Assembly (NCBI RefSeq): GCF_001648155.1
Contig: NZ_CP015199.1
Coordinates: 372,001-436,000, forward strand
Length of the DNA stretch: 64,000 nt
Source: Chryseobacterium glaciei
GTDB taxonomy: Bacteria > Bacteroidota > Bacteroidia > Flavobacteriales > Weeksellaceae
Reading direction: 5' to 3'
A model generated the notes under the pieces. That model searched no databases. It was not told where the DNA came from and worked only from the letters and a program-made list of their open reading frames with translations. Every line of letters starts with the position of its first letter. Positions within the stretch are counted from its first letter, which is position 1. Positions 1 to 64,000 of the stretch are shown here, piece after piece. A program made the translations under genes and the position numbers.

Positions 1-1
1 A

Positions 2-343
2 TTATTTATTGCTCAGGCTTTAAATATTGATCTTTCAATTGAGAAACAATTAATCTTACTTTTGGTTGCTATGTTAAGTTCAAAAGGAGCCGCAGGAGTT
101 ACTGGAGCCGGATTTGTGACTTTAGCTGCAACATTAGCCGTAGTTCCTGAAATTCCGATTGCTGGAATGACTTTGATTCTTGGAATTGATAAATTTATGA
201 GTGAATGCCGTGCTTTAACAAATGTTATCGGAAATTCTGTAGCGACTGTAGTGGTTGCCAATTGGGAAAAACAATTGGATAAAGATCAGTTACAATATTG
301 CCTCGATCACCCGAATGAGATTGAGAAAAAATTGGAGGTTTGA
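2..343 (+). CDS. C-terminal part of a dicarboxylate/amino acid:cation symporter (left edge)
   Basis: This is the end of an inner-membrane secondary transporter of the DAACS/SDF family (DctA/GltP type), which imports C4-dicarboxylates or acidic amino acids with Na+ or H+. The reading frame is open from base 2, so the gene starts outside the window. Diagnostic family sequence is present: an [13 protein letters not shown] stretch (the serine/glycine-rich segment), then a helix ending [21 protein letters not shown], which matches the substrate/cation-binding D..M.E.R...N signature of transmembrane segment 8. A short hydrophilic tail follows. Family is clear; the exact substrate cannot be told from the tail. 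Confidence 0.9.
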
Positions 344-355
344 TTTCTTAGGAGC

Positions 356-441
356 TTAATCCCGCTTTCCACTATATCTTTTTCGCCAACGCTTTTCAAG
401 ACCATTTCAGAAAAAGGATGTCGTTGCAATCGGGGCTAGGG
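356..441. repeat. dispersed palindromic repeat, copy 1
   Basis: A non-coding segment follows the symporter gene. It begins AATCCCGCTTTCCACTATAT, has a complementary core (CTTTTTC near 377-383 and GAAAAAG near 410-416), and ends GCAATCGGGGCTAGGG. A related but diverged copy lies at 25050-25105. From memory, elements with this outline are common between genes in flavobacterial chromosomes. No mobility protein is attached. Confidence 0.6.
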
Positions 442-487
442 TATTTGTCGGAATTTTAAATTATCGTCATAAAAACTTAATACATAC

Positions 488-629
488 TTTGTCATCCTGA
501 AAGGATCTAAGCATAATATTAGAAGATAGTATGGAAAGATTCGCGTATAGATTCCTCCGGAATGACAAACATTATGGTAAAAAGTCTATTAGATTGAGAT
601 TGCTTCGTCGCTTCGCTCCTCGCAATGAC
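488..629. repeat. inverted-repeat intergenic element abutting the lipid kinase gene
   Basis: Two arms, about 488-509 and 550-571, are inverted copies: one reads TTTGTCATCCTGAAAGGATC and the other is close to its complement, ending GGAATGACAAAC. They are followed by a GC-richer stretch (GCTTCGTCGCTTCGCTCCTCG, 602-622). The element ends right beside the TAG stop codon of the lipid kinase gene at 630-632. It looks like a dispersed non-coding repeat; no gene is seen between 344 and 629. Confidence 0.55.
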
Positions 630-1481
630 CTACACCAAAATATTCAAACTCGAAGGCTGAACTTTCACGTGGATCGGCGACTTTATTTTGTTGAATTCTC
701 CGTCCAAATGCCAATTTTTGGTATTTACTTTAAATTCGATCTCTGAGACAGGAAGATAAGTTACATAACTGTCGTCTTTCAATCTTTTTGTAAACATTCG
801 GAAAGCGAAAAGAGCCGAATAGGTCAGCGGAAATTTTTTAACCAAAACCATATCTACCAAACCATCACTTTTGCTCGCATTTGGAGCAATGTAGGCATTA
901 TTACCGAACTGACGGGTATTAGCAATATTCAACATTAAATATTTCCCATTGTACTGCTGATATTTTTCATCTGAAAACTTAACTTTGATCGGTTTATAAT
1001 TAAAGAAAGTTTTAAGCGAAACTTTAATGTAATTTTTGAATCCACGATCGGTTTTTTCAAATTCCTTTACTACTTTTCCATCGAAACCTGTTCCTGAAAC
1101 ATTGATAGAAAGCCTTTCATTAACCGTGAATGTATCTATTTTTCTGGAATTTCTTGCTTTAATCTTCTCTAAAAGCTCATCTAAATTCTTGCTGAATTTT
1201 GTTTCATTAGAAAATCCGTTTCCTGAACCTGCTGGAAAAATAGCTAAAACTTTTTCAGTATTGATTAGATTTTTGGCCACCGTAGAAATCGTACCGTCAC
1301 CACCAATTGCCACAAAAATATCGACTTTATCAAAGTTATTTTGAATAAAATCATCCGTTCCCTGAATAGATTCTGAAACATAATACAGTGGATTTCCAAC
1401 CTTTTTTATCAGTTCATTAAGAAATGGCTGATAATTTTTCTTGGCCGAAAAAGGATTGATGATAAAAGCTACTTTTTCCAT
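630..1481 (-). CDS. diacylglycerol kinase-family lipid kinase (YegS/DagK-like)
   Basis: This 283-residue soluble protein belongs to the DAGK_cat/YegS lipid kinase family, which phosphorylates diacylglycerol or related lipids using ATP. An N-terminal Rossmann-like domain carries INPFSAKK at residues 8-15 and the nucleotide-binding GGDGT motif at 60-64, followed by FPAGSGNGFSNE at 82-93. The C-terminal half is the beta-sandwich with the typical LDGE at its end (WHLDGEF). Length is normal. It stands alone, with no close neighbour in the same direction, and its TAG stop touches a dispersed repeat. The lipid substrate cannot be assigned from sequence alone. Confidence 0.88.
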   Translation of the reverse strand: MEKVAFIINPFSAKKNYQPFLNELIKKVGNPLYYVSESIQGTDDFIQNNFDKVDIFVAIGGDGTISTVAKNLINTEKVLAIFPAGSGNGFSNETKFSKNLDELLEKIKARNSRKIDTFTVNERLSINVSGTGFDGKVVKEFEKTDRGFKNYIKVSLKTFFNYKPIKVKFSDEKYQQYNGKYLMLNIANTRQFGNNAYIAPNASKSDGLVDMVLVKKFPLTYSALFAFRMFTKRLKDDSYVTYLPVSEIEFKVNTKNWHLDGEFNKIKSPIHVKVQPSSLNILV

Positions 1482-1556
1482 TGGTACAAAAGTAAAAAAT
1501 TGTGCTGTTATTGGGAAGTATTTTAAAATTATTTAATTATAATTCAATAGTAACCT

Positions 1557-2369
1557 TTATTTGATCATCATTCGGTCTTTAAACTCGAGGTTCAAAGTTC
1601 CACTCAAATCATTCCAAGAAACAGGAATTATAATGTCGCCGATTGAATATCCTTTTTTAATTTCATCCTTATTATAGTGAAAATATAGATTATTTTCATC
1701 GAAATAAAAGTTTTCCGTTATCGGAATCTTTTCAAGTAACAATGCATTATACTCTTCTACATCATATTTTTTCATCTGTTGCATCATGGTTGTTTTATCA
1801 ATATTATTACTTAATATCTCGGAAAGTTTGTCTTTCGGAATAGACGTAATGTCCTGAAGTGTTAATTTTTTATTTTCATTGAGGTCAAAAACCTTTTCTG
1901 AATAATTATAATAATTACACACACCGCCAACGAACATACTTTCATAATATTGGATATGCAGATATTCATTTTTATTAAACTTAAGATTCATTTGAGAGGT
2001 TTTTTCCCACTTTTGCAAGTGTTTTAGATGAACTAATTTATTTACCCCTTTAAGTTTTGTATATAATTCGTTCTTTTTTACTTCCAAATATTTTTTCAAA
2101 CCTTCTTTAGAAAAATCTTGAATATCCTCTTTTGCATAAATAGTATGAAGTAGTTCTTGATCTTTCAATGTTGGGAATACCAATAATTGTGATGAATATT
2201 TCACTGTAATGGAGTCTAGAAGTTTTGTAAAATCTTCTTCTATAACAGAATCAATAGTAAAATTTACAGGAATAGTAGACTGTATATGTTTATTTTTAAA
2301 GCCAATCTCTTTACAGGAGAAAAACATTAGAAGTAATAAAGCGACCAAAATAATACCTGTATTTTTCAT
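1557..2369 (-). CDS. DUF3298 (RsiV-like) lipoprotein, paralogue 1
   Basis: This exported lipoprotein is about 270 residues long. I chose the ATG at 2369 because it begins directly with a signal peptide (MKNTGIILVALLLLMFFSCKE, lipobox ending FFSC); an in-frame start 13 codons earlier would put polar residues in front of it. The C-terminal third matches the DUF3298/RsiV-like fold: FYFDENNLYFHYNKDEI, then GDIIIPVSWNDLSGTL. The downstream neighbour on the same strand, ending 1557, is followed by no clear terminator. It is a tandem duplicate of the gene at 2443-3270 with the same layout. Role unknown; in some bacteria this domain occurs in anti-sigma factors or PdaC-type proteins, but no sigma factor lies nearby. 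Confidence 0.8.
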   Translation of the reverse strand: MKNTGIILVALLLLMFFSCKEIGFKNKHIQSTIPVNFTIDSVIEEDFTKLLDSITVKYSSQLLVFPTLKDQELLHTIYAKEDIQDFSKEGLKKYLEVKKNELYTKLKGVNKLVHLKHLQKWEKTSQMNLKFNKNEYLHIQYYESMFVGGVCNYYNYSEKVFDLNENKKLTLQDITSIPKDKLSEILSNNIDKTTMMQQMKKYDVEEYNALLLEKIPITENFYFDENNLYFHYNKDEIKKGYSIGDIIIPVSWNDLSGTLNLEFKDRMMIK

Positions 2370-2410
2370 ACGACTGTGTTTGATTTTATAGGTCAAAAAA
2401 TGTTCCAAAG

Positions 2411-2438
2411 AAAAAAAGCTTCCTGTAAAGGAAGCTTT
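2411..2438 (-). terminator. intrinsic terminator after the second DUF3298 gene
   Basis: A 9-bp perfect stem (AAAGCTTCC at 2415-2423 with GGAAGCTTT at 2430-2438) has a 6-base loop and, on the minus strand, is followed by a run of T (A7 at 2411-2417). It sits just downstream of the stop of the 2443-3270 gene, so the two paralogues are probably transcribed separately. Confidence 0.85.
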
Positions 2439-2442
2439 GATA

Positions 2443-3270
2443 TTATTTGATTTTCATTCTGTTTTTGAATTCTGGGCTTAAAGTTCCGCTCAACTCTCCC
2501 CATGAAATCGGGATGATAATATCCCCTGCTGCAAAAGCGGTTATTTCATAAGGACTGTAATGAAAGTATAGGTTTTTATCATCAAAATAAAAGTTATTGG
2601 TTGCCGGAATCACATCTACTAAAAGCATTTCAGAATTATTAACTTTCCCGTTTTCATCCGTTGTACCACTATTTATTTTATTGATATTTTTCATTAATAA
2701 TGTCTCAAGCTTATTTTTTAGCATTGAAGTAATATCTTTCAGCTCAACTTTTTTGCTGTTTTTTAGATCGAAAACCCTTTCGTTAAAGCCATAATTATCG
2801 TGCGCTCCACCTTCGTACGAACCCCAGATGTATTGAATATGCATGAAATCATTAACGTTAGATTTAAGATTCATAGAAGAACTTGTGTACCATTCCTGAG
2901 AGTATTTTATATCCGAAATAAAGTCTTCCGAGTTTTTTTTAATAGAACTATAAAATTCGTCTTTCTCTTTTTTCAATAAAGCTTCTATCCCATTTTTAGA
3001 GAAATCCTTAGTATTTTTATTTACAAAATAAATACTGTCTAATAATTTTTCATCTTTAATGGATGGAAAAATCAGCATTTTTGAAGTATATTTTAACTGT
3101 AAAGAATCACTAAGCTTTATGGAATCATTCACTTTTACGGAATCAACAGTAAATTTTTCAGGTTGAGGAACTTCTGTTTTTTCGTCTGCAGTATTCGTCG
3201 TTTCCGTTTTTTTACAAGCCGAAAAAATAAAGAAAGAAGATAATGCTAAGACAGCAATTGTATTTTTCAT
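2443..3270 (-). CDS. DUF3298 (RsiV-like) lipoprotein, paralogue 2
   Basis: This 275-residue lipoprotein has an N-terminal signal ending FSACKK (lipid-modified Cys near residue 19) followed by a Thr/Glu-rich linker. The rest resembles the 1557-2369 protein along its whole length: SIKDEKLLDSIYFVNKNTKDFSKNG, MHIQYIWGSYEGGAHDNYG, and the C-terminal FYFDDKNLYFHYSPYEI...GDIIIPISWGELSGTL typical of DUF3298. The two genes are therefore a tandem duplication, separated by a terminator. Likely anchored in the outer or inner membrane facing the periplasm. Biochemical role unknown. Confidence 0.8.
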   Translation of the reverse strand: MKNTIAVLALSSFFIFSACKKTETTNTADEKTEVPQPEKFTVDSVKVNDSIKLSDSLQLKYTSKMLIFPSIKDEKLLDSIYFVNKNTKDFSKNGIEALLKKEKDEFYSSIKKNSEDFISDIKYSQEWYTSSSMNLKSNVNDFMHIQYIWGSYEGGAHDNYGFNERVFDLKNSKKVELKDITSMLKNKLETLLMKNINKINSGTTDENGKVNNSEMLLVDVIPATNNFYFDDKNLYFHYSPYEITAFAAGDIIIPISWGELSGTLSPEFKNRMKIK

Positions 3271-3293
3271 ATTTCAATTTTCCTATTAAATAC

Positions 3294-3321
3294 AAAAACC
3301 ATTCAAAAAATGAATGGTTTT
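3294..3321 (-). terminator. intrinsic terminator after the DUF3857 gene pair
   Basis: An 11-bp stem (3295-3305 with 3311-3321, built on AACCATTCA / TGAATGGTT) with a loop of five or six A is followed on the minus strand by a T run. It lies about 70 bases past the stop of the 3389-5320 gene and closes that two-gene unit. Confidence 0.8.
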
Positions 3322-3388
3322 ATGATTATTTTAAAAATATATTCAATATTTAAATTAATAATTATTTAAAATACTGATTATCAATATA

Positions 3389-5320
3389 TTATTTCTTAAC
3401 CAAGCTTATAACCTGATTTTCACTTTTTGAAGCTACACCCCAAATTTGCTTAAATGCAGGATAATATTCTTTAGGATAATCTGCACTTCCAACAGTTGTT
3501 GTTGAAACGATTTCAAGTGTATTACCTTTTTGTTCAATCATATAACTGTATGCAATTTCTTTGTCTTCGGTAACAATCTTTTTACTCTGTGGAAGTTCTT
3601 CAATTGTATATCCTTCAGGAATTTCTAAGACAACTTTTTTCACTCTCGTGTAAGGAGAAATAAAATCGATTGTATATTTTCTTTGTTCCGTCTGATCAAA
3701 CTCATTTGAGTTTTTGTTTAAAAACAACATCGGGTTGATGATCATTTTCTTCCCGACTCTATCAATAAGATTATCCGAAGAGAATTTCATAGTACTTTCA
3801 AAATCACCACTTTCAAGCACTTTAGAATCAATTCCTGTAAAATCTATTGCAAAATTTTCTTTGTACTGTTTTTTGTATTTATCACTATTATCATCATAAC
3901 TTTCCTTTGCAAACATCGCGTAAGTTCCGGTATCTTTATCAGAATACGTTCCTGAAATGCTTCCGTCTTCATTGATCTTCGCGTTGGCCGTAAGATAAGT
4001 AAAACTAGGTTTAGCGTTTACCATTTGTATCTGCTTTACCTTGTCTTTTGTTAGTAAGATCCCGAAATTATTCCAGTCTCTTGGAGGCAGCTGATCCATA
4101 GATGATTGTTTAGCTGTAGCATCATAAATATGTAAACCATCTTTTGTTTCGATAGCAACGATAACAAAATTCATATTGGAAACGTTGGGAGACGTAAGAT
4201 TGATCAACCCGTTATTTACCGTAGAAATAAGAACCGGATCTGCTTTAATTCCCGCTTCACGAAGCATCATAACCAGAAAAAGATTAATTTCCGCGGCGTT
4301 TCCTGTTTTAGTTTCTAAAAGCTTTTTGATTCCATCTTCTGTGTAAATACCTCTGTCATTATTCCATGTAAAAGTATTTTTCACATAATTAAAAATAGCA
4401 TCTGCTTTTTCTGTATCGTTTTTTAAGTTTGAAATTCCGGCCGGCATGTTTTCTTTTGCCAGTTTTGATCTTTTAAGCTCTCCACCAAAATCTTCATTTT
4501 CATACAGCCTATCTTTGATCTGCTCCCAAGATGAAGAATAAAGTTTTAATTGACTAAAATTGGTTGAATTTAATTCTGCGCTTAATTTTGTTCTATAATT
4601 TCTGTCATTTTTAACAAATTTTTCAGCCTTAAAACCTTTCAAATTCTCATATCCAAATCTATACGTTCTGTATTGAGTCCCATATAAGTTTCTATCTTCA
4701 ACTATTCTATATTTTGGAGTTAGAGAACCTGTATAATTGATGTTATATGAAATGTTTAAGGGATTATCCAAAACATATTCTGTATACATTGAAGGCGTAT
4801 CACCTTCTATCAATACTTCAGGGATAGCAAACAAAAATGGTGAAATAACTTCATATTGATACTCAATCACAGAGCCATTTTTCACATTTGGGAATGCAAA
4901 TTTGTTGATTGTAAGATATTTGCTCTCCTTACTCTTATATTTTGAGCTTTTCTCAACTTTAATTGGTACAACAACTCCGTTCTCTAGATTATAAGTAAAC
5001 GCTTTTATTTTATTCAATCTTTCTTCGCTACTCCCGTTTTTGTAAAGTGGAATTTCAAGATTCAACCAATCTTCAGCCTTATCTTTATCATAGATTTTTA
5101 CTCTGTAAAAAGCTTTTTTATGAAGATCTCCCGTAACAACATCAATCATAAAATGTTGAGATTTATATAAAATTTCTGCAGGAGCATTTTCGTCTAAAGC
5201 TGATTTTTGCTTCGATAAATCTGCGTCATTGAACTTTGGAGGGGCTAGAAATTCATGCTTTTGAGCATCAATAAAAATAAAATTTATTGAGCAAAAAGCA
5301 ATTAAGAATATTTTTTTCAT
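3389..5320 (-). CDS. exported DUF3857/transglutaminase-like protein without the catalytic Cys
   Basis: This 643-residue protein has a Sec signal peptide (cleavage near FIDAQ-K, residue 20), an N-terminal DUF3857 beta domain (about 55-240) and a transglutaminase-like domain (about 295-410). In the second domain the helix that normally begins with the catalytic Cys reads KTGNAAEINLFLVMMLREAG (338-357), so Cys is replaced by Ala, and the usual His strand reads MNFVIVAI without His. A papain-like transglutaminase/protease reaction is therefore not expected. From memory, Cys-less versions are frequent in this Bacteroidota family. It follows the 5323-7215 gene by two bases and is surely co-transcribed. 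Function unknown. Confidence 0.85.
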   Translation of the reverse strand: MKKIFLIAFCSINFIFIDAQKHEFLAPPKFNDADLSKQKSALDENAPAEILYKSQHFMIDVVTGDLHKKAFYRVKIYDKDKAEDWLNLEIPLYKNGSSEERLNKIKAFTYNLENGVVVPIKVEKSSKYKSKESKYLTINKFAFPNVKNGSVIEYQYEVISPFLFAIPEVLIEGDTPSMYTEYVLDNPLNISYNINYTGSLTPKYRIVEDRNLYGTQYRTYRFGYENLKGFKAEKFVKNDRNYRTKLSAELNSTNFSQLKLYSSSWEQIKDRLYENEDFGGELKRSKLAKENMPAGISNLKNDTEKADAIFNYVKNTFTWNNDRGIYTEDGIKKLLETKTGNAAEINLFLVMMLREAGIKADPVLISTVNNGLINLTSPNVSNMNFVIVAIETKDGLHIYDATAKQSSMDQLPPRDWNNFGILLTKDKVKQIQMVNAKPSFTYLTANAKINEDGSISGTYSDKDTGTYAMFAKESYDDNSDKYKKQYKENFAIDFTGIDSKVLESGDFESTMKFSSDNLIDRVGKKMIINPMLFLNKNSNEFDQTEQRKYTIDFISPYTRVKKVVLEIPEGYTIEELPQSKKIVTEDKEIAYSYMIEQKGNTLEIVSTTTVGSADYPKEYYPAFKQIWGVASKSENQVISLVKK

Positions 5321-5322
5321 GG

Positions 5323-7215
5323 TTAGATCTTAGTAATTAGAATTTTTGAGTTATCGTTGCTTATCGTTTTTTTTCTAAAATTGATATAATCGTTGTATTT
5401 TTCTTTCGGAAAAACACCTTTATTGACACGGATTTTTCTGCTTACTTTCAGCTCAGATCCGTTTTTTATAAAGCTTAATTTGTAAGTCCCAAACTCTGAA
5501 ATAAGGTTTACATCATTAGGAACTTCGTCTATTTTGAAGCTGTTTGGAATGGTAAAATTAATTTCAAATTCATCTTCGAAAGATTGTCCGATCTCAAAAG
5601 GCAGTTCCCTGTTTTCTTCTGTTTTGTAAATACTGTTTGTAAATATCGGTACAGCTCTGAATATTACACTACTTCCTGCATTTTTAGAATAATTATTAGC
5701 TTTAAAATCAATATTGTAGGTTGCAAAAGCATTATCACGATCGTTAACGAAATTTTTCATTTCTATTTTCTCGCAATTCAAAACATCCAACCGTTTTTTT
5801 ATCGCTTCATTTTTCTCTTTTGGAGATAAATTAGCAAAGCCTACATTATAATCATACTGACTTCCTGTGTAAACAAATTCTCCCACGCCTGTTAAACTAT
5901 TATCTTCATTAAGTTTAACTTTTAAAATCTGTTTTTCTCTATTTTTCTCAGCTGAAGAAGCAGGAGTATTGATAAGCTCAATTCCGTTCTTTTTGATTGA
6001 AAGCACATTTCTGTCCGTTGTATTATAACTTAAATGATTGAAAGCCATCTGCTGAGAGGTATTTTCAAGCCAAATATTTCCTTTTTCTGTAGGAACCATT
6101 AAAATAGCATGATTTCCACCCATTTTAGGAAAATCAGGATCGAAAGAAATATCAGAAGAACTCGAATTAATCACCGAATAATAAGATGGAATACCGGCCT
6201 CATCAAGAAGCGTTTTCATGTAATTGGTAAGACCTTTACAGTCTCCGTATCCTTTTTTATGAACCTCATCAGGAAGCATCGGCTGCCACCCCCCAATTCC
6301 TAATGCAACAAATATGTATCTTGTTTTTGCCTGCATATACTGATAAAGCTTTTTTACTTTCTCTTCCGTAGAACCTTGTAAATTAAGGCCTGCAACCTCA
6401 GCTTTAATCGTTGGTGTAGAAACAGAAACAGGCTCTAAGATACTGTTGTAATACCAAGAACCGAAGTCTGACCAGGTTGTAAGATTTCCTTGTTTGCCTT
6501 CAAGATTAAATTTAGCCAATGAAAAACTTACTTTCGGTAATATTTTTTCTGGTTGAGGCAGTAAATTAATTTCATCAATTGCAGGAACATTTTTATAGGT
6601 ATAGACTTTTTCTGTTCCGTTATTATTTTCAATTACTGAAGCGTAATTATATTTTGAAGGGTAAATTTTTGTTCTTAGATCAATCCCTGATTTATTTATA
6701 ATCTTAAACTGCTTTTCTTCAACGGATGTATTGGTGCTTGAAAAAGGTGTAAAATCAGGAATAAAAACGGTGTTTTCATCAGTAATTTGATAAGAATATT
6801 CTACCGTGTATGGATATTGAACGGGAGTATAAGTTAAACTTAAAAATCTACTATCAGAATAGAAAACTCCTTGTGAATTATTGGCATAATCACCAAAATC
6901 GGATTTTGAATATGATTTAATTTTCTTACCCGACTCATCATAAACGATTACTTTAACATCAGAGATTTGATCCCCTTTCTCATACGCGATATTCACAACC
7001 GCTTTTTCATCTCCGTCTTTATTAAGGACTGTTAAAGCCTTGTTGTACTGATATTTTATATCATCAATTTTATTGATCTGAATTGTTGTAAAGTCTTTTC
7101 GAACCACAACATCTGCATTTTTCTTTAAATTCTCAGGGATTGCCGAAGCAGGGTAAGTTTGTGCGTAGTAAAGGGAAGCTATAGAACACGCCCCAATACA
7201 AAGTATTTTCATCAT
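5323..7215 (-). CDS. exported DUF3857/transglutaminase-like protein with intact Cys-His
   Basis: This 630-residue exported protein has a signal peptide (MKILCIGACSIASLYYAQ), DUF3857 (about 40-230) and a transglutaminase core (about 280-390). Unlike its downstream partner it keeps the catalytic signature: Cys326 in KKGYGDCKGL and His369 in GGNHAILM. The third acidic position is less clear (WLENTSQ). The start may be the first or second of two adjacent ATG codons. Two bases separate it from the Cys-less paralogue, giving an active/inactive looking pair. Substrate and reaction are unknown; family members are often found near cell-envelope functions. Confidence 0.85.
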   Translation of the reverse strand: MMKILCIGACSIASLYYAQTYPASAIPENLKKNADVVVRKDFTTIQINKIDDIKYQYNKALTVLNKDGDEKAVVNIAYEKGDQISDVKVIVYDESGKKIKSYSKSDFGDYANNSQGVFYSDSRFLSLTYTPVQYPYTVEYSYQITDENTVFIPDFTPFSSTNTSVEEKQFKIINKSGIDLRTKIYPSKYNYASVIENNNGTEKVYTYKNVPAIDEINLLPQPEKILPKVSFSLAKFNLEGKQGNLTTWSDFGSWYYNSILEPVSVSTPTIKAEVAGLNLQGSTEEKVKKLYQYMQAKTRYIFVALGIGGWQPMLPDEVHKKGYGDCKGLTNYMKTLLDEAGIPSYYSVINSSSSDISFDPDFPKMGGNHAILMVPTEKGNIWLENTSQQMAFNHLSYNTTDRNVLSIKKNGIELINTPASSAEKNREKQILKVKLNEDNSLTGVGEFVYTGSQYDYNVGFANLSPKEKNEAIKKRLDVLNCEKIEMKNFVNDRDNAFATYNIDFKANNYSKNAGSSVIFRAVPIFTNSIYKTEENRELPFEIGQSFEDEFEINFTIPNSFKIDEVPNDVNLISEFGTYKLSFIKNGSELKVSRKIRVNKGVFPKEKYNDYINFRKKTISNDNSKILITKI

Positions 7216-7231
7216 AGTTACTAAAATTATG

Positions 7232-7239
7232 CAAAAGTA
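7232..7239 (-). promoter_or_regulatory. -7 promoter box (TACTTTTG) for the DUF3857 pair
   Basis: On the minus strand TACTTTTG matches the Bacteroidota -7 consensus TAnnTTTG and lies 16 bases before the start codons at 7215/7212. No good -33 TTG at the usual 19-21 base spacing was found, so this is a partial match. Confidence 0.45.
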
Positions 7240-7274
7240 ACAAAATCTTAATAAATGTTAAAATTAATTTTCAA

Positions 7275-7306
7275 AATAAAAAAAGACCTCATTTCTGAAG
7301 TCTTTT
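7275..7306 (-). terminator. intrinsic terminator of gyrB
   Basis: A 10-bp stem with one G-U pair (AAAAGACCTC 7281-7290 with GAAGTCTTTT 7297-7306) and a 6-base loop is followed on the minus strand by T10 (A run from 7275). It lies 25 bases beyond the gyrB stop. Confidence 0.85.
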
Positions 7307-7330
7307 AAATTTTATTTAAATTAAGATCAA

Positions 7331-9298
<1,968 letters not shown>

Positions 9299-9498
9299 CT
9301 ACAAATATCGTGATTTTTTTCGATTTATCAAAGTTAAAAAGAGCCAAAAAAAGCAAGGATTTCCAATATAAACAGCCCTGAAATTTTTAATTGAAAAGAA
9401 ACAAAGTTATAGCAATTTCCCGACAGGCCTTACTGTTTTAAATCATATTAAACATCAATAATTTATGCTTAAATTTATTTACTCAAAAATTGATTATT

Positions 9499-10842
9499 AT
9501 GGACGATTTTCTTGCAGCTCGTGCACAAATGGCCATATCCTTAGGTTTTCATATTGTTTTTGCCTGTGTCGGTATGGTTATGCCTTTTTTAATGGCTTTT
9601 GCCCACTGGAAATACTTAAAAACCAATAATGAAATCTATAAAGGTCTTACAAAAGCCTGGAGCAAAGGAGTTGCTATCTTATTTGCCACCGGAGCTGTTT
9701 CCGGAACAATGCTTTCCTTTGAATTGGGGCTTCTTTGGCCCGGATTTATGAAACATGCCGGCCCTATTTTCGGAATGCCATTCTCTTTGGAAGGAACCGC
9801 CTTTTTTATTGAAGCCATTGCCATTGGCTTTTTCCTGTATGGATGGGATAAATTTAATAAATGGTTCCACTGGTTTTGCGGATTTTTAGTTGGTTTAAGC
9901 GGTTTAGCGTCAGGAATTTTGGTTGTTGCAGCTAATGCCTGGATGAATTCTCCGTCCGGATTTGATTATATTAATGGACAATACGTCAATATAGATCCTA
10001 TAAAAGCGATGTTTAATGATGCCTGGTTTCCGCAGGCTTTACATATGACGGTTGCAGCATTTTGTGCGACAGGATTTGTAGTCGCGGGAGTTCATGCTTA
10101 TTTAATAATGAAAAAGAAAAATGTAGAATTCCATACCAAGGCATTTAAAATTGCGGCTGCATTTGCATTAGTTGGTGCTTTTGGCGCTCCGTTGACAGGA
10201 GATGTTGCTGCGAAATCTGTTGCGGAAAGACAACCTATTAAATTAGCAGCAATGGAAGCCCATTTTGAAACTGAAAAAGGCGCTGCTTTTGTTTTGGGAG
10301 GAATTCCTGATGAAGAAAAAGGTGAAGTAAAGTATGCTTTAAAAATTCCAAAAGTATTGAGTTTTTTGGTAAGTAACAATTTTAATTCTGAAGTAAAAGG
10401 TCTGAATGATTTTCCAAGAGATGAATGGCCTCCGATTTCTGTTGTTCATTATGCTTTCCAGATCATGATATTTTTTGGAGTTGTGATGATATGTATAGGA
10501 GCTGTTTATTTGTATGCTGTTTTCTTTAAAAAGGAATGGCTTACGAAAAATTGGTTGTTAAAAACATTTTTCTTTGCCACACCTTTCGGATATATTGCAT
10601 TAGAAGCAGGCTGGACGGTAACTGAAGTTGGCCGACAACCCTGGATTATCTACGGAATCATGAGAACGGTTGATGCTGTGACTCCGATGCCGGGAATTCA
10701 GTATTCTTTTTACTTCTTTACGGCAATTTTTGTGTCTTTATCATTAATTATAATTTTCCTTTTGAGAAGACAGATACAGATGGTTCCGAAATTATATGAC
10801 CCAACCGACGTTCAGTTTAACGATAAAAATATGAAATCATGA
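9499..10842 (+). CDS. cydA: cytochrome bd quinol oxidase subunit I
   Basis: CydA is the heme-bearing inner-membrane subunit of the bd-type terminal oxidase, which oxidises quinol and reduces O2 with high affinity. I place the start at ATG 9499 (MDDFLAARAQM); a TTG three codons earlier has nothing to recommend it. Heme axial His18 (SLGFHIVFA) and His182 (QALHMTVAA) are present, as is the GRQPW motif (TEVGRQPWIIYGIMRT). About nine membrane helices fit the 447-residue length, and the Q-loop is the short type. It overlaps cydB by four bases (ATGA), so the two are translationally coupled. No cydX-like small subunit was noticed. Confidence 0.97.
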   Translation: MDDFLAARAQMAISLGFHIVFACVGMVMPFLMAFAHWKYLKTNNEIYKGLTKAWSKGVAILFATGAVSGTMLSFELGLLWPGFMKHAGPIFGMPFSLEGTAFFIEAIAIGFFLYGWDKFNKWFHWFCGFLVGLSGLASGILVVAANAWMNSPSGFDYINGQYVNIDPIKAMFNDAWFPQALHMTVAAFCATGFVVAGVHAYLIMKKKNVEFHTKAFKIAAAFALVGAFGAPLTGDVAAKSVAERQPIKLAAMEAHFETEKGAAFVLGGIPDEEKGEVKYALKIPKVLSFLVSNNFNSEVKGLNDFPRDEWPPISVVHYAFQIMIFFGVVMICIGAVYLYAVFFKKEWLTKNWLLKTFFFATPFGYIALEAGWTVTEVGRQPWIIYGIMRTVDAVTPMPGIQYSFYFFTAIFVSLSLIIIFLLRRQIQMVPKLYDPTDVQFNDKNMKS

Positions 10843-11843
10843 TCTATGTAGTAATAGGCTTTCTCTGGCTATCCATTTGCTTGTATGTGATTTTGGGAGG
10901 TGCCGATTTTGGAGCCGGAATTGTTGAGCTTTTCACAAAAAAAAGAGCCCGTGACAAAACCAAAGAAATCATGTATGAATCAATTGCGCCTGTTTGGGAA
11001 GCCAATCACATGTGGCTCATTATCGCGATTGTGATCCTTTTTGTAGGCTTTCCTGAGATTTACACAACAATGTCAATTTATCTTCATATTCCTTTGGTTT
11101 TAATGCTTTTAGGGATTATTGCAAGAGGTACAGCATTCACTTTTAGACATTATGATGCTGTGAAGGATAATTGGCAGGTTTTATACACTCAAATCTTCTA
11201 TTATGCAAGCCTTTTAACTCCTTTTTTCTTGGGATTAATTGCTGCTGCAACGGTTTCCGGATCTATCAATCCTGATGCAACTACATTTTTAGATCTGTAT
11301 ATTTTCAGCTGGCTGAATTGGTTCGGAGTAGCAGTTGGCTTATTTACCGTTTCACTTTGTGCTTATCTGGCGTCTATCTTTTCTTTGAGAGAAACCATCG
11401 ATAGATTGGAATTAGGCTTAATGATCAAAAAATCAAAACAAACGATGATCTTCGTAGTAGCTACGGGAGGATTGGTATTTTTAACGGCTTACCTTTCAGA
11501 TATTCCTTTGGTGAAATGGGTTTTCTCAAAAACGTTAGGAATTACATCTATCTTTTTTGCTACTGTTGCTTTAGGTTTGATCTTAAAAGCGATGAAAAAC
11601 AGGAAATTACTTCCGGTAAGAGCGTTGGCAGGGTTTCAAATCATTATGATCTTGGTTGCTGCAACTTATCAGCATAATCCGAATATCATTTTATTAGGAA
11701 ACGGACAATATCTTTCTCTATTACAACATGTGGCTGCACCGAAAACAATTTCAGCATTGGGTTGGGCTTTGATGCTTGGCTCTCTGTTTATTCTGCCGTT
11801 TTTGTTTTATCTGATGGCTTCGTTTAGTAAGCTTAGAAAATAA
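10839..11843 (+). CDS. cydB: cytochrome bd quinol oxidase subunit II
   Basis: CydB is the structural membrane partner of CydA in the bd oxidase. The 334-residue protein starts with the typical first helix containing GGADFGAGIVELF, followed by APVWEANHMWLIIAIVILFVGFPEIY, both strongly conserved in the family, and has about eight or nine hydrophobic helices. Start and stop overlap with cydA as ATGA. The gene is followed by a strong terminator at 11865, so cydAB is a two-gene operon without cydCD. Confidence 0.97.
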   Translation: MIYVVIGFLWLSICLYVILGGADFGAGIVELFTKKRARDKTKEIMYESIAPVWEANHMWLIIAIVILFVGFPEIYTTMSIYLHIPLVLMLLGIIARGTAFTFRHYDAVKDNWQVLYTQIFYYASLLTPFFLGLIAAATVSGSINPDATTFLDLYIFSWLNWFGVAVGLFTVSLCAYLASIFSLRETIDRLELGLMIKKSKQTMIFVVATGGLVFLTAYLSDIPLVKWVFSKTLGITSIFFATVALGLILKAMKNRKLLPVRALAGFQIIMILVAATYQHNPNIILLGNGQYLSLLQHVAAPKTISALGWALMLGSLFILPFLFYLMASFSKLRK

Positions 11844-11864
11844 CAGTCAATAATATAAAAATAT

Positions 11865-11890
11865 AAACCGTCAATCTTTGGCGGTTTTTT
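11865..11890 (+). terminator. intrinsic terminator of cydAB
   Basis: An 8-bp stem (AAACCGTC 11865-11872 with GGCGGTTT 11880-11887, one G-U pair) and a short AT-rich loop are followed by T6. It lies 21 bases after the cydB stop and separates it from the convergent tandem-OmpA gene. Confidence 0.88.
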
Positions 11891-11899
11891 ATTTGAATT

Positions 11900-12712
11900 C
11901 TATTTCTTAAGTAAAACCACTTCCACTCTCCTATTTTTAATACGATCATTTTCCGTACGCTCAGGGTAAATTAAAGGATTAAGATGACCTAACCCAACAG
12001 CTTTTATTCGGCTTGAATCAATTCCTTGCATTTGTAGAAATTCCTTAATTGCATTAGCTCTCGTCCAGGAAAGATTAAAGGTTCCCAAATCGATATCTTT
12101 ACCATCAAAATTTTCGTAATCACAGCAAATATGACCTTGTAATTCAATCTCTAATGTCGGATTTTCTTTCATTATTTTGAGGAGCTGCTTAATACTTTCG
12201 TTACCGTTTGGAAGCCAGACATGACGGTTTCCAATAAAATTAACATTGGGCAGCGAAAATGTTTCTTTCACTTTCATTTCTGAAATGTTTGTATTCAAAA
12301 AACTAGGAAATTCTTTCTGTGAAATTTCTTGTCCCTTTTCAATAAATAGATCTACTCTTCTGTTTTTTCCGCGTAATTCTTCTGTACTGTTATCGTTAAT
12401 TTGTTTTTCATCACCTAAACCAACAGTACTTTTCAAATTGATATTATTTCCGATTTTTTCCTGTAAATATTTACTGACCGTATTTGCTCTTTTTTCAGAT
12501 AAAACCTTGTTATATCCAACACTTCCTGAAGGATCGCAATTTCCAAAAACTCTGAATGTGAGATTAGTTTTTAATTGAGCCAGACTATCCAATTTCTTTT
12601 TAGATTCATCATTAAGTTCAGAACTGTTATGCACAAAATAAACTGATGTAAGCATTTGCGCATTAATCCCGATGGAAGAGAAAATCAGAAGGCAAAATAG
12701 AATGAGTTTCAT
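11900..12712 (-). CDS. exported protein with two OmpA-like domains
   Basis: The ATG at 12712 is chosen because the signal peptide starts there (MKLILFCLLIFSSIGINAQ); a longer frame adds 19 unlikely residues. After cleavage the 270-residue protein is nothing but two consecutive OmpA/MotB-type peptidoglycan-binding domains. The first has SVYFVHNSSELNDESKKKL and ends LRGKNRRVDLFIE. The second has ELQGHICCDYENFDG, SWTRANAIKEFL and DRIKNRRVEVVLL. The conserved Asn-Arg-Arg pattern is seen in both. No membrane beta-barrel precedes them, unlike standard OmpA. It probably tethers something to peptidoglycan in the periplasm; its partner is not evident from neighbours. Confidence 0.82.
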   Translation of the reverse strand: MKLILFCLLIFSSIGINAQMLTSVYFVHNSSELNDESKKKLDSLAQLKTNLTFRVFGNCDPSGSVGYNKVLSEKRANTVSKYLQEKIGNNINLKSTVGLGDEKQINDNSTEELRGKNRRVDLFIEKGQEISQKEFPSFLNTNISEMKVKETFSLPNVNFIGNRHVWLPNGNESIKQLLKIMKENPTLEIELQGHICCDYENFDGKDIDLGTFNLSWTRANAIKEFLQMQGIDSSRIKAVGLGHLNPLIYPERTENDRIKNRRVEVVLLKK

Positions 12713-12767
12713 CAGTTTTAGGTTTTGTAGAAAAACGGAAAATATTACTTTATAGTTTATTAAAAAC

Positions 12768-12796
12768 AAAAAATCCTGAAAAATTTCAGGATTTTT
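12768..12796 (-). terminator. intrinsic terminator of lysS
   Basis: A 9-bp or longer perfect stem (AATCCTGAA paired with TTCAGGATT) with a tiny loop is flanked by A and T runs on both sides, so it can act in either direction. On the minus strand it sits 30 bases after the lysS stop and ahead of the OmpA gene. Confidence 0.85.
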
Positions 12797-12825
12797 ATAT
12801 AATTTATTTTTAGTGATCTAAATTT

Positions 12826-14526
12826 TTAAACCAACTTCATAAAAACATTTTCATCAATCTTCTCAACTTTCACCAAATTATTTTTAGTTAAAACTTTAGA
12901 AGCTTTATCCCATTTTTTACCGGAAAGTTTGCTTTTTTCTTTCACTTCAGCTAGAGAAAATGCTTCTTCCTGAGTTTTTAAAATATCAAGGATCGCATTT
13001 TCATCTTCTCCCAACTCAATTTGAACTACCGCTTTTTCAGGCTTCATTTGAGGGAAGAATAATACTTCCTGAATAGATGCATTATTTGTTAAGAACATAA
13101 TCAATCTGTCCATTCCGATACCTAAACCAGAAGTTGGCGGCATACCGTATTCCAACGCTCTCAAGAAATCTTCGTCAATAAACTGACCAGCTTCATCATC
13201 ACCTTTTTCAGATAATTTTAACTGCTCTTCAAAACGTTCTCTTTGATCAATCGGGTCATTAAGCTCAGAATATGCGTTCGCAATTTCTTTTCCGCAAACC
13301 ATTAATTCAAAACGCTCAGTCAAACCTTCTTTGCTTCTATGTTTTTTAGTTAAAGGCGACATTTCGATTGGGTAATCTGTAATGAAAGTCGGCTGAATGA
13401 AGTTTCCTTCACATTTTTCACCAAAAATTTCATCGATTAATTTCCCTTTACCCATTGTTTCGTTCACCTCAATTCCGATAGATTTAGCAAAATCGAACAA
13501 TTCCTGTTCGGATTTTCCTGTAATATCAAAACCTGTAAATTTCTGGATAGCTTCCGTCATAGAAACTCTTGGATAAGGAGCTTTCCAGCTGATATTATGT
13601 TCGCCGAAAGTTGATTCTGTACTTCCATTTACCTGAGTAGCACAGAATTCTAATAATTTTTCCGTGAAATCCATCATCCAATTGTAGTCTTTATAAGCTA
13701 CATAGATTTCCATTGCTGTAAATTCTGGGTTGTGCGTTCTGTCCATCCCTTCATTTCTGAAGTTTTTTGAGAATTCGTAAACACCGTCAAAACCACCAAC
13801 GATCAATCTTTTCAGATATAATTCGTTCGCAATTCTTAAATATAATGGAATATCTAAAGCATTATGATGTGTCATAAACGGTCTTGCAGCAGCCCCACCA
13901 GGAATTGACTGTAAGATTGGAGTTTCAACCTCAAAATATCCTGCATTATTGAAGAAATTTCTCATGGCATTGAACAATTTTGTTCTTTTCACGAAAACTT
14001 CTTTCACATGAGGATTTACCGTTAAATCTACATAACGTTGTCTGTATCTCATTTCAGGATCGTTGAACGCGTCATGCACTACTCCATTTTCATCAGTTTT
14101 AGCCTGAGGAAGCGGACGTAAAGCTTTAGTAAGAAGTGTAAAGTTTTTAACTAAAACCGTCATTTCACCAACCTGAGTTGTAAATAAATCTCCTTCAATA
14201 CCGATAATATCACCGATATCTAAAAGGTGCTTGTACACTTCATTATATAAAGTTTTATCTTCTCCTGTACAGATCTCGTCTCTGTTGAAATATACCTGAA
14301 TTTTACCTGTAGAATCCTGCAATTCAGCAAAAGAAGCCTTCCCTTGAATTCTGCGAGACATCAATCTACCAGCGATCTTCACCTGTTTATTCTCAGAGAA
14401 ATCCTGTTTTATAGACTCAGTAGTGTCTGTGATTGTATATTCATCCGCAGGGAATGCATTAATCCCCATTTCACCAAGCTTTGTAAGCTTTTCTCGTCTA
14501 ATGATTTCTTGTTCTGATAATTGCAT
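12826..14526 (-). CDS. lysS: lysyl-tRNA synthetase, class II
   Basis: LysS charges tRNA-Lys with lysine using ATP. The N-terminal OB-fold anticodon-binding domain (about 45-150, VKIAGRLMSRRIQGKASFAEL) precedes the class II core. Motif 2 is FRNEGMDRTHNPEFTAMEIY and motif 3 is GLGIGMDRLIMFLT. At 566 residues it exceeds the usual 490-505: an extra 65-70 residue C-terminal tail (ILKTQEEAFSLAEVKEKSKLSGKKWDK...) looks like a small winged-helix segment. I recall similar tails in flavobacterial LysRS, so this is lineage-specific rather than a fusion unique to this strain. It is transcribed alone from a strong promoter at 14549-14579. Confidence 0.97.
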   Translation of the reverse strand: MQLSEQEIIRREKLTKLGEMGINAFPADEYTITDTTESIKQDFSENKQVKIAGRLMSRRIQGKASFAELQDSTGKIQVYFNRDEICTGEDKTLYNEVYKHLLDIGDIIGIEGDLFTTQVGEMTVLVKNFTLLTKALRPLPQAKTDENGVVHDAFNDPEMRYRQRYVDLTVNPHVKEVFVKRTKLFNAMRNFFNNAGYFEVETPILQSIPGGAAARPFMTHHNALDIPLYLRIANELYLKRLIVGGFDGVYEFSKNFRNEGMDRTHNPEFTAMEIYVAYKDYNWMMDFTEKLLEFCATQVNGSTESTFGEHNISWKAPYPRVSMTEAIQKFTGFDITGKSEQELFDFAKSIGIEVNETMGKGKLIDEIFGEKCEGNFIQPTFITDYPIEMSPLTKKHRSKEGLTERFELMVCGKEIANAYSELNDPIDQRERFEEQLKLSEKGDDEAGQFIDEDFLRALEYGMPPTSGLGIGMDRLIMFLTNNASIQEVLFFPQMKPEKAVVQIELGEDENAILDILKTQEEAFSLAEVKEKSKLSGKKWDKASKVLTKNNLVKVEKIDENVFMKLV

Positions 14527-14548
14527 TATAATTATTTAAAATAACGTG

Positions 14549-14579
14549 CAAAATTAGTGATTTTAGAATTGATGGTCAA
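14549..14579 (-). promoter_or_regulatory. promoter of lysS
   Basis: On the minus strand the sequence is TTG (-33), 20 bases, then TAATTTTG (-7). This is a full match to the Bacteroidota consensus TTTG/TTG-N19-21-TAnnTTTG. The -7 box is 22 bases before the lysS ATG. Confidence 0.75.
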
Positions 14580-14729
14580 TGCCTTTTCTCAGAAATTTAG
14601 AAATATAATGGTGAATTTTCAATTGAGAATTGAGAATTTGATTCGCAGGGAATTTATTCTTGGAGATAATTATTGATTATCAACTATTTAAATATCAATT
14701 ATATTTTTTTTATAAAACTATAATTAATA

Positions 14730-15656
14730 TTAGAACCAGGCTTTACGATTTTGCTGAGGAATAAATGTCCACGCCAAGATTCTGCTTACTTTCTGGCCTT
14801 GAGCCATATCAATGGTTTTGAAATCAACAGCTTTAACTTTCTTTAAAAGCGAAGTTAACTTATATAAATTATCTTTTTTAGAAACCAAACACGTAAACCA
14901 TAGAATTTGTGAGGAATAAAGAGAACTTTCCTCAATCATTTTTGAAATAAAAGCCAGTTCACCACCTTCACACCACAGTTCAGATTGCTGTCCTCCAAAA
15001 TTAAGAAGTGGTTTTTGTTTTTTTGATTTACTGATATTTTTTGTTTTTCTAATGTTTCCTTTCATCGCAGATTCTTCAGAATCATGAAAAGGAGGATTAC
15101 ACATAGAAAAAGTAAATTTATCTTTTAAACCTACAATATTTTTAAAGATAAAATGAGAATCCGGCTGTTGTTTTAATTGAATAACACATGATAAATCAGG
15201 ATTATGATCTAAAATCTGTTGGGCATTTTCCAGAGAATCTTTATTGATATCGGTTCCCAACATTTTCCAACCGTAAGATCTGTGGGCAATTAAAGGATAA
15301 ACAAGATTGGCACCTGTTCCAATATCCAAACCGCTTACAGAAACTCCTGTGGGAATTTCTTTTTTTTCTTCGGCTAATAAATCGGCTATATAATGCACGT
15401 AATCTGCCCTTCCAGGAATTGGTGGACAAAGATTAGAGTCAGGAATATCCCAATTCTGAACTTGATAAAAATGTGATAACAAGGCTTTATTGAGTAGTTT
15501 AACAGCCTTTGGAATACTAAAATTAATGGTTGTCGTTTGATAAGCATTAATAAAAACGTACTGTTTCAGCTCTGGCACGCAGGAAATTAGCTTATCAAAA
15601 TCATAAGGATCACGATGCAGATTTCTTGCGTGCAGACTGAGTTTTTCAGTAGTCAT
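14730..15656 (-). CDS. rlmF: 23S rRNA (adenine(1618)-N6)-methyltransferase
   Basis: RlmF methylates A1618 of 23S rRNA using S-adenosylmethionine. The family start LHARNLHRDPYDFDKLISCVPEL is present, the SAM-binding motif is GLDIGTGANLVYPL (109-122), and the catalytic NPPF motif, expected for N6-adenine methylation, is at 187-190 (MCNPPFHDSEE). The 308-residue length is normal. It is the last gene of a three-gene unit, two bases after the cytochrome gene. The functional link between the three is not obvious. Confidence 0.93.
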   Translation of the reverse strand: MTTEKLSLHARNLHRDPYDFDKLISCVPELKQYVFINAYQTTTINFSIPKAVKLLNKALLSHFYQVQNWDIPDSNLCPPIPGRADYVHYIADLLAEEKKEIPTGVSVSGLDIGTGANLVYPLIAHRSYGWKMLGTDINKDSLENAQQILDHNPDLSCVIQLKQQPDSHFIFKNIVGLKDKFTFSMCNPPFHDSEESAMKGNIRKTKNISKSKKQKPLLNFGGQQSELWCEGGELAFISKMIEESSLYSSQILWFTCLVSKKDNLYKLTSLLKKVKAVDFKTIDMAQGQKVSRILAWTFIPQQNRKAWF

Positions 15657-15658
15657 AT

Positions 15659-16033
15659 TTATTTTTTCTGACTTAAAATATATTCTACCATCTTTTTAGC
15701 ATCTTCTTTAGACACCTGTGGATGGGGCGACATTGGAACACCTCCCCAAACTCCGCTTCCGCCTTCTATAATTTTGGAAGCCAGCAATTCAATATCTTTT
15801 TGAGAATATTTCTCTGCTATTTCCTTATAAGAAGGTCCTATCATTCTCTCATTTACCGAGTGACACCCCGAACAATCCAATGTTTCGATGATCTGATCAC
15901 CCGAAAGATTGGTTTTTACAAGTTCTGAAACAGCAGTTGTTTCAGAAGACGTGGCGTCAACTGATGGAGTTTCTTTTTTAGAACAGGAAAGAATAAGTAA
16001 ACTTACACAACCTGTCAAAAATAGTTTTTTCAT
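15659..16033 (-). CDS. c-type cytochrome lipoprotein
   Basis: This 124-residue lipoprotein carries a monoheme cytochrome c domain and should sit on the periplasmic side of a membrane as an electron carrier. The signal ends LILSCSKK (Cys17). One heme-binding CSGCH is at residues 54-58, GPSYKEIAEKY follows, and the distal ligand is probably Met101 in VPMSPHPQVS. Its start overlaps the stop of the upstream small lipoprotein gene by one base (TAATG style), and rlmF follows two bases later. The redox partner is unknown. Confidence 0.92.
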   Translation of the reverse strand: MKKLFLTGCVSLLILSCSKKETPSVDATSSETTAVSELVKTNLSGDQIIETLDCSGCHSVNERMIGPSYKEIAEKYSQKDIELLASKIIEGGSGVWGGVPMSPHPQVSKEDAKKMVEYILSQKK

Positions 16034-16245
16034 TATTTTTTCGCTGTAGAATCTGTTTTAGCAGCTTCAGGAGCTGGAGTCACAGCTGGAGCAGCAGCAG
16101 GTTTAGTAGTAGAATCAGCAGCTACAGTTGGTGCTGTTGGCTCTTCTAGCATTGTGTTGCTGTCTTGTAAAGAATGGTCAGTTTTTTTAGAACAGTTTAC
16201 TACGAATAAACTTCCGATAAATGCAATTGCTAATACTTTTTTCAT
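16033..16245 (-). CDS. small Ala/Pro/Thr-rich lipoprotein
   Basis: This 70-residue protein has a signal peptide with a lipobox at VVNCSKK and a mature part that is almost wholly low-complexity Ala, Pro, Thr and Lys (SLQDSNTMLEEPTAPTVAADS, then PAAAPAVTPAPEAAK). It has no recognisable domain. It is the first gene of the rlmF unit and is coupled to the cytochrome c lipoprotein. It may be a short membrane-anchored linker or envelope protein; function unknown. Confidence 0.75.
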   Translation of the reverse strand: MKKVLAIAFIGSLFVVNCSKKTDHSLQDSNTMLEEPTAPTVAADSTTKPAAAPAVTPAPEAAKTDSTAKK

Positions 16246-16423
16246 TGTTTTCTAATTTAGAGCAAAAATATAAAAAAATAAGCTTCCATGCTCATGACAA
16301 ACCCCCAGTTTAAAAGATATTTTTTTTCTGTACCTTTTTATAAAGTGAATTAATCATTAATAATAATTCATCATATAGAGATATTATTACTAAAATCATT
16401 AATTTTATATTAAAAATAAAACC

Positions 16424-16876
16424 ATGAACAGAAAAACAATTTTAAAAACAGCATTTTTAATCCCGGTTTCGTTAATAATTTTTTCTTGTGACGACTCCTC
16501 TCCTACCACTGAAACAGGATATTCTGACAAGATAGAATCTGTAACTTTATTAAAAACAACAAAATCCTGGGACGGCACATTGTATGAAAAATATCCCGAT
16601 GGACAACCTGAAATTTCCGTTCTTAAAATCTCCGTTCCACCCAATAAAGAATTAGATTGGCATACTCACCCTGTCATTAATGCAGCCTATGTAGAAAAAG
16701 GAGAAATTGAAGTTGAAAGAAAAGATAACGGCAAAAAACAATGGCTCAGACAAGGACAAGCCGTTCCAGAAATGGTAAATATTGCTCATAAAGGCAAAAC
16801 AGGAGAAAAAGGTGTTACGCTAATTGTATTCTACAGTGGAAGTCCCGACATTCCTCTCTCAGAACCTGCACATTAA
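16424..16876 (+). CDS. cupin-domain lipoprotein
   Basis: This 150-residue protein has a signal peptide and lipobox (IIFSCDD, Cys22) followed by a single cupin barrel. The first cupin motif is visible as LDWHTHPVINAAYVEKGEIEV, with metal-ligand candidates His80 and His82 and a downstream Glu. A second motif with a His occurs near MVNIAHKGKTGEKGV. It is preceded by an AT-rich stretch without a clear TAnnTTTG box. Cupins range from enzymes to sugar binders, so no reaction is assigned. Confidence 0.8.
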   Translation: MNRKTILKTAFLIPVSLIIFSCDDSSPTTETGYSDKIESVTLLKTTKSWDGTLYEKYPDGQPEISVLKISVPPNKELDWHTHPVINAAYVEKGEIEVERKDNGKKQWLRQGQAVPEMVNIAHKGKTGEKGVTLIVFYSGSPDIPLSEPAH

Positions 16877-16932
16877 GATAATTTTTTCTACATTTTTGTT
16901 TTTTGTATTAAAGATAATATTAAATTTAAACC

Positions 16933-17583
16933 ATGATAATCATTTCAAAAATTCTGTTTTTTGCGAGTCATCATGGTTTTTATACTGTGATCATTCTCTT
17001 TCTATTTTTTGGATTAATCTCTTGGGTTACCAAAAAAGCATTATTTCTGATTCCTATAATTCCTTTGGCAATTTTAAATGGATTTGGCGGACAATTTTTA
17101 AATGCATGGTTTTTAAACAAATACGGAATTGAAAGCACTGCAATTGTCACTTCCGATGTTGAAACAAATTCGACGTTAAATGATCAATATATTCATGATT
17201 ATGAAGCTATTGTCAAAAAACAAGATGGAAAGTATATTGATACTTTTTTCTCAACAACAACGGCTGCTATTTATCCAATAGAAAACTCGATTAGAATTCC
17301 TCAAGTAAACAAACCCTTTCCTGTAAAGTATATTCCTGGGTACGAAAAGAATATAGTTATCCTTTACTATCAATCTGATGAAGGAAAAATGCAAAATAAA
17401 TACAAAAAAGAAGCCCCAATACAAAAAGCGAAGATCAAATATGAAGCAGACCGAACAAATAAAGAATTCGTAGAAGAATACATTTCCGCATTAGAAGAAT
17501 ATCTAAAATCTTATGATGACGAAAATTATAAACTGAAAATCGAAGAATTGAAGAAAGAATTAAAACAACTGAAATTAGAGTAA
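16933..17583 (+). CDS. membrane protein of unknown function
   Basis: I do not recognise this 216-residue protein. Residues 1-60 contain two hydrophobic segments (FYTVIILFLFFGLISWV and ALFLIPIIPLAILNGF). The remainder is soluble, with a beta-rich region (about 70-150: IESTAIVTSDVETNS, FPVKYIPGYEKNIVILYY) reminiscent of, but not clearly, DUF3592-type domains. It ends in a charged helix (EYLKSYDDENYKLKIEELKKELKQLKLE). It ends 56 bases before the trp promoter and is independent of it. Confidence 0.7.
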   Translation: MIIISKILFFASHHGFYTVIILFLFFGLISWVTKKALFLIPIIPLAILNGFGGQFLNAWFLNKYGIESTAIVTSDVETNSTLNDQYIHDYEAIVKKQDGKYIDTFFSTTTAAIYPIENSIRIPQVNKPFPVKYIPGYEKNIVILYYQSDEGKMQNKYKKEAPIQKAKIKYEADRTNKEFVEEYISALEEYLKSYDDENYKLKIEELKKELKQLKLE

Positions 17584-17612
17584 CCATTTTAAGTTTTTTT
17601 ATTTTCTCTTTT

Positions 17613-17646
17613 TTTGATTTTTGTATTAAATTTTTTTCTAAATTTG
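17613..17646 (+). promoter_or_regulatory. promoter of the tryptophan operon
   Basis: TTTG (17613-17616), 22 bases, then TAAATTTG (17639-17646) matches the Bacteroidota promoter pattern with slightly long spacing. The expected start of transcription, around 17651-17653, is only a few bases before the leader-peptide ATG at 17660. Confidence 0.65.
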
Positions 17647-17659
17647 TCACATGTTTAAT

Positions 17660-17728
17660 ATGAGCAATAACAATTGGTGGTGGCTTTCAAACTCTTCGTC
17701 GGGTCTGAAGTTATTATCATGTTGCTAA
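17660..17728 (+). CDS. trp operon leader peptide with three consecutive Trp codons
   Basis: This 22-codon ORF begins MSNNNWWWLSNSSSG and ends in two Cys codons and TAA. TGG-TGG-TGG at 17675-17683 is the attenuation sensor: Trp is otherwise rare, and the next large gene is trpE. An in-frame ATG at 17651 would lie at the predicted transcription start, so 17660 is preferred. The ORF is far below usual gene-calling length. It overlaps the antiterminator segment (17696-17706), which lies inside codons 13-16. Confidence 0.88.
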   Translation: MSNNNWWWLSNSSSGLKLLSCC

Positions 17729-17795
17729 ATCAACAGCCGGAATAATATACTACAATATATAAGACTTTGACGATTTTCGTTGAAGTCTTTTTTTT
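17696..17795 (+). promoter_or_regulatory. trp attenuator: antiterminator/terminator switch
   Basis: The terminator is a 13-bp stem: 17761-17773 (AAGACTTTGACGA) with 17777-17789 (TCGTTGAAGTCTT), including two G-U pairs, a 3-base loop and a T run to 17795. The competing structure pairs leader segment 17696-17706 (TCGTCGGGTCT) with 17762-17773: nine Watson-Crick pairs, two G-U and one bulge. Segment 17696-17706 closely resembles the terminator's right arm, as expected for mutually exclusive partners. A ribosome stalled at the Trp codons would leave 17696-17706 free to form the antiterminator. How a ribosome that reaches the stop codon at 17726 blocks it is less clear from spacing. Confidence 0.82.
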
Positions 17796-17828
17796 ATTTA
17801 CAATCAATTCAAAAAAATAAAACTGCAA

Positions 17829-19259
17829 ATGTTTAACAAAAAAATAAAGATAAAAACCGTTTCCAAAAAAACACTGGGAGATCTAAAAACACCCATGAAT
17901 ATCTATCTGCAGCTTCGTGATAAGTTCAGAGATACTATTCTTTTGGAAAGTTCTGATTCTAAGAATATTGACAATAATTTTTCATTCATCGCCATCAATG
18001 CTGTCGCGGGAATCGAAATAAAAAACCTTAATGAATTTGAAATAAAACTTCCGAGACAGGAGCCTATCAAACAATTCATTATAGAGCATAAAGTCGCTGA
18101 TGTTTTTGAAGATTTTACTAAAATTTTCGAATGCGAAAAAACAAATGATCCTGTTGAACAAACCGCTCAAAGCCTTTTCGGATATACAAGTTTTGAAGCT
18201 GTTCAGTTTTTTGAGAATGTCAATTTTAAAGCTCAAAGCCCTGAAGTTGAGATTCCAATTCTTCGTTACAGACTGTATCAATATGTGATTGCCATCAATC
18301 ATTATAATGATGAAATGTACATTATTGAAAATCAGATTGAAGGTGTAAAATCCGAACTTTATTTGCTGGAAAGTATTATTAAAAATCAAAATTCTGTCGT
18401 TTATCCTTTCAAAAAAAATGGTGCAGAAACGTCCAATATTACTAATGAAGAATATATTGAATTAGTAAAAACTGCCCAAAAACACTGTATGAGAGGAGAC
18501 GTTTTTCAATTAGTATTAAGCAGAAGATTTGAACAGAAATTTCAGGGAGATGAATTCAATGTTTATCGCGCTTTGAGGAATATCAATCCCTCGCCTTATT
18601 TATTCTTTTTCGATTACGGAAATTATAAATTATTCGGATCAAGTCCTGAAAGTCAATTAATTATCAAAAACAACAAAGCAATTATTCATCCAATTGCAGG
18701 AACATTCAAAAGAACGGGACATTTTGAAACTGACCTTCAATCCATTGAAGAATTAAAAGCCGATGCTAAAGAAAATGCAGAACATACAATGTTGGTAGAT
18801 TTAGCTAGAAATGATTTGGGAAAACTAGGAAAAAATGTAACCGTTACCAAATTAAAAGAAATCCAGCTTTTTTCTCACGTTATCCACATGGTAAGCGAAG
18901 TTACCGCTGATTTACCTGAAAATACAAATCCATTCGAAATGGTTGCCACCACTTTCCCACAGGGAACTTTAAGCGGTGCACCAAAACACAAAGCGCTACA
19001 ATTAATCAATAAATACGAGAAAGATTCCCGCGGATATTACGGTGGCTGCATCGGAATGATCGGGTTGAATGGTGACTGTAATCAAGCTATCATGATCAGA
19101 ACCTTTTTAAGTAAAAATAACACTTTATATTATCAGGCCGGAGCCGGATTGGTTGCAAAATCAAACCCCGAAAGTGAGTTGGAAGAAGTCAACAATAAAC
19201 TGAATGCCCTGAAAAAAGCAGTTGAAAAAGCAGGGAATTTGTTGATAGATAATAGTTGA
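17829..19259 (+). CDS. trpE: anthranilate synthase component I
   Basis: TrpE converts chorismate and ammonia (supplied by TrpG) to anthranilate. The 476-residue protein has the chorismate-binding core: CMRGDVFQLVLSRRFEQKF, GSSPESQLI, HPIAGTFKRTG, ENAEHTMLVDLARNDLGK, FPQGTLSGAPKHKAL and GYYGGCIGMIGLNGDCNQAIMIRTF. The start is the ATG 33 bases after the attenuator T run. The last residues (LLIDNS) and the TGA stop are encoded by the left copy of a dispersed repeat, which suggests that the original 3' end was altered when the S23 cassette arrived. Confidence 0.97.
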   Translation: MFNKKIKIKTVSKKTLGDLKTPMNIYLQLRDKFRDTILLESSDSKNIDNNFSFIAINAVAGIEIKNLNEFEIKLPRQEPIKQFIIEHKVADVFEDFTKIFECEKTNDPVEQTAQSLFGYTSFEAVQFFENVNFKAQSPEVEIPILRYRLYQYVIAINHYNDEMYIIENQIEGVKSELYLLESIIKNQNSVVYPFKKNGAETSNITNEEYIELVKTAQKHCMRGDVFQLVLSRRFEQKFQGDEFNVYRALRNINPSPYLFFFDYGNYKLFGSSPESQLIIKNNKAIIHPIAGTFKRTGHFETDLQSIEELKADAKENAEHTMLVDLARNDLGKLGKNVTVTKLKEIQLFSHVIHMVSEVTADLPENTNPFEMVATTFPQGTLSGAPKHKALQLINKYEKDSRGYYGGCIGMIGLNGDCNQAIMIRTFLSKNNTLYYQAGAGLVAKSNPESELEEVNNKLNALKKAVEKAGNLLIDNS

Positions 19260-19275
19260 TTGTTGTTAGTTAATA
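19241..19275. repeat. left inverted repeat of the S23 cassette
   Basis: The segment contains GTTGATAG and TAGTTGATTGTT and overlaps the last codons and stop of trpE. Its complement, with the same two blocks and a different middle, occurs at 19668-19700 inside the first codons of trpG. Related GTTGAT-rich sequence recurs at 56709-56783. Confidence 0.65.
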
Positions 19276-19296
19276 ATACTCGTAAAAACACAATAT

Positions 19297-19650
19297 ATGG
19301 AATACACAAATTTGGATGTTTGGATTGAATCAAGAAAACTTACTAATCTAGTCTATGATTCAACTAAAAATTATCCTAAAGAAGAATTATTTGGGCTGAC
19401 AAATCAAATTAGGAGATGTGCTGTTTCTGTTCCATCTAACATTGCAGAAGGCTGTGGAAGAAATACATCGAAAGAAACAATACATTTTCTGTTTATCGCA
19501 AGAGGTTCTTTATATGAATTGGAAACTCAGTTTTATTTATCATCAGACCAAAATTATTTAAGCAACGAAAAATTTACAGCTATTTTAAATCAAATTATTA
19601 TTTGCAAAAAGTTGTTAAACGGATTTATTAATTATTATAGAAACAAATAA
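19297..19650 (+). CDS. four-helix-bundle protein of the S23 (23S rRNA intervening sequence) family
   Basis: This 117-residue protein belongs to the S23/four-helix-bundle family. The signature is clear: LDVWIESRKLTNLVY, LTNQIRRCAVSVPSNIAEGCGR, and the SLYELETQ helix. Family members were first seen in insertions of 23S rRNA genes and also occur as single-gene cassettes; their biochemical role is unsettled. Here the gene lies between trpE and trpG, is flanked by inverted repeats, and its TAA is directly followed by the ATG of trpG. It is read with the trp operon but has no expected role in tryptophan synthesis. Confidence 0.9.
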   Translation: MEYTNLDVWIESRKLTNLVYDSTKNYPKEELFGLTNQIRRCAVSVPSNIAEGCGRNTSKETIHFLFIARGSLYELETQFYLSSDQNYLSNEKFTAILNQIIICKKLLNGFINYYRNK

Positions 19651-20265
19651 ATGGACACCACTATAAAACAATCAACTATAGACAATCAACTATCAACTAA
19701 AATCCTAGTTTTCGATAATTACGACAGCTTTACTTACAACCTCGTTCAGATCATCGAAAGAGTTTTAGATCAAAAAGTTGATGTGGTAAGAAATGATCAA
19801 ATTTCTCTGGAAGAAATCAATAAATATGATAAAATAATCCTTTCTCCAGGCCCGGGAATTCCCGAAGAAGCAGGTATTTTATTAGATGTTATTAAAGAAT
19901 ATGCTCCTACAAAAAGTATTTTGGGAGTTTGTCTTGGTCAGCAGGCAATTGCAGAGGCGTTTGGCGGAAGTTTGATCAACCTTTCCGAAATTTTTCACGG
20001 TGTGGCTACTTCAGCAGAATTAGTGAAAAATGACACGAAACTTTTTAGAAATATCCAAAGTGGTTTAGCAGTCGGAAGATATCACAGTTGGGCTGTTGAT
20101 CCCAAAAATTTCCCACAAGAACTGGAAATTACCGCAGTAGACAAAGACGGAATGATCATGGCGTTACAACATAAAACATATGATGTACACGGTGTTCAAT
20201 TCCATCCCGAAAGTATTTTAACTCCAGACGGAGAAGCAATCATTAAAAATTTCCTTTTAAATTGA
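19651..20265 (+). CDS. trpG: anthranilate synthase glutamine amidotransferase component
   Basis: TrpG hydrolyses glutamine and passes ammonia to TrpE. The class I amidotransferase triad is visible: Cys94 in LGVCLGQQ, with His and Glu in VQFHPES near the C-terminus. The family normally begins MKILVFDNYDSFTYN; here KILVFDNYDSFTYN is preceded by 16 extra residues (MDTTIKQSTIDNQLST) encoded by the right repeat of the S23 cassette, and no in-frame ATG, GTG or TTG lies nearer. The insertion thus seems to have replaced the native start codon. The ATG follows the S23 stop directly, so translation is probably coupled. The end overlaps the trpD upstream region. Confidence 0.95.
   Translation: MDTTIKQSTIDNQLSTKILVFDNYDSFTYNLVQIIERVLDQKVDVVRNDQISLEEINKYDKIILSPGPGIPEEAGILLDVIKEYAPTKSILGVCLGQQAIAEAFGGSLINLSEIFHGVATSAELVKNDTKLFRNIQSGLAVGRYHSWAVDPKNFPQELEITAVDKDGMIMALQHKTYDVHGVQFHPESILTPDGEAIIKNFLLN
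19668..19700. repeat. right inverted repeat of the S23 cassette
   Basis: This is the inverted counterpart of 19241-19275 (AACAATCAACTA and CTATCAAC blocks). It is translated as part of the N-terminal extension of TrpG. Confidence 0.65.
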
Positions 20266-20303
20266 AAACAATAGAAATTCCTTCAACCATAAAAATCCCA
20301 CAA

Positions 20304-21290
20304 ATGAAAGAAATCCTGGAATACCTGTTCAATCATCATACCTTATCAAAATCTGAAGCTAAGGCAATTATGATTGAGATCGCTCAAAATAAATTCAATG
20401 TGATTGAAGTAACCGCTTTTATCAGTGTTTTTCTGATGAGAAATATTACTTTGAAGGAATTGGAAGGTTTCAGAGAAGCTTTGTTACAAATGGCGGCTAC
20501 CGTAAATCTGGATGCCGATGACGCAATAGATATCGTTGGAACCGGAGGTGATGGCAAAAACACTATCAATATCTCAACTTTAGCAAGTTTTGTGATAGCC
20601 GGAGCAGGTCAGAAAGTAACTAAACATGGAAATTATGGAGCATCTACAACCACAGGATCTTCAAATGTGATGGAGGAACTTGGATATATTTTTAAAAATG
20701 ATTCCGACATGCTGAATAAAGATCTTGAAAGAGCTAATATCTGCTTTTTGCATGCGCCATACTTTCATCCTGCATTGCAGTCAGTCGGAGCATTGAGAAG
20801 ATCTTTAGGCTTGAGAACATTTTTCAATTTGTTGGGTCCGTTGGTCAATCCGGCGAAGCCACAATTTTCAATGATCGGAGTTTACAATCTTGAAATTGCC
20901 CGAATTTACCAATATCTGTTGCAAAAAGATAAACGAGATTTCATTTTGGTTCATAGTTTAGATGGATATGATGAAATAAGTTTGACCCACGACACCAAAA
21001 TTATCACTAAAAATGGGGAAGAAATCTATTCAACTGAAGATTTAGGTTTTGACTCCATTTCTCAGGAAAGCATAAAAGCGGGAGAAACAACTCAGGAATC
21101 TGCGAGAATTTTTAGAGATATTTTGGAAGGAAGAGGGACAAAACAACAAAATTCCGTGATTTTAGCTAATGCCGCCGTTGCCTTAAATCACACCAAAAAA
21201 TTCGGAAGTTATGACGACTGTCTTTTGTTGGCGCAGGAAAGTTTAGAAAGCGGAAAAGCATTGAAAAGCTTGGAATTGCTTCTGCAATAA
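20304..21290 (+). CDS. trpD: anthranilate phosphoribosyltransferase
   Basis: TrpD joins anthranilate to PRPP. I start it at ATG 20304 (MKEILEYLFNHHTLSKSEAK), the normal family N-terminus; a TTG at 20262 overlapping the trpG stop would add 14 unusual residues. The PRPP-binding glycine motif is DIVGTGGDGKNTINIST, followed by KHGNYGASTTTGSSNVMEELG and the anthranilate-site LGPLVNPA. The 328-residue length is normal. It is read after trpG with a short gap and is followed 19 bases later by trpC. Confidence 0.96.
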   Translation: MKEILEYLFNHHTLSKSEAKAIMIEIAQNKFNVIEVTAFISVFLMRNITLKELEGFREALLQMAATVNLDADDAIDIVGTGGDGKNTINISTLASFVIAGAGQKVTKHGNYGASTTTGSSNVMEELGYIFKNDSDMLNKDLERANICFLHAPYFHPALQSVGALRRSLGLRTFFNLLGPLVNPAKPQFSMIGVYNLEIARIYQYLLQKDKRDFILVHSLDGYDEISLTHDTKIITKNGEEIYSTEDLGFDSISQESIKAGETTQESARIFRDILEGRGTKQQNSVILANAAVALNHTKKFGSYDDCLLLAQESLESGKALKSLELLLQ

Positions 21291-21309
21291 TCACCTTTTA
21301 AAATGTAGA

Positions 21310-22089
21310 ATGATGACAATATTAGACAAAATCGTAAAAAGAAAAAGGGAAGAAATTACAGTTTCAAAATCAAAAATTTGTATTGAAGAATTGAAAGATT
21401 CTCAGTTTTTTGGAAGAAAAACCCTTTCATTAAAAGAATCTATAAAAAATAAAAGCGGAGTTATTGCCGAGTTTAAAAGACAATCTCCATCAAAAGGAAT
21501 TATTAATGATCAGGTTTCTCCTTTAGAAGTTGTTTCAGCGTATGAAAAATTTGGCGCGAGTGGAATTTCAATTTTGACAGACAAAGATTTTTTCGGTGGA
21601 AGTTTTGAAGATATTTTAAGTGTAAGAAATCACATCAATATTCCAATTTTACGAAAAGATTTCATGGTGGATGAATATCAGTTTTATGAAGCAAAAAGCA
21701 TTGGTGCTGATGTTATTTTATTGATAGCTTCTTGCCTATCAGCTAATCAGGTTCAGGAATTTACGGAATTATCTCATGAATTAGGATTAGAAGTTTTATT
21801 GGAAATTCATACCGAAGAAGAACTTAATCATTTCAATCCAAAAATTGATCTGGTTGGAATTAATAACAGAAATTTAAAAGATTTTAAAGTTGATTTACAG
21901 CATTCTGTGAACTTAAAAAACTTACTTCCAAAAGACGTTTTATCCATCGCAGAAAGTGGAATTTATACGATTGAAGATTTCAATTATTTGAAAGAAAAAG
22001 GGTTTGACGGGTTTTTAATGGGCGAATATTTTATGAAAAATAAAAACCCTGCAAATACGTTTGAAGAATTTATAAAAACAATTTCATGA
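21310..22089 (+). CDS. trpC: indole-3-glycerol phosphate synthase
   Basis: TrpC closes the indole ring in the fifth step of the pathway. It is a stand-alone (beta/alpha)8 barrel of 259 residues, with VIAEFKRQSPSKGII holding the catalytic Lys, ILTDKDFFGGS, ILRKDFMVDEYQ, GINNRNLKDF and IAESGI. Two adjacent ATG codons could be the start. Its end overlaps trpF by four bases (ATGA). It is not fused to trpF, unlike in enterobacteria. Confidence 0.97.
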   Translation: MMTILDKIVKRKREEITVSKSKICIEELKDSQFFGRKTLSLKESIKNKSGVIAEFKRQSPSKGIINDQVSPLEVVSAYEKFGASGISILTDKDFFGGSFEDILSVRNHINIPILRKDFMVDEYQFYEAKSIGADVILLIASCLSANQVQEFTELSHELGLEVLLEIHTEEELNHFNPKIDLVGINNRNLKDFKVDLQHSVNLKNLLPKDVLSIAESGIYTIEDFNYLKEKGFDGFLMGEYFMKNKNPANTFEEFIKTIS

Positions 22090-22724
22090 AACTTAAAGTC
22101 TGCGGATTAACAAAACTTGATCAGATTCAGGAATTAATTTCTATGAATACAGATTTTCTTGGTTTTATATTTTATAAAAAATCACCGAGGTATGTTCTGA
22201 ATCATTTAAATTTAGAAGACATTTCAAAAATTAACCATCAGGGGAAAGTTGGAGTTTTTGTGAATGAAGAGGTAGATACAATAATTGAGACAGCACAAAA
22301 AGCAAATCTGAATTTTATACAGCTTCACGGCGATGAAAGTGAAAATTTTATTTCAGAATTAAAAGAAAAATTAAATCTTGAAATTGGAATTATAAAAGTA
22401 ATAAGGATTGGAAATGAGAGACTGGACAGCGCAAGTAGCATTCAGGAAACTATCAACCGACAACTGAAAACCAGCAACTATTTACTTTTTGATACAGATA
22501 GCAAAGCATTTGGAGGAACAGGAAAACAGTTTGATTGGACTTTATTAAACGAATTTGAAATTCCACTTCCTTATTTTTTAAGCGGCGGAATTTCAGAAGA
22601 GAATATCAATAATATTAAAATTTTAAATCAAAATCCATTTGCTTTAGATATTAATTCAAAGTTTGAATTGAAAGCTGGAATTAAAGATATGGAGAAAATT
22701 ACAAAATTTAAACACTTATACTAG
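22086..22724 (+). CDS. trpF: phosphoribosylanthranilate isomerase
   Basis: TrpF isomerises phosphoribosylanthranilate. The 212-residue barrel shows LKVCGLTKLDQI (catalytic Cys), FYKKSPRYV, VGVFVNEE, IQLHGDES, LFDTDSKAFGGTGKQFDW (catalytic Asp and phosphate-binding glycines) and FLSGGISEENI. It is coupled to trpC by an ATGA overlap. A REP-flanked transposase gene begins directly after its stop codon and separates it from trpB. Confidence 0.95.
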   Translation: MKLKVCGLTKLDQIQELISMNTDFLGFIFYKKSPRYVLNHLNLEDISKINHQGKVGVFVNEEVDTIIETAQKANLNFIQLHGDESENFISELKEKLNLEIGIIKVIRIGNERLDSASSIQETINRQLKTSNYLLFDTDSKAFGGTGKQFDWTLLNEFEIPLPYFLSGGISEENINNIKILNQNPFALDINSKFELKAGIKDMEKITKFKHLY

Positions 22725-22726
22725 AA

Positions 22727-23325
22727 AGAGTCCCAAAGGGACGATTTAACAGAGAATTGGATAAAATCCAATTAATCAAAAAACACAAACAAATGCCACA
22801 ATCATTAGTTAAAAATTATATCCATATTATTTTCAGTACAAAATATAGGAACGATTTTATTGATGAAAAAATAGAAAAAGAATTATTTTCCTACATTGCT
22901 ATAATATGCAAAGACTTTGAAAGTAGTGCCTTGCAAATTGGAGGAACGGATAATCATATCCACATTCTTTGTTTGCTGTCGAGAAAAATTGCCTTAATGA
23001 AATTAGTTCAGGAAATAAAATCACATTCATCAAAATGGATAAAAACAAAAGGGAAAAGATATGAAGACTTCTTTTGGCAAGAAGGTTACGGAGCATTTTC
23101 GGTAAGTGAAAAGAATATTTATGCTACAATTAATTATATTAAAAATCAACGCGAGCATCATCAGAATCAAAGCTTCAAAGATGAAATGATTGGAATACTG
23201 AAAAAACATAAAATACAGTATGATGAAAAATATTTGTGGGATTAATATTCATATTTGAACTGGATATATTTTATAGGATTACATCCTATGCTTTATTAAA
23301 TCGTCCCTTCGGGACTCTTTAAGAG
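22727..23325. mobile_element. REP-flanked IS200/RAYT-like element inside the trp operon
   Basis: The ends carry near-identical hairpin units in inverted orientation: AAGAGTCCCAAAGGGACGAT at about 22728-22748 and TAAATCGTCCCTTCGGGACT at about 23299-23318. Each contains the small palindrome GTCCC-AAA/TTC-GGGAC. A second pair of small palindromes lies inside (AATTGGA...TCCAATT at 22756-22773 and ATAGGATTACATCCTAT at 23270-23287). The arrangement of a single Y1 transposase gene between inverted REP-like units is that described for RAYTs. No long terminal inverted repeats or target duplication were seen, as expected for Y1 elements. Confidence 0.75.
22793..23245 (+). CDS. Y1 (IS200/RAYT-like) transposase
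   Basis: This 150-residue single-domain Y1 HUH nuclease cuts and joins single-stranded DNA. I start it at ATG 22793 (MPQSLVKNYIHIIFSTKYR), the usual family N-terminus, rather than the upstream TTG. The metal-binding HUH motif is DNHIHIL (His55, His57), and the catalytic Tyr is probably Tyr115 in TINYIKNQREHH. All parts look intact, so the protein may be functional. It is in the same direction as the trp genes and would be co-transcribed. Confidence 0.92.
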   Translation: MPQSLVKNYIHIIFSTKYRNDFIDEKIEKELFSYIAIICKDFESSALQIGGTDNHIHILCLLSRKIALMKLVQEIKSHSSKWIKTKGKRYEDFFWQEGYGAFSVSEKNIYATINYIKNQREHHQNQSFKDEMIGILKKHKIQYDEKYLWD

Positions 23326-23339
23326 AAAAAAAACAAAAA

Positions 23340-23858
23340 ATGATAAACATACATTTAATAAGAAAAAATTTCTATAAAAGATTATTTCCGCCAAAGTTTG
23401 AAAATGAAAGAGTTCAAGCTTTGTACAATTTTGTATCTAAAAATGACAATAATTTCGAACATTGGGAACTCGATGGATTATTAACGGATTTTATCAACAT
23501 CATTAAAATTTATGATGAAAAAGATACACAACACTTTTTTGATACGATCAATTTATGGAACAGCTATTATCTTGTTATTATTTCCGATAAATTTTTAGAT
23601 AATAGAGTAAAATCGAATGTTACCTATGATTTTGGAAACATTTATGCTAAAATATTTTTACTGTATGAAAACTTTGATTCATATTTTTTAATTGATAATC
23701 TGGAGATTGCGATTACGATGTACAACTCAAAATTGGACATGACTACTTTAATTGATCTGAACGGTAAAATCAATTTATTATATCATAAAAAACTGATAAC
23801 CAAACAACAATTTGAATATAACTTGTCATTTATAAATAATTTACAAAATGAATTATAA
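23340..23858 (+). CDS. unknown protein translationally coupled to trpB
   Basis: I do not recognise this 172-residue soluble, mostly helical protein ([77 protein letters not shown]). There are no signal peptide, membrane segments or obvious catalytic motifs. It starts 14 bases after the transposon end, and its last 11 bases overlap the trpB start, so the two are almost surely translated together. It may be an old lineage gene of the operon or cargo left with the neighbouring element; the sequence does not decide. Confidence 0.75.
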
Positions 23859-25026
23859 AAACCCCGATGAACACGGATATTATGGAGAATTTGGAGGTGC
23901 TTTTATTCCAGAAATGCTTTATCCGAATGTAGAAGAATTACAAAAAAACTACCTCAAAATCATAGAATCAGAAGATTTTCAGACCGAATATCAGGATCTT
24001 TTGAAAAACTACGTTGGACGTGCTACTCCACTATATTTTGCCAAGAATTTAAGCCAAAAATATAATACCAAAATCTATCTTAAAAGAGAAGATCTTAATC
24101 ATACCGGAGCGCATAAAATTAACAATGCTTTAGGGCAGGTTTTATTGGCAAAACGTTTGGGTAAAACCAGAATTATTGCTGAAACCGGAGCCGGTCAACA
24201 CGGCGTTGCCACCGCTACAGCTTGTGCTTTATTGGGCTTGGACTGCATCGTTTACATGGGTGAAATCGATATTCAAAGACAAGCTCCGAATGTTGCCAGA
24301 ATGAAAATGCTAGGAGCAAAAGTTATTCCTGCAACTTCAGGTTCTAAGACCTTAAAAGACGCTGTAAATGAAGCATTAAGAGATTGGATCAATAATTCCG
24401 TAACCACTCATTATGTGATTGGAAGTGTGGTCGGTCCGCACCCTTTTCCGGATTTGGTAGCGAGATTTCAGAGTATTATTTCAAAAGAAATCAGAGAGCA
24501 ACTAAACGAACAAATTGGAAGACAAAATCCCGATTACGTCATTGCATGTGTTGGCGGTGGAAGCAATGCAGCAGGAACTTTTTACCATTTTGTGAATGAA
24601 GAAAATGTAAAAATTATCGCCGCTGAAGCCGGAGGTTTAGGAGTCGATTCAGGAAAGTCGGCAGCGACCACTTTTCTGGGAACTTTAGGTGTTTTACACG
24701 GAAGCAAAAGTTTAGTGATGCAAACGGAAGACGGACAAGTTATAGAGCCCCACTCTATTTCCGCAGGATTAGATTACCCAGGAATCGGGCCTTTTCATGC
24801 ACATCTTTTCAAAGAAAATCGCGCTGAATTTTTCAGTATTAATGATGATGAAGCCTTAAAATGTGCTTTCGAACTGACAAAATTAGAAGGTATCATTCCC
24901 GCGTTGGAAAGCGCTCATGCTTTGGCGGTTTTAGACAAGAAAAAATTCAACGAAAATGATATTGTTGTCATCTGCCTGAGCGGTCGTGGTGACAAGGATA
25001 TGGAAACGTATTTGAAGAATTTATAA
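23848..25026 (+). CDS. trpB: tryptophan synthase beta chain
   Basis: TrpB condenses indole with serine to make tryptophan, using PLP. The 392-residue protein has the family start [18 protein letters not shown], the PLP lysine in [14 protein letters not shown], the catalytic Glu segment [13 protein letters not shown], the phosphate-binding GGGSNAAG and the C-terminal [10 protein letters not shown]. The ATG at 23848 lies inside the end of the unknown upstream gene. It is separated from trpA by a 178-base gap containing a dispersed repeat. Confidence 0.98.
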
Positions 25027-25110
25027 GTCGATTTTGGCGATAAATTCCGTCTTCCACTCCCGCTTTTTTACTTCGTAAAAAGAGCTCCGTTCAAGCCGGA
25101 TCGCAAGGTA
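25027..25110. repeat. dispersed palindromic repeat, copy 2, between trpB and trpA
   Basis: The gap between trpB and trpA holds CTTCCACTCCCGC followed by a hairpin (GCTTTTTTAC at 25062-25071 with GTAAAAAGAGC at 25075-25085) and CAAGCCGGATCGCAAGG. Its plan resembles the element at 356-441. It has no T run downstream of the stem, so it should not terminate transcription into trpA. Confidence 0.55.
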
Positions 25111-25204
25111 GAATCCAAAACAACTTTTGTCAGTTCAAAGAACTTTCAGGAAATAAAATTTTAATTTAAAAACTTATTTTTCTTTAATTTTTTAAACAAT
25201 TTAA

Positions 25205-25939
25205 ATGAAAAAACTAAACATATACTTCACAGCAGGAATTCCACAACTGGAAGATATCGCTGATATTATACAACTCATTCAGGACGCCGGAGCAGATATG
25301 ATGGAAATCGGAATGCCTTATTCTGATCCTGTTGCAGATGGACCCGTTATTCAAAAAGCTCATGAACTGGCTTTAAAAAATGGAATGACGATTGAAAAAC
25401 TTTTGTCACAGTTAAAATCGATCAAAAATGAAATCAAAATTCCGGTGATTTTAATGGGATATATCAATCCTGTTTTAAGTTTTGGCTTCGAAAACTTCTG
25501 TAGAGAATGTTCAGAAAGTGGAGTTTCAGGATTAATTATTCCAGATCTACCGCCTATTGAATTCGAAAAAAATTATCAGAAAATTTTAGAAAAATACAAT
25601 CTGAATTTCACATTTTTGGTAACTCCCGAAACTTCTGACGAAAGAATTCTCTATCTGGATTCATTAAGTTCAGGATTTTTATACGCAGTAAGTTCCTCAT
25701 CAACAACAGGAAAAGAAAATACAATATTAAAAAATGAAGATTATCTCTCAAGGTTAGCATCTCTTCCGTTAAAAAACCCTGTTATGATCGGTTTTGGAAT
25801 AAAATCAAAGCAAGATTTCGAAAACGTCACAGAAAAAGCCGATGGCGGAATTATCGGGACTGCTTTCGTAAATATTTTACTACAAAATAAAGATTGGAAG
25901 ATAAAAGCCATAGATTTTATTAATTCCATAAAAAATTAA
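25205..25939 (+). CDS. trpA: tryptophan synthase alpha chain
   Basis: TrpA cleaves indole-3-glycerol phosphate to indole and passes it to TrpB. In this 244-residue barrel the catalytic Glu and Asp are in DMMEIGMPYSDPVADGPVIQ, with GLIIPDLPPIEFE and the phosphate-binding MIGFGIKSKQDF and GGIIGTAFV. The ATG at 25205 follows the repeat region after trpB. It is the last gene of the operon; I saw no terminator before lipB. Confidence 0.96.
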   Translation: MKKLNIYFTAGIPQLEDIADIIQLIQDAGADMMEIGMPYSDPVADGPVIQKAHELALKNGMTIEKLLSQLKSIKNEIKIPVILMGYINPVLSFGFENFCRECSESGVSGLIIPDLPPIEFEKNYQKILEKYNLNFTFLVTPETSDERILYLDSLSSGFLYAVSSSSTTGKENTILKNEDYLSRLASLPLKNPVMIGFGIKSKQDFENVTEKADGGIIGTAFVNILLQNKDWKIKAIDFINSIKN

Positions 25940-25946
25940 AATTCAC

Positions 25947-25954
25947 TAAATTTG
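25947..25954 (+). promoter_or_regulatory. -7 box (TAAATTTG) upstream of lipB
   Basis: TAAATTTG is a full TAnnTTTG match 63 bases before the lipB start, placed right after trpA. There is no clear -33 element, so it is a tentative promoter separating lipB from the trp operon. Confidence 0.4.
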
Positions 25955-26017
25955 TATGTCAATAAAATGGTATAAAATCGTGATTCTATATCATTACAAG
26001 AAAATCGACATCCACAC

Positions 26018-26746
26018 ATGAATACAAATCAGAACAAAGTAGTAGAATTTGAAGATCTTGGCGTAAAAGAATATCAACCATCTTGGGACTATCAGGAAAA
26101 GCTGATGAAAGATATTATTGATACCAAAATCAAAAACCGCGATTTACCTGCTGAACAACATATCACCACTTCCAATCACTTCCTTTTTGTGGAGCATCCT
26201 CACGTTTATACCTTAGGAAAAAGCGGGCATGAAGAAAATATGCTGGCCGGAATGGATCAATTAAAGGAAATCGACGCTACTTTCGTGAAAGTAAATCGTG
26301 GCGGAGACATTACCTATCATGGTTACGGACAAATTGTTGGCTACCCAATTTTAGATCTTGAAAATTTCTTTACGGATATTCACAAATACATGCGAAATCT
26401 TGAAGAAGTGATCATCAGAACAATCAATGAATACGGTTTGAAAGGGGAACGTTCTCCCGGAGAAACAGGCGTTTGGTTGGATGTTGGAAAACCTTACGCA
26501 AGAAAAATCTGTGCAATGGGTGTAAAAGCTTCCCGTTGGGTGACTTTACACGGTTTTGCACTGAATGTAAACACCGATATGCGATATTTTGAATATATTG
26601 TTCCTTGTGGGATCAAAGACAAGCAGGTGACTTCTTTAAAAAGAGAGTTGGAAAGAGAATTGACACCCGAAGAAATGGAAGATATTAAAGCTAAGATTAG
26701 AAAGCATTTTACGGATGTTTTTGAAGCGGAATTGGTCGAGAAATAA
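26018..26746 (+). CDS. lipB: lipoyl(octanoyl) transferase
   Basis: LipB moves octanoate from acyl carrier protein to lipoyl domains of 2-oxoacid dehydrogenases and GcvH. The 242-residue protein has VEHPHVYTLGKSGHEENML, VNRGGDITYHGYGQIVGYPI, KICAMGVKASRWVTLHGFALNV (catalytic Lys) and the catalytic Cys in YIVPCGIKDKQVTS. The N-terminal 15-20 residues before EYQPSWDYQEKL are slightly long but plausible. LipA is not in the window. Confidence 0.96.
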   Translation: MNTNQNKVVEFEDLGVKEYQPSWDYQEKLMKDIIDTKIKNRDLPAEQHITTSNHFLFVEHPHVYTLGKSGHEENMLAGMDQLKEIDATFVKVNRGGDITYHGYGQIVGYPILDLENFFTDIHKYMRNLEEVIIRTINEYGLKGERSPGETGVWLDVGKPYARKICAMGVKASRWVTLHGFALNVNTDMRYFEYIVPCGIKDKQVTSLKRELERELTPEEMEDIKAKIRKHFTDVFEAELVEK

Positions 26747-26770
26747 AAACTTTATTCAAAAAATATTTAA

Positions 26771-27367
26771 TTGAAAAAGCTTATTGTATTTATTTTATTA
26801 TTTGTTGGAAACTTTATTTTTTCTCAGAAAATTCCAGTATTAAACTTGAGATCATCTGTTGAAAGTGATATTCGTTTACCTGTTGCTTTAAATAATGATG
26901 AATTATGTATTATTCTTCAATATAACAACGGTTGGTCTGCATACGATACAAACAGATATTACATTTTCAAAAATAACAGATCTGTAGAAATATATAACGA
27001 AGAATTTCCAAAGTCTTACTTAAAAAATAAGGAATTGAAGACATCTATAAAGAGATTAGAATTAACAGCAGCAGTTCAGGATAGTCTTTTTAAAATAATA
27101 AACTCAAAGAAAATTATTGAGTTTCAAAAATACGATCAAAGTGATTTTAAAATTAAATTAAATTCGTCTTCTAATATGCCACCTCCCTGTAGAATTTATG
27201 ATTCTACGGGATATTCATTAAAGTTTATTCAAAATAATAAGCAAAATGCCTACAGTTATTATGCGCCAGAATATTATTTAGAAAAATGTCCTGATAAATC
27301 GATTAATAAAATTGTACTTAAAGAATATTTACAAGTACTACAAGAATTCTGGAATGTTAAGTTATAA
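26771..27367 (+). CDS. exported protein of unknown function (TTG start)
   Basis: The 198-residue protein begins at a TTG codon 24 bases after lipB; the reason for this start is the immediate Sec signal peptide (MKKLIVFILLFVGNFIFSQK) and the lack of an in-frame ATG nearby. The mature part has no domain I recognise. It contains three Cys (MPPPCRIYD, LEKCPDK, DELCIIL) and many aromatic residues, in line with a small periplasmic or surface protein. Confidence 0.65.
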   Translation: MKKLIVFILLFVGNFIFSQKIPVLNLRSSVESDIRLPVALNNDELCIILQYNNGWSAYDTNRYYIFKNNRSVEIYNEEFPKSYLKNKELKTSIKRLELTAAVQDSLFKIINSKKIIEFQKYDQSDFKIKLNSSSNMPPPCRIYDSTGYSLKFIQNNKQNAYSYYAPEYYLEKCPDKSINKIVLKEYLQVLQEFWNVKL

Positions 27368-27455
27368 AAGTTCTATTATATTATCTACAATGTTTATCTG
27401 TTAGTATTTACAATTGGATTATAGATTCTATCAAAAATGCATTTATCAAAATTAA

Positions 27456-27487
27456 ATTGCACACAATTAAATTTCGCCATACCTTTG
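27456..27487 (+). promoter_or_regulatory. promoter of the oxidoreductase-ohrR-ohr operon
   Basis: ATTG (27456-27459), a 20-base spacer, then TACCTTTG (27480-27487) gives a full Bacteroidota-type promoter 28 bases before the ATG at 27516. Confidence 0.75.
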
Positions 27488-27515
27488 TCTTATAATTTTT
27501 AAATAAGAACAAACA

Positions 27516-28148
27516 ATGTCATTAATAGAAGATCTAAATTGGAGACATGCAGTAAAAGCATACGATTCAACTAAAAAAGTATCACAGGAAGATTTACATA
27601 AAATTCTAGAAGCTGCGAGATTGGCTCCTACTTCATCAGGATTGCAACCTTTCAAGATTATCGTTGTAGAAAATCAGGAACTAAAAGAAAAAATGGTTGC
27701 CGGAGCATTGAATCCGGAAGTTATGAGAGATTCTTCTCACGTATTGGTATTTGCCGCTTGGGACAGCTATTCTAACGAAAAAATTGATAAAGTTTACGAT
27801 CTTCATACCGATGTAAGAGATTTGCCAAGAGGTCGTTTTGGAAGCTATACCGATAAGATCAAAGAAATGTACGAAGCGCAAACGCCTGACGAGCATTTTG
27901 CACACACGGCGCGTCAAACTTATATTGCATTAGGTTTAGCAATGGCTCAGGCTGCCGAATCGAAAATCGACAGTACTCCTGCGGAAGGTTTCAGTAATGC
28001 GGTAGTTGATGAAATTCTTAATTTGAAAGAATTAGGTTTAAAAAGTGTAAGCCTTCTATATCTTGGTTACAGAGATGCCGAAAAAGATTGGCTTTCAACA
28101 ATGAAGAAAGTTAGAGTTCCAATGGAGGACTTTATCATTACAAAATAA
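27516..28148 (+). CDS. nitroreductase-family NAD(P)H oxidoreductase
   Basis: This 210-residue flavoprotein belongs to the nitroreductase family (NfsB-like), which uses FMN and NAD(P)H to reduce nitro compounds, quinones or similar electrophiles. Features are the N-terminal FMN-phosphate segment NWRHAVKAYD, EAARLAPTSSGLQPFKIIVV, and the C-terminal SLLYLGYRDAEKDW. It leads an operon with ohrR and ohr (21-base gap), so it is probably induced by oxidative or electrophile stress. Its physiological substrate is not known. Confidence 0.88.
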   Translation: MSLIEDLNWRHAVKAYDSTKKVSQEDLHKILEAARLAPTSSGLQPFKIIVVENQELKEKMVAGALNPEVMRDSSHVLVFAAWDSYSNEKIDKVYDLHTDVRDLPRGRFGSYTDKIKEMYEAQTPDEHFAHTARQTYIALGLAMAQAAESKIDSTPAEGFSNAVVDEILNLKELGLKSVSLLYLGYRDAEKDWLSTMKKVRVPMEDFIITK

Positions 28149-28169
28149 CACCTCATTCAACCTTATCTT

Positions 28170-28604
28170 ATGGAAAATTTAAAACAGCTAAAACTGGAAA
28201 ACCAAATCTGCTTTCCTTTGTATGTCATTGCAAAAGAGATCACCGGATTGTACAGACCTTTTCTTGATGAGCTGGATATCACCTACTCTCAATACCTCGT
28301 AATGATGGTGCTTTGGGAGAATGATGGACTTACCGTAAGTCATATTGGGGATAAATTATTTCTCGACAGCGGTACTTTAACTCCTCTTCTCAAAAGGTTG
28401 GAAGCTAAAGGATTTATCGTAAGAAAAAGAAAAAAAGAGGATGAAAGAGTGGTTGAAGCATTCTTAACCGAAGTCGGAAAACAACTGCAGCAAAAAGCAT
28501 GTGAAATTCCAAAAAAGATTCAACAAAAAATTGGTATTGAGCCTGAAGATCTCATTCAGCTTAAAGATACCATCCAAAAAATATTAAGCAAAATAGAAAA
28601 ATAA
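28170..28604 (+). CDS. ohrR: OhrR-type MarR-family peroxide-sensing repressor
   Basis: This 144-residue winged-helix MarR protein senses organic hydroperoxides through an N-terminal Cys. Cys14 in LENQICFPLYVIAKE is at the reactive position of OhrR. The DNA-binding part follows: YLVMMVLWENDGLTVSHIGDKLFLDSGTLTPLLKRLEAKG and the wing VRKRKKEDERV. It lies directly ahead of ohr (stop and next ATG adjoining) and behind the oxidoreductase, so it probably represses its own operon. A second Cys (KACEIPKK) near residue 110 might allow a two-Cys mechanism. Confidence 0.9.
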   Translation: MENLKQLKLENQICFPLYVIAKEITGLYRPFLDELDITYSQYLVMMVLWENDGLTVSHIGDKLFLDSGTLTPLLKRLEAKGFIVRKRKKEDERVVEAFLTEVGKQLQQKACEIPKKIQQKIGIEPEDLIQLKDTIQKILSKIEK

Positions 28605-29027
28605 ATGAAAACATTATATACAACAAAAGTTACTGCTAAAGGTGGCAGAAACGGACAGGTAAAAAGTGAAAACGGAGTTCTTGATCTTGAAGTAAGAATG
28701 CCAAAAGCACTTGGTGGAGCTAATGAAGATTTCGCTAATCCCGAGATGCTTTTTGCAGCAGGATATTCAGCATGTTTTGATAGTGCCTTAAACAGAGTGA
28801 TCAGTTTATCAAAAACAAAAACGGGCGAAACTTCTGTTACAGCTCAGGTAAGTATCGGACAATTGGAAAACGGAGGCTTCGGTCTTGCAGTGGAATTGGA
28901 TGTAAATATTCCTGAAGTTTCTATTGAAGAAGCGCAATCTCTTACTGAAAAAGCTCATGAAATTTGCCCTTATTCTAACGCTACAAGAAATAATATCGAA
29001 GTAAAACTTTCGGTGACGAATAACTAA
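28605..29027 (+). CDS. ohr: organic hydroperoxide resistance protein (peroxiredoxin-like thiol peroxidase)
   Basis: Ohr reduces organic hydroperoxides with a lipoyl-linked thiol system. The 140-residue protein has both redox Cys: Cys57 in AAGYSACFDSAL and Cys121 in HEICPYSNATR, and the start LYTTKVTAKGGRNGQVKSENG is typical. It is the last gene of the oxidoreductase-ohrR-ohr operon and is followed by a terminator at 29052. Confidence 0.96.
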   Translation: MKTLYTTKVTAKGGRNGQVKSENGVLDLEVRMPKALGGANEDFANPEMLFAAGYSACFDSALNRVISLSKTKTGETSVTAQVSIGQLENGGFGLAVELDVNIPEVSIEEAQSLTEKAHEICPYSNATRNNIEVKLSVTNN

Positions 29028-29051
29028 GATCAATTTCTTACATTATAAATT

Positions 29052-29082
29052 AAATCTGTTTCTTTTCGAAGCAGATTTTTTT
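29052..29082 (+). terminator. intrinsic terminator after ohr
   Basis: An 11-bp stem with one G-U pair (AAATCTGTTTC with GAAGCAGATTT) and a 5-base loop is followed by T7, 25 bases after the ohr stop. Confidence 0.87.
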
Positions 29083-29204
29083 ATTTTTAAATAGAAAAGG
29101 AGAAAATAAAAATTGTTGTTCTGTGGAAAATAATTAATTTTATGGAGCTTTTTAAGCAAAAATTTAAAAACAAATAACCAGAAAACAATTAAACATATAG
29201 ATAA

Positions 29205-29459
29205 ATGAAAGAAAATGAATTTTCTAAATTAAGTGATCAGGAATTATTAGCAAAAAAGAAACAACTAAAATCCAGCAATATAATAAATGCTGTAATTATT
29301 GGTGTATTAATAGGAATTGTAATTTACAGTTTCATAAAAAACGGTTTCGGATTTGTCACATTCTTGCCATTACTTTTCGTTTACTTCATTGTAAAAAACC
29401 AAAATGAGAGCAAAGAGCTTGAAAAGGAAATTAAATCCCGAAATTTAAACCAAGAATAA
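29205..29459 (+). CDS. small membrane protein of unknown function
   Basis: This 84-residue protein has a charged N-terminal helix (FSKLSDQELLAKKKQLKSS), two membrane segments (about 27-43 and 50-65: INAVIIGVLIGIVIYSFI, FVTFLPLLFVYFIV) and a charged C-terminal helix (NESKELEKEIKSRN). From memory, small proteins with this layout are common in flavobacteria, but no function is known. It lies alone between the ohr terminator and the lactonase-like gene. Confidence 0.7.
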   Translation: MKENEFSKLSDQELLAKKKQLKSSNIINAVIIGVLIGIVIYSFIKNGFGFVTFLPLLFVYFIVKNQNESKELEKEIKSRNLNQE

Positions 29460-29529
29460 AAAACTCATAAAATTCTGATTTAATTAAAATTAAACTTCTT
29501 TCATATTTACTTATCAATTAAAAAATACT

Positions 29530-30651
29530 TTGAAAAAACTTCTATTATTCACCATCACAATATTTGTTTGTCTTAACTTCTACTCTCAACATACATACGC
29601 TTTTTTTGGCTCATTTAATCGGGATAAAGATACGGAAGGAATTTTTGTTTATGAATTAGATACCATCAACGGAAACTTGTCCAAAGTCACTACCGTAAAA
29701 GGAATTTTAAATCCATCATTTTTAACTTTATCTCCAAACGGAAAGTATGTTTTTGCCTGTACAGAAAGTAAAACGCCAAATGGAGGAAAAGTAAGTAGTT
29801 TTGAATTTAATCCAGAAAATAAAACCCTGACTTTCATCAACAGTCAAAAAAGTGGTGGCGAAAATCCCGTTTATCTTACCACACACAATGGTGGAAAATG
29901 GCTGGTTAACGGAAATTATACAGAAGGAAGTGTTTCTGTCTACCCGATTTTAGATAACGGAATAATTGAGCCGTTTGTACAAAATTTTCAATTTTCAGAA
30001 GGAAGTATAAATCCTGGCAGACAAGACCGTTCTCATATTCATTCGACGGTTTTTTCTCCGAATTTTGATTACATTTTCTTTCCGGATTTGGGAGCAGATA
30101 AAATCAGAGCTTACAAATTCGAAAGTAAAAAAAATGAACCTTTACAAGTCGCAGAAATTCCTTTTACGAAAACAAGTTTAGGAAGTGGGCCAAGACATTT
30201 TACATTCCATCCCAACGGAAAATTTGCCTATTGTATTGAAGAAATGGGCGGTGCAGTTAGCGCTTATTCTTATGAAAACGGAAAACTGAATAATATTCAA
30301 CGAATTAACACACATTCCGAAAAATATAAAGACGATTTCGAAAGTTCGGATGTTCATATTTCTCCTGATGGAAAGTTTTTATATGCTTCCAATCGCGGAA
30401 ATGAAAATAATATTGCTATATTTTCCATTCAAAATGACAGTACCTTAAAAACAATTGGTTATCAATCTATAAAAGGTAAACATCCGAGGGTTTTCGCTCT
30501 CGATCCCAGCGGAAAATTCTTAATCGCGACAAATGCACAAAGTGGAACTGTTGTTGTTTTTAAACGAAATCAAGAGACTGGTTTATTGAAAAAAATTAGG
30601 GAAAAGATTAAAATTAAGGAAGTTTCTTGTGTACAAATAAGAAAATATTAA
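29530..30651 (+). CDS. exported lactonase-family seven-bladed propeller (6-phosphogluconolactonase-like)
   Basis: The 373-residue protein starts at TTG 29530, chosen because the signal peptide (MKKLLLFTITIFVCLNFYSQ) begins there. The mature protein is a beta-propeller of the YbhE/Pgl lactonase family, with repeated blades of the type LSPNGKYVFACTE, SPNFDYIFFPDLGADKI, HPNGKFAYCIEE and SPDGKFLYASNRG. Cytoplasmic relatives hydrolyse 6-phosphogluconolactone; an exported version more likely acts on another lactone or binds a ligand. Confidence 0.82.
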   Translation: MKKLLLFTITIFVCLNFYSQHTYAFFGSFNRDKDTEGIFVYELDTINGNLSKVTTVKGILNPSFLTLSPNGKYVFACTESKTPNGGKVSSFEFNPENKTLTFINSQKSGGENPVYLTTHNGGKWLVNGNYTEGSVSVYPILDNGIIEPFVQNFQFSEGSINPGRQDRSHIHSTVFSPNFDYIFFPDLGADKIRAYKFESKKNEPLQVAEIPFTKTSLGSGPRHFTFHPNGKFAYCIEEMGGAVSAYSYENGKLNNIQRINTHSEKYKDDFESSDVHISPDGKFLYASNRGNENNIAIFSIQNDSTLKTIGYQSIKGKHPRVFALDPSGKFLIATNAQSGTVVVFKRNQETGLLKKIREKIKIKEVSCVQIRKY

Positions 30652-30676
30652 TTTCTCGAAGTAATGAATAATTTCA

Positions 30677-30684
30677 TATTTTTG
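30677..30684 (+). promoter_or_regulatory. -7 box (TATTTTTG) upstream of the SGNH hydrolase gene
   Basis: TATTTTTG is a full TAnnTTTG match about 48 bases before the chosen ATG at 30732 (and 18 before an alternative ATG at 30702). The -33 element is weak. Confidence 0.45.
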
Positions 30685-30731
30685 ATCACCAAACACTTAC
30701 AATGTATTTTGTAAACCAACATCACCTTTTT

Positions 30732-31562
30732 ATGAAAAATATTCTTTTAATAGTAGCAATATTAAATACAATATACTGCAAATCACAAAAAAAATCAGAT
30801 GAAATCAATGTTTTATTTATTGGGAACAGTTTAACTTATTTTCATGATATGCCACAAACTGTTCAGAAAATGGTAAATGAAACAGATCCTAATATAAAAA
30901 TCGAGCAAAGTACATTTCCCGGTCAATCTTTGTCTGGCCATCTATCGGAGATTATTACATCCAGAACAGAAAACGGAATTAATACACGAAAAAAAGAAGT
31001 CGGCGAAATCACAGAAACAGAAAAGAAAATCAAAGAAAAAAAGTGGGATGTTATTATTCTGCAGACAGGAACAGTGGATATTTTAATTCCGGAAAATCGT
31101 GAATTAAAAGTAAATAAAGCTATTGATGATATTAAAAATCTGGCTTCAAATCCTGAATGTAAGTTTATATTTTTCAATGCATGGGCATCTAAAAGCGAAT
31201 ATCCTCAACAATATTGCTATCCAAATTATTTTATTGATGAATCCATTAAAAAAGATAAATGTTGTTCAACAGTTTTTAAAAGTTTAGAAGATGAAATGAA
31301 AGCAATTAATGAATCTTCACAGCTAGTTGCCAAAGAAAATAATCTAATTAAGTCTGATAACGGAACCAAATTTTTTGAAGTTCTCACAAAACATCCTGAA
31401 ATTGAACTTTATGAAGACGAAATTCATCCTAATAAATACGGATCTTTTTTAAACGCCTGTGTTTTTTATCAGATATTGACCGGCAAAAAAGCGTCTAATT
31501 TAAAGTATAATGGAGATATTGATATAAAAACAGCTGAAATATTAAAGAGAGCTGCTGAATAA
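30732..31562 (+). CDS. exported SGNH/GDSL-type hydrolase
   Basis: A signal peptide begins at ATG 30732 (MKNILLIVAILNTIYCKSQ); an in-frame ATG at 30702 adds ten polar residues and cannot be excluded. The fold is SGNH: block I FIGNSLTYFHDMP with the nucleophile Ser, a block III-like segment WDVIILQTGTVDIL, and block V DEIHPNKYGSFLNACVFYQ with catalytic Asp and His. Related enzymes cleave esters on sugars or lipids. It is convergent with the deformylase-like gene, with only 17 bases between the stops. Confidence 0.83.
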   Translation: MKNILLIVAILNTIYCKSQKKSDEINVLFIGNSLTYFHDMPQTVQKMVNETDPNIKIEQSTFPGQSLSGHLSEIITSRTENGINTRKKEVGEITETEKKIKEKKWDVIILQTGTVDILIPENRELKVNKAIDDIKNLASNPECKFIFFNAWASKSEYPQQYCYPNYFIDESIKKDKCCSTVFKSLEDEMKAINESSQLVAKENNLIKSDNGTKFFEVLTKHPEIELYEDEIHPNKYGSFLNACVFYQILTGKKASNLKYNGDIDIKTAEILKRAAE

Positions 31563-31579
31563 TCATATCAATAAACTTG

Positions 31580-32209
31580 TTATCTCGTCATCGAATCACT
31601 TTTCTTATAAGCATCAACCGGTTTATAAGAATTATTTTTCTCTTTTTCTTTTTTATCTGAGATTAAAATTCCGAAAAGATGGTCTATTTCATGCTGGAAA
31701 ATCACCGCTGTAAAACCTTCCACAATTTCTGAATATTTCTGACCTTTTAAATCAACATATTCTAATTGAATTACCTTACTTCTGTAAAACTGGTCTCTAA
31801 ATTCAGGAATTGACAAATCACCTTCAGGGCCAAGATTTTGTAATTCTGATCTCCAGACAATTACGGGATTAAGGAAATATTCCAACGGTTCTTCTTCTTT
31901 ATCAAAACGTTGCACCCAAATTACTTTTCGGTTGATTCCGACTTGTGGTGCAGCAATTCCTACTCCACCATCAGTTGAAAGTAGCGATTCTTTCATTCTT
32001 TTAACCAGAGTTGCGGTGTTCGGATCTTTAGGATCAATTTCTGATGAAAGGCTTAACAAAGTTTTATGTTGATTGTCATCAGTTGTTTGATAAATTGGCA
32101 ACGCAGAATTTTTATCCCCTTGATTAATGATGGAAATTTCGTTTGAAGTTAATTTCTGGGCATTAATTAAACCGATGAAAAGTATGAATAGAAAGGATAA
32201 TTTTTTCAT
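31580..32209 (-). CDS. exported peptide deformylase homologue with Asp in place of the metal-binding Cys
   Basis: The protein has the peptide deformylase fold: motif 1 GVGIAAPQVG (82-91), motif 2 EGDLSIP and motif 3 QHEIDHLFG with catalytic Glu and two His ligands (173-177). Normal deformylases have EGCLS; here the metal-ligand Cys is Asp131 (GAT, plus-strand 31817-31819). It also starts with a signal peptide (MKKLSFLFILFIGLINAQ), chosen because the earlier ATG at 32230 lies within the -7 box. An exported enzyme cannot remove formyl groups from nascent chains, so this is not the housekeeping Def. It may hydrolyse other amide or peptide substrates, or be inactive. Confidence 0.88.
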   Translation of the reverse strand: MKKLSFLFILFIGLINAQKLTSNEISIINQGDKNSALPIYQTTDDNQHKTLLSLSSEIDPKDPNTATLVKRMKESLLSTDGGVGIAAPQVGINRKVIWVQRFDKEEEPLEYFLNPVIVWRSELQNLGPEGDLSIPEFRDQFYRSKVIQLEYVDLKGQKYSEIVEGFTAVIFQHEIDHLFGILISDKKEKEKNNSYKPVDAYKKSDSMTR

Positions 32210-32227
32210 TTTTTGATGGATGTTGTA

Positions 32228-32235
32228 CAAAGATA
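32228..32235 (-). promoter_or_regulatory. -7 box (TATCTTTG) of the deformylase-like gene
   Basis: TATCTTTG on the minus strand matches TAnnTTTG and is 18 bases before the ATG at 32209. It overlaps the upstream in-frame ATG (32230), which argues for the shorter protein. Confidence 0.5.
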
Positions 32236-32298
32236 AAGATTGTGATTTAAATATGAAGGCTGAGCGGAGTCAAAGCCTTTTATTATAGATTATAAACC

Positions 32299-33171
32299 TT
32301 AAAAAGTTTTCGTCATATCACTCGGAATAATCAGATTAAAATTCGTTGGAATATAATCTTTCTCAGGAACTTTCAATTCAGGATCTTCGGATTCAAAAAC
32401 AGAGATTACCGCCATTTTTAGATTTGGATTTTTCTGTTTGATGTACCAATAAATTCCGCCAAATTCTTTACTGTGATAATTTCCGTTGTAATGAATAAAT
32501 GTCTTTCCAGACTGAATATTTTTTAAGATAGATTCAGCCATCGTTGCGTCTTTTGTCGCCTGTGCAGAGATAAAATTCATCACTTTCATTTCTTCTGCAT
32601 GATCGCCCATCATTTTTTTCATTTCAGGATAACCCGGAGTGTCCAACGTCACTTTGATCGGCAATTGAGCAATGTAAGTTTTCTCTTTTGCGGTCAGATT
32701 ATTTAATGATTCCAAACCTTCTTTTGAAGTCTGAGAAGCATATCTTCTTGGAATATTTGTTGCGATAAAATTCAGTTTTTTATCTTTTGCAAAATCTACC
32801 AATGGTTTGTAATCTGTTGCATAATTATTCCATAAACGCGCTGAATCTTTCAATGTTTTAGCATCAAATTTTCCGCTTAAATATTGGTTTAATTGAGATT
32901 GATTATCTCTTTCAAACATTTCAGCCCCAAGAATAAGCTGACCGCTTTTCTGTTGATATAAAGCTTCTGTAATCTTTAATTGAAGCCAATGATTGATCGA
33001 ACTGTTATGATTTTCACCAAAGAAAACAACATCATAATCAGCTAATTCTTTGACTAATTTCTCTGTCTTGATCTCTTTTCCTTTTTGATCATAAAATTGA
33101 TAAGCCTTGAAGTTTTGAGCATTGATAACATTGAAAATTATCAATAATATGGCTATGAAAATATTTTTCAT
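32299..33171 (-). CDS. ChaN-like exported heme-binding/iron-regulated protein
   Basis: This 290-residue exported protein belongs to the ChaN/Cofac_haem_bdg family, which binds heme or iron and is linked to heme uptake. It has a signal peptide (MKNIFIAILLIIFNVINAQ), then VVFFGENHNSSINHWLQL (49-66), LGAEMFERDNQ, TNIPRRYAS and FIHYNGNYHSKEFGG, typical conserved blocks. Its position just downstream of hmuS on the same strand supports a role in heme handling. A hairpin at 33313 and 190 intergenic bases separate it from hmuS. Confidence 0.85.
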   Translation of the reverse strand: MKNIFIAILLIIFNVINAQNFKAYQFYDQKGKEIKTEKLVKELADYDVVFFGENHNSSINHWLQLKITEALYQQKSGQLILGAEMFERDNQSQLNQYLSGKFDAKTLKDSARLWNNYATDYKPLVDFAKDKKLNFIATNIPRRYASQTSKEGLESLNNLTAKEKTYIAQLPIKVTLDTPGYPEMKKMMGDHAEEMKVMNFISAQATKDATMAESILKNIQSGKTFIHYNGNYHSKEFGGIYWYIKQKNPNLKMAVISVFESEDPELKVPEKDYIPTNFNLIIPSDMTKTF

Positions 33172-33312
33172 TTTTATTTAATTTTAATGAGTTTTTTTAA
33201 CACTAATGTCACAAATTTCTTTCACAAATATCACAAATTATTATTAAACATAATTTTTAGAATTAGTGTCATTTGTGAAAATTATTTTTGCTAATTGTGT
33301 TTAATTTAAAAT

Positions 33313-33346
33313 AAAAAAGCCGCCTTGAAAATTCCAAAACGGCCTT
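33313..33346 (-). terminator. probable terminator of the hmu operon
   Basis: An imperfect hairpin (AAGCCGCCTTG with CAAAACGGCCTT, one bulge) is followed on the minus strand by a T run. It is 18 bases past the hmuS stop. The rest of the 33172-33312 gap is AT-rich with repeated TCACAAAT words and no gene. Confidence 0.6.
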
Positions 33347-33363
33347 ATAAAATCATCTAATTA

Positions 33364-34392
33364 TTATTTTTCTAATTCTACTACAAGGTCTTTCCACTCT
33401 TGTAACTCAGGAATTCCGGGTTTTCTTTTTCCGAAGAACTGAACGATAAAATCGCCTTCTTTGTTGAAGACCTCAATTGCCGTTACTTCACCGTCTTCAG
33501 TTGGTTTTTTCACGATCCAAGCTTCTGTAATTTTCGTTACATCAAGGTGTAAATTGAAATCAGGATCCATTACATTGAACCATTGTTGGTGCCAAAGTGT
33601 TTTCTTCACTTCTCCCGTGTGGATCTGGATAATTCCTCTGTTTCCAACGAAAATCATGATCGGAAGACCTTTTTCAGAAGCATCTTCAAGAACGTTAACT
33701 ACTTTAGCTGTGTCGATTTTTTTAGCAAAACCTTCCGGAGCCAATCTCAAAGCCTGCGTTCTGCTTACTCCGAATTTTCTTGTCATCATGAAGAAATCGT
33801 GAGTATCTTTTAATTCAGTCCAAGATTTTTGGAAACCTTCAACATCAATTTCAGAATCAGCTTTTTCTTCAGCTTTTGGAGCAACAACTTCAAATTCGAA
33901 AGCCTGATTTTGATCTTCAGCTTTAAATTTTTCAACAATAGCATCGAAAGCAGCTTCGTTGCTGTCTTTTGTCAAATAGATTTTGTGTAAAGCCAATCCG
34001 TCTTTTCCGAAGAATTGAAGACTTTTTTTATCACCTTCTACCACTCCGAAAGCAAATTTCCAGTGATTCAAGAAAATTCTTAAATCGATATCCTCACCAA
34101 CAAAAAGTTGTGCATGAGGACTGCTGAAATCTCCATTAAGATAAGTCCCTTTTCTCTCGTGAACGCACTCGTCGTTACGTGTAAGAGCCATTACTTTTCC
34201 TAATTTTTCTGCTTCCGTTAAAATATCTTTAAATTCCGGCTTTAAAACGGTTACGCCTTCGCCTATGTTTGTTGCTAATAATTCAGCTTCGCTTACGCCC
34301 AGCTCTACAGCAGCATTTCTTATTCTTAAATGCGGGTTTTCAGCTTTTAGAGCGTCCCATTTTCCTTTTAGATCGTTTACTAATGTGCTCAT
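33364..34392 (-). CDS. hmuS: hemin-degrading/heme-handling protein HmuS
   Basis: HmuS/ChuS-type cytoplasmic proteins bind imported heme and release its iron or pass it on. The 342-residue protein has the family start LKGKWDALKAENPHLRIRNAAVELGVSEAELLAT and the two homologous halves (LGKVMALTRNDECVHERKG in the first; FMMTRKFGVSRTQALRLAPEGFAKKI and IFVGNRGIIQIHTGEVKKT in the second). It lies four bases after the methyltransferase and ends the hmu operon. Confidence 0.93.
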   Translation of the reverse strand: MSTLVNDLKGKWDALKAENPHLRIRNAAVELGVSEAELLATNIGEGVTVLKPEFKDILTEAEKLGKVMALTRNDECVHERKGTYLNGDFSSPHAQLFVGEDIDLRIFLNHWKFAFGVVEGDKKSLQFFGKDGLALHKIYLTKDSNEAAFDAIVEKFKAEDQNQAFEFEVVAPKAEEKADSEIDVEGFQKSWTELKDTHDFFMMTRKFGVSRTQALRLAPEGFAKKIDTAKVVNVLEDASEKGLPIMIFVGNRGIIQIHTGEVKKTLWHQQWFNVMDPDFNLHLDVTKITEAWIVKKPTEDGEVTAIEVFNKEGDFIVQFFGKRKPGIPELQEWKDLVVELEK

Positions 34393-34396
34393 TATT

Positions 34397-35047
34397 TTAT
34401 TTTTTTATAGTTAAAACTGTATAATTTCTTGTTATTGTTTCGTTTCCTGTTTTGCTTTTCACTTCTTCTTCTTTTTCAGAGATTTTCATTCGTTTAAAAT
34501 GACTTTTAGAGACCGTTTCTTCCATTTCATCCGTATTATACAATGTAAAATTGAATTGTGTGAAAGGCAGTTTTTCCATGAAATCCCTTTGTCCGAAAGT
34601 GAGAACAAAAGTTCCTTTATCTTTTAGAACTCTGCAAATTTCATTTAAAAATTCAACAGGTTCTTCCCAAAAATAGACGGTATTTACGGTAAATATTTTA
34701 TCGAAAACCTCATCTTCAAAAGGAAGTTTTTTTCCTTCGTACAATATAAAATTGGCCTGATCTTTAAATTCTTTATTTAAATCTTTAGCTTCATTCTGCA
34801 TCGTTTCAGAAATATCGATTCCTGTATATTTTAAATTATTGGCAACATTCAAAATACTTTTCAGGTGTCCGGCATTTCCGTGGCCTATTTCAAGAATGTG
34901 TTCATCGTCTTCTATTAAAAGCGTTTTGATACTTTCTAATGTCATGCTGATGTTTGTGGCATTCATCATTTCGCCGATCTCTTTACCTTTTTCTCCCTGC
35001 GGATTGGCAAGATTTTGAGCCAAAATTTTCAGTTCATCTTTCTCCAT
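34397..35047 (-). CDS. class I SAM-dependent methyltransferase inside the heme operon
   Basis: This 216-residue Rossmann methyltransferase has motif I HILEIGHGNAGHLKSIL, YTGIDISETM, and FDKIFTVNTVYFWEEPVEFLNEICRVLKDKGTFVLTF, the usual UbiE/type 11 pattern. It sits two bases after hmuV and four before hmuS, so it is clearly part of the heme operon. The substrate is unknown. A tie to porphyrin or heme metabolism is an inference from position only. Confidence 0.88.
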   Translation of the reverse strand: MEKDELKILAQNLANPQGEKGKEIGEMMNATNISMTLESIKTLLIEDDEHILEIGHGNAGHLKSILNVANNLKYTGIDISETMQNEAKDLNKEFKDQANFILYEGKKLPFEDEVFDKIFTVNTVYFWEEPVEFLNEICRVLKDKGTFVLTFGQRDFMEKLPFTQFNFTLYNTDEMEETVSKSHFKRMKISEKEEEVKSKTGNETITRNYTVLTIKK

Positions 35048-35049
35048 GG

Positions 35050-35820
35050 TTATCCAAAAATGATCATTGGGTTATTTGTAATCGGGTGTTCGCAAATAGT
35101 ACACGGGAAATTGTAAGCTTCACTGATATTTTCAGCAGTGAAAACTTCTTCCGGTGTTCCGTATGCTGCTACCCTTCCAGATTTCATTAATAATATTTTG
35201 TCTGCAAACTGAGCCGCAAGATTTAAATCATGCAAAACAACAATTGCAGAATTGGTATTTTTAGTAAAGTTTTTAATGATTTCTAACGCTTTGTATTGAT
35301 GTTTTACATCTAAATTATTCAAAGGTTCATCAAGAAAAACCAATTTATGAGTGATCTCATTCTCCAACTGCACCATTACTCTCGAAAGATGTACCCTCTG
35401 TTTTTCACCACCCGACAAAGTATTGTATTCTCTATCTTTTAAATGAAAAACTTCGGTTTCATGCATTCTGTCGTTGGTAGCGTCTATATCTTCCTGTCTT
35501 GGCTGAGCATCAAAATAAGGATATCTTCCCATCATAACGACATCTTTTACTTCAAGCGTAATATCGTTGCTGTTGTGTTGAGAAAATTTTGCCTTATGTT
35601 TTGAAAGTTCTCTTACCTCCCAGTCGTTCAGGTTTTTATCTTTAAATACAATTTTTTGTTTTGATTTTACCTCATTCGCCAGAACGCTCAATAAACTTGA
35701 TTTTCCGGCTCCGTTCGGACCGACAATTGCTAAAAATTCGCCATAATCCAAAGAGACATCAACCCCATCCAAAATATGGAATTCTTTATGTTTATAACTG
35801 ATTTGATGCGCCTTTATCAT
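35050..35820 (-). CDS. hmuV: heme ABC transporter ATP-binding protein
   Basis: HmuV is the ATPase that drives heme import through HmuU. The 256-residue protein has Walker A GPNGAGKSS (34-42), signature LSGGEKQRVHLSR (135-147), Walker B KLVFLDEPLNNLD (159-171) and the switch His in VVLHDLNLAAQFADK. The ATG overlaps the hmuU stop by one base, so expression is coupled. Confidence 0.95.
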   Translation of the reverse strand: MIKAHQISYKHKEFHILDGVDVSLDYGEFLAIVGPNGAGKSSLLSVLANEVKSKQKIVFKDKNLNDWEVRELSKHKAKFSQHNSNDITLEVKDVVMMGRYPYFDAQPRQEDIDATNDRMHETEVFHLKDREYNTLSGGEKQRVHLSRVMVQLENEITHKLVFLDEPLNNLDVKHQYKALEIIKNFTKNTNSAIVVLHDLNLAAQFADKILLMKSGRVAAYGTPEEVFTAENISEAYNFPCTICEHPITNNPMIIFG

Positions 35821-36860
35821 TACAATGATTTTTTGAATTTAATTAAAATAGCAATAAAAATAGGTCCACCGATCAATGAAGTTAAAATACCAATCGGCAA
35901 TTCTGATGGCGCTACAATACTTCTGCTGAATGTATCAGCAATCAACAGTAAAATACTTCCCAGAACCGCTGACAGTGGTAAAATGAACACATAATTCGAT
36001 TTAAATAAAAGCCTTAAAATATAAGGTACAATAAGACCTACAAACCCAATCGTCCCTGAAAATGCAACGCATGTTCCCACCATTAAAGAAGTGATAATCA
36101 CGATCTGTTTTTTCAGTCTTTCCACATTTATTCCTAAATGCTGTGCATCTTTTTCACCCAACATCATTGCATTTAAAGCTTTTCCTTTTGGAAGCAAAAT
36201 GGTGTAAGAAATAATTAAAACTACAGTTAAAACTATATTTTTAGTCCAAGTTGCTCCTGCGAGACTTCCCATATTCCAAAACGTAAGATCTCTTAGCTGT
36301 TCATCTTTTGAAATATAGATCAGAAATCCGGTAATTGAAAACCCGATCGATGTAATGGCAACACCGCTTAACAACATCATGACAACGTTTGTTTTTCCGG
36401 CACTTGTGGAAATCCTATACACCAACATCATCGCTAATAAAGCTCCCACAAAAGCTGAGATACCTACTAATGAAAATTGTACCATCTCAGGAAGATATTG
36501 TTTGAAATGTCCTCCTAAAACAATGGCAATTGCCGCAAGTAACGTCGCTCCGGAAGTTAAACCGATTGCCTCACCGGTCGCCAAAGGATTTTTAAACAAT
36601 CCCTGCAAAGTAGTCCCCGAAACGGCAAGCATACTTCCTACCAGGATCGCCATAATAATTCTGGATGCTCTCACATCCCAGATCACATATTTATCGCTTA
36701 ATGCTAAGTTAGGATCACCTTTAATGAACTGACTTAAAACCGTAAATGGCGAAACACCATTGAAGTCGTAAACGCCAATATAAAGTGCCACAATTGCCAG
36801 AATAACCAGCAATAGGGCACTTATAGTAAGATAAAAGTATAGTTTACTTTGTGCTTTCAA
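35820..36860 (-). CDS. hmuU: heme ABC transporter permease (FecCD family)
   Basis: HmuU forms the inner-membrane channel of the heme importer. The 346-residue FecCD/BtuC-type permease has about ten helices. Recognisable blocks are VRASRIIMAILVGSMLAVSGTTLQGLFKNPLATGEAIG, KTNVVMMLLSGVAI, FWNMGSLAGATW, GTIGFVGLIVPYILRLLF and ELPIGILTSLIGGPIFIAIL. It overlaps hmuT by 17 bases and hmuV by one. Confidence 0.95.
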   Translation of the reverse strand: MKAQSKLYFYLTISALLLVILAIVALYIGVYDFNGVSPFTVLSQFIKGDPNLALSDKYVIWDVRASRIIMAILVGSMLAVSGTTLQGLFKNPLATGEAIGLTSGATLLAAIAIVLGGHFKQYLPEMVQFSLVGISAFVGALLAMMLVYRISTSAGKTNVVMMLLSGVAITSIGFSITGFLIYISKDEQLRDLTFWNMGSLAGATWTKNIVLTVVLIISYTILLPKGKALNAMMLGEKDAQHLGINVERLKKQIVIITSLMVGTCVAFSGTIGFVGLIVPYILRLLFKSNYVFILPLSAVLGSILLLIADTFSRSIVAPSELPIGILTSLIGGPIFIAILIKFKKSL

Positions 36861-37722
36861 TTAATAATTTGTTTAATCCAACAGCAGCCTCTCCTAATCT
36901 TGGTCCGAAACCTGAAACCAGGCCTCCATCCATAGCAATAATCTTTTTGTTTTTACCAGCGTTTGTTTGTGAAACACCTGGCATTTTCAATGCTCCTTCG
37001 TTTCCTCCTGCACCTTGTAATCCGCTTGAGAAGAAGAATAAAACGTCTGGATTTGCTTTAACAACCGCTTCCGGAGTCAATGGTTTGAAATCTTCGAAAT
37101 CTTTCACCGCATTTTCACCTCCTGCAAGACCGATCAATGCGTCCATTGGAGTTTTCGTACCTGAAACCATCAACATGTTTCCTCTTGCGTAGATGAACAA
37201 TACTTTTGGTTTTTTAGCGATTGGCTGAACTTGTTTTAAATCAGCATCAATTTTATCATTTAATTTTTGATACTCTGTGTTACCGATTGCTTTTGCAACC
37301 TCAGCGATTAATTTTTTAGTTCCGTCAACTGTAAATTCCTGTTTAAAGACCTCAGTTTTAATTCCAGAAGACTTGATTTTACCCATTAAATCCGGGTTGA
37401 TATCTTTATCAGAAGCCAAAATTAATGTTGGAGACACCGCCATGATCGGCTCGATCGTCATTGATCTTACGTGACCTAAATCTTTAGCTGTAGCTTTCAA
37501 AGATTCAGGATATGTACTTGTAACGTCTGTTCCTACGATTTCTTTTTCGTGACCCAGAGCGCTTACAATTTCTGTAATTCCTCCATTTAGAGTAACGATT
37601 TTATTATTAGATTTTGGAGTTTCAGAACTTACTTCTGTAGAATCTTCTTTTTTAGCACCTTCTTCTTTTTTGCAAGAATACACTGCAACAAGCACAGAAG
37701 CTGCAAGAATGAATTTTTTCAT
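36844..37722 (-). CDS. hmuT: heme ABC transporter substrate-binding lipoprotein
   Basis: HmuT captures heme in the periplasm and delivers it to HmuUV. The 292-residue lipoprotein (VAVYSCKKEEG) has the two-lobed PeriplaBP_2 fold: IVTLNGGITEIVSALGHEKEIVGTDVTSTYPE, DLGHVRSMTIEPIMAVSPTLILAS, PKVLFIYARGNMLMVSGTKTPMDALIGLAGGENAV, and GFGPRLGEAAVGLNKLL. The gene overlaps hmuU by 17 bases and follows hmuY by 23. Confidence 0.93.
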   Translation of the reverse strand: MKKFILAASVLVAVYSCKKEEGAKKEDSTEVSSETPKSNNKIVTLNGGITEIVSALGHEKEIVGTDVTSTYPESLKATAKDLGHVRSMTIEPIMAVSPTLILASDKDINPDLMGKIKSSGIKTEVFKQEFTVDGTKKLIAEVAKAIGNTEYQKLNDKIDADLKQVQPIAKKPKVLFIYARGNMLMVSGTKTPMDALIGLAGGENAVKDFEDFKPLTPEAVVKANPDVLFFFSSGLQGAGGNEGALKMPGVSQTNAGKNKKIIAMDGGLVSGFGPRLGEAAVGLNKLLIESTK

Positions 37723-37745
37723 GATATACTATTATTTGATTTATT

Positions 37746-38831
37746 TTATAAAGGCTTGTATTCAAACTGAGGGAAACCACGCTCACCAGTAGTGCTATTG
37801 GTTAATCTTGTAAATCTCAATTTAAAGTAATACCCGTCTGTATCTTTAATAACATAGAAACGATCTCCGTATACTTCTAATCCGTTTGTACCAACTGGAT
37901 TTCTCCAATTTGATCCGATTATTCTCTGATCGTTATAGATAAATTTAGACTGATCGATATTTGAAGCTTTAAAATTATTATAAGCTTCCACGCCTGAACC
38001 CGAAGTAACGACTACTTCATATGCTCCAACTCCACCAACGTTATTGTGAGTTACAAAATCTGCATAAATATAACTTCCTGCGCCTGTAATAATGTTAGTA
38101 AATACCGTAAAACAAATATCCCATTTCTTTTTTTCAGGCTGAATAAATACTTCTTTATTATTCTTTAAACTCACAAAATTATAATTGTAAGCTGCATTTT
38201 TTGCAACTGTAAGCTCACTGTGAGTCGTAGAATTCAATGCTGCATATTTTACTTTATATCCATCGCCGGATCTTACGATTTGAACTTTCATCCAACCTCT
38301 GTTGTCACCTCCCGTTGCTACGGAGCCATTTGACACTGAACCTACAAAAATTTCTTTTCCCATATTCACCAAATAGATTGCATTTTCAGCATCAGTTGGT
38401 TTAATTTCGTCAATTGCAGTGTAACCTGTAGGGAAATTTCCGTTCACGTCATCTATAAAAGTGACGTTTGAAGGGTTAAAATTAGCCACCTGAACCTGGT
38501 CTTTCAATGTAGTAAGACTAGCTTCCGTAACCTGATCTATATTTGTAGCATTAGGAATTTTTCCTGCGGCCATCATAATTGATGAATTTAAAACTACCTT
38601 AAATGAACTTCCTGAATAAAAAGCAAGATCCCAATCTGTTCTTTTTGTTACGATTTCAGTATCCGTCCCCAAATCAAACCAAACCTGATTGGGCTGCGTT
38701 GCCCCACCAACATTAGGATCAACTCTTGCACCGTCCGAAGGAGCTATAGCAACCGGATCTTCATTATCATTAATACAAGATTGAGATATAAAAGAAGCTC
38801 CTATTAACAAGCAAAAAAGTATTTTTTTCAT
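37746..38831 (-). CDS. HmuY-family heme-binding lipoprotein
   Basis: HmuY-type proteins are surface hemophores that hand heme to a TonB-dependent receptor. The 361-residue lipoprotein (ISQSCINDNED, Cys19) has the two family landmarks: TDWDLAFYSGSSFKVVLN (67-71 WDLAF) and KKWDICFTVF (from Trp237), each followed by beta-rich segments. The gene lies 10 bases after the receptor and before hmuT, so the operon codes the complete path from surface to cytoplasm. Confidence 0.9.
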   Translation of the reverse strand: MKKILFCLLIGASFISQSCINDNEDPVAIAPSDGARVDPNVGGATQPNQVWFDLGTDTEIVTKRTDWDLAFYSGSSFKVVLNSSIMMAAGKIPNATNIDQVTEASLTTLKDQVQVANFNPSNVTFIDDVNGNFPTGYTAIDEIKPTDAENAIYLVNMGKEIFVGSVSNGSVATGGDNRGWMKVQIVRSGDGYKVKYAALNSTTHSELTVAKNAAYNYNFVSLKNNKEVFIQPEKKKWDICFTVFTNIITGAGSYIYADFVTHNNVGGVGAYEVVVTSGSGVEAYNNFKASNIDQSKFIYNDQRIIGSNWRNPVGTNGLEVYGDRFYVIKDTDGYYFKLRFTRLTNSTTGERGFPQFEYKPL

Positions 38832-38841
38832 TTTAATTTAT

Positions 38842-40986
38842 TTAAAAATTATAATTTAATCTGGCGAAATAACTTCTGCCATAGAAAAGATTCTGTTGAT
38901 CTAAAGCCGTATTGTGACCATCACCCCCCTGAATTGTATTTCTTACAGATGATACATCAAAAATATTTTTGACACCTGCACTTATTTCAAAATGATTTTT
39001 ATAAAACGGCTGGCTCAGGGTAAAATTCAACATACTGAAGTCTCCAAGTTCTCCTAAAACATATTGCCCCGGATTTTGTGGATCATTAGGATCAGCTATA
39101 TGAGTATATCTTTTTTGAGTTCCTGTATATTTATAATAAAGCGCAAATAAAGTTTTGGTAGAAGCCAAAGTATAGTTTGCAGCTAAGTTTGCTTCAGTAT
39201 AGAAATTAAAATCATCAGGCGAAGTAATATTTCCTGTATTTAATACCTGAGAAACTCCCATTACTGAAACACCAGTATTTAATGAAAAATCACCTTTTCT
39301 GATATTGATACCCCCGCCAAATAACATAGATTTATAATTATCAACGTTTAGATAAGTCAATTTTAAAGGGCTATTGCTGATAACTACATCTACAATTCTA
39401 TCTTTTACATCAAGGTACATTCCTGAAGCACTGAAATTGAATTTCCAGTCACTTGCAGATTTTGTATTATAATCCCAAAATACGCCTGTTGAATATCCTG
39501 TTTCCGGCTTAAGATTTTCATTTCCTCTTATATCGTGGTTGAAATCAACTCTCATCGTATATAATTCGTCATAAGTCGGGAATCTGTTTGCAGAACCAAA
39601 TATTAAACGAATATCAGAATTTTCAGTTGTTTTGAATCTTGTTGTAATTGAGTAGTTATATTGAGAATCAAACTTATTGCTTAAAGCCAACCTTACACCT
39701 GGTCGCACTGAAAGCCAACTGGTTGCATTCCATTCTGCGGATAAGAAATTAGCATAATTAAAAATAATCCTGTTGATATCAGTATTATCTCCTGTCGTCC
39801 CAAAATTACCGTCTTTATTACTTGCAAAACCTTTTGTTCTGTCTAGTTCGTAACCTAACTGGAAATTAACTTTATCGCTATTTAAGAAATTGCTAAACAT
39901 TCCTCTGGAGTACATTACTTCAGACTTAAAAAATGTCTCATCTGCTCCCCTTGAAAGCTCTTGTCTGTTGGGAACATCATATGTATAATCCTGAAGTTTT
40001 CTTTCTTGAGTCTGATAAGAAAAATCTCCACTATAATTGATTCTTGAACCTAATTTTGTCTGAATATTAAACTGATGAATCCATCTTTTCGTTTTATAAT
40101 CAGTATCGTTAGAAGTATATGTTCTGTTTCCTCCTCCTAAATATAATTCTTCAACAATAGGATTGTACGAATTAATTTTCTCTGTAAGAAAGTTTACTTT
40201 ATAGAAAAAGCTTGTATTGTTTTTACTGTAACGGATTACACCATTAGTTGTAAGTTGATCTTTTGGCATCCATTCGTAACCACGATTTCCGTCATTATTT
40301 TCGGTGAAATATTTATAACCTCCATATTTACCTTTATATCCTTGAAAATCATTATGATTAATATCTGCTGAAACAGACCAGTTATCATTAATTTTATATC
40401 CTAAATTCAAAAACTGTATGTGTCTTCCGTTTCCTTTTTTAAGCCAATCGTAATCTTTATTTACCGTTTCTTCCTGTACAGAAGCTTGTCCGGTGAATTT
40501 TTTACTGTAATTTTTCTTTGTGATAATATTAATTACACCTGCAACTGCATTGTTACCATATTCCACACCCATTGAGCCTTTTACCACTTCAATACGCTCA
40601 ATATTATTAACGTTAATTTTTGTAAGATCTACCAAATTCCCCATTCCCTGATCACTTACGACAGGAATATTGTCGATCAGAATTTTGGTATATTCTCCAC
40701 TCAATCCCATGATATTAGCATTAGAATCTCCTGAGCCTCTGTTCGGTTCTATTAAGATGTTAAGATTTTGATTTAGAACTTCTGCTACATTCGTAACAGC
40801 CATATTTTTAATTTGCTGTGCATCAATAACCTCAACTTTATAGATAGATTTATTAATGGATTGCTGCATGTACTGTCCGGTAATGACAACTTCTTCTATT
40901 TTTTTCTGATTAAGAGAATCTTTTTCCTGTGCGCTCATCCAAAATACAGTGGATAAAGACAGTATAGAAAGCACTTTCTTCTTCAT
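38842..40986 (-). CDS. TonB-dependent heme receptor (HmuR-like)
   Basis: This 714-residue outer-membrane receptor has a signal peptide (LSLSTVFWMSAQ), a TonB-box-like region (KKIEEVVITGQ), a plug domain (about 45-155, with MGLSGEYTKILIDNIPV and EVVKGSMGVEYGNNAVAGVINIITKK) and a 22-strand barrel ending in the aromatic NLFYGRSYFARLNYNF. It is the first gene of the hmu operon; the cognate HmuY-like lipoprotein follows. Heme as substrate is inferred from the operon. The regulatory palindrome at 41015-41072 lies directly upstream. Confidence 0.92.
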   Translation of the reverse strand: MKKKVLSILSLSTVFWMSAQEKDSLNQKKIEEVVITGQYMQQSINKSIYKVEVIDAQQIKNMAVTNVAEVLNQNLNILIEPNRGSGDSNANIMGLSGEYTKILIDNIPVVSDQGMGNLVDLTKINVNNIERIEVVKGSMGVEYGNNAVAGVINIITKKNYSKKFTGQASVQEETVNKDYDWLKKGNGRHIQFLNLGYKINDNWSVSADINHNDFQGYKGKYGGYKYFTENNDGNRGYEWMPKDQLTTNGVIRYSKNNTSFFYKVNFLTEKINSYNPIVEELYLGGGNRTYTSNDTDYKTKRWIHQFNIQTKLGSRINYSGDFSYQTQERKLQDYTYDVPNRQELSRGADETFFKSEVMYSRGMFSNFLNSDKVNFQLGYELDRTKGFASNKDGNFGTTGDNTDINRIIFNYANFLSAEWNATSWLSVRPGVRLALSNKFDSQYNYSITTRFKTTENSDIRLIFGSANRFPTYDELYTMRVDFNHDIRGNENLKPETGYSTGVFWDYNTKSASDWKFNFSASGMYLDVKDRIVDVVISNSPLKLTYLNVDNYKSMLFGGGINIRKGDFSLNTGVSVMGVSQVLNTGNITSPDDFNFYTEANLAANYTLASTKTLFALYYKYTGTQKRYTHIADPNDPQNPGQYVLGELGDFSMLNFTLSQPFYKNHFEISAGVKNIFDVSSVRNTIQGGDGHNTALDQQNLFYGRSYFARLNYNF

Positions 40987-41003
40987 AGATGCAAAATTTT
41001 CGA

Positions 41004-41072
41004 CAAATATAGGGCTTTATTTAGAACAATTAAAAATAATTTATTACTTTTGTGGAATAATTCTAAATAAAG
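41004..41072. promoter_or_regulatory. divergent promoter region with paired iron/heme-type operator half-sites
   Basis: Two inverted arms, 41015-41031 (around TTTATTTAGAACAATT) and 41056-41072 (around AATTCTAAATAAAG), surround the plus-strand -7 box TACTTTTG (41045-41052). The minus-strand -7 box TATATTTG (complement of 41004-41011) serves the receptor operon. The TTTAGAA and TTCTAAA cores are 48 bases apart end to end, and the same layout recurs at 42034-42089. This suggests one regulator, possibly Fur-like, controlling both directions; the regulator is not in the window. Confidence 0.68.
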
Positions 41073-41080
41073 ATAACGTT

Positions 41081-41881
41081 ATGAAATTAAGACTACTTTT
41101 TGGAACTTTAATGCTTACGGCTATGACAGCTAATGCACAAGTAGCTACTATTAATGAGAACTTTGACGGGTTTACTGCAGGAAGTACTACTTTTCCTCAA
41201 AACGGATGGACAGCTGTTATAGCGCCAAACCCATTACCATTTCCTCCTGCACCATTGATGATCGTTACGACCGGAACTGATAAAGCGGTTCAGGCATATT
41301 CTGGAAACAACACAAGTGTACCTTCATATTTGATCGCTCCACAGATTGTTGCTCCAACAGGAAACAAAACTTTAACTTTTGTTGCTGCAAAAGCTACAGG
41401 TTCAAATGGTAACGGAACTCTTGAAGTAGGTTTGGCATCAAGCCCAACAGATATGACAACATTCGTATCTCTAGGAGCGCCAATTTCATTAACAAGTGAA
41501 ACGTATCAGAATGTATCTGTATCGGTTCCTGCATCTTCTTCTACTTATATTGTTTTTAAATTTACTCCGACGGTTGCGCATACAGCATTACAAATTGATA
41601 ACGTAGTTTATAATACAACTACTACTCTAGCTGTTTCTGATGCTGCAAAATCTAAAGAAGAAATTAAATTCGCTATTAATGCTGAAAACACTGCATTACA
41701 GTTTGTAGCTAAAAAAGATCCTAAAAACGTTCAAATCTATTCTGCTGGAAGTCAAAAAGTTGCTGAAGGTAAATTGAAAGGACAGTCATTCGATATCAGC
41801 GCTCTTCAAACAGGCGTTTACTATATCATTATTGAAACTGCAGAAGGTTCAGTAGTGAAATCAAAATTTATTAAAAAGTAA
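41081..41881 (+). CDS. T9SS-secreted choice-of-anchor-J protein
   Basis: The ATG at 41081 begins a signal peptide (MKLRLLFGTLMLTAMTANAQ); longer frames run through the promoter and are rejected. The 266-residue protein has a choice-of-anchor J/cleaved-adhesin jelly roll (about 25-185: INENFDGFTAG, PSYLIAPQI, ALQIDNVVY) and a C-terminal type A sorting domain (about 195-266, ending LQTGVYYIIIETAEG...KFIKK). It is exported by the type IX system, released or surface-bound. Its promoter is shared with the heme receptor operon, so it may take part in heme or iron capture. The ligand is unknown. Confidence 0.85.
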   Translation: MKLRLLFGTLMLTAMTANAQVATINENFDGFTAGSTTFPQNGWTAVIAPNPLPFPPAPLMIVTTGTDKAVQAYSGNNTSVPSYLIAPQIVAPTGNKTLTFVAAKATGSNGNGTLEVGLASSPTDMTTFVSLGAPISLTSETYQNVSVSVPASSSTYIVFKFTPTVAHTALQIDNVVYNTTTTLAVSDAAKSKEEIKFAINAENTALQFVAKKDPKNVQIYSAGSQKVAEGKLKGQSFDISALQTGVYYIIIETAEGSVVKSKFIKK

Positions 41882-41911
41882 GATTTATTAGACTAACTTA
41901 CATTTAAAATG

Positions 41912-41946
41912 GCTGATTTATGAATTTCATAGATCAGCTTTTTTTA
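41912..41946 (+). terminator. intrinsic terminator after the first T9SS gene
   Basis: A 12-bp stem with one G-U pair (GCTGATTTATGA with TCATAGATCAGC) and a 3-base loop is followed by about eight T. It separates the two T9SS cargo genes, which thus have their own promoters. Confidence 0.88.
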
Positions 41947-42033
41947 TGAACAAAAATTAAAATACATTGTTAAAGCTCATTAATAAAGGATTTTTCATGT
42001 TTAATAATTAGCAAACACGATAAATATCATGTT

Positions 42034-42089
42034 TTTATTTAGAACAGTTAAAAATAATTTATATAGTTTTGTAGAATCATTCTAAATAA
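42034..42089 (+). promoter_or_regulatory. promoter with the same paired operator as the heme receptor operon
   Basis: TTTAGAA (42038-42044) and TTCTAAA (42080-42086) flank a -7 box TAGTTTTG (42064-42071). The sequence is largely identical to 41018-41070, including the TTAAAAATAATTTAT spacer, with the outer cores spanning 49 instead of 48 bases. Confidence 0.68.
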
Positions 42090-42112
42090 GGAAAAATAAA
42101 CATTAAGATATT

Positions 42113-43384
42113 ATGAAAACAAAACTACTTTTAGCTTCTCTATTTGCTCTTTCTGTTCAGCAAACCGTGTTGGCACAAACAGATGCTAACGGATATACAC
42201 AGGTAGATCTTTCTATGGGTTCAGGATACCAGAATCGTGTATTCTTTAGTTTACCCGGAAATAATATTGTTTCTCAACCTGCCAATTCGTGGGATGTTGC
42301 TTTTTACAGAAATTCTGCAATGAATTTTGGAACAAGAATTAATGATGCTAAAGATATTTTAGTATATCAGGCTTCAAACAACCTTGCGGATTGGGATAAT
42401 ATTAATGTTGCTAATGTATCAACTTGGGGTGAGCCACTTTACAACCCGGATAATACAACTACTATTCAGGAAGGTGCTTTTGAACAAGGCTCTGCTCCAT
42501 ACGGATGGGGACAATACAACGGGGCAAATCACCACATTGAGGGAACAATTATATTTGTTTTAAAATATCCAAATGACACGTACATAAAATTTGCTATTCA
42601 GGATTATTTTGGAGGTTATACTTTCAAATATTCTAAATGGAACGGAACAACCTGGGACGCTACTCAAACAAAAACGTTGGCAAACGGAACGGATGATGCT
42701 TATTTTAACTATTTCTCATTCACAACAAATGATAAAGTAGCAAATCTTGAACCTGCAAAAACCGCATGGGATCTAATGTTTACAAAGTATTATACTTTCT
42801 ATAACAACATTATGATGTATCCGCTTTCAGGAGTTATCCAGAATCCGAGCATCACCGTTGCAAAAGTACAGCCGGAAACTCAGGCTACATCTACTTTTAC
42901 GGCTCCGGCTTCTACTGCTTTTTCAGCTAATATTACATCAATCGGTCACTCGTGGAAACCTGTTTCTGGAGTGTATAGCGATGTAGTTTACTATATTAAA
43001 AAAGGAAGCGATTATTACAGAATGTATTTTGTCTCAAACGGAGGTCAATCTACTGGTAATATGTATTTTAAATACAAAAATATCACTTCAACGTTGGGAG
43101 TTACGGATATGGCTAACAAAAAAGCTTCATTCGGAATTTATCCAAACCCGACAACTGCTGATAAACATGTTACTGTTTTATTCGATGTTAAAGAAAAAGC
43201 GAATAATAAAGGTAATGTAGAAGTATACGATCTTTCGGGTAAAAAAGTATACACGGCAGAATTAACGAATCAGACAGGTTTCTACAAGCAAGACTTGAAT
43301 CTTTCTCACCTTACCGCAGGAAATTATCTTGTAAAAATAACTTTCGGAGGAAGCACAGAAACGAAGAAACTTATTGTGAAATAG
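42113..43384 (+). CDS. T9SS-secreted HmuY-like protein
   Basis: This 423-residue protein has a signal peptide (ALSVQQTVLAQ), two HmuY-type landmarks (SWDVAFYRN at 59-67; TAWDLMFTKYYTFYNN from residue 218) and a type A T9SS sorting domain at the C-terminus (about 340-423: FGIYPNPTTADKHVTVLF, VEVYDLSGKKVYTAEL, LTAGNYLVKITFGG). It therefore looks like a HmuY hemophore exported by T9SS instead of being lipid-anchored. The shared operator with the receptor operon supports heme capture. An adjacent His pair (ANHHIEG, 140-141) might be a ligand, but this is a guess. Confidence 0.82.
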   Translation: MKTKLLLASLFALSVQQTVLAQTDANGYTQVDLSMGSGYQNRVFFSLPGNNIVSQPANSWDVAFYRNSAMNFGTRINDAKDILVYQASNNLADWDNINVANVSTWGEPLYNPDNTTTIQEGAFEQGSAPYGWGQYNGANHHIEGTIIFVLKYPNDTYIKFAIQDYFGGYTFKYSKWNGTTWDATQTKTLANGTDDAYFNYFSFTTNDKVANLEPAKTAWDLMFTKYYTFYNNIMMYPLSGVIQNPSITVAKVQPETQATSTFTAPASTAFSANITSIGHSWKPVSGVYSDVVYYIKKGSDYYRMYFVSNGGQSTGNMYFKYKNITSTLGVTDMANKKASFGIYPNPTTADKHVTVLFDVKEKANNKGNVEVYDLSGKKVYTAELTNQTGFYKQDLNLSHLTAGNYLVKITFGGSTETKKLIVK

Positions 43385-43495
43385 TGTAAAAGTGAATTAT
43401 CAATTGTCAATTGTGAAATTTAAGAATTGACAACAAAGTGAATTCACCATTTACTTTCAAAAATAAAATTTTAATACTTTCTATTTTTTCTAATA

Positions 43496-43528
43496 AAAGG
43501 CTGCCTACAAATTGTAAGCAGCCTTTTA
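43496..43528 (+). terminator. intrinsic terminator after the HmuY-like T9SS gene
   Basis: A 10-bp perfect stem (AAAAGGCTGC with GCAGCCTTTT) extends inward with TACA/TGTA. It lies 112 bases past the stop. The stretch between stop and stem (43385-43495) holds no gene. Confidence 0.75.
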
Positions 43529-43544
43529 AAATTTTATGACTAAA

Positions 43545-43621
43545 GTCAGGAGCCAGAAGATGGAGGTTAGAAGTTTTTTCAATCGTTATAAACTTCCCTC
43601 ATCCTGCTTCAAACTTCCCGC
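43545..43621. repeat. dispersed hairpin repeat (GAAGTT/AACTTC type), copy 1
   Basis: The segment runs from GTCAGGAGCCAGAAG to CTTCAAACTTCCCGC and has GAAG-rich left and CTTC-rich right halves that can pair. A related element is at 48370-48452. Confidence 0.45.
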
Positions 43622-43912
43622 TTATAAAATCTTGCGTCCTCTATATACCTGAGTTGAGCTTTCCAGCATTTTAGAAATATCTTTTCTGAAATCCAAAAGA
43701 TGATCCTGTCCATTATGACGGTTCAAATGTTCTTCGCTTTCCCATAATTCGACCATTAAAAAAGTTCCTTTAGTGTCCTTGTCTTCAACAAGATCATACT
43801 GCAGACAACCCTCTTCTTTTCTGGTTTCTCTTACCAAAGTTTGAAATAATTCTACCGCATCCATTAAGTAATTTTCATTCAACTTAAAAAGTGCAACAAC
43901 GTGTAAATTCAT
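43622..43912 (-). CDS. antibiotic biosynthesis monooxygenase (ABM) domain protein
   Basis: The ATG at 43912 gives a 96-residue single ABM domain (MNLHVVALFKLNENYLMDAVELFQTLVRETRKEEGCLQYDL, LMVELWESEEHLNRHN, DHLLDFRKDIS). Such small dimeric ferredoxin-like proteins include quinol monooxygenases and heme-degrading enzymes. The IsdG-type Asn-Trp-His triad is not evident, so a heme-oxygenase role should not be assumed despite the nearby heme genes. It is monocistronic. Confidence 0.85.
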   Translation of the reverse strand: MNLHVVALFKLNENYLMDAVELFQTLVRETRKEEGCLQYDLVEDKDTKGTFLMVELWESEEHLNRHNGQDHLLDFRKDISKMLESSTQVYRGRKIL

Positions 43913-44001
43913 GTTCTGTTTTTTATGGTGTAAATGTAAAGTATTTTCAAAATTGAAATACATTTTTACCTATTTTATTTTTCCACAATCAACAGTTTTT
44001 T

Positions 44002-44889
44002 TTAACTGAAAACTGATTTATAAATGGTTATGCAACTCATCACAATCACTAAAATTCCAATCACAATAAACATTTTTTTCACCGGAAGTTTTGCAGTAAG
44101 CATCGCTGAAAATGGTGCTGTAATAATTCCGCCGATCAAAAGACCTAAAATAATATTCCAATGTTGAATTCCTAATGTAAAAAAGAAAGTGACTGCAGCG
44201 GTTATGGTTAAAATAAATTTAGCAACCGTAGAACTTCCCACAGCAAACCTCGGCGTAAAAGCATTTTTAATTAAAGTTCCGGTAACCAAAGGTCCCCAAC
44301 CTCCACCGGCGAAAGAATCTATAAAACCGCCTATCAATCCTAATCTTGTTAAGTTGGTTTTTCTTTTTAAAGCTTTATTTTGTTTTGGTTTAAAAGCATT
44401 CGACAAAATCTGAATTCCAAGATATAAAGTATAAAAAGCGATAACCGTTTTAGTAATTTTTGAATAATATTCGCCAACATACGTCAGACTTAAAGCCCCG
44501 ATCACAGCTCCGATGATTGCAGGAATGGCTAATTTTTTAACCAAACTTACACTTATATTTTTCAATTTAAAATGGCTTATACTTCCCGCGGCCGTCGTAA
44601 AACTTTCGGCAGAATGAATACTTGCACTCACAATATGTGGCGGAATATTCAGAAATAAAAGGGTTGTCGTACAAATCACGCCATAGCCCATTCCCATTGA
44701 TCCGGCAACAATTTCAGCCAAAACACCAACCAAAAGCATCCAGTAAAAAATATGATCATCCTTTTCTAAAACGGTCAGAAGTTCATCAAGATAACCCATT
44801 TCATACATAGAAAAAACCGCAATAGCAACTATTACAGCGGTTATCAACAGGACATTTAACCTGATCTGAACTTTCCTAGAGATTACCAT
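44002..44889 (-). CDS. TauE/SafE-family permease (sulfate assimilation cluster)
   Basis: This 295-residue inner-membrane protein has about eight helices and the TauE/SafE duplicated pattern (LVGVLAEIVAGSMGMGYGVICTTTLLFLNIPP; LGLIGGFIDSFAGGGWGPLVTGTLI). Family members move sulfite, sulfoacetate or sulfate-related anions. Its start is one base from the end of cysN, so it is the last gene of the cys operon and probably imports sulfate or exports sulfite; direction is not deducible. Confidence 0.88.
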   Translation of the reverse strand: MVISRKVQIRLNVLLITAVIVAIAVFSMYEMGYLDELLTVLEKDDHIFYWMLLVGVLAEIVAGSMGMGYGVICTTTLLFLNIPPHIVSASIHSAESFTTAAGSISHFKLKNISVSLVKKLAIPAIIGAVIGALSLTYVGEYYSKITKTVIAFYTLYLGIQILSNAFKPKQNKALKRKTNLTRLGLIGGFIDSFAGGGWGPLVTGTLIKNAFTPRFAVGSSTVAKFILTITAAVTFFFTLGIQHWNIILGLLIGGIITAPFSAMLTAKLPVKKMFIVIGILVIVMSCITIYKSVFS

Positions 44890-44890
44890 A

Positions 44891-46132
44891 TTATAAGATC
44901 ATTACTGCTCCAACCGTTGAATTACTCGTTTCGTCGATCAAAACAGCATTTCCGGTATTGCGACTGTCTTCAAAGTTATCAAAAACCAATGGTGAAGCCG
45001 TTTTCAAGCGAACTTTTACGACTTCATTAAGCTTAACACTTTCGTTAATTGGTGTTTTTTCAAGTGTATTGACATCAATTTTATATTCAATTTCTTTGAT
45101 GATCGCTTTTAAAACTTTGCTTTTATGTTGAATGAAATACTTATTTCCTTCGTTCAGTTCTTTTTTATCGAGCCAACAGACAACGGCTTCAATTTCATTT
45201 TCAACTTTCGGAAGATCGTCAGTTTTCACTAAAAAATCTCCTCTGCTGATATCAATATCATCTTCAACATGCAAAACAGCAGGCTGATTGGTGAAAACAG
45301 ATTCAACTTCTTTTCCGCCTGTTTCAATTTTTGAAATTTTGGTTTGAATATTTTGTGGAAGAACCGTAATATCGTCCCCTTTTTTGTACACTCCCGAAAT
45401 CACTTCACCCGCATAACCTCTGTAATCATGAAACTCTTCAGTCTGCGGACGAATAACATATTGCACTTGAAATCTAGGCTTTTGAACTTCTTTGTCTTGA
45501 TTAATTTCAACATTTTCAAGGAAATCAAGAAGTGTCGGACCATTATACCAACTCGTTTTATCAGATTTTTCAACAATATTATCTCCATTAAAAGCTGAGA
45601 TTGGGAAATAATTCACATTCGGCAACCCTAATTTCTGAGCAACCAATTGATATTGAGCTTTAATATCATTAAAAATTTCCTCGGAATAATCAACCAAATC
45701 CATTTTATTGATGGCAACGACTATATTTTTCATTTTTAACAATGAAGCAATGATTGAATGTCTTCTCGTTTGCTCAATTACACCCTGTCTTGCATCAATC
45801 AAAATCACAATCAACTGTGAATTAGAAGCTCCCGTAATCATATTTCTCGTATACTGAATATGTCCCGGCGCATCTGCAATAATGAATTTCCTTTTCGGTG
45901 TCGAAAAATATCGGTAAGCAACGTCAATCGTAATTCCCTGCTCTCTTTCGGCTCTTAAACCGTCTGTAAGAATCGCGAGATCAATTCCGTCCTCATTTTT
46001 ATTTTTTGATTGTTTTTCCAACGCTTCGAGTTGGTCGATCAATATATTTTTACTGTCGTACAAAAGTCTTCCGATCAACGTACTTTTTCCGTCGTCTACA
46101 CTTCCCGCAGTGATGAATCTTAATATGTCCAC
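44891..46132 (-). CDS. cysN: sulfate adenylyltransferase large subunit (GTPase)
   Basis: CysN is the GTP-hydrolysing subunit that powers ATP sulfurylase with CysD. The 413-residue EF-Tu-like protein has G1 GSVDDGKSTLIGRL, G3 DAPGHIQYTRNM and G4 NKMDLVDY, plus beta-barrel domains 2 and 3. It lacks a C-terminal APS kinase (CysC) domain, in agreement with the APS-using reductase upstream. An AT-rich 78-base gap with TGAT/GCTTA repeats lies between it and cysD. Confidence 0.95.
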   Translation of the reverse strand: MDILRFITAGSVDDGKSTLIGRLLYDSKNILIDQLEALEKQSKNKNEDGIDLAILTDGLRAEREQGITIDVAYRYFSTPKRKFIIADAPGHIQYTRNMITGASNSQLIVILIDARQGVIEQTRRHSIIASLLKMKNIVVAINKMDLVDYSEEIFNDIKAQYQLVAQKLGLPNVNYFPISAFNGDNIVEKSDKTSWYNGPTLLDFLENVEINQDKEVQKPRFQVQYVIRPQTEEFHDYRGYAGEVISGVYKKGDDITVLPQNIQTKISKIETGGKEVESVFTNQPAVLHVEDDIDISRGDFLVKTDDLPKVENEIEAVVCWLDKKELNEGNKYFIQHKSKVLKAIIKEIEYKIDVNTLEKTPINESVKLNEVVKVRLKTASPLVFDNFEDSRNTGNAVLIDETSNSTVGAVMIL

Positions 46133-46210
46133 GTTTATTTTAGTTATAAGTTATGAATGATGAGTGATGAGTTTTAGAAAGCCTATTGCTTACTGCCTTT
46201 AGCTTATTGC

Positions 46211-47119
46211 TTAAAAATATCCTCCTTTTTTCCTGTCCTCCATCGCGGCTTCCGTCACTTTATCATCAATTCTCGTTTCGCCACGTTCGGAAATTTTGGA
46301 AGCCGTAATTTCTTTAACAACCTCATCTAAAGTTTCGGCAGAACTTTCAACCGCTGCGGTACAGGTCATATCGCCAACGGTTCTGTAACGAACTCTTTTA
46401 TTGACAATTGTATCATTTTCATCAATTTGAATAAAATCGGAAACTGCAATTAATTGTCCATCAAACTCAATCACATCTCTGTCATGTGCAAAATAGATTG
46501 GTGGAAGCTGAATATTTTCTTTTTTGATATAATTCCAAACATCAAGCTCCGTCCAATTGGATATCGGGAAAACTCTTACATTTTCACCTTTATTGATTCT
46601 TCCGTTGTAGATATTCCATAATTCGGGACGTTGTAATTTCGGATCCCATTGACCAAACTCATCACGAACAGAGAAAAAACGTTCTTTCGCTCTGGCTTTT
46701 TCCTCATCTCTTCTCGCACCTCCAATGCAGGCATCAAACTGAAACTCTTCGATCGTATCTAATAAAGTATGAGTTTGCAACCAATTTCTCGAAGCAAATT
46801 TTCCTTTAGGCTCAGTTAAATTCTTTGCTTTAATGGTATCTTCAACCTTTCTTACAATTAATTCTGCTCCGATATTTTCTGCTAAATAATCTCTGAATTG
46901 CAAGGCTTCCGGAAAATTATGTCCCGTATCAATATGAACCAACGGAAACGGAATCTTCATCGGAGCAAAAGCTTTTTTTGCCAAATGAACCAATGTAATA
47001 GAATCTTTTCCGCCACTGAAAAGTAAAGCCGGTTTTTCAAACTGGGCAGCAATTTCCCGCATAATATAAATACTTTCGGCTTCCAACTGTTCCAGATAAT
47101 CTAATGTATGTTTACTCAT
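46211..47119 (-). CDS. cysD: sulfate adenylyltransferase small subunit
   Basis: CysD makes APS from ATP and sulfate. The 302-residue PAPS-reductase-like N-type ATP pyrophosphatase shows the P-loop LLFSGGKDSITLVHLA, HIDTGHNFPEAL, CIGGARRDEEKARAKERFFS, FPISNWTELDVWNYI and the C-terminal RKKGGYF. It follows cysH by 21 bases. Confidence 0.97.
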   Translation of the reverse strand: MSKHTLDYLEQLEAESIYIMREIAAQFEKPALLFSGGKDSITLVHLAKKAFAPMKIPFPLVHIDTGHNFPEALQFRDYLAENIGAELIVRKVEDTIKAKNLTEPKGKFASRNWLQTHTLLDTIEEFQFDACIGGARRDEEKARAKERFFSVRDEFGQWDPKLQRPELWNIYNGRINKGENVRVFPISNWTELDVWNYIKKENIQLPPIYFAHDRDVIEFDGQLIAVSDFIQIDENDTIVNKRVRYRTVGDMTCTAAVESSAETLDEVVKEITASKISERGETRIDDKVTEAAMEDRKKGGYF

Positions 47120-47140
47120 TTTTACTACTTAAAATTTGAA

Positions 47141-47833
47141 TTAATGCGTATGTAACCCGCATTCTTTATGTGAACTTTCCCACCACCATCGTCCGGCACG
47201 CGGATTTTCTCCTTCTTCAATCGCTCTTGTGCAAGGCTGGCAACCAACGCTGATAAAGCCTTTCTTATGCAAAGACAATTCCTGAACTTTATGTTGATCT
47301 AAATAATCTAAAACATCCTGATATGACCAGCTAATCAACGGATTATATTTGTATAATTTTCTATCTTCATCCCACTCGATTATAGGCATGTTTTCACGAT
47401 TTTCAGATTGTTCTGAACGAAGACCTGTGATCCAGACTTTTGCACCTTCCAATGCTCGATTCAAAGGTTTTACTTTTCGGATAAAGCAACATTCTTTTCT
47501 GTTTTCAACGGAATGATAAAAAGCATTGATCCCTTTTTCATTCACATATTTCTCCACATCAGAAGCTTCAGGAAAGTAAACTTCCGTTTTCGTCTTGTAT
47601 CTTGAATTATTTTTTGAAAGTAAGTCGTAATGTTCGTAGAAAAGTCTTCCGGTATCTAATGTGAAAACTTTGATCGGTAATTTTTGACTAAAAATTATAT
47701 CCGTAATGACCTGATCTTCCTGACCAAGCGATGTTGAGAAAACAACTCCGTCTGAGAATTTTTCTGAAATAAATTTCAATCCATCCTCTACTGAAAGCTG
47801 TTTTAATGTATCTGCATCTTCTGTTGAAATCAT
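47141..47833 (-). CDS. cysH: adenylyl-sulfate reductase, [4Fe-4S] type
   Basis: CysH reduces activated sulfate to sulfite. I start it at ATG 47833 (MISTEDADTL); the longer frame would start at TTG. The reductase core is FSTSLGQEDQVITD, FTLDTGRLFYEHYDL and WITGLRSEQS. Cys115-Cys116 (RKECCFIRKV) and Cys198-Cys201 (VGCQPCTR) are the [4Fe-4S] ligands that mark APS-specific enzymes, and Cys225 in SSHKECGLH is the catalytic Cys. Absence of APS kinase in the cluster agrees. It leads cysDN-tauE, with a palindromic operator at 47871-47901. Confidence 0.95.
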   Translation of the reverse strand: MISTEDADTLKQLSVEDGLKFISEKFSDGVVFSTSLGQEDQVITDIIFSQKLPIKVFTLDTGRLFYEHYDLLSKNNSRYKTKTEVYFPEASDVEKYVNEKGINAFYHSVENRKECCFIRKVKPLNRALEGAKVWITGLRSEQSENRENMPIIEWDEDRKLYKYNPLISWSYQDVLDYLDQHKVQELSLHKKGFISVGCQPCTRAIEEGENPRAGRWWWESSHKECGLHTH

Positions 47834-47870
47834 ATTTATCCATTTGAAGTCATGCAAATATCTAATAAAA

Positions 47871-47901
47871 TAATTATCCTACCAAATAAGTAGACTAATT
47901 A
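47871..47901. promoter_or_regulatory. 31-bp palindromic operator between rrf2 and cysH
   Basis: The sequence has the form TAATTA-N2-CTAC-N7-GTAG-N2-TAATTA with all specified positions symmetric. It lies 38 bases upstream of the cysH ATG and downstream of the rrf2 regulator gene, so the regulator encoded next door is the obvious candidate to bind it. Confidence 0.72.
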
Positions 47902-47921
47902 TTCAAAAAAAATGGATCAGA

Positions 47922-48329
47922 TCAATCGATCAAATCCAGTAAAGTTTTTTCTTCTAAAATTTTAAGTGATGCATCCCGAACTTCAATCAAAACATCATGT
48001 AAACTACAGTGATCTTCGTTGCAGTCTTCACATTTTTCGTAAAAATTTAAACTTACACAAGGTAAAAGCGCAATGGGACCATTCACCAAACGAATGATCT
48101 TCGCAAGTTTTACTGTTTCAGGATGTTCCCGTAAAAAATATCCGCCTCCTTTTCCTTTTTTACTATCAAGGACATCGGCTTTTTTTAATTCAAGCAAAAT
48201 GTTTTCCAGAAATTTTAATGGAATTTTTTTACGTTCCGCAATTTCGGAAATCAAAACAGGGCCATCATTTCTTTTTTCTACAAGATATGAAAGCGCCTTA
48301 AAAGCATATTGAGATTTTTTAGATAGCAT
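47922..48329 (-). CDS. Rrf2-family transcriptional regulator of sulfate assimilation
   Basis: This 135-residue Rrf2/IscR/CymR-type winged-helix protein has KKSQYAFKALSYLVEKR, ISEIAERKKIPLKFLENILLELKKADVL and SKKGKGGGYFLREHP (the DNA-reading wing). Four Cys (91, 100, 103, 108 in LPCVSLNFYEKCEDCNEDHC) could bind an Fe-S cluster or another metal, more Cys than CymR carries. Position directly upstream of cysHDN and the palindrome suggests control by cysteine or sulfide status. Confidence 0.9.
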   Translation of the reverse strand: MLSKKSQYAFKALSYLVEKRNDGPVLISEIAERKKIPLKFLENILLELKKADVLDSKKGKGGGYFLREHPETVKLAKIIRLVNGPIALLPCVSLNFYEKCEDCNEDHCSLHDVLIEVRDASLKILEEKTLLDLID

Positions 48330-48369
48330 TACAGCAAAAATAAGAAAATAGTTTGAGATGTGTAATAGT

Positions 48370-48452
48370 AAGTCCAGAAGTTGGAAGATTGTTGCTGGAA
48401 GCCTTTAAACGGCATTATTGACTTCCGTCATCAGACTTCCAACTTCCGTGTA
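48370..48452. repeat. dispersed hairpin repeat (GAAGTTGGAAG/CTTCCAACTTC type), copy 2
   Basis: Left arm AGAAGTTGGAAG (about 48377-48388) pairs with right arm CTTCCAACTTCC (about 48436-48447), with inner complementary stretches. It resembles 43545-43621 and fills the gap between the divergent rrf2 and DUF4268 genes. Confidence 0.55.
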
Positions 48453-48471
48453 AAATCCCTATTTTTGCTCC

Positions 48472-48900
48472 ATGTTCAGTAAACAAGAAGCACAACAAAT
48501 AAAAAAAGACTTTTGGACGGCTTTTGGGAAATCATTTCCGAGAAAATGGCTGTTGTATAATACGAAGGTTAAGGATTTTTCCTTCAAATTCAATGCAGAA
48601 ACTAGAAAAGCAGAAGTTTCTTTAGATATAGAAATGAAAGATGAAGATTTCAGAAATGCCTATTATAACAAAATCTGGTCGTTGGAGGATATTCTGAAAG
48701 ATTTTATCGGAGATTTTCAAAAGGAAGAATATTTTACATTAGACAATGGAAAAGTAATCGCTAAAATCTGGGTTGAAAAACATAATGTTTCTGTTTTCAA
48801 TAAAAATACATGGCAGGAAATTTTTGAATTCTTTGTGGAAAAAATGGATGGCTTTGAAAGGTTTTATTATGAATATGAGGATTTTATAAAAGATGTTTAG
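48472..48900 (+). CDS. DUF4268 domain protein
   Basis: This 142-residue soluble protein matches DUF4268 (FSKQEAQQIKKDFWTAFGKSFPRKWLLYNTKVKDFSFKF, then LEDILKDFIGDFQKEEYFTLDNGKVIAKIWVE and a C-terminal FFVEKMDGFERFYYEYEDFI). Some DUF4268 domains are joined to nuclease-like modules, but here it stands alone. Function unknown. A 48-codon hydrophobic ORF follows after nine bases. Confidence 0.82.
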   Translation: MFSKQEAQQIKKDFWTAFGKSFPRKWLLYNTKVKDFSFKFNAETRKAEVSLDIEMKDEDFRNAYYNKIWSLEDILKDFIGDFQKEEYFTLDNGKVIAKIWVEKHNVSVFNKNTWQEIFEFFVEKMDGFERFYYEYEDFIKDV

Positions 48901-48909
48901 AATCAAATT

Positions 48910-49056
48910 ATGACTATTATAGTTGAATTATTACTAAGATTACTGGCTGGAATATTTTATATTCTTGTTGAAATAATTATTCAAGAAGGTTTTTTTAGCA
49001 TAATACGTTTTATTTATAGAAAAGTATTGAGGTTCTTTTCATATATTTTTAATTAA
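48910..49056 (+). CDS. possible 48-residue hydrophobic/amphipathic peptide
   Basis: An ORF from ATG 48910 to TAA 49056 encodes MTIIVELLLRLLAGIFYILV..., one hydrophobic helix, followed by a basic/aromatic tail with FIYRKVLRFFSYIFN. It starts nine bases after the DUF4268 gene and ends before a hairpin with T run (49109-49184), so it lies inside a plausible transcription unit. Coding status is uncertain because AT-rich DNA gives hydrophobic ORFs by chance. Confidence 0.4.
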   Translation: MTIIVELLLRLLAGIFYILVEIIIQEGFFSIIRFIYRKVLRFFSYIFN

Positions 49057-49108
49057 AATTTAACTCTAAATCCAAACCTTCGTTTTAAAATTTTTCGTAT
49101 TTTAGTTG

Positions 49109-49184
49109 AACAGTAAAAACATCAGTTTTATGAATATCCATAATGCTTTCAAGCTTAATTCATAATTCTTTTTACTGTTTTTTT
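49109..49184 (+). terminator. large hairpin with T run before the DUF2314 gene
   Basis: Outer arms AACAGTAAAAA (49109-49119) and TTTTTACTGTT (49169-49179) pair perfectly, inner arms TTATGAAT (49128-49135) and ATTCATAA (49158-49165) pair perfectly, and T7 follows (49178-49184). It may terminate the DUF4268 unit. With only 30 bases left to the next ATG and no promoter seen there, it could instead be an attenuator. The remaining bases of 49057-49214 show nothing else. Confidence 0.65.
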
Positions 49185-49214
49185 CAAACTCAAATCACAA
49201 AAATTTTAAATATA

Positions 49215-50033
49215 ATGGAAAACAATTCGTTTATTTTTACAGACGGAACCGACCCCAAAATGATCGAAGCTTATAAAAAAGCGCGGGAAACTTTTAAATA
49301 TTTCTGGAGAGAGCAATCTTGGGAATACAGAAGAATTGTTCCGGGACTAAATTTGGCTTGTGTAAAAGCTACTTTCTCACAGGAAGATCCGGAAACTGGA
49401 AAAGATATTGTAGAACATATGTGGATCAACGATATTGATTTTGATGGAGATCATGTAAAAGGGTATTTGATGAATGAGCCCAATGATATCACCAACATAC
49501 AGCCTGGAGATTATTTTGAAATCCCTGTAAATGAGATCAGCGACTGGCTTTTTGCTATTACTCCGGCAGTAAAGAAACCTAAAGGGCTTTCTAAACTTTT
49601 CTTCTCCACTGAGGAACCTATACCTAAAGCTTACGGTGGTTTCACCATACAGAAAATACGTGCCGACATGGAAGAAGCAGAAAGACAGGAACATGATGAT
49701 GCATGGCAACTTCATTTCGGAGATTTTAATGATGTCGAAGTGGTTCACGAACAGAAAGAGAAACCCGAAAATCTTGTTGAACATCCCATGAGCAGAAATA
49801 TGAAGGAAGATTTCGTGAAATTTTTACAACAATATCCTAATGAATTAACGAATGTTGATGATAACGGATTGACACTTCTTCATAAAGAGACCATTGCCGG
49901 AAATTTAAGTTCTGTAGAAGTTATGCTCGAAGCCGGAGCTGATAGAAACCAACAATCCAACAACGGAAAAACGGCTCTTGATTATGCCAAACAGCTGAAA
50001 TGGGATCATTTGATTCCTGCTTTAGAAAACTAA
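49215..50033 (+). CDS. DUF2314 protein with C-terminal ankyrin repeats
   Basis: I use ATG 49215 (MENNSFIFTDGTDP); the upstream ATG at 49143 lies inside the hairpin. The 272-residue protein has a DUF2314 domain (about 12-115: YKKARETFKYFWREQSWEYRRI, VEHMWINDIDFDGDHVKGYLMNEP, GDYFEIPVNEISDW) and a tail with two ankyrin repeats (DDNGLTLLHKETIAGNLSSVEVMLEAGADRNQQSNNGKTALDYAKQL). It is cytosolic, probably a protein-protein interaction module. Function unknown. Confidence 0.85.
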   Translation: MENNSFIFTDGTDPKMIEAYKKARETFKYFWREQSWEYRRIVPGLNLACVKATFSQEDPETGKDIVEHMWINDIDFDGDHVKGYLMNEPNDITNIQPGDYFEIPVNEISDWLFAITPAVKKPKGLSKLFFSTEEPIPKAYGGFTIQKIRADMEEAERQEHDDAWQLHFGDFNDVEVVHEQKEKPENLVEHPMSRNMKEDFVKFLQQYPNELTNVDDNGLTLLHKETIAGNLSSVEVMLEAGADRNQQSNNGKTALDYAKQLKWDHLIPALEN

Positions 50034-50039
50034 ATAGTT

Positions 50040-50069
50040 AAAGAGAGACTTTCGGGTTTCTCTTTTTTT
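50040..50069 (+). terminator. intrinsic terminator after the DUF2314 gene
   Basis: A 10-bp stem with one G-T pair (AAAGAGAGAC with GTTTCTCTTT), loop TTTCGG, then T run. An almost identical terminator lies at 53887-53915. Confidence 0.88.
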
Positions 50070-50094
50070 ATATATTTGATTAATAAATATCCAA

Positions 50095-50400
50095 ATGCAA
50101 ACCGTCATCATCAGTAATTTTTTTATCGAAAAAATCAACAAGAAGTATTCACCTGAATTTATAGATAAAATTGTTGAAGAAATTTCATTAAATCCTAAAA
50201 CTGGAAAATTAATTAGTTCATCTAAAAACCTCTATTTATATAAATTAGGCATTTGTGATAAGAAAAAACATGAATACAATCTTGTTTACTTTTTTGAAAA
50301 TAGAAATACCTCAATCTATTTTATTAATATTTTTAAAGACAAAGAAAATGACATTCTGAATAAAGCTATTTTCTATCTGGCTTCTGATGCTATGAAATAA
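50095..50400 (+). CDS. RelE/HigB-like toxin-type protein, unpaired
   Basis: This 101-residue protein has the size and pattern of RelE/ParE/HigB toxins: a helix FIDKIVEEISLNPKTGKLI, then strands LYLYKLGIC and EYNLVYFFENRNTSIYFINIFKDKEN and a C-terminal helix. The usual basic catalytic residues are not clear. No antitoxin gene lies directly before or after it, which is unusual for a working module. The assignment rests on general pattern only. Confidence 0.45.
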   Translation: MQTVIISNFFIEKINKKYSPEFIDKIVEEISLNPKTGKLISSSKNLYLYKLGICDKKKHEYNLVYFFENRNTSIYFINIFKDKENDILNKAIFYLASDAMK

Positions 50401-50449
50401 TAATCTTACGATTATTCTACATTCACGATTCGGTTACATCATTCATTGA

Positions 50450-50953
50450 TTGAGCTACTTTTTCCACTGCCCAATGCCTTATCTTCGTCAGCAAAAATCA
50501 GGACATATTTTCAATATTTCTTCCATTGGAGGGTATTCCGGGAACTTTCCGGGTTGGGGAATTTACTGTGCCACAAAATTTGCCGTGGCCGGACTTACAG
50601 AAGCATTAGCAGAGGAAATTAAAGATTTCGGAGTGAAAGCAACCGTTGTTTATCCCGGATATTTCAGAACAGATTTCTTAGATAAAGATTCTATCAAAAC
50701 GCCTGAAAATGCTATTTCAGAATATGAAGCAGCAAGAAATTCTCAACACGCTCATCTTGATGAAATCAATGGAAATCAGCCCAATGATCCTGATAAAGGT
50801 GCAGAAGCTTTGATTGCAATCAGTGAAGAACAAAATCCGCCAGTGCATTTCTTATTGGGAAGCGGGACGCATGAGTTTTTAGATAATAAAATTGCTATCA
50901 TTAAAGGTGATGCGGAAAAGTGGAGTGATTTGACTTTATCGACTGTGATTTAA
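50450..50953 (+). pseudogene. 5'-truncated short-chain dehydrogenase/reductase
   Basis: The frame codes only the C-terminal two thirds of a classical SDR: LRQQKSGHIFNISSIGGYSGNFPGWGIYCATKFAVAGLTEALAEEI contains the catalytic Ser and the YxxxK (Tyr, Lys) of the active site, then VVYPGYFRTDF. The N-terminal Rossmann part with the TGxxxGIG cofactor motif and NNAG is missing, and the sequence upstream of PYLRQQ has no SDR homology. The nearest start (MSYFFHCP, TTG) is not a natural SDR start. It is likely a remnant. Confidence 0.8.
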
Positions 50954-50962
50954 TTTTTAAAT

Positions 50963-51099
50963 TTTTGAACCATTAAGATTTTATTTAAGAAGTTAAGTTT
51001 AATTAAGAAAAATCAAATAGATTTTTAAATTTGAATTGCTTAAAGCGAAGCTCACCTTAATATTCTAAACTCCTTAAATAAAATCTTAATGGTTCAAAA
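50963..51099. repeat. long inverted repeat with 30-bp arms
   Basis: Arms 50963-50992 and 51070-51099 are inverted complements with one mismatch in 30 bases (left arm begins TTTTGAACCATTAAGATTTT). The 77 bases between them are AT-rich and non-coding. It lies between the truncated SDR and the AraC gene. It may be a MITE-like element; no transposase is linked to it. Confidence 0.75.
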
Positions 51100-51140
51100 G
51101 AAACAAAATCAATTTCAAAATAATTAAATACCTTAGCATT

Positions 51141-52054
51141 ATGAAACAGACATTTCGTTTTAATTCAATCTCGGAATTTCATGCTTTCTGTAATCTTCCG
51201 AATCCTGAACATCCTTTGATCAGCCTGATAGATTACAGTAAGGTCAATTATCCTATGGACGATAACGAACTGAAATGGATCCAGAATTTTTATTCAATCG
51301 GCTTGAAACGGAATGTCAATGCTAAGTTCAATTATGGCCAGCAGAAATATGATTTCGATTCCGGAGTGTTGTGTTTTGTTTCTCCGCTCCAGTTTTTAAG
51401 CCTTGAAATGAAACCTGATGTTGAAGTGGAACCTACCGGATATTTATTGCTCATTCATCCCGATTTTCTTTGGGGAACTTCTTTGATCAAAAAAATAAAA
51501 TCTTACGAATTTTTCAGTTATCAAATCAATGAAGCCCTTTTTCTTTCAGATAAAGAAGAGAAAATTATTGTTGATTTGTTTAAAAATATTGAAAAGGAAT
51601 ATCAAACCAATATTGATAAATTCACCCAAGAATTGATTGTTGCTCAATTGGAACTGTTCCTGATTTATGCCGAACGATTTTATGAGCGTCAGTTTTTTAC
51701 AAGAAAAAATCAAGTCATGAATTGTTAGAAAGATTTGAACAAGTGTTAGCTCAATATTTTGATAATGGAAATTTAATTGAAAACGGTATTCCTTCCGTCA
51801 AAACTATTGCCGAACAAATGAATATTTCCCCCAATTATCTGGGAACATTATTACGTATTCACACCCAGCAAAATACACAGCAACATATTCAAAGTAAATT
51901 AATTGATACTGCAAAAGAACGCTTGAGTACAACAACTCTATCTGTGAGTGAAATTGCTTATGAATTGGGATTTGAGCATCCGCAGTCTTTCAGTAAATTA
52001 TTTAAACAAAAAACGAATCAGTCTCCATTGGAATTTCGGAAATTGTTTAATTAA
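51141..52054 (+). pseudogene. AraC-family regulator interrupted by a one-base frameshift
   Basis: Frame 1 (51141-51728) encodes the N-terminal cupin-like sensing domain of an AraC regulator (FRFNSISEFHAFCNLPNPEHPLISLID, GVLCFVSPLQFLSLE, LLIHPDFLWGTSL). A second frame (to 52054) encodes the complete C-terminal helix-turn-helix pair (IAEQMNISPNYLGTLLRI, LSVSEIAYELGFEHPQSFSKLFKQKTNQSPLEFRK). The two join if one A is added to A6 at 51704-51709, giving RKKSSHELLERFEQ. It is a recent mutation, a phase-variable tract or a read error. The gene was probably once linked with the neighbouring SDR. Confidence 0.85.
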
Positions 52055-52073
52055 AACATAAAAATCATCACTT

Positions 52074-52089
52074 TTTGTCAAATGACAAA
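52074..52089. promoter_or_regulatory. palindromic operator TTTGTCA-AA-TGACAAA before the Crp-type regulator
   Basis: A perfect 7-2-7 palindrome lies 34 bases before the ATG of the Crp/Fnr-family gene. A near-perfect copy stands before the SDR gene at 53058-53073, suggesting autoregulation and control of that gene. Confidence 0.65.
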
Positions 52090-52122
52090 TGCCGGAAAAC
52101 GAAGTTTACCTAACTTGCATTC

Positions 52123-52698
52123 ATGAAACAATTATTTGATTTTATTTTAAGGTTTGGAAATCTTAATCAGCAACAGATTGATTTTATTTCAAGCAAAACC
52201 GTTGAAATCAATTTTTCGAAAGATGAATATTTTTCGGAAGCAGGAAAAATAGCAAAACAAGTCGGATTCATTGTAGACGGAATTTTGCGCGTTTGCTATT
52301 ACAACAACAAAGGCGAAGAAATTACCAAATATTTTATTGAAGAAAATAATCTGGTTGTAGATCTTGAAAGTTTTGATAATGAAATTTCTTCCAGCGCGTA
52401 TGTTCAGGCGGTCACCGACTGTAAAATGATTGTTTTTTCAAGAAAAGACTGGTTAGAATTACTACAAACCATTGTCGGTTGGGAAGCGATTGTTCATAAA
52501 ATTATTTCAAGAGCATTGATGCAGAAAGTGGAAAGAAGAAGTCCGTTGGTTTCGGAAGATGCCACTACTCGCTATCTTAAATTTTTGGAGATCTACCCTA
52601 CTGTTGTCAACCGTATTCCGCTTTCTTATATTGCTTCTTACTTGGGAGTGACGCAGTCTTCTTTGAGTAGGATTAGGAAAAATATTGGTAAGGTTTAG
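52123..52698 (+). CDS. Crp/Fnr-family transcriptional regulator
   Basis: This 191-residue protein has an N-terminal cyclic-nucleotide-binding-like jelly roll (about 15-120: EYFSEAGKIAKQVGFIVDGILRVCYYNNKGEEITKYFIEE) and a C-terminal helix-turn-helix (RIPLSYIASYLGVTQSSLSRIRKNIG). Residues that bind cAMP in Crp are not kept and no Fnr-type Cys cluster is present, as usual in this Bacteroidota subgroup. It probably binds the TTTGTCA palindromes upstream of itself and of the SDR gene. Confidence 0.9.
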   Translation: MKQLFDFILRFGNLNQQQIDFISSKTVEINFSKDEYFSEAGKIAKQVGFIVDGILRVCYYNNKGEEITKYFIEENNLVVDLESFDNEISSSAYVQAVTDCKMIVFSRKDWLELLQTIVGWEAIVHKIISRALMQKVERRSPLVSEDATTRYLKFLEIYPTVVNRIPLSYIASYLGVTQSSLSRIRKNIGKV

Positions 52699-52790
52699 AT
52701 ACCTTTTAGAATTTATAAATAAAACGAAAGAGGTGAAAAACATTGTTAATAAGAACCATATTTAGTATCATTAAAGAATAAATTGAATTC

Positions 52791-52955
52791 TTTTTTTAAC
52801 GCAAAGATTTATTTTTGATTCTGCATATTTTAGGAAGCAAAGAATTGAATCAATATAATTGATTCTTAAGAAGCTGCCTTCATCAGCGACTTTGTCGCAT
52901 CTCTTTGCTCTCTAAAAGTAATTCATTTTTATAGTAAAACTTTGCGTTTAAAAAT
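52791..52955. repeat. dispersed inverted-repeat element (AACGCAAAG type)
   Basis: The outer arms TTTTTTTAACGCAAAG (52791-52806) and CTTTGCGTTTAAAAA (about 52940-52954) are inverted. Inside lie GAATCAA/TTGATTC (52848-52865) and a GC-richer TCAGCGACTTTGTCGCATC. The 427-base gap 52699-53125 contains this element and the operator at 53058, and no gene. Confidence 0.6.
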
Positions 52956-53057
52956 GAATTTCATAGTTCACAATAATCGATTAAGTGTCATAAATCTTTT
53001 GTGCCTTTTGTGGTTTAATTTTTATTGAATTAATCAATTTCCAACTCAACATCGCTT

Positions 53058-53073
53058 TTTGTCATTTGGCAAA
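53058..53073. promoter_or_regulatory. second copy of the TTTGTCA-N2-TGrCAAA operator, before the SDR gene
   Basis: TTTGTCA-TT-TGGCAAA differs from the palindrome at 52074-52089 at one arm position. It lies 53 bases before the SDR ATG, a place compatible with promoter control. Confidence 0.6.
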
Positions 53074-53125
53074 TGTTATCTTATTTAATTGGCGGACTTT
53101 TACATCACCAATTAAAAACAAAAAA

Positions 53126-53863
53126 ATGAATTCAGTATTAATTACAGGAGCCAACAGAAGTATTGGCCTTGAAACCGCAAAACAACTTTCAGAAAAAGGA
53201 TTATTTGTTTATTTAGGAAGCCGTGATCTTGAAAAAGGGAAAGCAATCGTCAAAGAATTAACCGAAAAAGGATTTCAGAATATCAAAGCGATCGAAATAG
53301 ATGTTACCAATCCCGATTCTATTTCAGCAGCTAAAAATTTGGTTGAAAAAGAACAAGGGAAACTGGATATTCTGATCAACAACGCAGGAATTCTAGGTGT
53401 AAACCCTCAAACTGCAGCAGAAACATCGATCAAAGATATCCAAACTGTGTTTGATACCAACTTTTTTGGAGTTATCAGTGTGACGCAGGCATTTTTAGAA
53501 TTGCTTAAAAAATCGGAAAGCCCGAGAATCAGTAACATTACTTCGGGACTTGGTTCATTAACCCTTCACAGCGATCCGACTTGGAAATATTATAATGTAA
53601 AAGCTGCCGCTTATGGACCTTCAAAGTCAGCTTTGAATGCTTATACTATTGTTCTAGCGTACGAATTGAAGGATCTACCTTTTAAAGTAAATGTTATTGA
53701 TCCTGGGTATACGTCAACAGATTTTAACAACCATACTGGACCGGGTTCTGTCGAAAGTGCTGCCTCTTTTATTGTTAAACATACTCTGACTGATGAAAAT
53801 GCACCCACAGGACGGTTTTACAGTAATGATATTGAGGATGAAATTGGAATAAGCCCGTGGTAG
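53126..53863 (+). CDS. short-chain dehydrogenase/reductase
   Basis: I use ATG 53126 (MNSVLITGANRSIGLETAKQL), where the Rossmann fold starts. The 245-residue classical SDR has the cofactor motif TGANRSIG, LDILINNAGILG, an active-site Ser in NITSGLGSL and YGPSKSALNAY (Tyr and Lys). It resembles carbonyl reductases of the NADPH type; the Arg in ANRSIG and SRDLEKG after the second strand favour NADP. The substrate is unknown. The gene appears to be controlled by the nearby Crp-type regulator. Confidence 0.93.
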   Translation: MNSVLITGANRSIGLETAKQLSEKGLFVYLGSRDLEKGKAIVKELTEKGFQNIKAIEIDVTNPDSISAAKNLVEKEQGKLDILINNAGILGVNPQTAAETSIKDIQTVFDTNFFGVISVTQAFLELLKKSESPRISNITSGLGSLTLHSDPTWKYYNVKAAAYGPSKSALNAYTIVLAYELKDLPFKVNVIDPGYTSTDFNNHTGPGSVESAASFIVKHTLTDENAPTGRFYSNDIEDEIGISPW

Positions 53864-53886
53864 AATATGTTTTATAACTAATTATT

Positions 53887-53915
53887 AAAGAGAGACTTTT
53901 GGGTTTCTCTTTTTT
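53887..53915 (+). terminator. intrinsic terminator after the SDR gene
   Basis: The stem AAAGAGAGAC/GTTTCTCTTT with loop TTTTGG and a T run is nearly identical in sequence to the terminator at 50040-50069, which suggests a common origin. Confidence 0.88.
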
Positions 53916-53967
53916 CTTTCAATCTAAATTTTCTATAATGCTAAACTCACCTTTAAAAATTAATTTG

Positions 53968-53975
53968 TAATTTTG
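53968..53975 (+). promoter_or_regulatory. -7 box (TAATTTTG) of the antitoxin-like gene
   Basis: TAATTTTG is a full TAnnTTTG match 17 bases before the GTG start at 53993. There is no clear -33 element. Confidence 0.45.
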
Positions 53976-53992
53976 ATTTAAATACATCAGTC

Positions 53993-54232
53993 GTGGATAT
54001 TCAAACTAGAAAATTAAATTTAATCACTTATCTTGCTCAGCTTCAGGATGAAAGTTTCTTTGAGAAAATTGAAGAATATATTTTATCTAAATTGGAAAAA
54101 GAAGACCATTCTGATTTTGTTCCTTTTACTGTTGATACTTTAATTAACCGTATTGAAAAATCTGAAGAAGATTTTAAAAACGGAAAATTTAAAACTCAGG
54201 AAGACCTAGAAAACCAATCTGCAAATTGGTAA
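53993..54232 (+). CDS. small acidic antitoxin-like protein, unpaired (GTG start)
   Basis: This 79-residue protein starts with GTG. The N-terminal half is helical (KLNLITYLAQLQDESFFEKIEEYILSKL) and the C-terminal half ends IEKSEEDFKNGKFKTQEDLENQSANW, a tail pattern I know from Bacteroidota proteins encoded before RelE/ParE toxins. Here no toxin gene follows; a terminator comes at once. It may be a solitary antitoxin or a relic. Confidence 0.55.
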   Translation: MDIQTRKLNLITYLAQLQDESFFEKIEEYILSKLEKEDHSDFVPFTVDTLINRIEKSEEDFKNGKFKTQEDLENQSANW

Positions 54233-54248
54233 CGAAATAAATTACAAT

Positions 54249-54280
54249 AAAAAAAGAGAAGCTAACCACTTCTCTTTTTT
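54249..54280. terminator. bidirectional intrinsic terminator
   Basis: The 11- to 12-bp stem AAAAAAGAGAAG/CTTCTCTTTTTT with a 7-base loop has T runs on either strand and serves both the antitoxin-like gene and the convergent gldG. Confidence 0.88.
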
Positions 54281-54289
54281 ATTTATATT

Positions 54290-55957
54290 CTATCCAAACT
54301 TCTTCTTCCTCAACCAGAAGAACAATCCTCCCAACAATCCTATAATCGCTAAAGGAAGCAGTAAGTTCAGCCACTGCCAATTGCCTTTTTCTTCGGTTAT
54401 TCTTTGTCGGTCAAGAAGTCTTTCTTCGATGTTTCTGTTTCTCAAATCCATAAGATTGCTGTCGTCTAACAGATAATCTAAAGCATTTCTTAAAAACTGT
54501 TCATTTCCGAATTGCTCATTCGTCATCAGGTCAACACCTAAAGGTAAAGGTTCGCCTTTAATCACTTTATTTCTTCCGACGTCACCATCTGCAATGACGA
54601 TCATTTTGTTTTCAGGACTTTGAGCTTTAAATCCGGGATATGATTTTCTTTCAATTCTAGATCCGTACGCGGAAGTGAATTTCCCTTCCAAAGCAACGGC
54701 ATAAATCTTCGGCGTACTTGGTTTTTCCATTTGTCCGAGACTGTCTACACTTGCAATTTCTTTCAGATCAACATAGTTGGGAACTTGCTTTAACAAAGTT
54801 CTTTCACTTGATTCAAAAAGAATATTGGTCTTGATATTTTTTCTTCCTAACGTATCAATTGATGTTGGAAATTCAAATTTTACAGGATTGATATTTTTAG
54901 TGATGGGATTATTGTGTTCAGCAATTCCAAGAGGATAATACGGCCATGGAAGACTTGTATATTGTGCATTTCCGCTTACTTCTCCTGTTACCAATTTCAA
55001 CAAAGCGAATTTCTTTAAATCTTTCACCAAAGCCGGATTAATTCTCAGTCCATAATTGAAAAAGAAATCCGTCATATTGACATCCACTGGGAAAGGCATT
55101 ACTTTTTGAGACCTCATCAACGTATCCATTTCAGCGTTCACAGCATCAATCATCCACAATGTTTTTCCGCCGTTCATGATGTATTGGTCAAGAATTACCT
55201 TTTCGCCATCAGTAAATGCTTTTCTAGGTTTTGCGATTACCAAAGCGCTTATCTGCTTTAATAAAGGAACATCGGCAACAGTCAGTTCAACCTGATTTTT
55301 AGGAATCACAGGACCTGCATCGTAGCTTTCAGAAGCTAACTCCATGAAACCATGAAATTCACGCGGATTTAATTCATCCTGATTCACTAAAATTCCGATC
55401 TTTTTTCTTTTGTCGGCTGCGATATTTTTGATGTTTGAAACAAGATTATATTCAAGATTTTCAATGGATTTTGTAAGTTGCTCGTCTGCATTGATATTTG
55501 CCTGCTGTACAACCAACGGAATAGAAACTCCCCTTTTATTATACTTGATCACTGCATACGGGAAAAGCATAATCTGAGAAACCTTACCGTCTTTAATATC
55601 CGGAAGTACAGAAGGCTGCATTCCCATTGCCATCAACGTGTCCTGAGACATTTTGGTTTTAATAGGATCAATGAATTTAAAATCTATGTTTGAATTGATC
55701 TTTCTGAATTCTTCCAGCATAAATTTCGTTTCGCCCTGAAGCTGTTTGAAACTTGCCGGAAAATCACCTTCCAAGTATACATCGACTGTCAATGGTTTCT
55801 TTACTGATTTCAATACTTTAATCGTATTCTCAGAAAGGGTATATCTTTTTTCTTTTGTTAAATCTAATCTAACCCCAGAAATTGCAAGGATTATAACTAA
55901 CGGTAAAATAACAAAAAGTAAAATTCCTAATGGAGATTTAAACTGTATCTTCTTCAT
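54290..55957 (-). CDS. gldG: gliding motility ABC transporter substrate-binding-like protein GldG
   Basis: GldG is part of the GldAFG ABC transporter needed for flavobacterial gliding and related to type IX secretion. I start it at ATG 55957 (MKKIQFKSPLGILLFVIL), four bases after gldF; the longer frame overlaps gldF. The 555-residue protein has an N-terminal membrane helix (LLFVILPLVIILAISGVRLDLTKEKRYTLSE), a large periplasmic DUF4350/IFT52-like part (KIGILVNQDELNPREFHGFMELA) and a C-terminal helix (WLNLLLPLAIIGLLGGLFFWLRKKKFG). GldA is not in the window. Confidence 0.95.
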   Translation of the reverse strand: MKKIQFKSPLGILLFVILPLVIILAISGVRLDLTKEKRYTLSENTIKVLKSVKKPLTVDVYLEGDFPASFKQLQGETKFMLEEFRKINSNIDFKFIDPIKTKMSQDTLMAMGMQPSVLPDIKDGKVSQIMLFPYAVIKYNKRGVSIPLVVQQANINADEQLTKSIENLEYNLVSNIKNIAADKRKKIGILVNQDELNPREFHGFMELASESYDAGPVIPKNQVELTVADVPLLKQISALVIAKPRKAFTDGEKVILDQYIMNGGKTLWMIDAVNAEMDTLMRSQKVMPFPVDVNMTDFFFNYGLRINPALVKDLKKFALLKLVTGEVSGNAQYTSLPWPYYPLGIAEHNNPITKNINPVKFEFPTSIDTLGRKNIKTNILFESSERTLLKQVPNYVDLKEIASVDSLGQMEKPSTPKIYAVALEGKFTSAYGSRIERKSYPGFKAQSPENKMIVIADGDVGRNKVIKGEPLPLGVDLMTNEQFGNEQFLRNALDYLLDDSNLMDLRNRNIEERLLDRQRITEEKGNWQWLNLLLPLAIIGLLGGLFFWLRKKKFG

Positions 55958-55961
55958 AATT

Positions 55962-56690
55962 CTACTTCTTTTTATTGATAAAATGATTAGACAAAGCGAG
56001 CGTAAGGCCAATGATAAAAACAAAATAGGCTACATCCTTGAAATCGATAAGACCTCTCGTAAAGCCTAAAAAGTGCTGATAAAAACCAACATTCTGTAAG
56101 ATAAAATCTGCTCCGCCCAATAATTTATAACTTGCCAACTGTTCGATTCCGAAATACATGATGAAACACATGAAAACACCCAACAAATAAGCCATGATCT
56201 GATTTTGAGACAGCGAAGAAGCCAAAATTCCAACGCCTGAAAAAGCTGCGATCAAAATGATCATTCCGATATAACTTCCGAAGGTCATTCCAAGGTCGAT
56301 ATTTCCGACAGGAACACCCAAAACATAGACTGTATAAAGGTAAATCAATGAAGGAATCAAACATAAAATTCCAACTACCCAAACGGAAAGAAATTTTCCA
56401 AGAACTAAATCTGAAACTTTCAACGGCTGAGAAAACAACCAGTTTAATGTCCCGGTCTGCTGTTCTTCCGCAAAAGTTTTCATAGACAATGCCGGAATGA
56501 TAAACATCAACAGCCACGGAACCAACACAAAATAACTTTGTAAAGAAGCCATTCCGATGTCGAAAATATTAAAATCGTTGTCGAAAAAAAACAGAAAAAG
56601 AGTCGCTATCAAACTGAAAGCCGCAATGATGATCCACGCGCTCCAATTCCCAAAGTAACTCCAAAGTTCTTTCTTAAAAATTGCAATCAT
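55962..56690 (-). CDS. gldF: gliding motility ABC transporter permease GldF
   Basis: GldF is the ABC-2-type membrane subunit of GldAFG. The ATG at 56690 (MIAIFKKELWSYFGNWSAWII) is the standard start; the extra upstream codons come from an intergenic repeat. The 243-residue protein has six helices and the family pattern ALSMKTFAEEQQTGTLNWLFSQPLKVSDLVLGKFLS. gldG follows with a four-base gap. Confidence 0.95.
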   Translation of the reverse strand: MIAIFKKELWSYFGNWSAWIIIAAFSLIATLFLFFFDNDFNIFDIGMASLQSYFVLVPWLLMFIIPALSMKTFAEEQQTGTLNWLFSQPLKVSDLVLGKFLSVWVVGILCLIPSLIYLYTVYVLGVPVGNIDLGMTFGSYIGMIILIAAFSGVGILASSLSQNQIMAYLLGVFMCFIMYFGIEQLASYKLLGGADFILQNVGFYQHFLGFTRGLIDFKDVAYFVFIIGLTLALSNHFINKKK

Positions 56691-56708
56691 AGTTTTTATT
56701 GTAAAAAT

Positions 56709-56783
56709 GTTGATGGTTGAAAGTTGTCTGTTGATGGTTATTGAAGGAATCCAACAACTATCAACCAGAAACAATCAACTATC
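56709..56783. repeat. GTTGAT-type inverted repeat upstream of gldF
   Basis: Left half (about 56710-56742, TTGATGGTTGAAAGTTGTC) and right half (about 56751-56783, CAACAACTATCAACCAG and CAATCAACTATC) are imperfect inverted copies. It is the same sequence family as the arms around the S23 cassette at 19241 and 19668. Confidence 0.55.
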
Positions 56784-56786
56784 TCG

Positions 56787-57335
56787 TTACTTTTTCTTGT
56801 TTTTATTAACCAATTTAACGGTCATCATAATTAAAAATACCAGAACGAAAAATCCGGCAATTAATTGCCACCAATATTCAATCGCCATTGATTTTAATAT
56901 GACTGTGAATACGACCAAAAACAAAATAAAGGTTGCGATTTCGTTCGCCTGTCTTAGTTTTATATTGGGTGTTTCAAGGGTGTTCCCGTTTAATTCTTTT
57001 AATTGAAGTACTTTTTTCCAGCACCAGTAGTGATAAATTGCCAGACCGATTAAAAAAGTTAATTTTAAATGAAACCAAGACATTTTCATTAATCCAGGAT
57101 TCAAAAAGATCATTATCAATCCGCACACCGTCATAATAACTCCTGCAGGAACGGTAATAATATTCCATAATCTTCGAGCCATGAAAGTATACTGCTCTCT
57201 TAAGATTTTCTTCTTTTCTTCGGCAAATTCATCGGTGTCTTTATAGTAAACGAAAATTCTTACGAGATAAAAAATTCCCGCAAAATAACTTACCATAAAG
57301 ATAATATGTAAAGCTTTTATTATTGTATAAAGCAT
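56787..57335 (-). CDS. hemJ: protoporphyrinogen IX oxidase, HemJ type
   Basis: HemJ oxidises protoporphyrinogen IX to protoporphyrin IX, the step before iron insertion in heme synthesis. The 182-residue membrane protein has four or five helices. It has the conserved N-terminal IKALHIIFMVSYFAGIFYLVRIFVY (heme-ligand His), ITVPAGVIMTVCGLIM, WFHLKLTFLIGLAIYHYWCWK and RQANEIATFILFLVVFTVIL. The CopD superfamily is similar, but HemJ fits better. It starts 11 bases from the next gene on the same strand. Confidence 0.88.
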   Translation of the reverse strand: MLYTIIKALHIIFMVSYFAGIFYLVRIFVYYKDTDEFAEEKKKILREQYTFMARRLWNIITVPAGVIMTVCGLIMIFLNPGLMKMSWFHLKLTFLIGLAIYHYWCWKKVLQLKELNGNTLETPNIKLRQANEIATFILFLVVFTVILKSMAIEYWWQLIAGFFVLVFLIMMTVKLVNKNKKK

Positions 57336-57345
57336 TCTAAATGTT

Positions 57346-57783
57346 CTATTTTATATAGGAAATACTATCGGCTTTTTTACCCTGTTCATATATTTTCATA
57401 TATAACGGTTTCCCTTGATCGTTATAATATTTCCATTTTCCAAAGTAATACCAGTGGCGTTCAGTTTTAGAAATATCTAATTTTGTCTGCCCTCTTTCCA
57501 TGATATTTCCATTGGAATAATATTTTTTGGTCTTTGTAATATCTTTTCTGACTTTATCTTTCTGATACATCTTTTTATCAAGAAATGTCTTCCAGGTTCC
57601 GACCTTTTCTCCTAGTTTATATTTTCCTATAGCAACAAGAGTTCCTTCGTCTGCAGAATATTCTTCTCTCCATTTTCCGTCTCTCTTATTAACATTATTC
57701 TGATCTTTTACGTACTGATTCATTTTAGTTTTACATGAAACTAAAACGAAACAACCTATTAAAATCAAAAACCGTATTTTCAT
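57346..57783 (-). CDS. MORN-like repeat lipoprotein
   Basis: This 145-residue lipoprotein (LVSCKTK) carries several short MORN/YwqK-type beta-hairpin repeats: GKWREEYSADEGTLVAIGKYKLGEKVGTWKTF, KYYSNGNIMERGQTKL and GKWKYYNDQGKPLYMKIYEQGKK. Such repeats make rod-like surface or membrane-contact proteins. The exact role is unknown. It lies between hemJ and the 57789 gene, with small gaps that suggest an operon. Confidence 0.78.
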   Translation of the reverse strand: MKIRFLILIGCFVLVSCKTKMNQYVKDQNNVNKRDGKWREEYSADEGTLVAIGKYKLGEKVGTWKTFLDKKMYQKDKVRKDITKTKKYYSNGNIMERGQTKLDISKTERHWYYFGKWKYYNDQGKPLYMKIYEQGKKADSISYIK

Positions 57784-57788
57784 ATATA

Positions 57789-58325
57789 TTATTCAGCTAC
57801 AGAATCAGCAACCTCAGTAATGATAGATTCATCAGGTTTTAGTTGAATTCTTTTCGCACCTAATTTGGTGTAATATTTTTCCAATTTATTTAAGTGATCT
57901 TCGCTTGTTTCTTTGCCTTCTACATGCAGACTGTAATCACTCCAAATGCGGATAAAAAATAAATCTTTGACCAAAACCCTGTAATTCGATTGCTCAAAAG
58001 TCTTGGCGAGATAAGCATCAAGATCGTCTTTAGTTTTAAATTCATTTATAATAACTCCACCGTCACCTCTTTCTCCATTATTATAAATGAAGGCATATAA
58101 CTTTTTGATCGACGAGCCAACTTCTTTTTCCTCAATTCTAGAAATAACATCGGGATTATCCGTCACAAAAGGTATCTGAGTGATCCCGATGTCTTTCATT
58201 TCTTTATTTATTTTAGCAGGTTTCATGCCTTGCAGTTCAACATTTTTAAGATCAAGATCCATAATGTTTTGCGCAAAGAAGCTTTGAAAACAAACAAAAC
58301 CAATGATCAGCATTATTTTTTTCAT
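57789..58325 (-). CDS. exported protein of unknown function
   Basis: This 178-residue protein has a signal peptide (MKKIMLIIGFVCFQSFFAQ). The mature part (LDLKNVELQGMKPAKINKEMKDIGI, LYAFIYNNGERGDGGVIINEFKTKDDLDAYLAKT, FIRIWSDYSLHVEGK) looks like a compact alpha/beta domain I cannot name. It is five bases upstream of the MORN-like lipoprotein and 24 downstream of kbl. No catalytic motif is apparent. Confidence 0.7.
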   Translation of the reverse strand: MKKIMLIIGFVCFQSFFAQNIMDLDLKNVELQGMKPAKINKEMKDIGITQIPFVTDNPDVISRIEEKEVGSSIKKLYAFIYNNGERGDGGVIINEFKTKDDLDAYLAKTFEQSNYRVLVKDLFFIRIWSDYSLHVEGKETSEDHLNKLEKYYTKLGAKRIQLKPDESIITEVADSVAE

Positions 58326-58349
58326 AACCTGCTTTTTATATTTTAATTA

Positions 58350-59546
58350 TTAAGAAATTACTCCTAGCTCCTTTCCTACTTTTTCAAAAGCAACGATTGC
58401 CTTATCCAAATGCGCTCTTGTATGCGCTGCAGAAAGCTGAACTCTGATTCTTGCTTTTCCTTTTGGTACAACAGGATAGAAGAATCCGATTACGTAAATT
58501 CCTTCATCCATTAATTTTTCGGCCATTTTCTGAGCTAACGGTGCATCATACAACATTACCGGAACGATTGCAGCGTCACCATCAGGAACATCAAAACCTC
58601 TAGCTTTCATTTCTGCTCTGAAATATTCTGCATTTTCCATTACCTGATCACGAAGAGAAGTATCATCCGAGATCATTTCCAATACTTTCAAAGCAGCACC
58701 AACGATTCCGGGAGCCAATGAATTGGAGAATAAATAAGGACGAGAACGTTGTCTCAACATATCGATGATCTCTTTTTTACCGGAAGTAAATCCTCCCAAA
58801 GCACCACCTAAAGCTTTTCCTAGCGTAGAAGTAATAATATCTACTCTACCCATCACTTCGTTGGCTTCGTGCGTTCCACGACCAGTTTTTCCGATGAAAC
58901 CTGTTGCGTGAGAATCGTCAACCATCACCAAGGCATCATACTTATCAGCTAAATCACAAACTCCTTTCAAGTCTGCAACGATTCCGTCCATTGAGAAAAC
59001 TCCATCTGTTACAATAATTTTGAAACGGTGATTTTTTTCAGAAGCAGCGATTAACTGAGCTTCCAAATCTGCCATATTGTTGTTTTTGTAACGGTATCTT
59101 GCCGCTTTACAAAGACGAACACCGTCGATGATCGAAGCGTGATTCAATTCATCTGAAATAATGGCATCTTCTTCTGTAAATAAAGGTTCGAAAACACCTC
59201 CGTTCGCATCAAAACATGCAGCATATAAAATAGTATCCTCAAGACCTAAGAATTCAGCAATTTTTTCTTCCAATTGCTTGTGAATATCCTGAGTTCCACA
59301 GATGAAACGTACAGAAGACATCCCGTAACCATGAGATTCGATCATGTACTGAGAAGCTTTCATCACTTCAGCATTATTTGATAATCCCAAATAATTGTTG
59401 GCACAGAAGTTCAACAGTTTTTTTCCGTTGGCTTCTATTTCCGCACTTTGCTGAGAAGTAATAATCCTTTCTCTTTTGAAAAGCCCGTCGTTCTCAATAT
59501 TCTTAAGTTCGTTCTGTAAATTTTGAAGATATTTTTCAGAAATCAT
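58350..59546 (-). CDS. kbl: glycine C-acetyltransferase (2-amino-3-ketobutyrate CoA ligase)
   Basis: Kbl cleaves 2-amino-3-oxobutyrate with CoA to glycine and acetyl-CoA in threonine degradation. The 398-residue PLP enzyme (alpha-oxoamine synthase family) has [79 protein letters not shown] and the PLP lysine in [15 protein letters not shown]. Threonine dehydrogenase (tdh) is not next to it. Confidence 0.95.
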
Positions 59547-59577
59547 TTTTAGTAATTTTTTAGATGCGCTAATTTAA

Positions 59578-59612
59578 GAAAAAAAGCCATTTCATTATTA
59601 TGAAACAGCTTT
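59578..59612 (-). terminator. intrinsic terminator after the M1 peptidase gene
   Basis: A 13-bp stem (AAAGCCATTTCAT, 59583-59595, with ATGAAACAGCTTT, 59600-59612, including G-T pairs) and a 4-base loop is followed by T7 on the minus strand, 33 bases past the peptidase stop. Confidence 0.82.
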
Positions 59613-59644
59613 GTTATTTATAGATTCGGAAAATAAATTTTATA

Positions 59645-61576
59645 TTAATACTTAATAAATTTAATATTCTTTTCTTTTACTGTGAAAATATAAGTTCCGG
59701 GAACCAATTCTGATATATTAATCGGTTTATTAGGCTGATAAATATCTTTTCTGACTAATTTTCCATCTACAAAATGAATTGTGAAATCTGTTGGCTTGTC
59801 AATTCCTTTTAAATACAATTCATTCTTCGCAGGATTTGGATATAATGAGAATTTATCTATATTTAAATCTGTAGTAGACAACGTATTATCTTGTGATACC
59901 GTAGAATTTCTCTCCAACATCTGGTATTCGTAATTAAACTGAACACTTGCTATCGGAAAAGTCACAGATTCCGTAAAATATTGATTGTTCGTTGTATTAT
60001 TTAAAGCAAAATAAGCCGTTTCCCCTCCTGTTCCGGTCACTTTTATTGGAAGTGGCATTTCAAAAAAGCTTACTGTAGGGCTACTTTGTGTTTGTGAGGC
60101 TCTAAACGTCACCTGATTTCCGACCTGTCTCCATTTGATATTATAGGTAGGATATCCTTCTCCATACACCCAATCATTAAAAAATTCTGTAAAATTTCTT
60201 CCTGTAGATTGTAATAAAGAAGCGCTCAAATCTTGTGTTTTTGCATAATTATACGCTAAATTCGGTCTTGCATGATAATCTTTTAACGCCTGATAAAAAA
60301 CGGTATCACCTAAAATCCATTTGATCATTCTTACAATATATCCGCCTTTTGCATAGGACAATCTACCACTGAAAATATCACCAATATTTCCTAATTTTGA
60401 ATCCGGAACATACGTACTTCCGCCTGTTGCGCTGGTAATATAATCTTTCTGACCAGCCAAATAATTCATAAACTGAGCATTCGTCATTAATAATTTTTCA
60501 TTAGCCACATGTTCACCGAATGTTGCAAAACCTTCGTTCAGCCAAATGTCATTCCATGCACCACAAGTTACTTTATCTCCAAACCATTGATGAGCTAGCT
60601 CGTGTGCGATTACAGTTTTATTCCAACCGCTCATAGAAGACATCGTTTGATGTTCCATACAAGTCCCTCCATATTGAAACTCCATGTGACCATATTTTTC
60701 ATTTCTGAAAGGATATAGTCCAAAATAGGTTTCAAAGGTATTCATGATTTGTTTCGTCCAATCAATATCAGCCATAATAGATGGATTATTGGCAGAAGTC
60801 GGATATATATAATTCACAAAAGGAAATGGTGGATTTCCCATTGTATCATTCAATTTAACAAAATTAGTGATCGAAAGCGCAACCAAATACGCCGATGTTG
60901 GATACATTGTTCTCCAGAATGTTAGTTTCTGGCTCGCCGGAAGCGCTGTTTCAGACATTAATTTTCCATTGGCAGCGACACTGTATTGAGAGGGTGTTGT
61001 GATTTTAAAATCAAACCTGTCAATTTTATCATTCATGCTTTGTTTGGTCGGAAACCAGTCCTGCGCACCGTAAGGTTCATTTAATGTCGAAAGAATTGGC
61101 GTTCCGTTTTGAGAACCTGTGGCAAAAGCATTATTATTTGTAGCAGGAGGTCCTGCATACTGTATTGTTAAAGAATCCAGAACATTAGCCGGAAGAGAAG
61201 ACTGAAAATCAATTTTCAGTTCCTTTGTAGGAAGCTGTTGAAAAACAAGATTGGTTCCATGATACTGAACCTGAGAAACCGTGAGAGTATTCGCCAAATC
61301 AAAATAAATACTGCTCATACTTTGAGTCGGTTTAAAATGCGAAGTCACCGAACCCGAAATATTATACACCGTTGGATTTAAAGTAACATCCATTCTCTGA
61401 TACTGTAAATCGTAATTTAAAGTATTGGGATTGATGTTATAGGCAGTCATTTTATGTGCAAAAGATTTGGCTTCTTTTGCAATCAGCCCTTTCATATCTA
61501 TATTTTGATCCTGAGTCTGACTATATAATTGTTGAAATGCTAAAACAGCCACAACTAGCAAATAAAATTTTCTCAT
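59645..61576 (-). CDS. T9SS-secreted M1-family metallopeptidase
   Basis: This 643-residue zinc peptidase is exported by T9SS. It has a signal peptide (LLVVAVLAFQQLYSQ), an M1 N-terminal beta domain, and a catalytic domain with HELAH (325-329) and the third zinc ligand Glu348 in WLNEGFATFGEH. The exopeptidase GxMEN motif reads GGTCMEHQ, so aminopeptidase activity is likely but not certain. A type A sorting domain ends the protein (about 570-643: FSLYPNPAKNELYLKG, LVPGTYIFTVKEK). It acts outside the cell on peptides. Confidence 0.93.
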   Translation of the reverse strand: MRKFYLLVVAVLAFQQLYSQTQDQNIDMKGLIAKEAKSFAHKMTAYNINPNTLNYDLQYQRMDVTLNPTVYNISGSVTSHFKPTQSMSSIYFDLANTLTVSQVQYHGTNLVFQQLPTKELKIDFQSSLPANVLDSLTIQYAGPPATNNNAFATGSQNGTPILSTLNEPYGAQDWFPTKQSMNDKIDRFDFKITTPSQYSVAANGKLMSETALPASQKLTFWRTMYPTSAYLVALSITNFVKLNDTMGNPPFPFVNYIYPTSANNPSIMADIDWTKQIMNTFETYFGLYPFRNEKYGHMEFQYGGTCMEHQTMSSMSGWNKTVIAHELAHQWFGDKVTCGAWNDIWLNEGFATFGEHVANEKLLMTNAQFMNYLAGQKDYITSATGGSTYVPDSKLGNIGDIFSGRLSYAKGGYIVRMIKWILGDTVFYQALKDYHARPNLAYNYAKTQDLSASLLQSTGRNFTEFFNDWVYGEGYPTYNIKWRQVGNQVTFRASQTQSSPTVSFFEMPLPIKVTGTGGETAYFALNNTTNNQYFTESVTFPIASVQFNYEYQMLERNSTVSQDNTLSTTDLNIDKFSLYPNPAKNELYLKGIDKPTDFTIHFVDGKLVRKDIYQPNKPINISELVPGTYIFTVKEKNIKFIKY

Positions 61577-61595
61577 ATTCAGTACATTAGAATAT

Positions 61596-61603
61596 CAAAG
61601 ATA
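61596..61603 (-). promoter_or_regulatory. -7 box (TATCTTTG) of the M1 peptidase gene
   Basis: TATCTTTG on the minus strand lies 20 bases before the peptidase ATG and directly adjoins the dacB terminator, so the two genes are separate transcription units. Confidence 0.5.
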
Positions 61604-61636
61604 AAAAAAACCTTCTAATCATTGATTAAAAGGTTC
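61601..61636 (-). terminator. intrinsic terminator of dacB
   Basis: A 13-bp stem with one G-T pair (AACCTTCTAATCA/TGATTAAAAGGTT) and a minimal loop is followed by T8 on the minus strand, 25 bases past the dacB stop. Confidence 0.82.
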
Positions 61637-61660
61637 TTATATTATTTAAAATAAAAATTT

Positions 61661-63133
61661 TTAAAGATCTAATGCTGGCTCTAGAATTTTTTCCATTCTT
61701 TTCTTCACCATATCAACCGATCCTGAATAATTATTAACTAAAAGCGAAAATACCAAAGTCTTCCCTGAATTAGTTTTCATATATCCAGCTAACGCTTTTA
61801 CTTTATTTAAAGTTCCTGTTTTAGCGAAGATTTGTCCGTTTCCTGTTCCAACGAACATTCTTTTCAACGTTCCTGACTGTCCGCCAATCGGTAATGAAGT
61901 TAAATAAGTCTTATAATATTTTTCATCCATTAAAGATGTTAAATATTTAACCTGAGAAATCGGTGTTACATTATTACTTCTTGAAAGTCCGCTACCATCG
62001 ATGTAATTTAATCCCATCATATCAAATCCTTCTGCCTTCAAGTGATTGGTTACTACTACTCTACCAGATTCTGAAGTCTGATCACCTTTACTCTGGAAAC
62101 CTACAGTTTTCAATAAAGCTTCAGCTAAAGAATTATCACTGTGCTGATTCGTGTAATAAATAATATCACCTAGAGTCGGAGATTTATACGCTGAAACCAA
62201 TTTTCTGCTTTCAGGATTGGCATCAGTTATTCTAGGAGTTACTTTACCAGTAACAGCCATTCCGCTTTTTACCATTGTAGCTCTTAAAGTATTTGCTAAA
62301 TAAGCAGGTGCATCGGGTAATTTTGTTGTTAAAATTCCGTCACCTTCATATTTATCGGCAAAAACCATTTGACTGTTGTAAGGAGAAACATAGAAATATT
62401 TCTTCTCTCCTGAGAAACTGTTTCCTTTTTTAACGATCAGTTTTTCGTTGGCAGGATTAATTTCACGAGTTGTACCAACCGGCAAGTAGTAATTATTGTT
62501 CTCTAACCAAACAACATTTTCCGGAAGTCTCGAAATGTTACCTTTGAAAAGCGCTGTCTGAATAATAATATCACCATTTACCTTTTTGATTCCCTCACGA
62601 GACATCCCACTGATGAAGTCTGAAATAATATCTCTGTAAGAATAAGCTCCGGCCTTGTTTGTCCCTAAAGACGGGTCGCCACTGCCTACAACATACAGAT
62701 TTCCATTTAAAACTCCATTTTCGTCAACATTTCCTGAGTATTCCAACTGAGTCATCCATCGATAATTTTCACCTAACAGGTTCAATGCTGTCTCAGTGGT
62801 TAATAATTTCGTTGTAGACGCTGGAACCAAAGGAGTATTTTCGTTGTACGAAGAAATTATCTTCTTCGTTTTCGGGTCATACACTACAAATCCCCAAGTT
62901 GCATTTTTCAGCACAGGATCTGCCATCATTGTGTTTACATTAATATCTACCAGCTCTTTAGCCGACAAAATCGTTTTCTCCACAACCGAAGTAATAGGAG
63001 AAGGCAAGTTTAAGCTACTTTTTTGATTGTCGTAAGCCTGAGAATAAAGAACGGTAGAAACAGTAGATTGAGCGAGGAATAAACCAGAAGCCAATACTGC
63101 TGCACTTGAAAGATATTTTCTGAAATTTACCAT
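61661..63133 (-). CDS. dacB: D-alanyl-D-alanine carboxypeptidase/endopeptidase (PBP4 family)
   Basis: DacB trims and cuts peptidoglycan cross-links in the periplasm. The 490-residue protein has a signal peptide (SSAAVLASGLFLAQ) and the penicillin-binding motifs SxxK at 106-109 (VPASTTKLLTT), SDN (QHSDNSLAEALLKTVG) and KTG (FAKTGTLNKVKALAGYM), with the large insert domain typical of class C PBPs. The length is normal. It is monocistronic. Confidence 0.95.
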   Translation of the reverse strand: MVNFRKYLSSAAVLASGLFLAQSTVSTVLYSQAYDNQKSSLNLPSPITSVVEKTILSAKELVDINVNTMMADPVLKNATWGFVVYDPKTKKIISSYNENTPLVPASTTKLLTTETALNLLGENYRWMTQLEYSGNVDENGVLNGNLYVVGSGDPSLGTNKAGAYSYRDIISDFISGMSREGIKKVNGDIIIQTALFKGNISRLPENVVWLENNNYYLPVGTTREINPANEKLIVKKGNSFSGEKKYFYVSPYNSQMVFADKYEGDGILTTKLPDAPAYLANTLRATMVKSGMAVTGKVTPRITDANPESRKLVSAYKSPTLGDIIYYTNQHSDNSLAEALLKTVGFQSKGDQTSESGRVVVTNHLKAEGFDMMGLNYIDGSGLSRSNNVTPISQVKYLTSLMDEKYYKTYLTSLPIGGQSGTLKRMFVGTGNGQIFAKTGTLNKVKALAGYMKTNSGKTLVFSLLVNNYSGSVDMVKKRMEKILEPALDL

Positions 63134-63293
63134 CTATTTTGTTTTTGTTTCTTATTTGATTCCTATAAAAACGATTTGTTAAAAATCATTCAATATAAGA
63201 CTCAAACATTTAATCAACGTTCAAAAGTAGATATTATTGTAATAGGTTGGGCTTTTTCTGTCTATAAAAGACTGTAAATTATGTTAAAAATTG

Positions 63294-64000
63294 TTAAAAA
63301 TCCACTAAAACGTCTTTTTTGATGCTTTGGTAAGCAGTGATTTCGTCAAATTCTTTCAAACTTAACAAAACCATCTCCTTAAATTTTTCATAGTTTTTCC
63401 CTCTTGGAAGCTTGAGCATAATTTGAAATTGATAGAGATTATTAAGTCTTGCAATCTGCGCTCTTTCAGGACCTAAAACACAGTCTTCGGGAAGATATTT
63501 CCTTAAAATAGAGCCTAAAAACTGAGAAGCACGATCAACCTTATCTTCTCTCCTATGTTTCATCTCGATCATAATCAGCTTTGTGAAAGGCGGATAATGG
63601 AATTTCTGACGTTCTGTGAGGAAATATTTATAGATCTTCGCAGTATTGTTCATCTTGATCAATTGAAAAACAGAATGATCCGGATTATAAGTCTGAATTA
63701 AAACCTTTCCTTTTCCGGAAACTCTTCCCGCTCTTCCTGAAACCTGAGTAATTAATTGATATGCTCTTTCCTCCGCTCTGAAATCCTGAACATATAATAA
63801 GGAATCCGCTTTTGGAATACCTACCAATTCTATATGATCAAAATCCAACCCTTTGGAAATCATCTGAGTACCAACTACAATATCTGTTTCGCGGTCTTCA
63901 ATTTTTTCGTATAATTTTTCGTAGGCGAATTTCTTACGCATAGAGTCTACATCCATTCGGTCTACTTCATTTTCAGGGAAAATTTTAGAAATTTCTTCAT
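63294..64000 (-). CDS. priA: primosomal helicase PriA, C-terminal part (right edge)
   Basis: PriA restarts stalled replication forks as a 3'-5' DNA helicase. The frame is open to the window edge (EEISKIFPENEVDRMDVDSMRKKF), so the N-terminal part lies outside. Visible are helicase motifs of the second RecA lobe (ETDIVVGTQMISKGLDFDHIELVGI; QLITQVSGRAGRVSGKGKVLIQT) and the C-terminal domain (YPPFTKLIMIEMKH, DCVLGPERAQIARLNNLYQFQIMLKLPRG). The zinc-finger region is not in the window. Confidence 0.95.
   Translation of the reverse strand, partial: EEISKIFPENEVDRMDVDSMRKKFAYEKLYEKIEDRETDIVVGTQMISKGLDFDHIELVGIPKADSLLYVQDFRAEERAYQLITQVSGRAGRVSGKGKVLIQTYNPDHSVFQLIKMNNTAKIYKYFLTERQKFHYPPFTKLIMIEMKHRREDKVDRASQFLGSILRKYLPEDCVLGPERAQIARLNNLYQFQIMLKLPRGKNYEKFKEMVLLSLKEFDEITAYQSIKKDVLVDF

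Follow-up and report, generated by a model that had tools for sequence, protein, structure and literature searches.

The trp operon of Chryseobacterium glaciei is very probably controlled by a ribosome-mediated transcription attenuator in which, as judged from its sequence, the AUG of the leader ORF would stand at the 5' end of the RNA and RNA segments 1 and 2 would both lie inside that ORF. The window analysed here, a stretch of 64,000 nucleotides, carries all the parts that such a device needs (Table 1): a run of codons for the pathway's own product in a leader ahead of the trpEGDCFBA operon, an intrinsic terminator between the leader ORF and the first gene, an antiterminator that excludes this terminator and lies just downstream of where a ribosome would stall, and the competing 1:2 hairpin expected of a ribosome-mediated attenuator. 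The elements are conserved, and the 1:2, 2:3 and 3:4 pairings all covary. The first gene was named trpE because TIGR00564 is its best family and trp genes follow it, and trpF was likewise named from its best family and its neighbours; the nearest named TrpE found belongs to C. limigenitum (99% over its best-matching segment).

Table 1. Features of the trp leader and operon, numbered from the first base of the window.
Feature	Position	Strand	Remarks
-7 promoter element TAAATTTG (TAnnTTTG)	17639-17646	+	TAnnTTTG in 81/81 Chryseobacterium leaders, TACATTTG in 70
Leader ORF, 25 codons, MFNMSNNNWWWLSNSSSGLKLLSCC followed by stop	17651-17728	+	ATG 17651, stop TAA 17726-17728; predicted start at +1
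Three tandem Trp (control) codons, TGG x3	17675-17683	+	Present in 81/81 Chryseobacterium leaders
Segment 1 (1:2 hairpin, 5' strand): Ser/Asn codons, then Trp codons, as far as ACUC	17663-17694	+	Pairs with 17701-17726
Segment 2: antiterminator strand 17697-17706 and the codons (to 17726) pairing with segment 1	17697-17726	+	
Segment 3: terminator left arm, common to antiterminator and terminator	17761-17773	+	
Segment 4: terminator right arm and T run	17777-17795	+	Terminator in 81/81 leaders
trpE, first gene of the controlled operon	17829-19259	+	TIGR00564 best family, 410.1 bits, below the cut-off of 517.7
ORF for four-helix-bundle protein (TIGR02436), between trpE and trpG	19297-19650		
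trpG, trpD, trpC, trpF, trpB, trpA	19651-25939	+	All but trpF exceed a curated cut-off
IS200/IS605-like transposase ORF, between trpF and trpB	22757-23245		
Inserted ORF without family assignment, between trpF and trpB	23340-23858		

An initial annotation of this locus had described a TAnnTTTG promoter, a 13-bp terminator with a T run, and a leader segment able to pair with the left arm of the terminator and resembling its right arm, and each of these was recovered. The terminator stem occupies 17761-17789, with the T run reaching 17795, and 17697-17706 forms 10 pairs, with one bulged U, with 17762-17772 of the left arm. The placing of this segment inside the leader ORF also held, as did the spacings, the stop codon beginning 20 nt past the segment and the terminator 33 nt past the stop (given as about 30). 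The annotated 22-codon ORF with TGG x3 stood in part: its Trp codons are present in all 81 Chryseobacterium leaders, and its start, ATG 17660, has a counterpart in only 36 of the 81. A terminator-like site by itself is no better than chance here (1 found in 1501 bases, 0.6 expected); its conservation among relatives exceeds chance. The leader of the window folds at z = -3.30 relative to dinucleotide shuffles, 2 of 200 of which were as good, and the pattern TAHHTTTG-N4-ATG, which occurs 4 times on the two strands of the 64-kb window, is followed by a Trp-run ORF at this locus only.

For comparison with relatives, regions upstream of trpE were taken from the genome itself, from 29 related genomes and from 80 named records, of which Chryseobacterium supplied 65. 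Removal of duplicates left 82 distinct Chryseobacterium leaders, and exclusion of L072, which is cut by a contig end, left 81; L111 and L173-L180 stand outside the 81, and all nine encode WWW, with a promoter spacing of 4 in L173-L180. A start codon is present at the position of 17651 in every one of the 81 leaders (80 ATG, 1 GTG), and it follows TAnnTTTG by 4 nt in 80 of them and by 5 nt in the other. Eight codons precede the first TGG in 76 leaders, seven in 3 and nine in 2, and the leader stop lies at +51 from the first TGG in 78.

In Flavobacterium johnsoniae the TAnnTTTG element spans -12 to -5, and a start site 4 or 5 nt past the element was the criterion for a probable promoter (PMC6847099); the same position, -12 to -5, is reported for F. 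psychrophilum (PMC9723704). Because the Chryseobacterium start codon is 4 nt past the element, and the F. johnsoniae map puts the G of the element at -5, the AUG would begin at +1. With its start codon 9 nt further upstream than annotated, the leader ORF is therefore predicted, from promoter spacing and the F. johnsoniae map, to be leaderless, with AUG as the first bases of the trp leader mRNA. The attenuator could be real and yet not leaderless, if transcription began further upstream and the AUG had a normal short 5' UTR. Leaderless messages are rare in the phylum, at 5.5% in F. psychrophilum (PMC9723704), and about 3.7% of 5' UTRs are under 10 nt in B. thetaiotaomicron (PMC7366714); moreover, among 60 leaders of more distant relatives the leader stands 16-21 nt behind TAnnTTTG in 17, and 23 have no such element within 45 nt. 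A free 5' UTR would, however, let the spacing drift, so that the 4 nt kept in all but one of the Chryseobacterium leaders, and the 4 or 5 nt that 26 of the 35 leaders from other genera of the family show, make this arrangement unlikely for Chryseobacterium, and we retain the prediction of a leaderless message.

The leader ORF folds as one hairpin. The Ser/Asn codons at 17663-17669 pair with 17720-17726, which comprises the Cys codons and the initial base of the stop. The Trp codons and the codon behind them (17675-17686) pair with 17708-17719 (codons 11-14 after the first Trp), and a short stem closes the top; the lower stem is absent from the best fold of some leader sequences. Over 65 distinct ORFs, 94.5% of 1625 cells of this 1:2 hairpin are paired, as against 31-55% when the partners are slid by 1-3 columns, and 25 cells carry double changes, as against 3.2 in shuffles. 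One pair is found as G-C 23 times, A-U 17 times and G-U 16 times, and another as U-A 45 times and A-U 7 times; correlated changes occur at columns 8:69 (G-C/A-U) and 29:53 (U-A/A-U), and RNAalifold recovers nearly the same stem. The numbers of double-changed pairs and of pair types were not above those in shuffles (139 and 485 of 500 shuffles reached them), so the covariation is confined to a few positions, and the gain of the ORF hairpin over synonymous recodings is modest (mean z -1.12 for the 65 ORFs). Each of the six codons for Ser, Gly or Leu between the Trp run and 17707 is invariant in at least 98% of leaders; in trpE this holds for 1 of 68 conserved Ser/Gly/Leu columns, and the difference argues that the constraint acts on the RNA. 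Another candidate hairpin (mean z -1.37), which surrounds the stop codon within the loop of the antiterminator, was set aside, as its register shifts among clades and the ORF-wide 1:2 hairpin explains more; it may still form.

In codons 13-16 after the first Trp most changes are synonymous, and the residues L, S, C and C persist. This pattern was first read as selection on the peptide, whose C-terminal LLSCC might be kept for stalling or for action in trans, as reported for peTrpL of Sinorhizobium meliloti (PMC7298713). We consider such a role for the peptide quite improbable. Folding and pair counts have the LLSCC codons pairing with the Trp and Ser/Asn codons as the far strand of the 1:2 hairpin, they change together with their partners at the two correlated column pairs above, and in most other genera of the family the leader peptides have different ends.

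Covariation in the other two pairings was counted in aligned sets of leaders. Set A1 comprised 72 of 77 distinct leaders (L006, L007, L009, L015 and L045 left out). Set A3 comprised 36 of 43 listed leaders, with 11 Chryseobacterium rows; the near-duplicates L182, L185, L186, L188, L197, L198 and L095 (apparently the same record as L217) were left out, and L212, L213, L214 and L216 (other pattern), L209, L215 and L218 (no Trp-Trp leader) and the extra Chryseobacterium loci L173-L180 had been dropped beforehand. Within the genus, 97.6% of 864 terminator cells are paired, one pair being AU 40 times and GC 31 times; there are 44 double changes as against 17.7 in shuffles, at two pairs, and in the family 25 as against 4.0, at eight pairs. 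The antiterminator strand can form all 10 pairs with the left arm in 80 of the 81 Chryseobacterium leaders and nine in the remaining one, and is almost invariant in the genus (99.9% of 720 cells paired, no covariation). Because of this near invariance, covariation of the antiterminator rests on other genera and on three of its ten pairs. Across genera, 88.9% of 334 cells are paired (34-55% in slid controls; 36 of the 43 listed leaders) and 13 cells are doubly changed as against 3.2 in shuffles; the numbers of covarying pairs and of pair types were not above shuffles, 158 and 180 of 500 of which reached them. The comparison among relatives proposed with the initial annotation thus found both the Trp codons and the stems conserved, and an antiterminator that covaries with the left arm across genera; with Trp codons in all 81 leaders of the genus and the paired fractions given here, the reading of the locus as an attenuator gains clear support.

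We suggest that the attenuator works as follows. RNA polymerase would start at or within a base of A17651, the nascent RNA would begin with the AUG of the 25-codon ORF, and a ribosome would load on this 5' end. When charged tRNA-Trp is short, the ribosome would stall on the Trp codons, covering segment 1 and leaving segment 2 free; the free 17697-17706 would pair with the emerging left arm (2:3), and polymerase would continue into trpE. With abundant Trp, the ribosome would reach the stop, segment 2 would re-pair with the Trp and Ser/Asn codons (1:2) and, with these re-paired, the terminator (3:4) would form, the response to Trp presumably having this direction.

Folding calculations on the 81 leaders speak partly for and partly against such a scheme. 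Before the right arm has appeared, and relative to an unpaired left arm, the antiterminator has a median advantage of -9.7 kcal/mol with the ribosome stalled at the third Trp codon and -7.8 kcal/mol at the first, -4.7 kcal/mol with the ribosome at the stop and -1.8 kcal/mol with no ribosome. In this model the effect of the stall on antiterminator energy is in the direction expected of attenuation. Once finished, the terminator outscores the antiterminator in all 81 leaders and in all states tried, by medians of 5.5-9.2 kcal/mol, and under static folding the antiterminator is still in the best structure of 76 of the 81 with a ribosome at the stop and of 55 without a ribosome. As the terminator wins in every state, and static folding of the 81 leaders alone yields no off state, the decision between the two must be kinetic.

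The terminator alone would serve any antitermination system, and it is very improbable that some other Trp sensor (a TRAP-like protein, a T-box or a Trp riboswitch) acts on it past a passive leader ORF, since the Trp codons are themselves conserved and paired, the only Rfam match in the window at gathering score is Flavo-1, far from the leader, and at 17600-17850 no Rfam E-value falls below 0.29, that of a streptococcal sRNA. The T-box covariance model gave no match in the window at gathering score or at 17600-17850, and Trp_leader (RF00513) none in the window at gathering score or among the 8 matches with E <= 10 at 17600-17850. TRAP needs about eleven (G/U)AG repeats, and 17651-17760 holds one GAG and no UAG triplet.

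The position of the stop codon differs among genera of the family. From 120 genomes searched, 89 had TrpE, 77 of them outside Chryseobacterium, and for 38 of these 77 the upstream regions were read; a Trp-Trp leader ORF precedes trpE in 35 of the 38. By eye, L209 has a short ORF with Trp-Cys-Trp and no Trp run before a terminator upstream of trpE, and no Trp leader is seen ahead of trpE in L215 and L218 (genus g136); the gene order at L215 may differ, as its upstream letters resemble the end of trpB. The 35 leaders start 5 nt behind the promoter element in 19 cases, 4 nt in 7 and 6 nt in 2, with spacings of 7, 10 and 22 once each and no TAnnTTTG element in 4. The best antiterminator pairing falls at W1+15 to +34 in 31 of the 35, just beyond what a ribosome halted at the Trp codons would cover, and stops range from +30 to +57. 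The pairing reaches P <= 0.05 against shuffles in 26; in the other 9 pairing with the left arm is not significant, clearly so in L212, L213, L214 and L216 (P >= 0.43).

Outside Chryseobacterium, 22 of the 35 leaders have their stop in or just after the antiterminator segment, so that a terminating ribosome would cover segment 2. Under an assumed footprint, the share of the strand hidden by a ribosome at the stop is 99% in these 22 short-ORF leaders, 6% in the 13 long ones and zero in the 65 Chryseobacterium ORFs. Because the Chryseobacterium stop leaves segment 2 uncovered, re-pairing of 1:2 would have to make the off state there. Four loci, from three genera, use the UGA of GGGUCUGA as the stop of the leader ORF, and in Chryseobacterium one additional base puts this UGA out of frame. 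The suggestion that the Chryseobacterium geometry represents a distinct lineage design was not borne out: there is no separate logic, the extra codons being the far strand of the 1:2 hairpin, and the stop varies among genera as the antiterminator segment stays put.

Trp leaders extend through the phylum. In a survey that kept TrpE matches with E <= 1e-90 (45 of 198 genomes), taken together with the order, a Trp-Trp leader ORF lies ahead of trpE at 46 of 48 loci, one of them (L111) from Chryseobacterium, which argues for a wider or repeated origin; the two loci without one belong to one family. A stricter test, TGGTGG 7-10 codons after a start and upstream of trpE, found 44 of 48, 35 of 38 and 15 of 15 loci in three sets; shuffled sequences gave means of 0.14, 0.02 and 0.07, and the opposite strand gave 0. 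Of 60 leaders from the phylum set and named distant records, 37 have TAnnTTTG within 45 nt of the start (shuffled mean for a 40-nt stretch, 1.6), at 4-10 nt in 19, 16-21 nt in 17 and 32 nt in one. On these counts the Trp leader is general in the phylum, and the predicted leaderless arrangement is found mainly in this family. The segment after the Trp codons pairs with the terminator at P <= 0.05 against shuffles in 37 of 69 leader-terminator pairs, drawn from 63 loci of which six were counted twice and three are Chryseobacterium, and the ORFs of the 60 distant leaders fold at a mean z of -1.47 relative to synonymous recodings if Chryseobacterium codon usage is assumed. Another antiterminator target, loop and right arm, was considered for Flavobacteriaceae-like, Saprospiraceae and Bacteroidales leaders; the best pairing spans the left arm, the loop and the start of the right arm, and we therefore claim no separate mechanism. 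Two loci, L105 (a Flammeovirgaceae MAG) and L163 (a genome of another family), have two tandem units of Trp-Trp leader and terminator before trpE.

The mechanism proposed is textbook attenuation. With E. coli trpL the Chryseobacterium leader shares tandem Trp codons in a short ORF, the 1:2, 2:3 and 3:4 alternatives, an intrinsic terminator, and trpE as first gene. In E. coli trpL (Rfam RF00513 Trp_leader), segment 2 comes after the ORF has ended, and a 5' UTR carrying a ribosome site precedes the ORF; in Chryseobacterium the ORF encloses both segment 1 and segment 2, and its AUG forms the predicted 5' end. In mycobacteria, Cys-rich upstream ORFs can be leaderless. These are likewise short, rich in the amino acid of the pathway and proposed as attenuators (PMC4633059); they differ in specifying cysteine, with no Trp run, and in belonging to organisms in which leaderless messages are common, whereas these are rare in Bacteroidota. 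A leaderless Trp leader is already on record for S. meliloti, whose trpLE(G) transcript begins with the ATG of the leader ORF, as predicted here (PMC7298713); S. meliloti belongs to another phylum and has a 14-aa peptide. The trp attenuators of Corynebacterium and Streptomyces also have double or triple UGG codons and terminators upstream, and differ in phylum and in their GC-rich terminators; the main text of that report does not use the word "leaderless" (PMC1262725). In F. psychrophilum, of the same phylum, attenuation by leader peptides is reported to be strongly indicated ahead of operons for amino-acid biosynthesis, and pheA and hisG are named among the conserved 5' elements in a passage of that report that does not name trp (PMC9723704). 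No description of a trp leader of the Chryseobacterium type was found among the literature matches listed. Work by Lopatovskaya (2010), cited in PMC4833913, may include attenuators of Bacteroidetes. What appears to be new here, on sequence grounds, is a leaderless variant of a known mechanism in which the ORF itself would hold the competing RNA strands.

Tentatively, and with some doubt, we suggest that the trp attenuator may date back at least as far as its class of Bacteroidota and may have evolved, or been kept, apart from the proteobacterial one. Its fixed point would be the distance from the Trp codons to the antiterminator, and two interchangeable routes would lead to its off state: in short ORFs (stop at +30 to +39) the terminating ribosome would cover segment 2, and in long ones, such as those of Chryseobacterium, codons of the ORF would re-pair with it. 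In the family the leader ORF would have become pinned to +1, where translation would begin at the very first bases of the RNA and no ribosome-binding site is needed, in a phylum that hardly uses leaderless messages. To our knowledge, the Bacteroidota are a phylum without Shine-Dalgarno sequences, and the system would suit a clean test of how leaderless initiation sets the coupling of transcription and translation without them. The family supplies natural pairs, in which the stop lies either within the antiterminator strand or past it.

Attenuation is probably not confined to trp in this genome, since two further leaders were seen: one rich in His (MKPNFLTLHHYHHHLC) and followed by a terminator hairpin, before hisG, and one rich in Thr, ending STTTTP, before an 829-aa aspartokinase frame (the L167/L168 pair of loci). 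The His leader begins 18 nt and the Thr leader 10 nt after TACATTTG, and among the three leaders the predicted zero length is special to trp. By eye, no leader was seen in this genome before lysC (L169) or pheA (L172). The genome has no match to ilvD (TIGR00110), and all 14 control genomes have one. The Flavo-1 RNA (RF01705, 61.4 bits) lies at 354-441 on the minus strand of the window.
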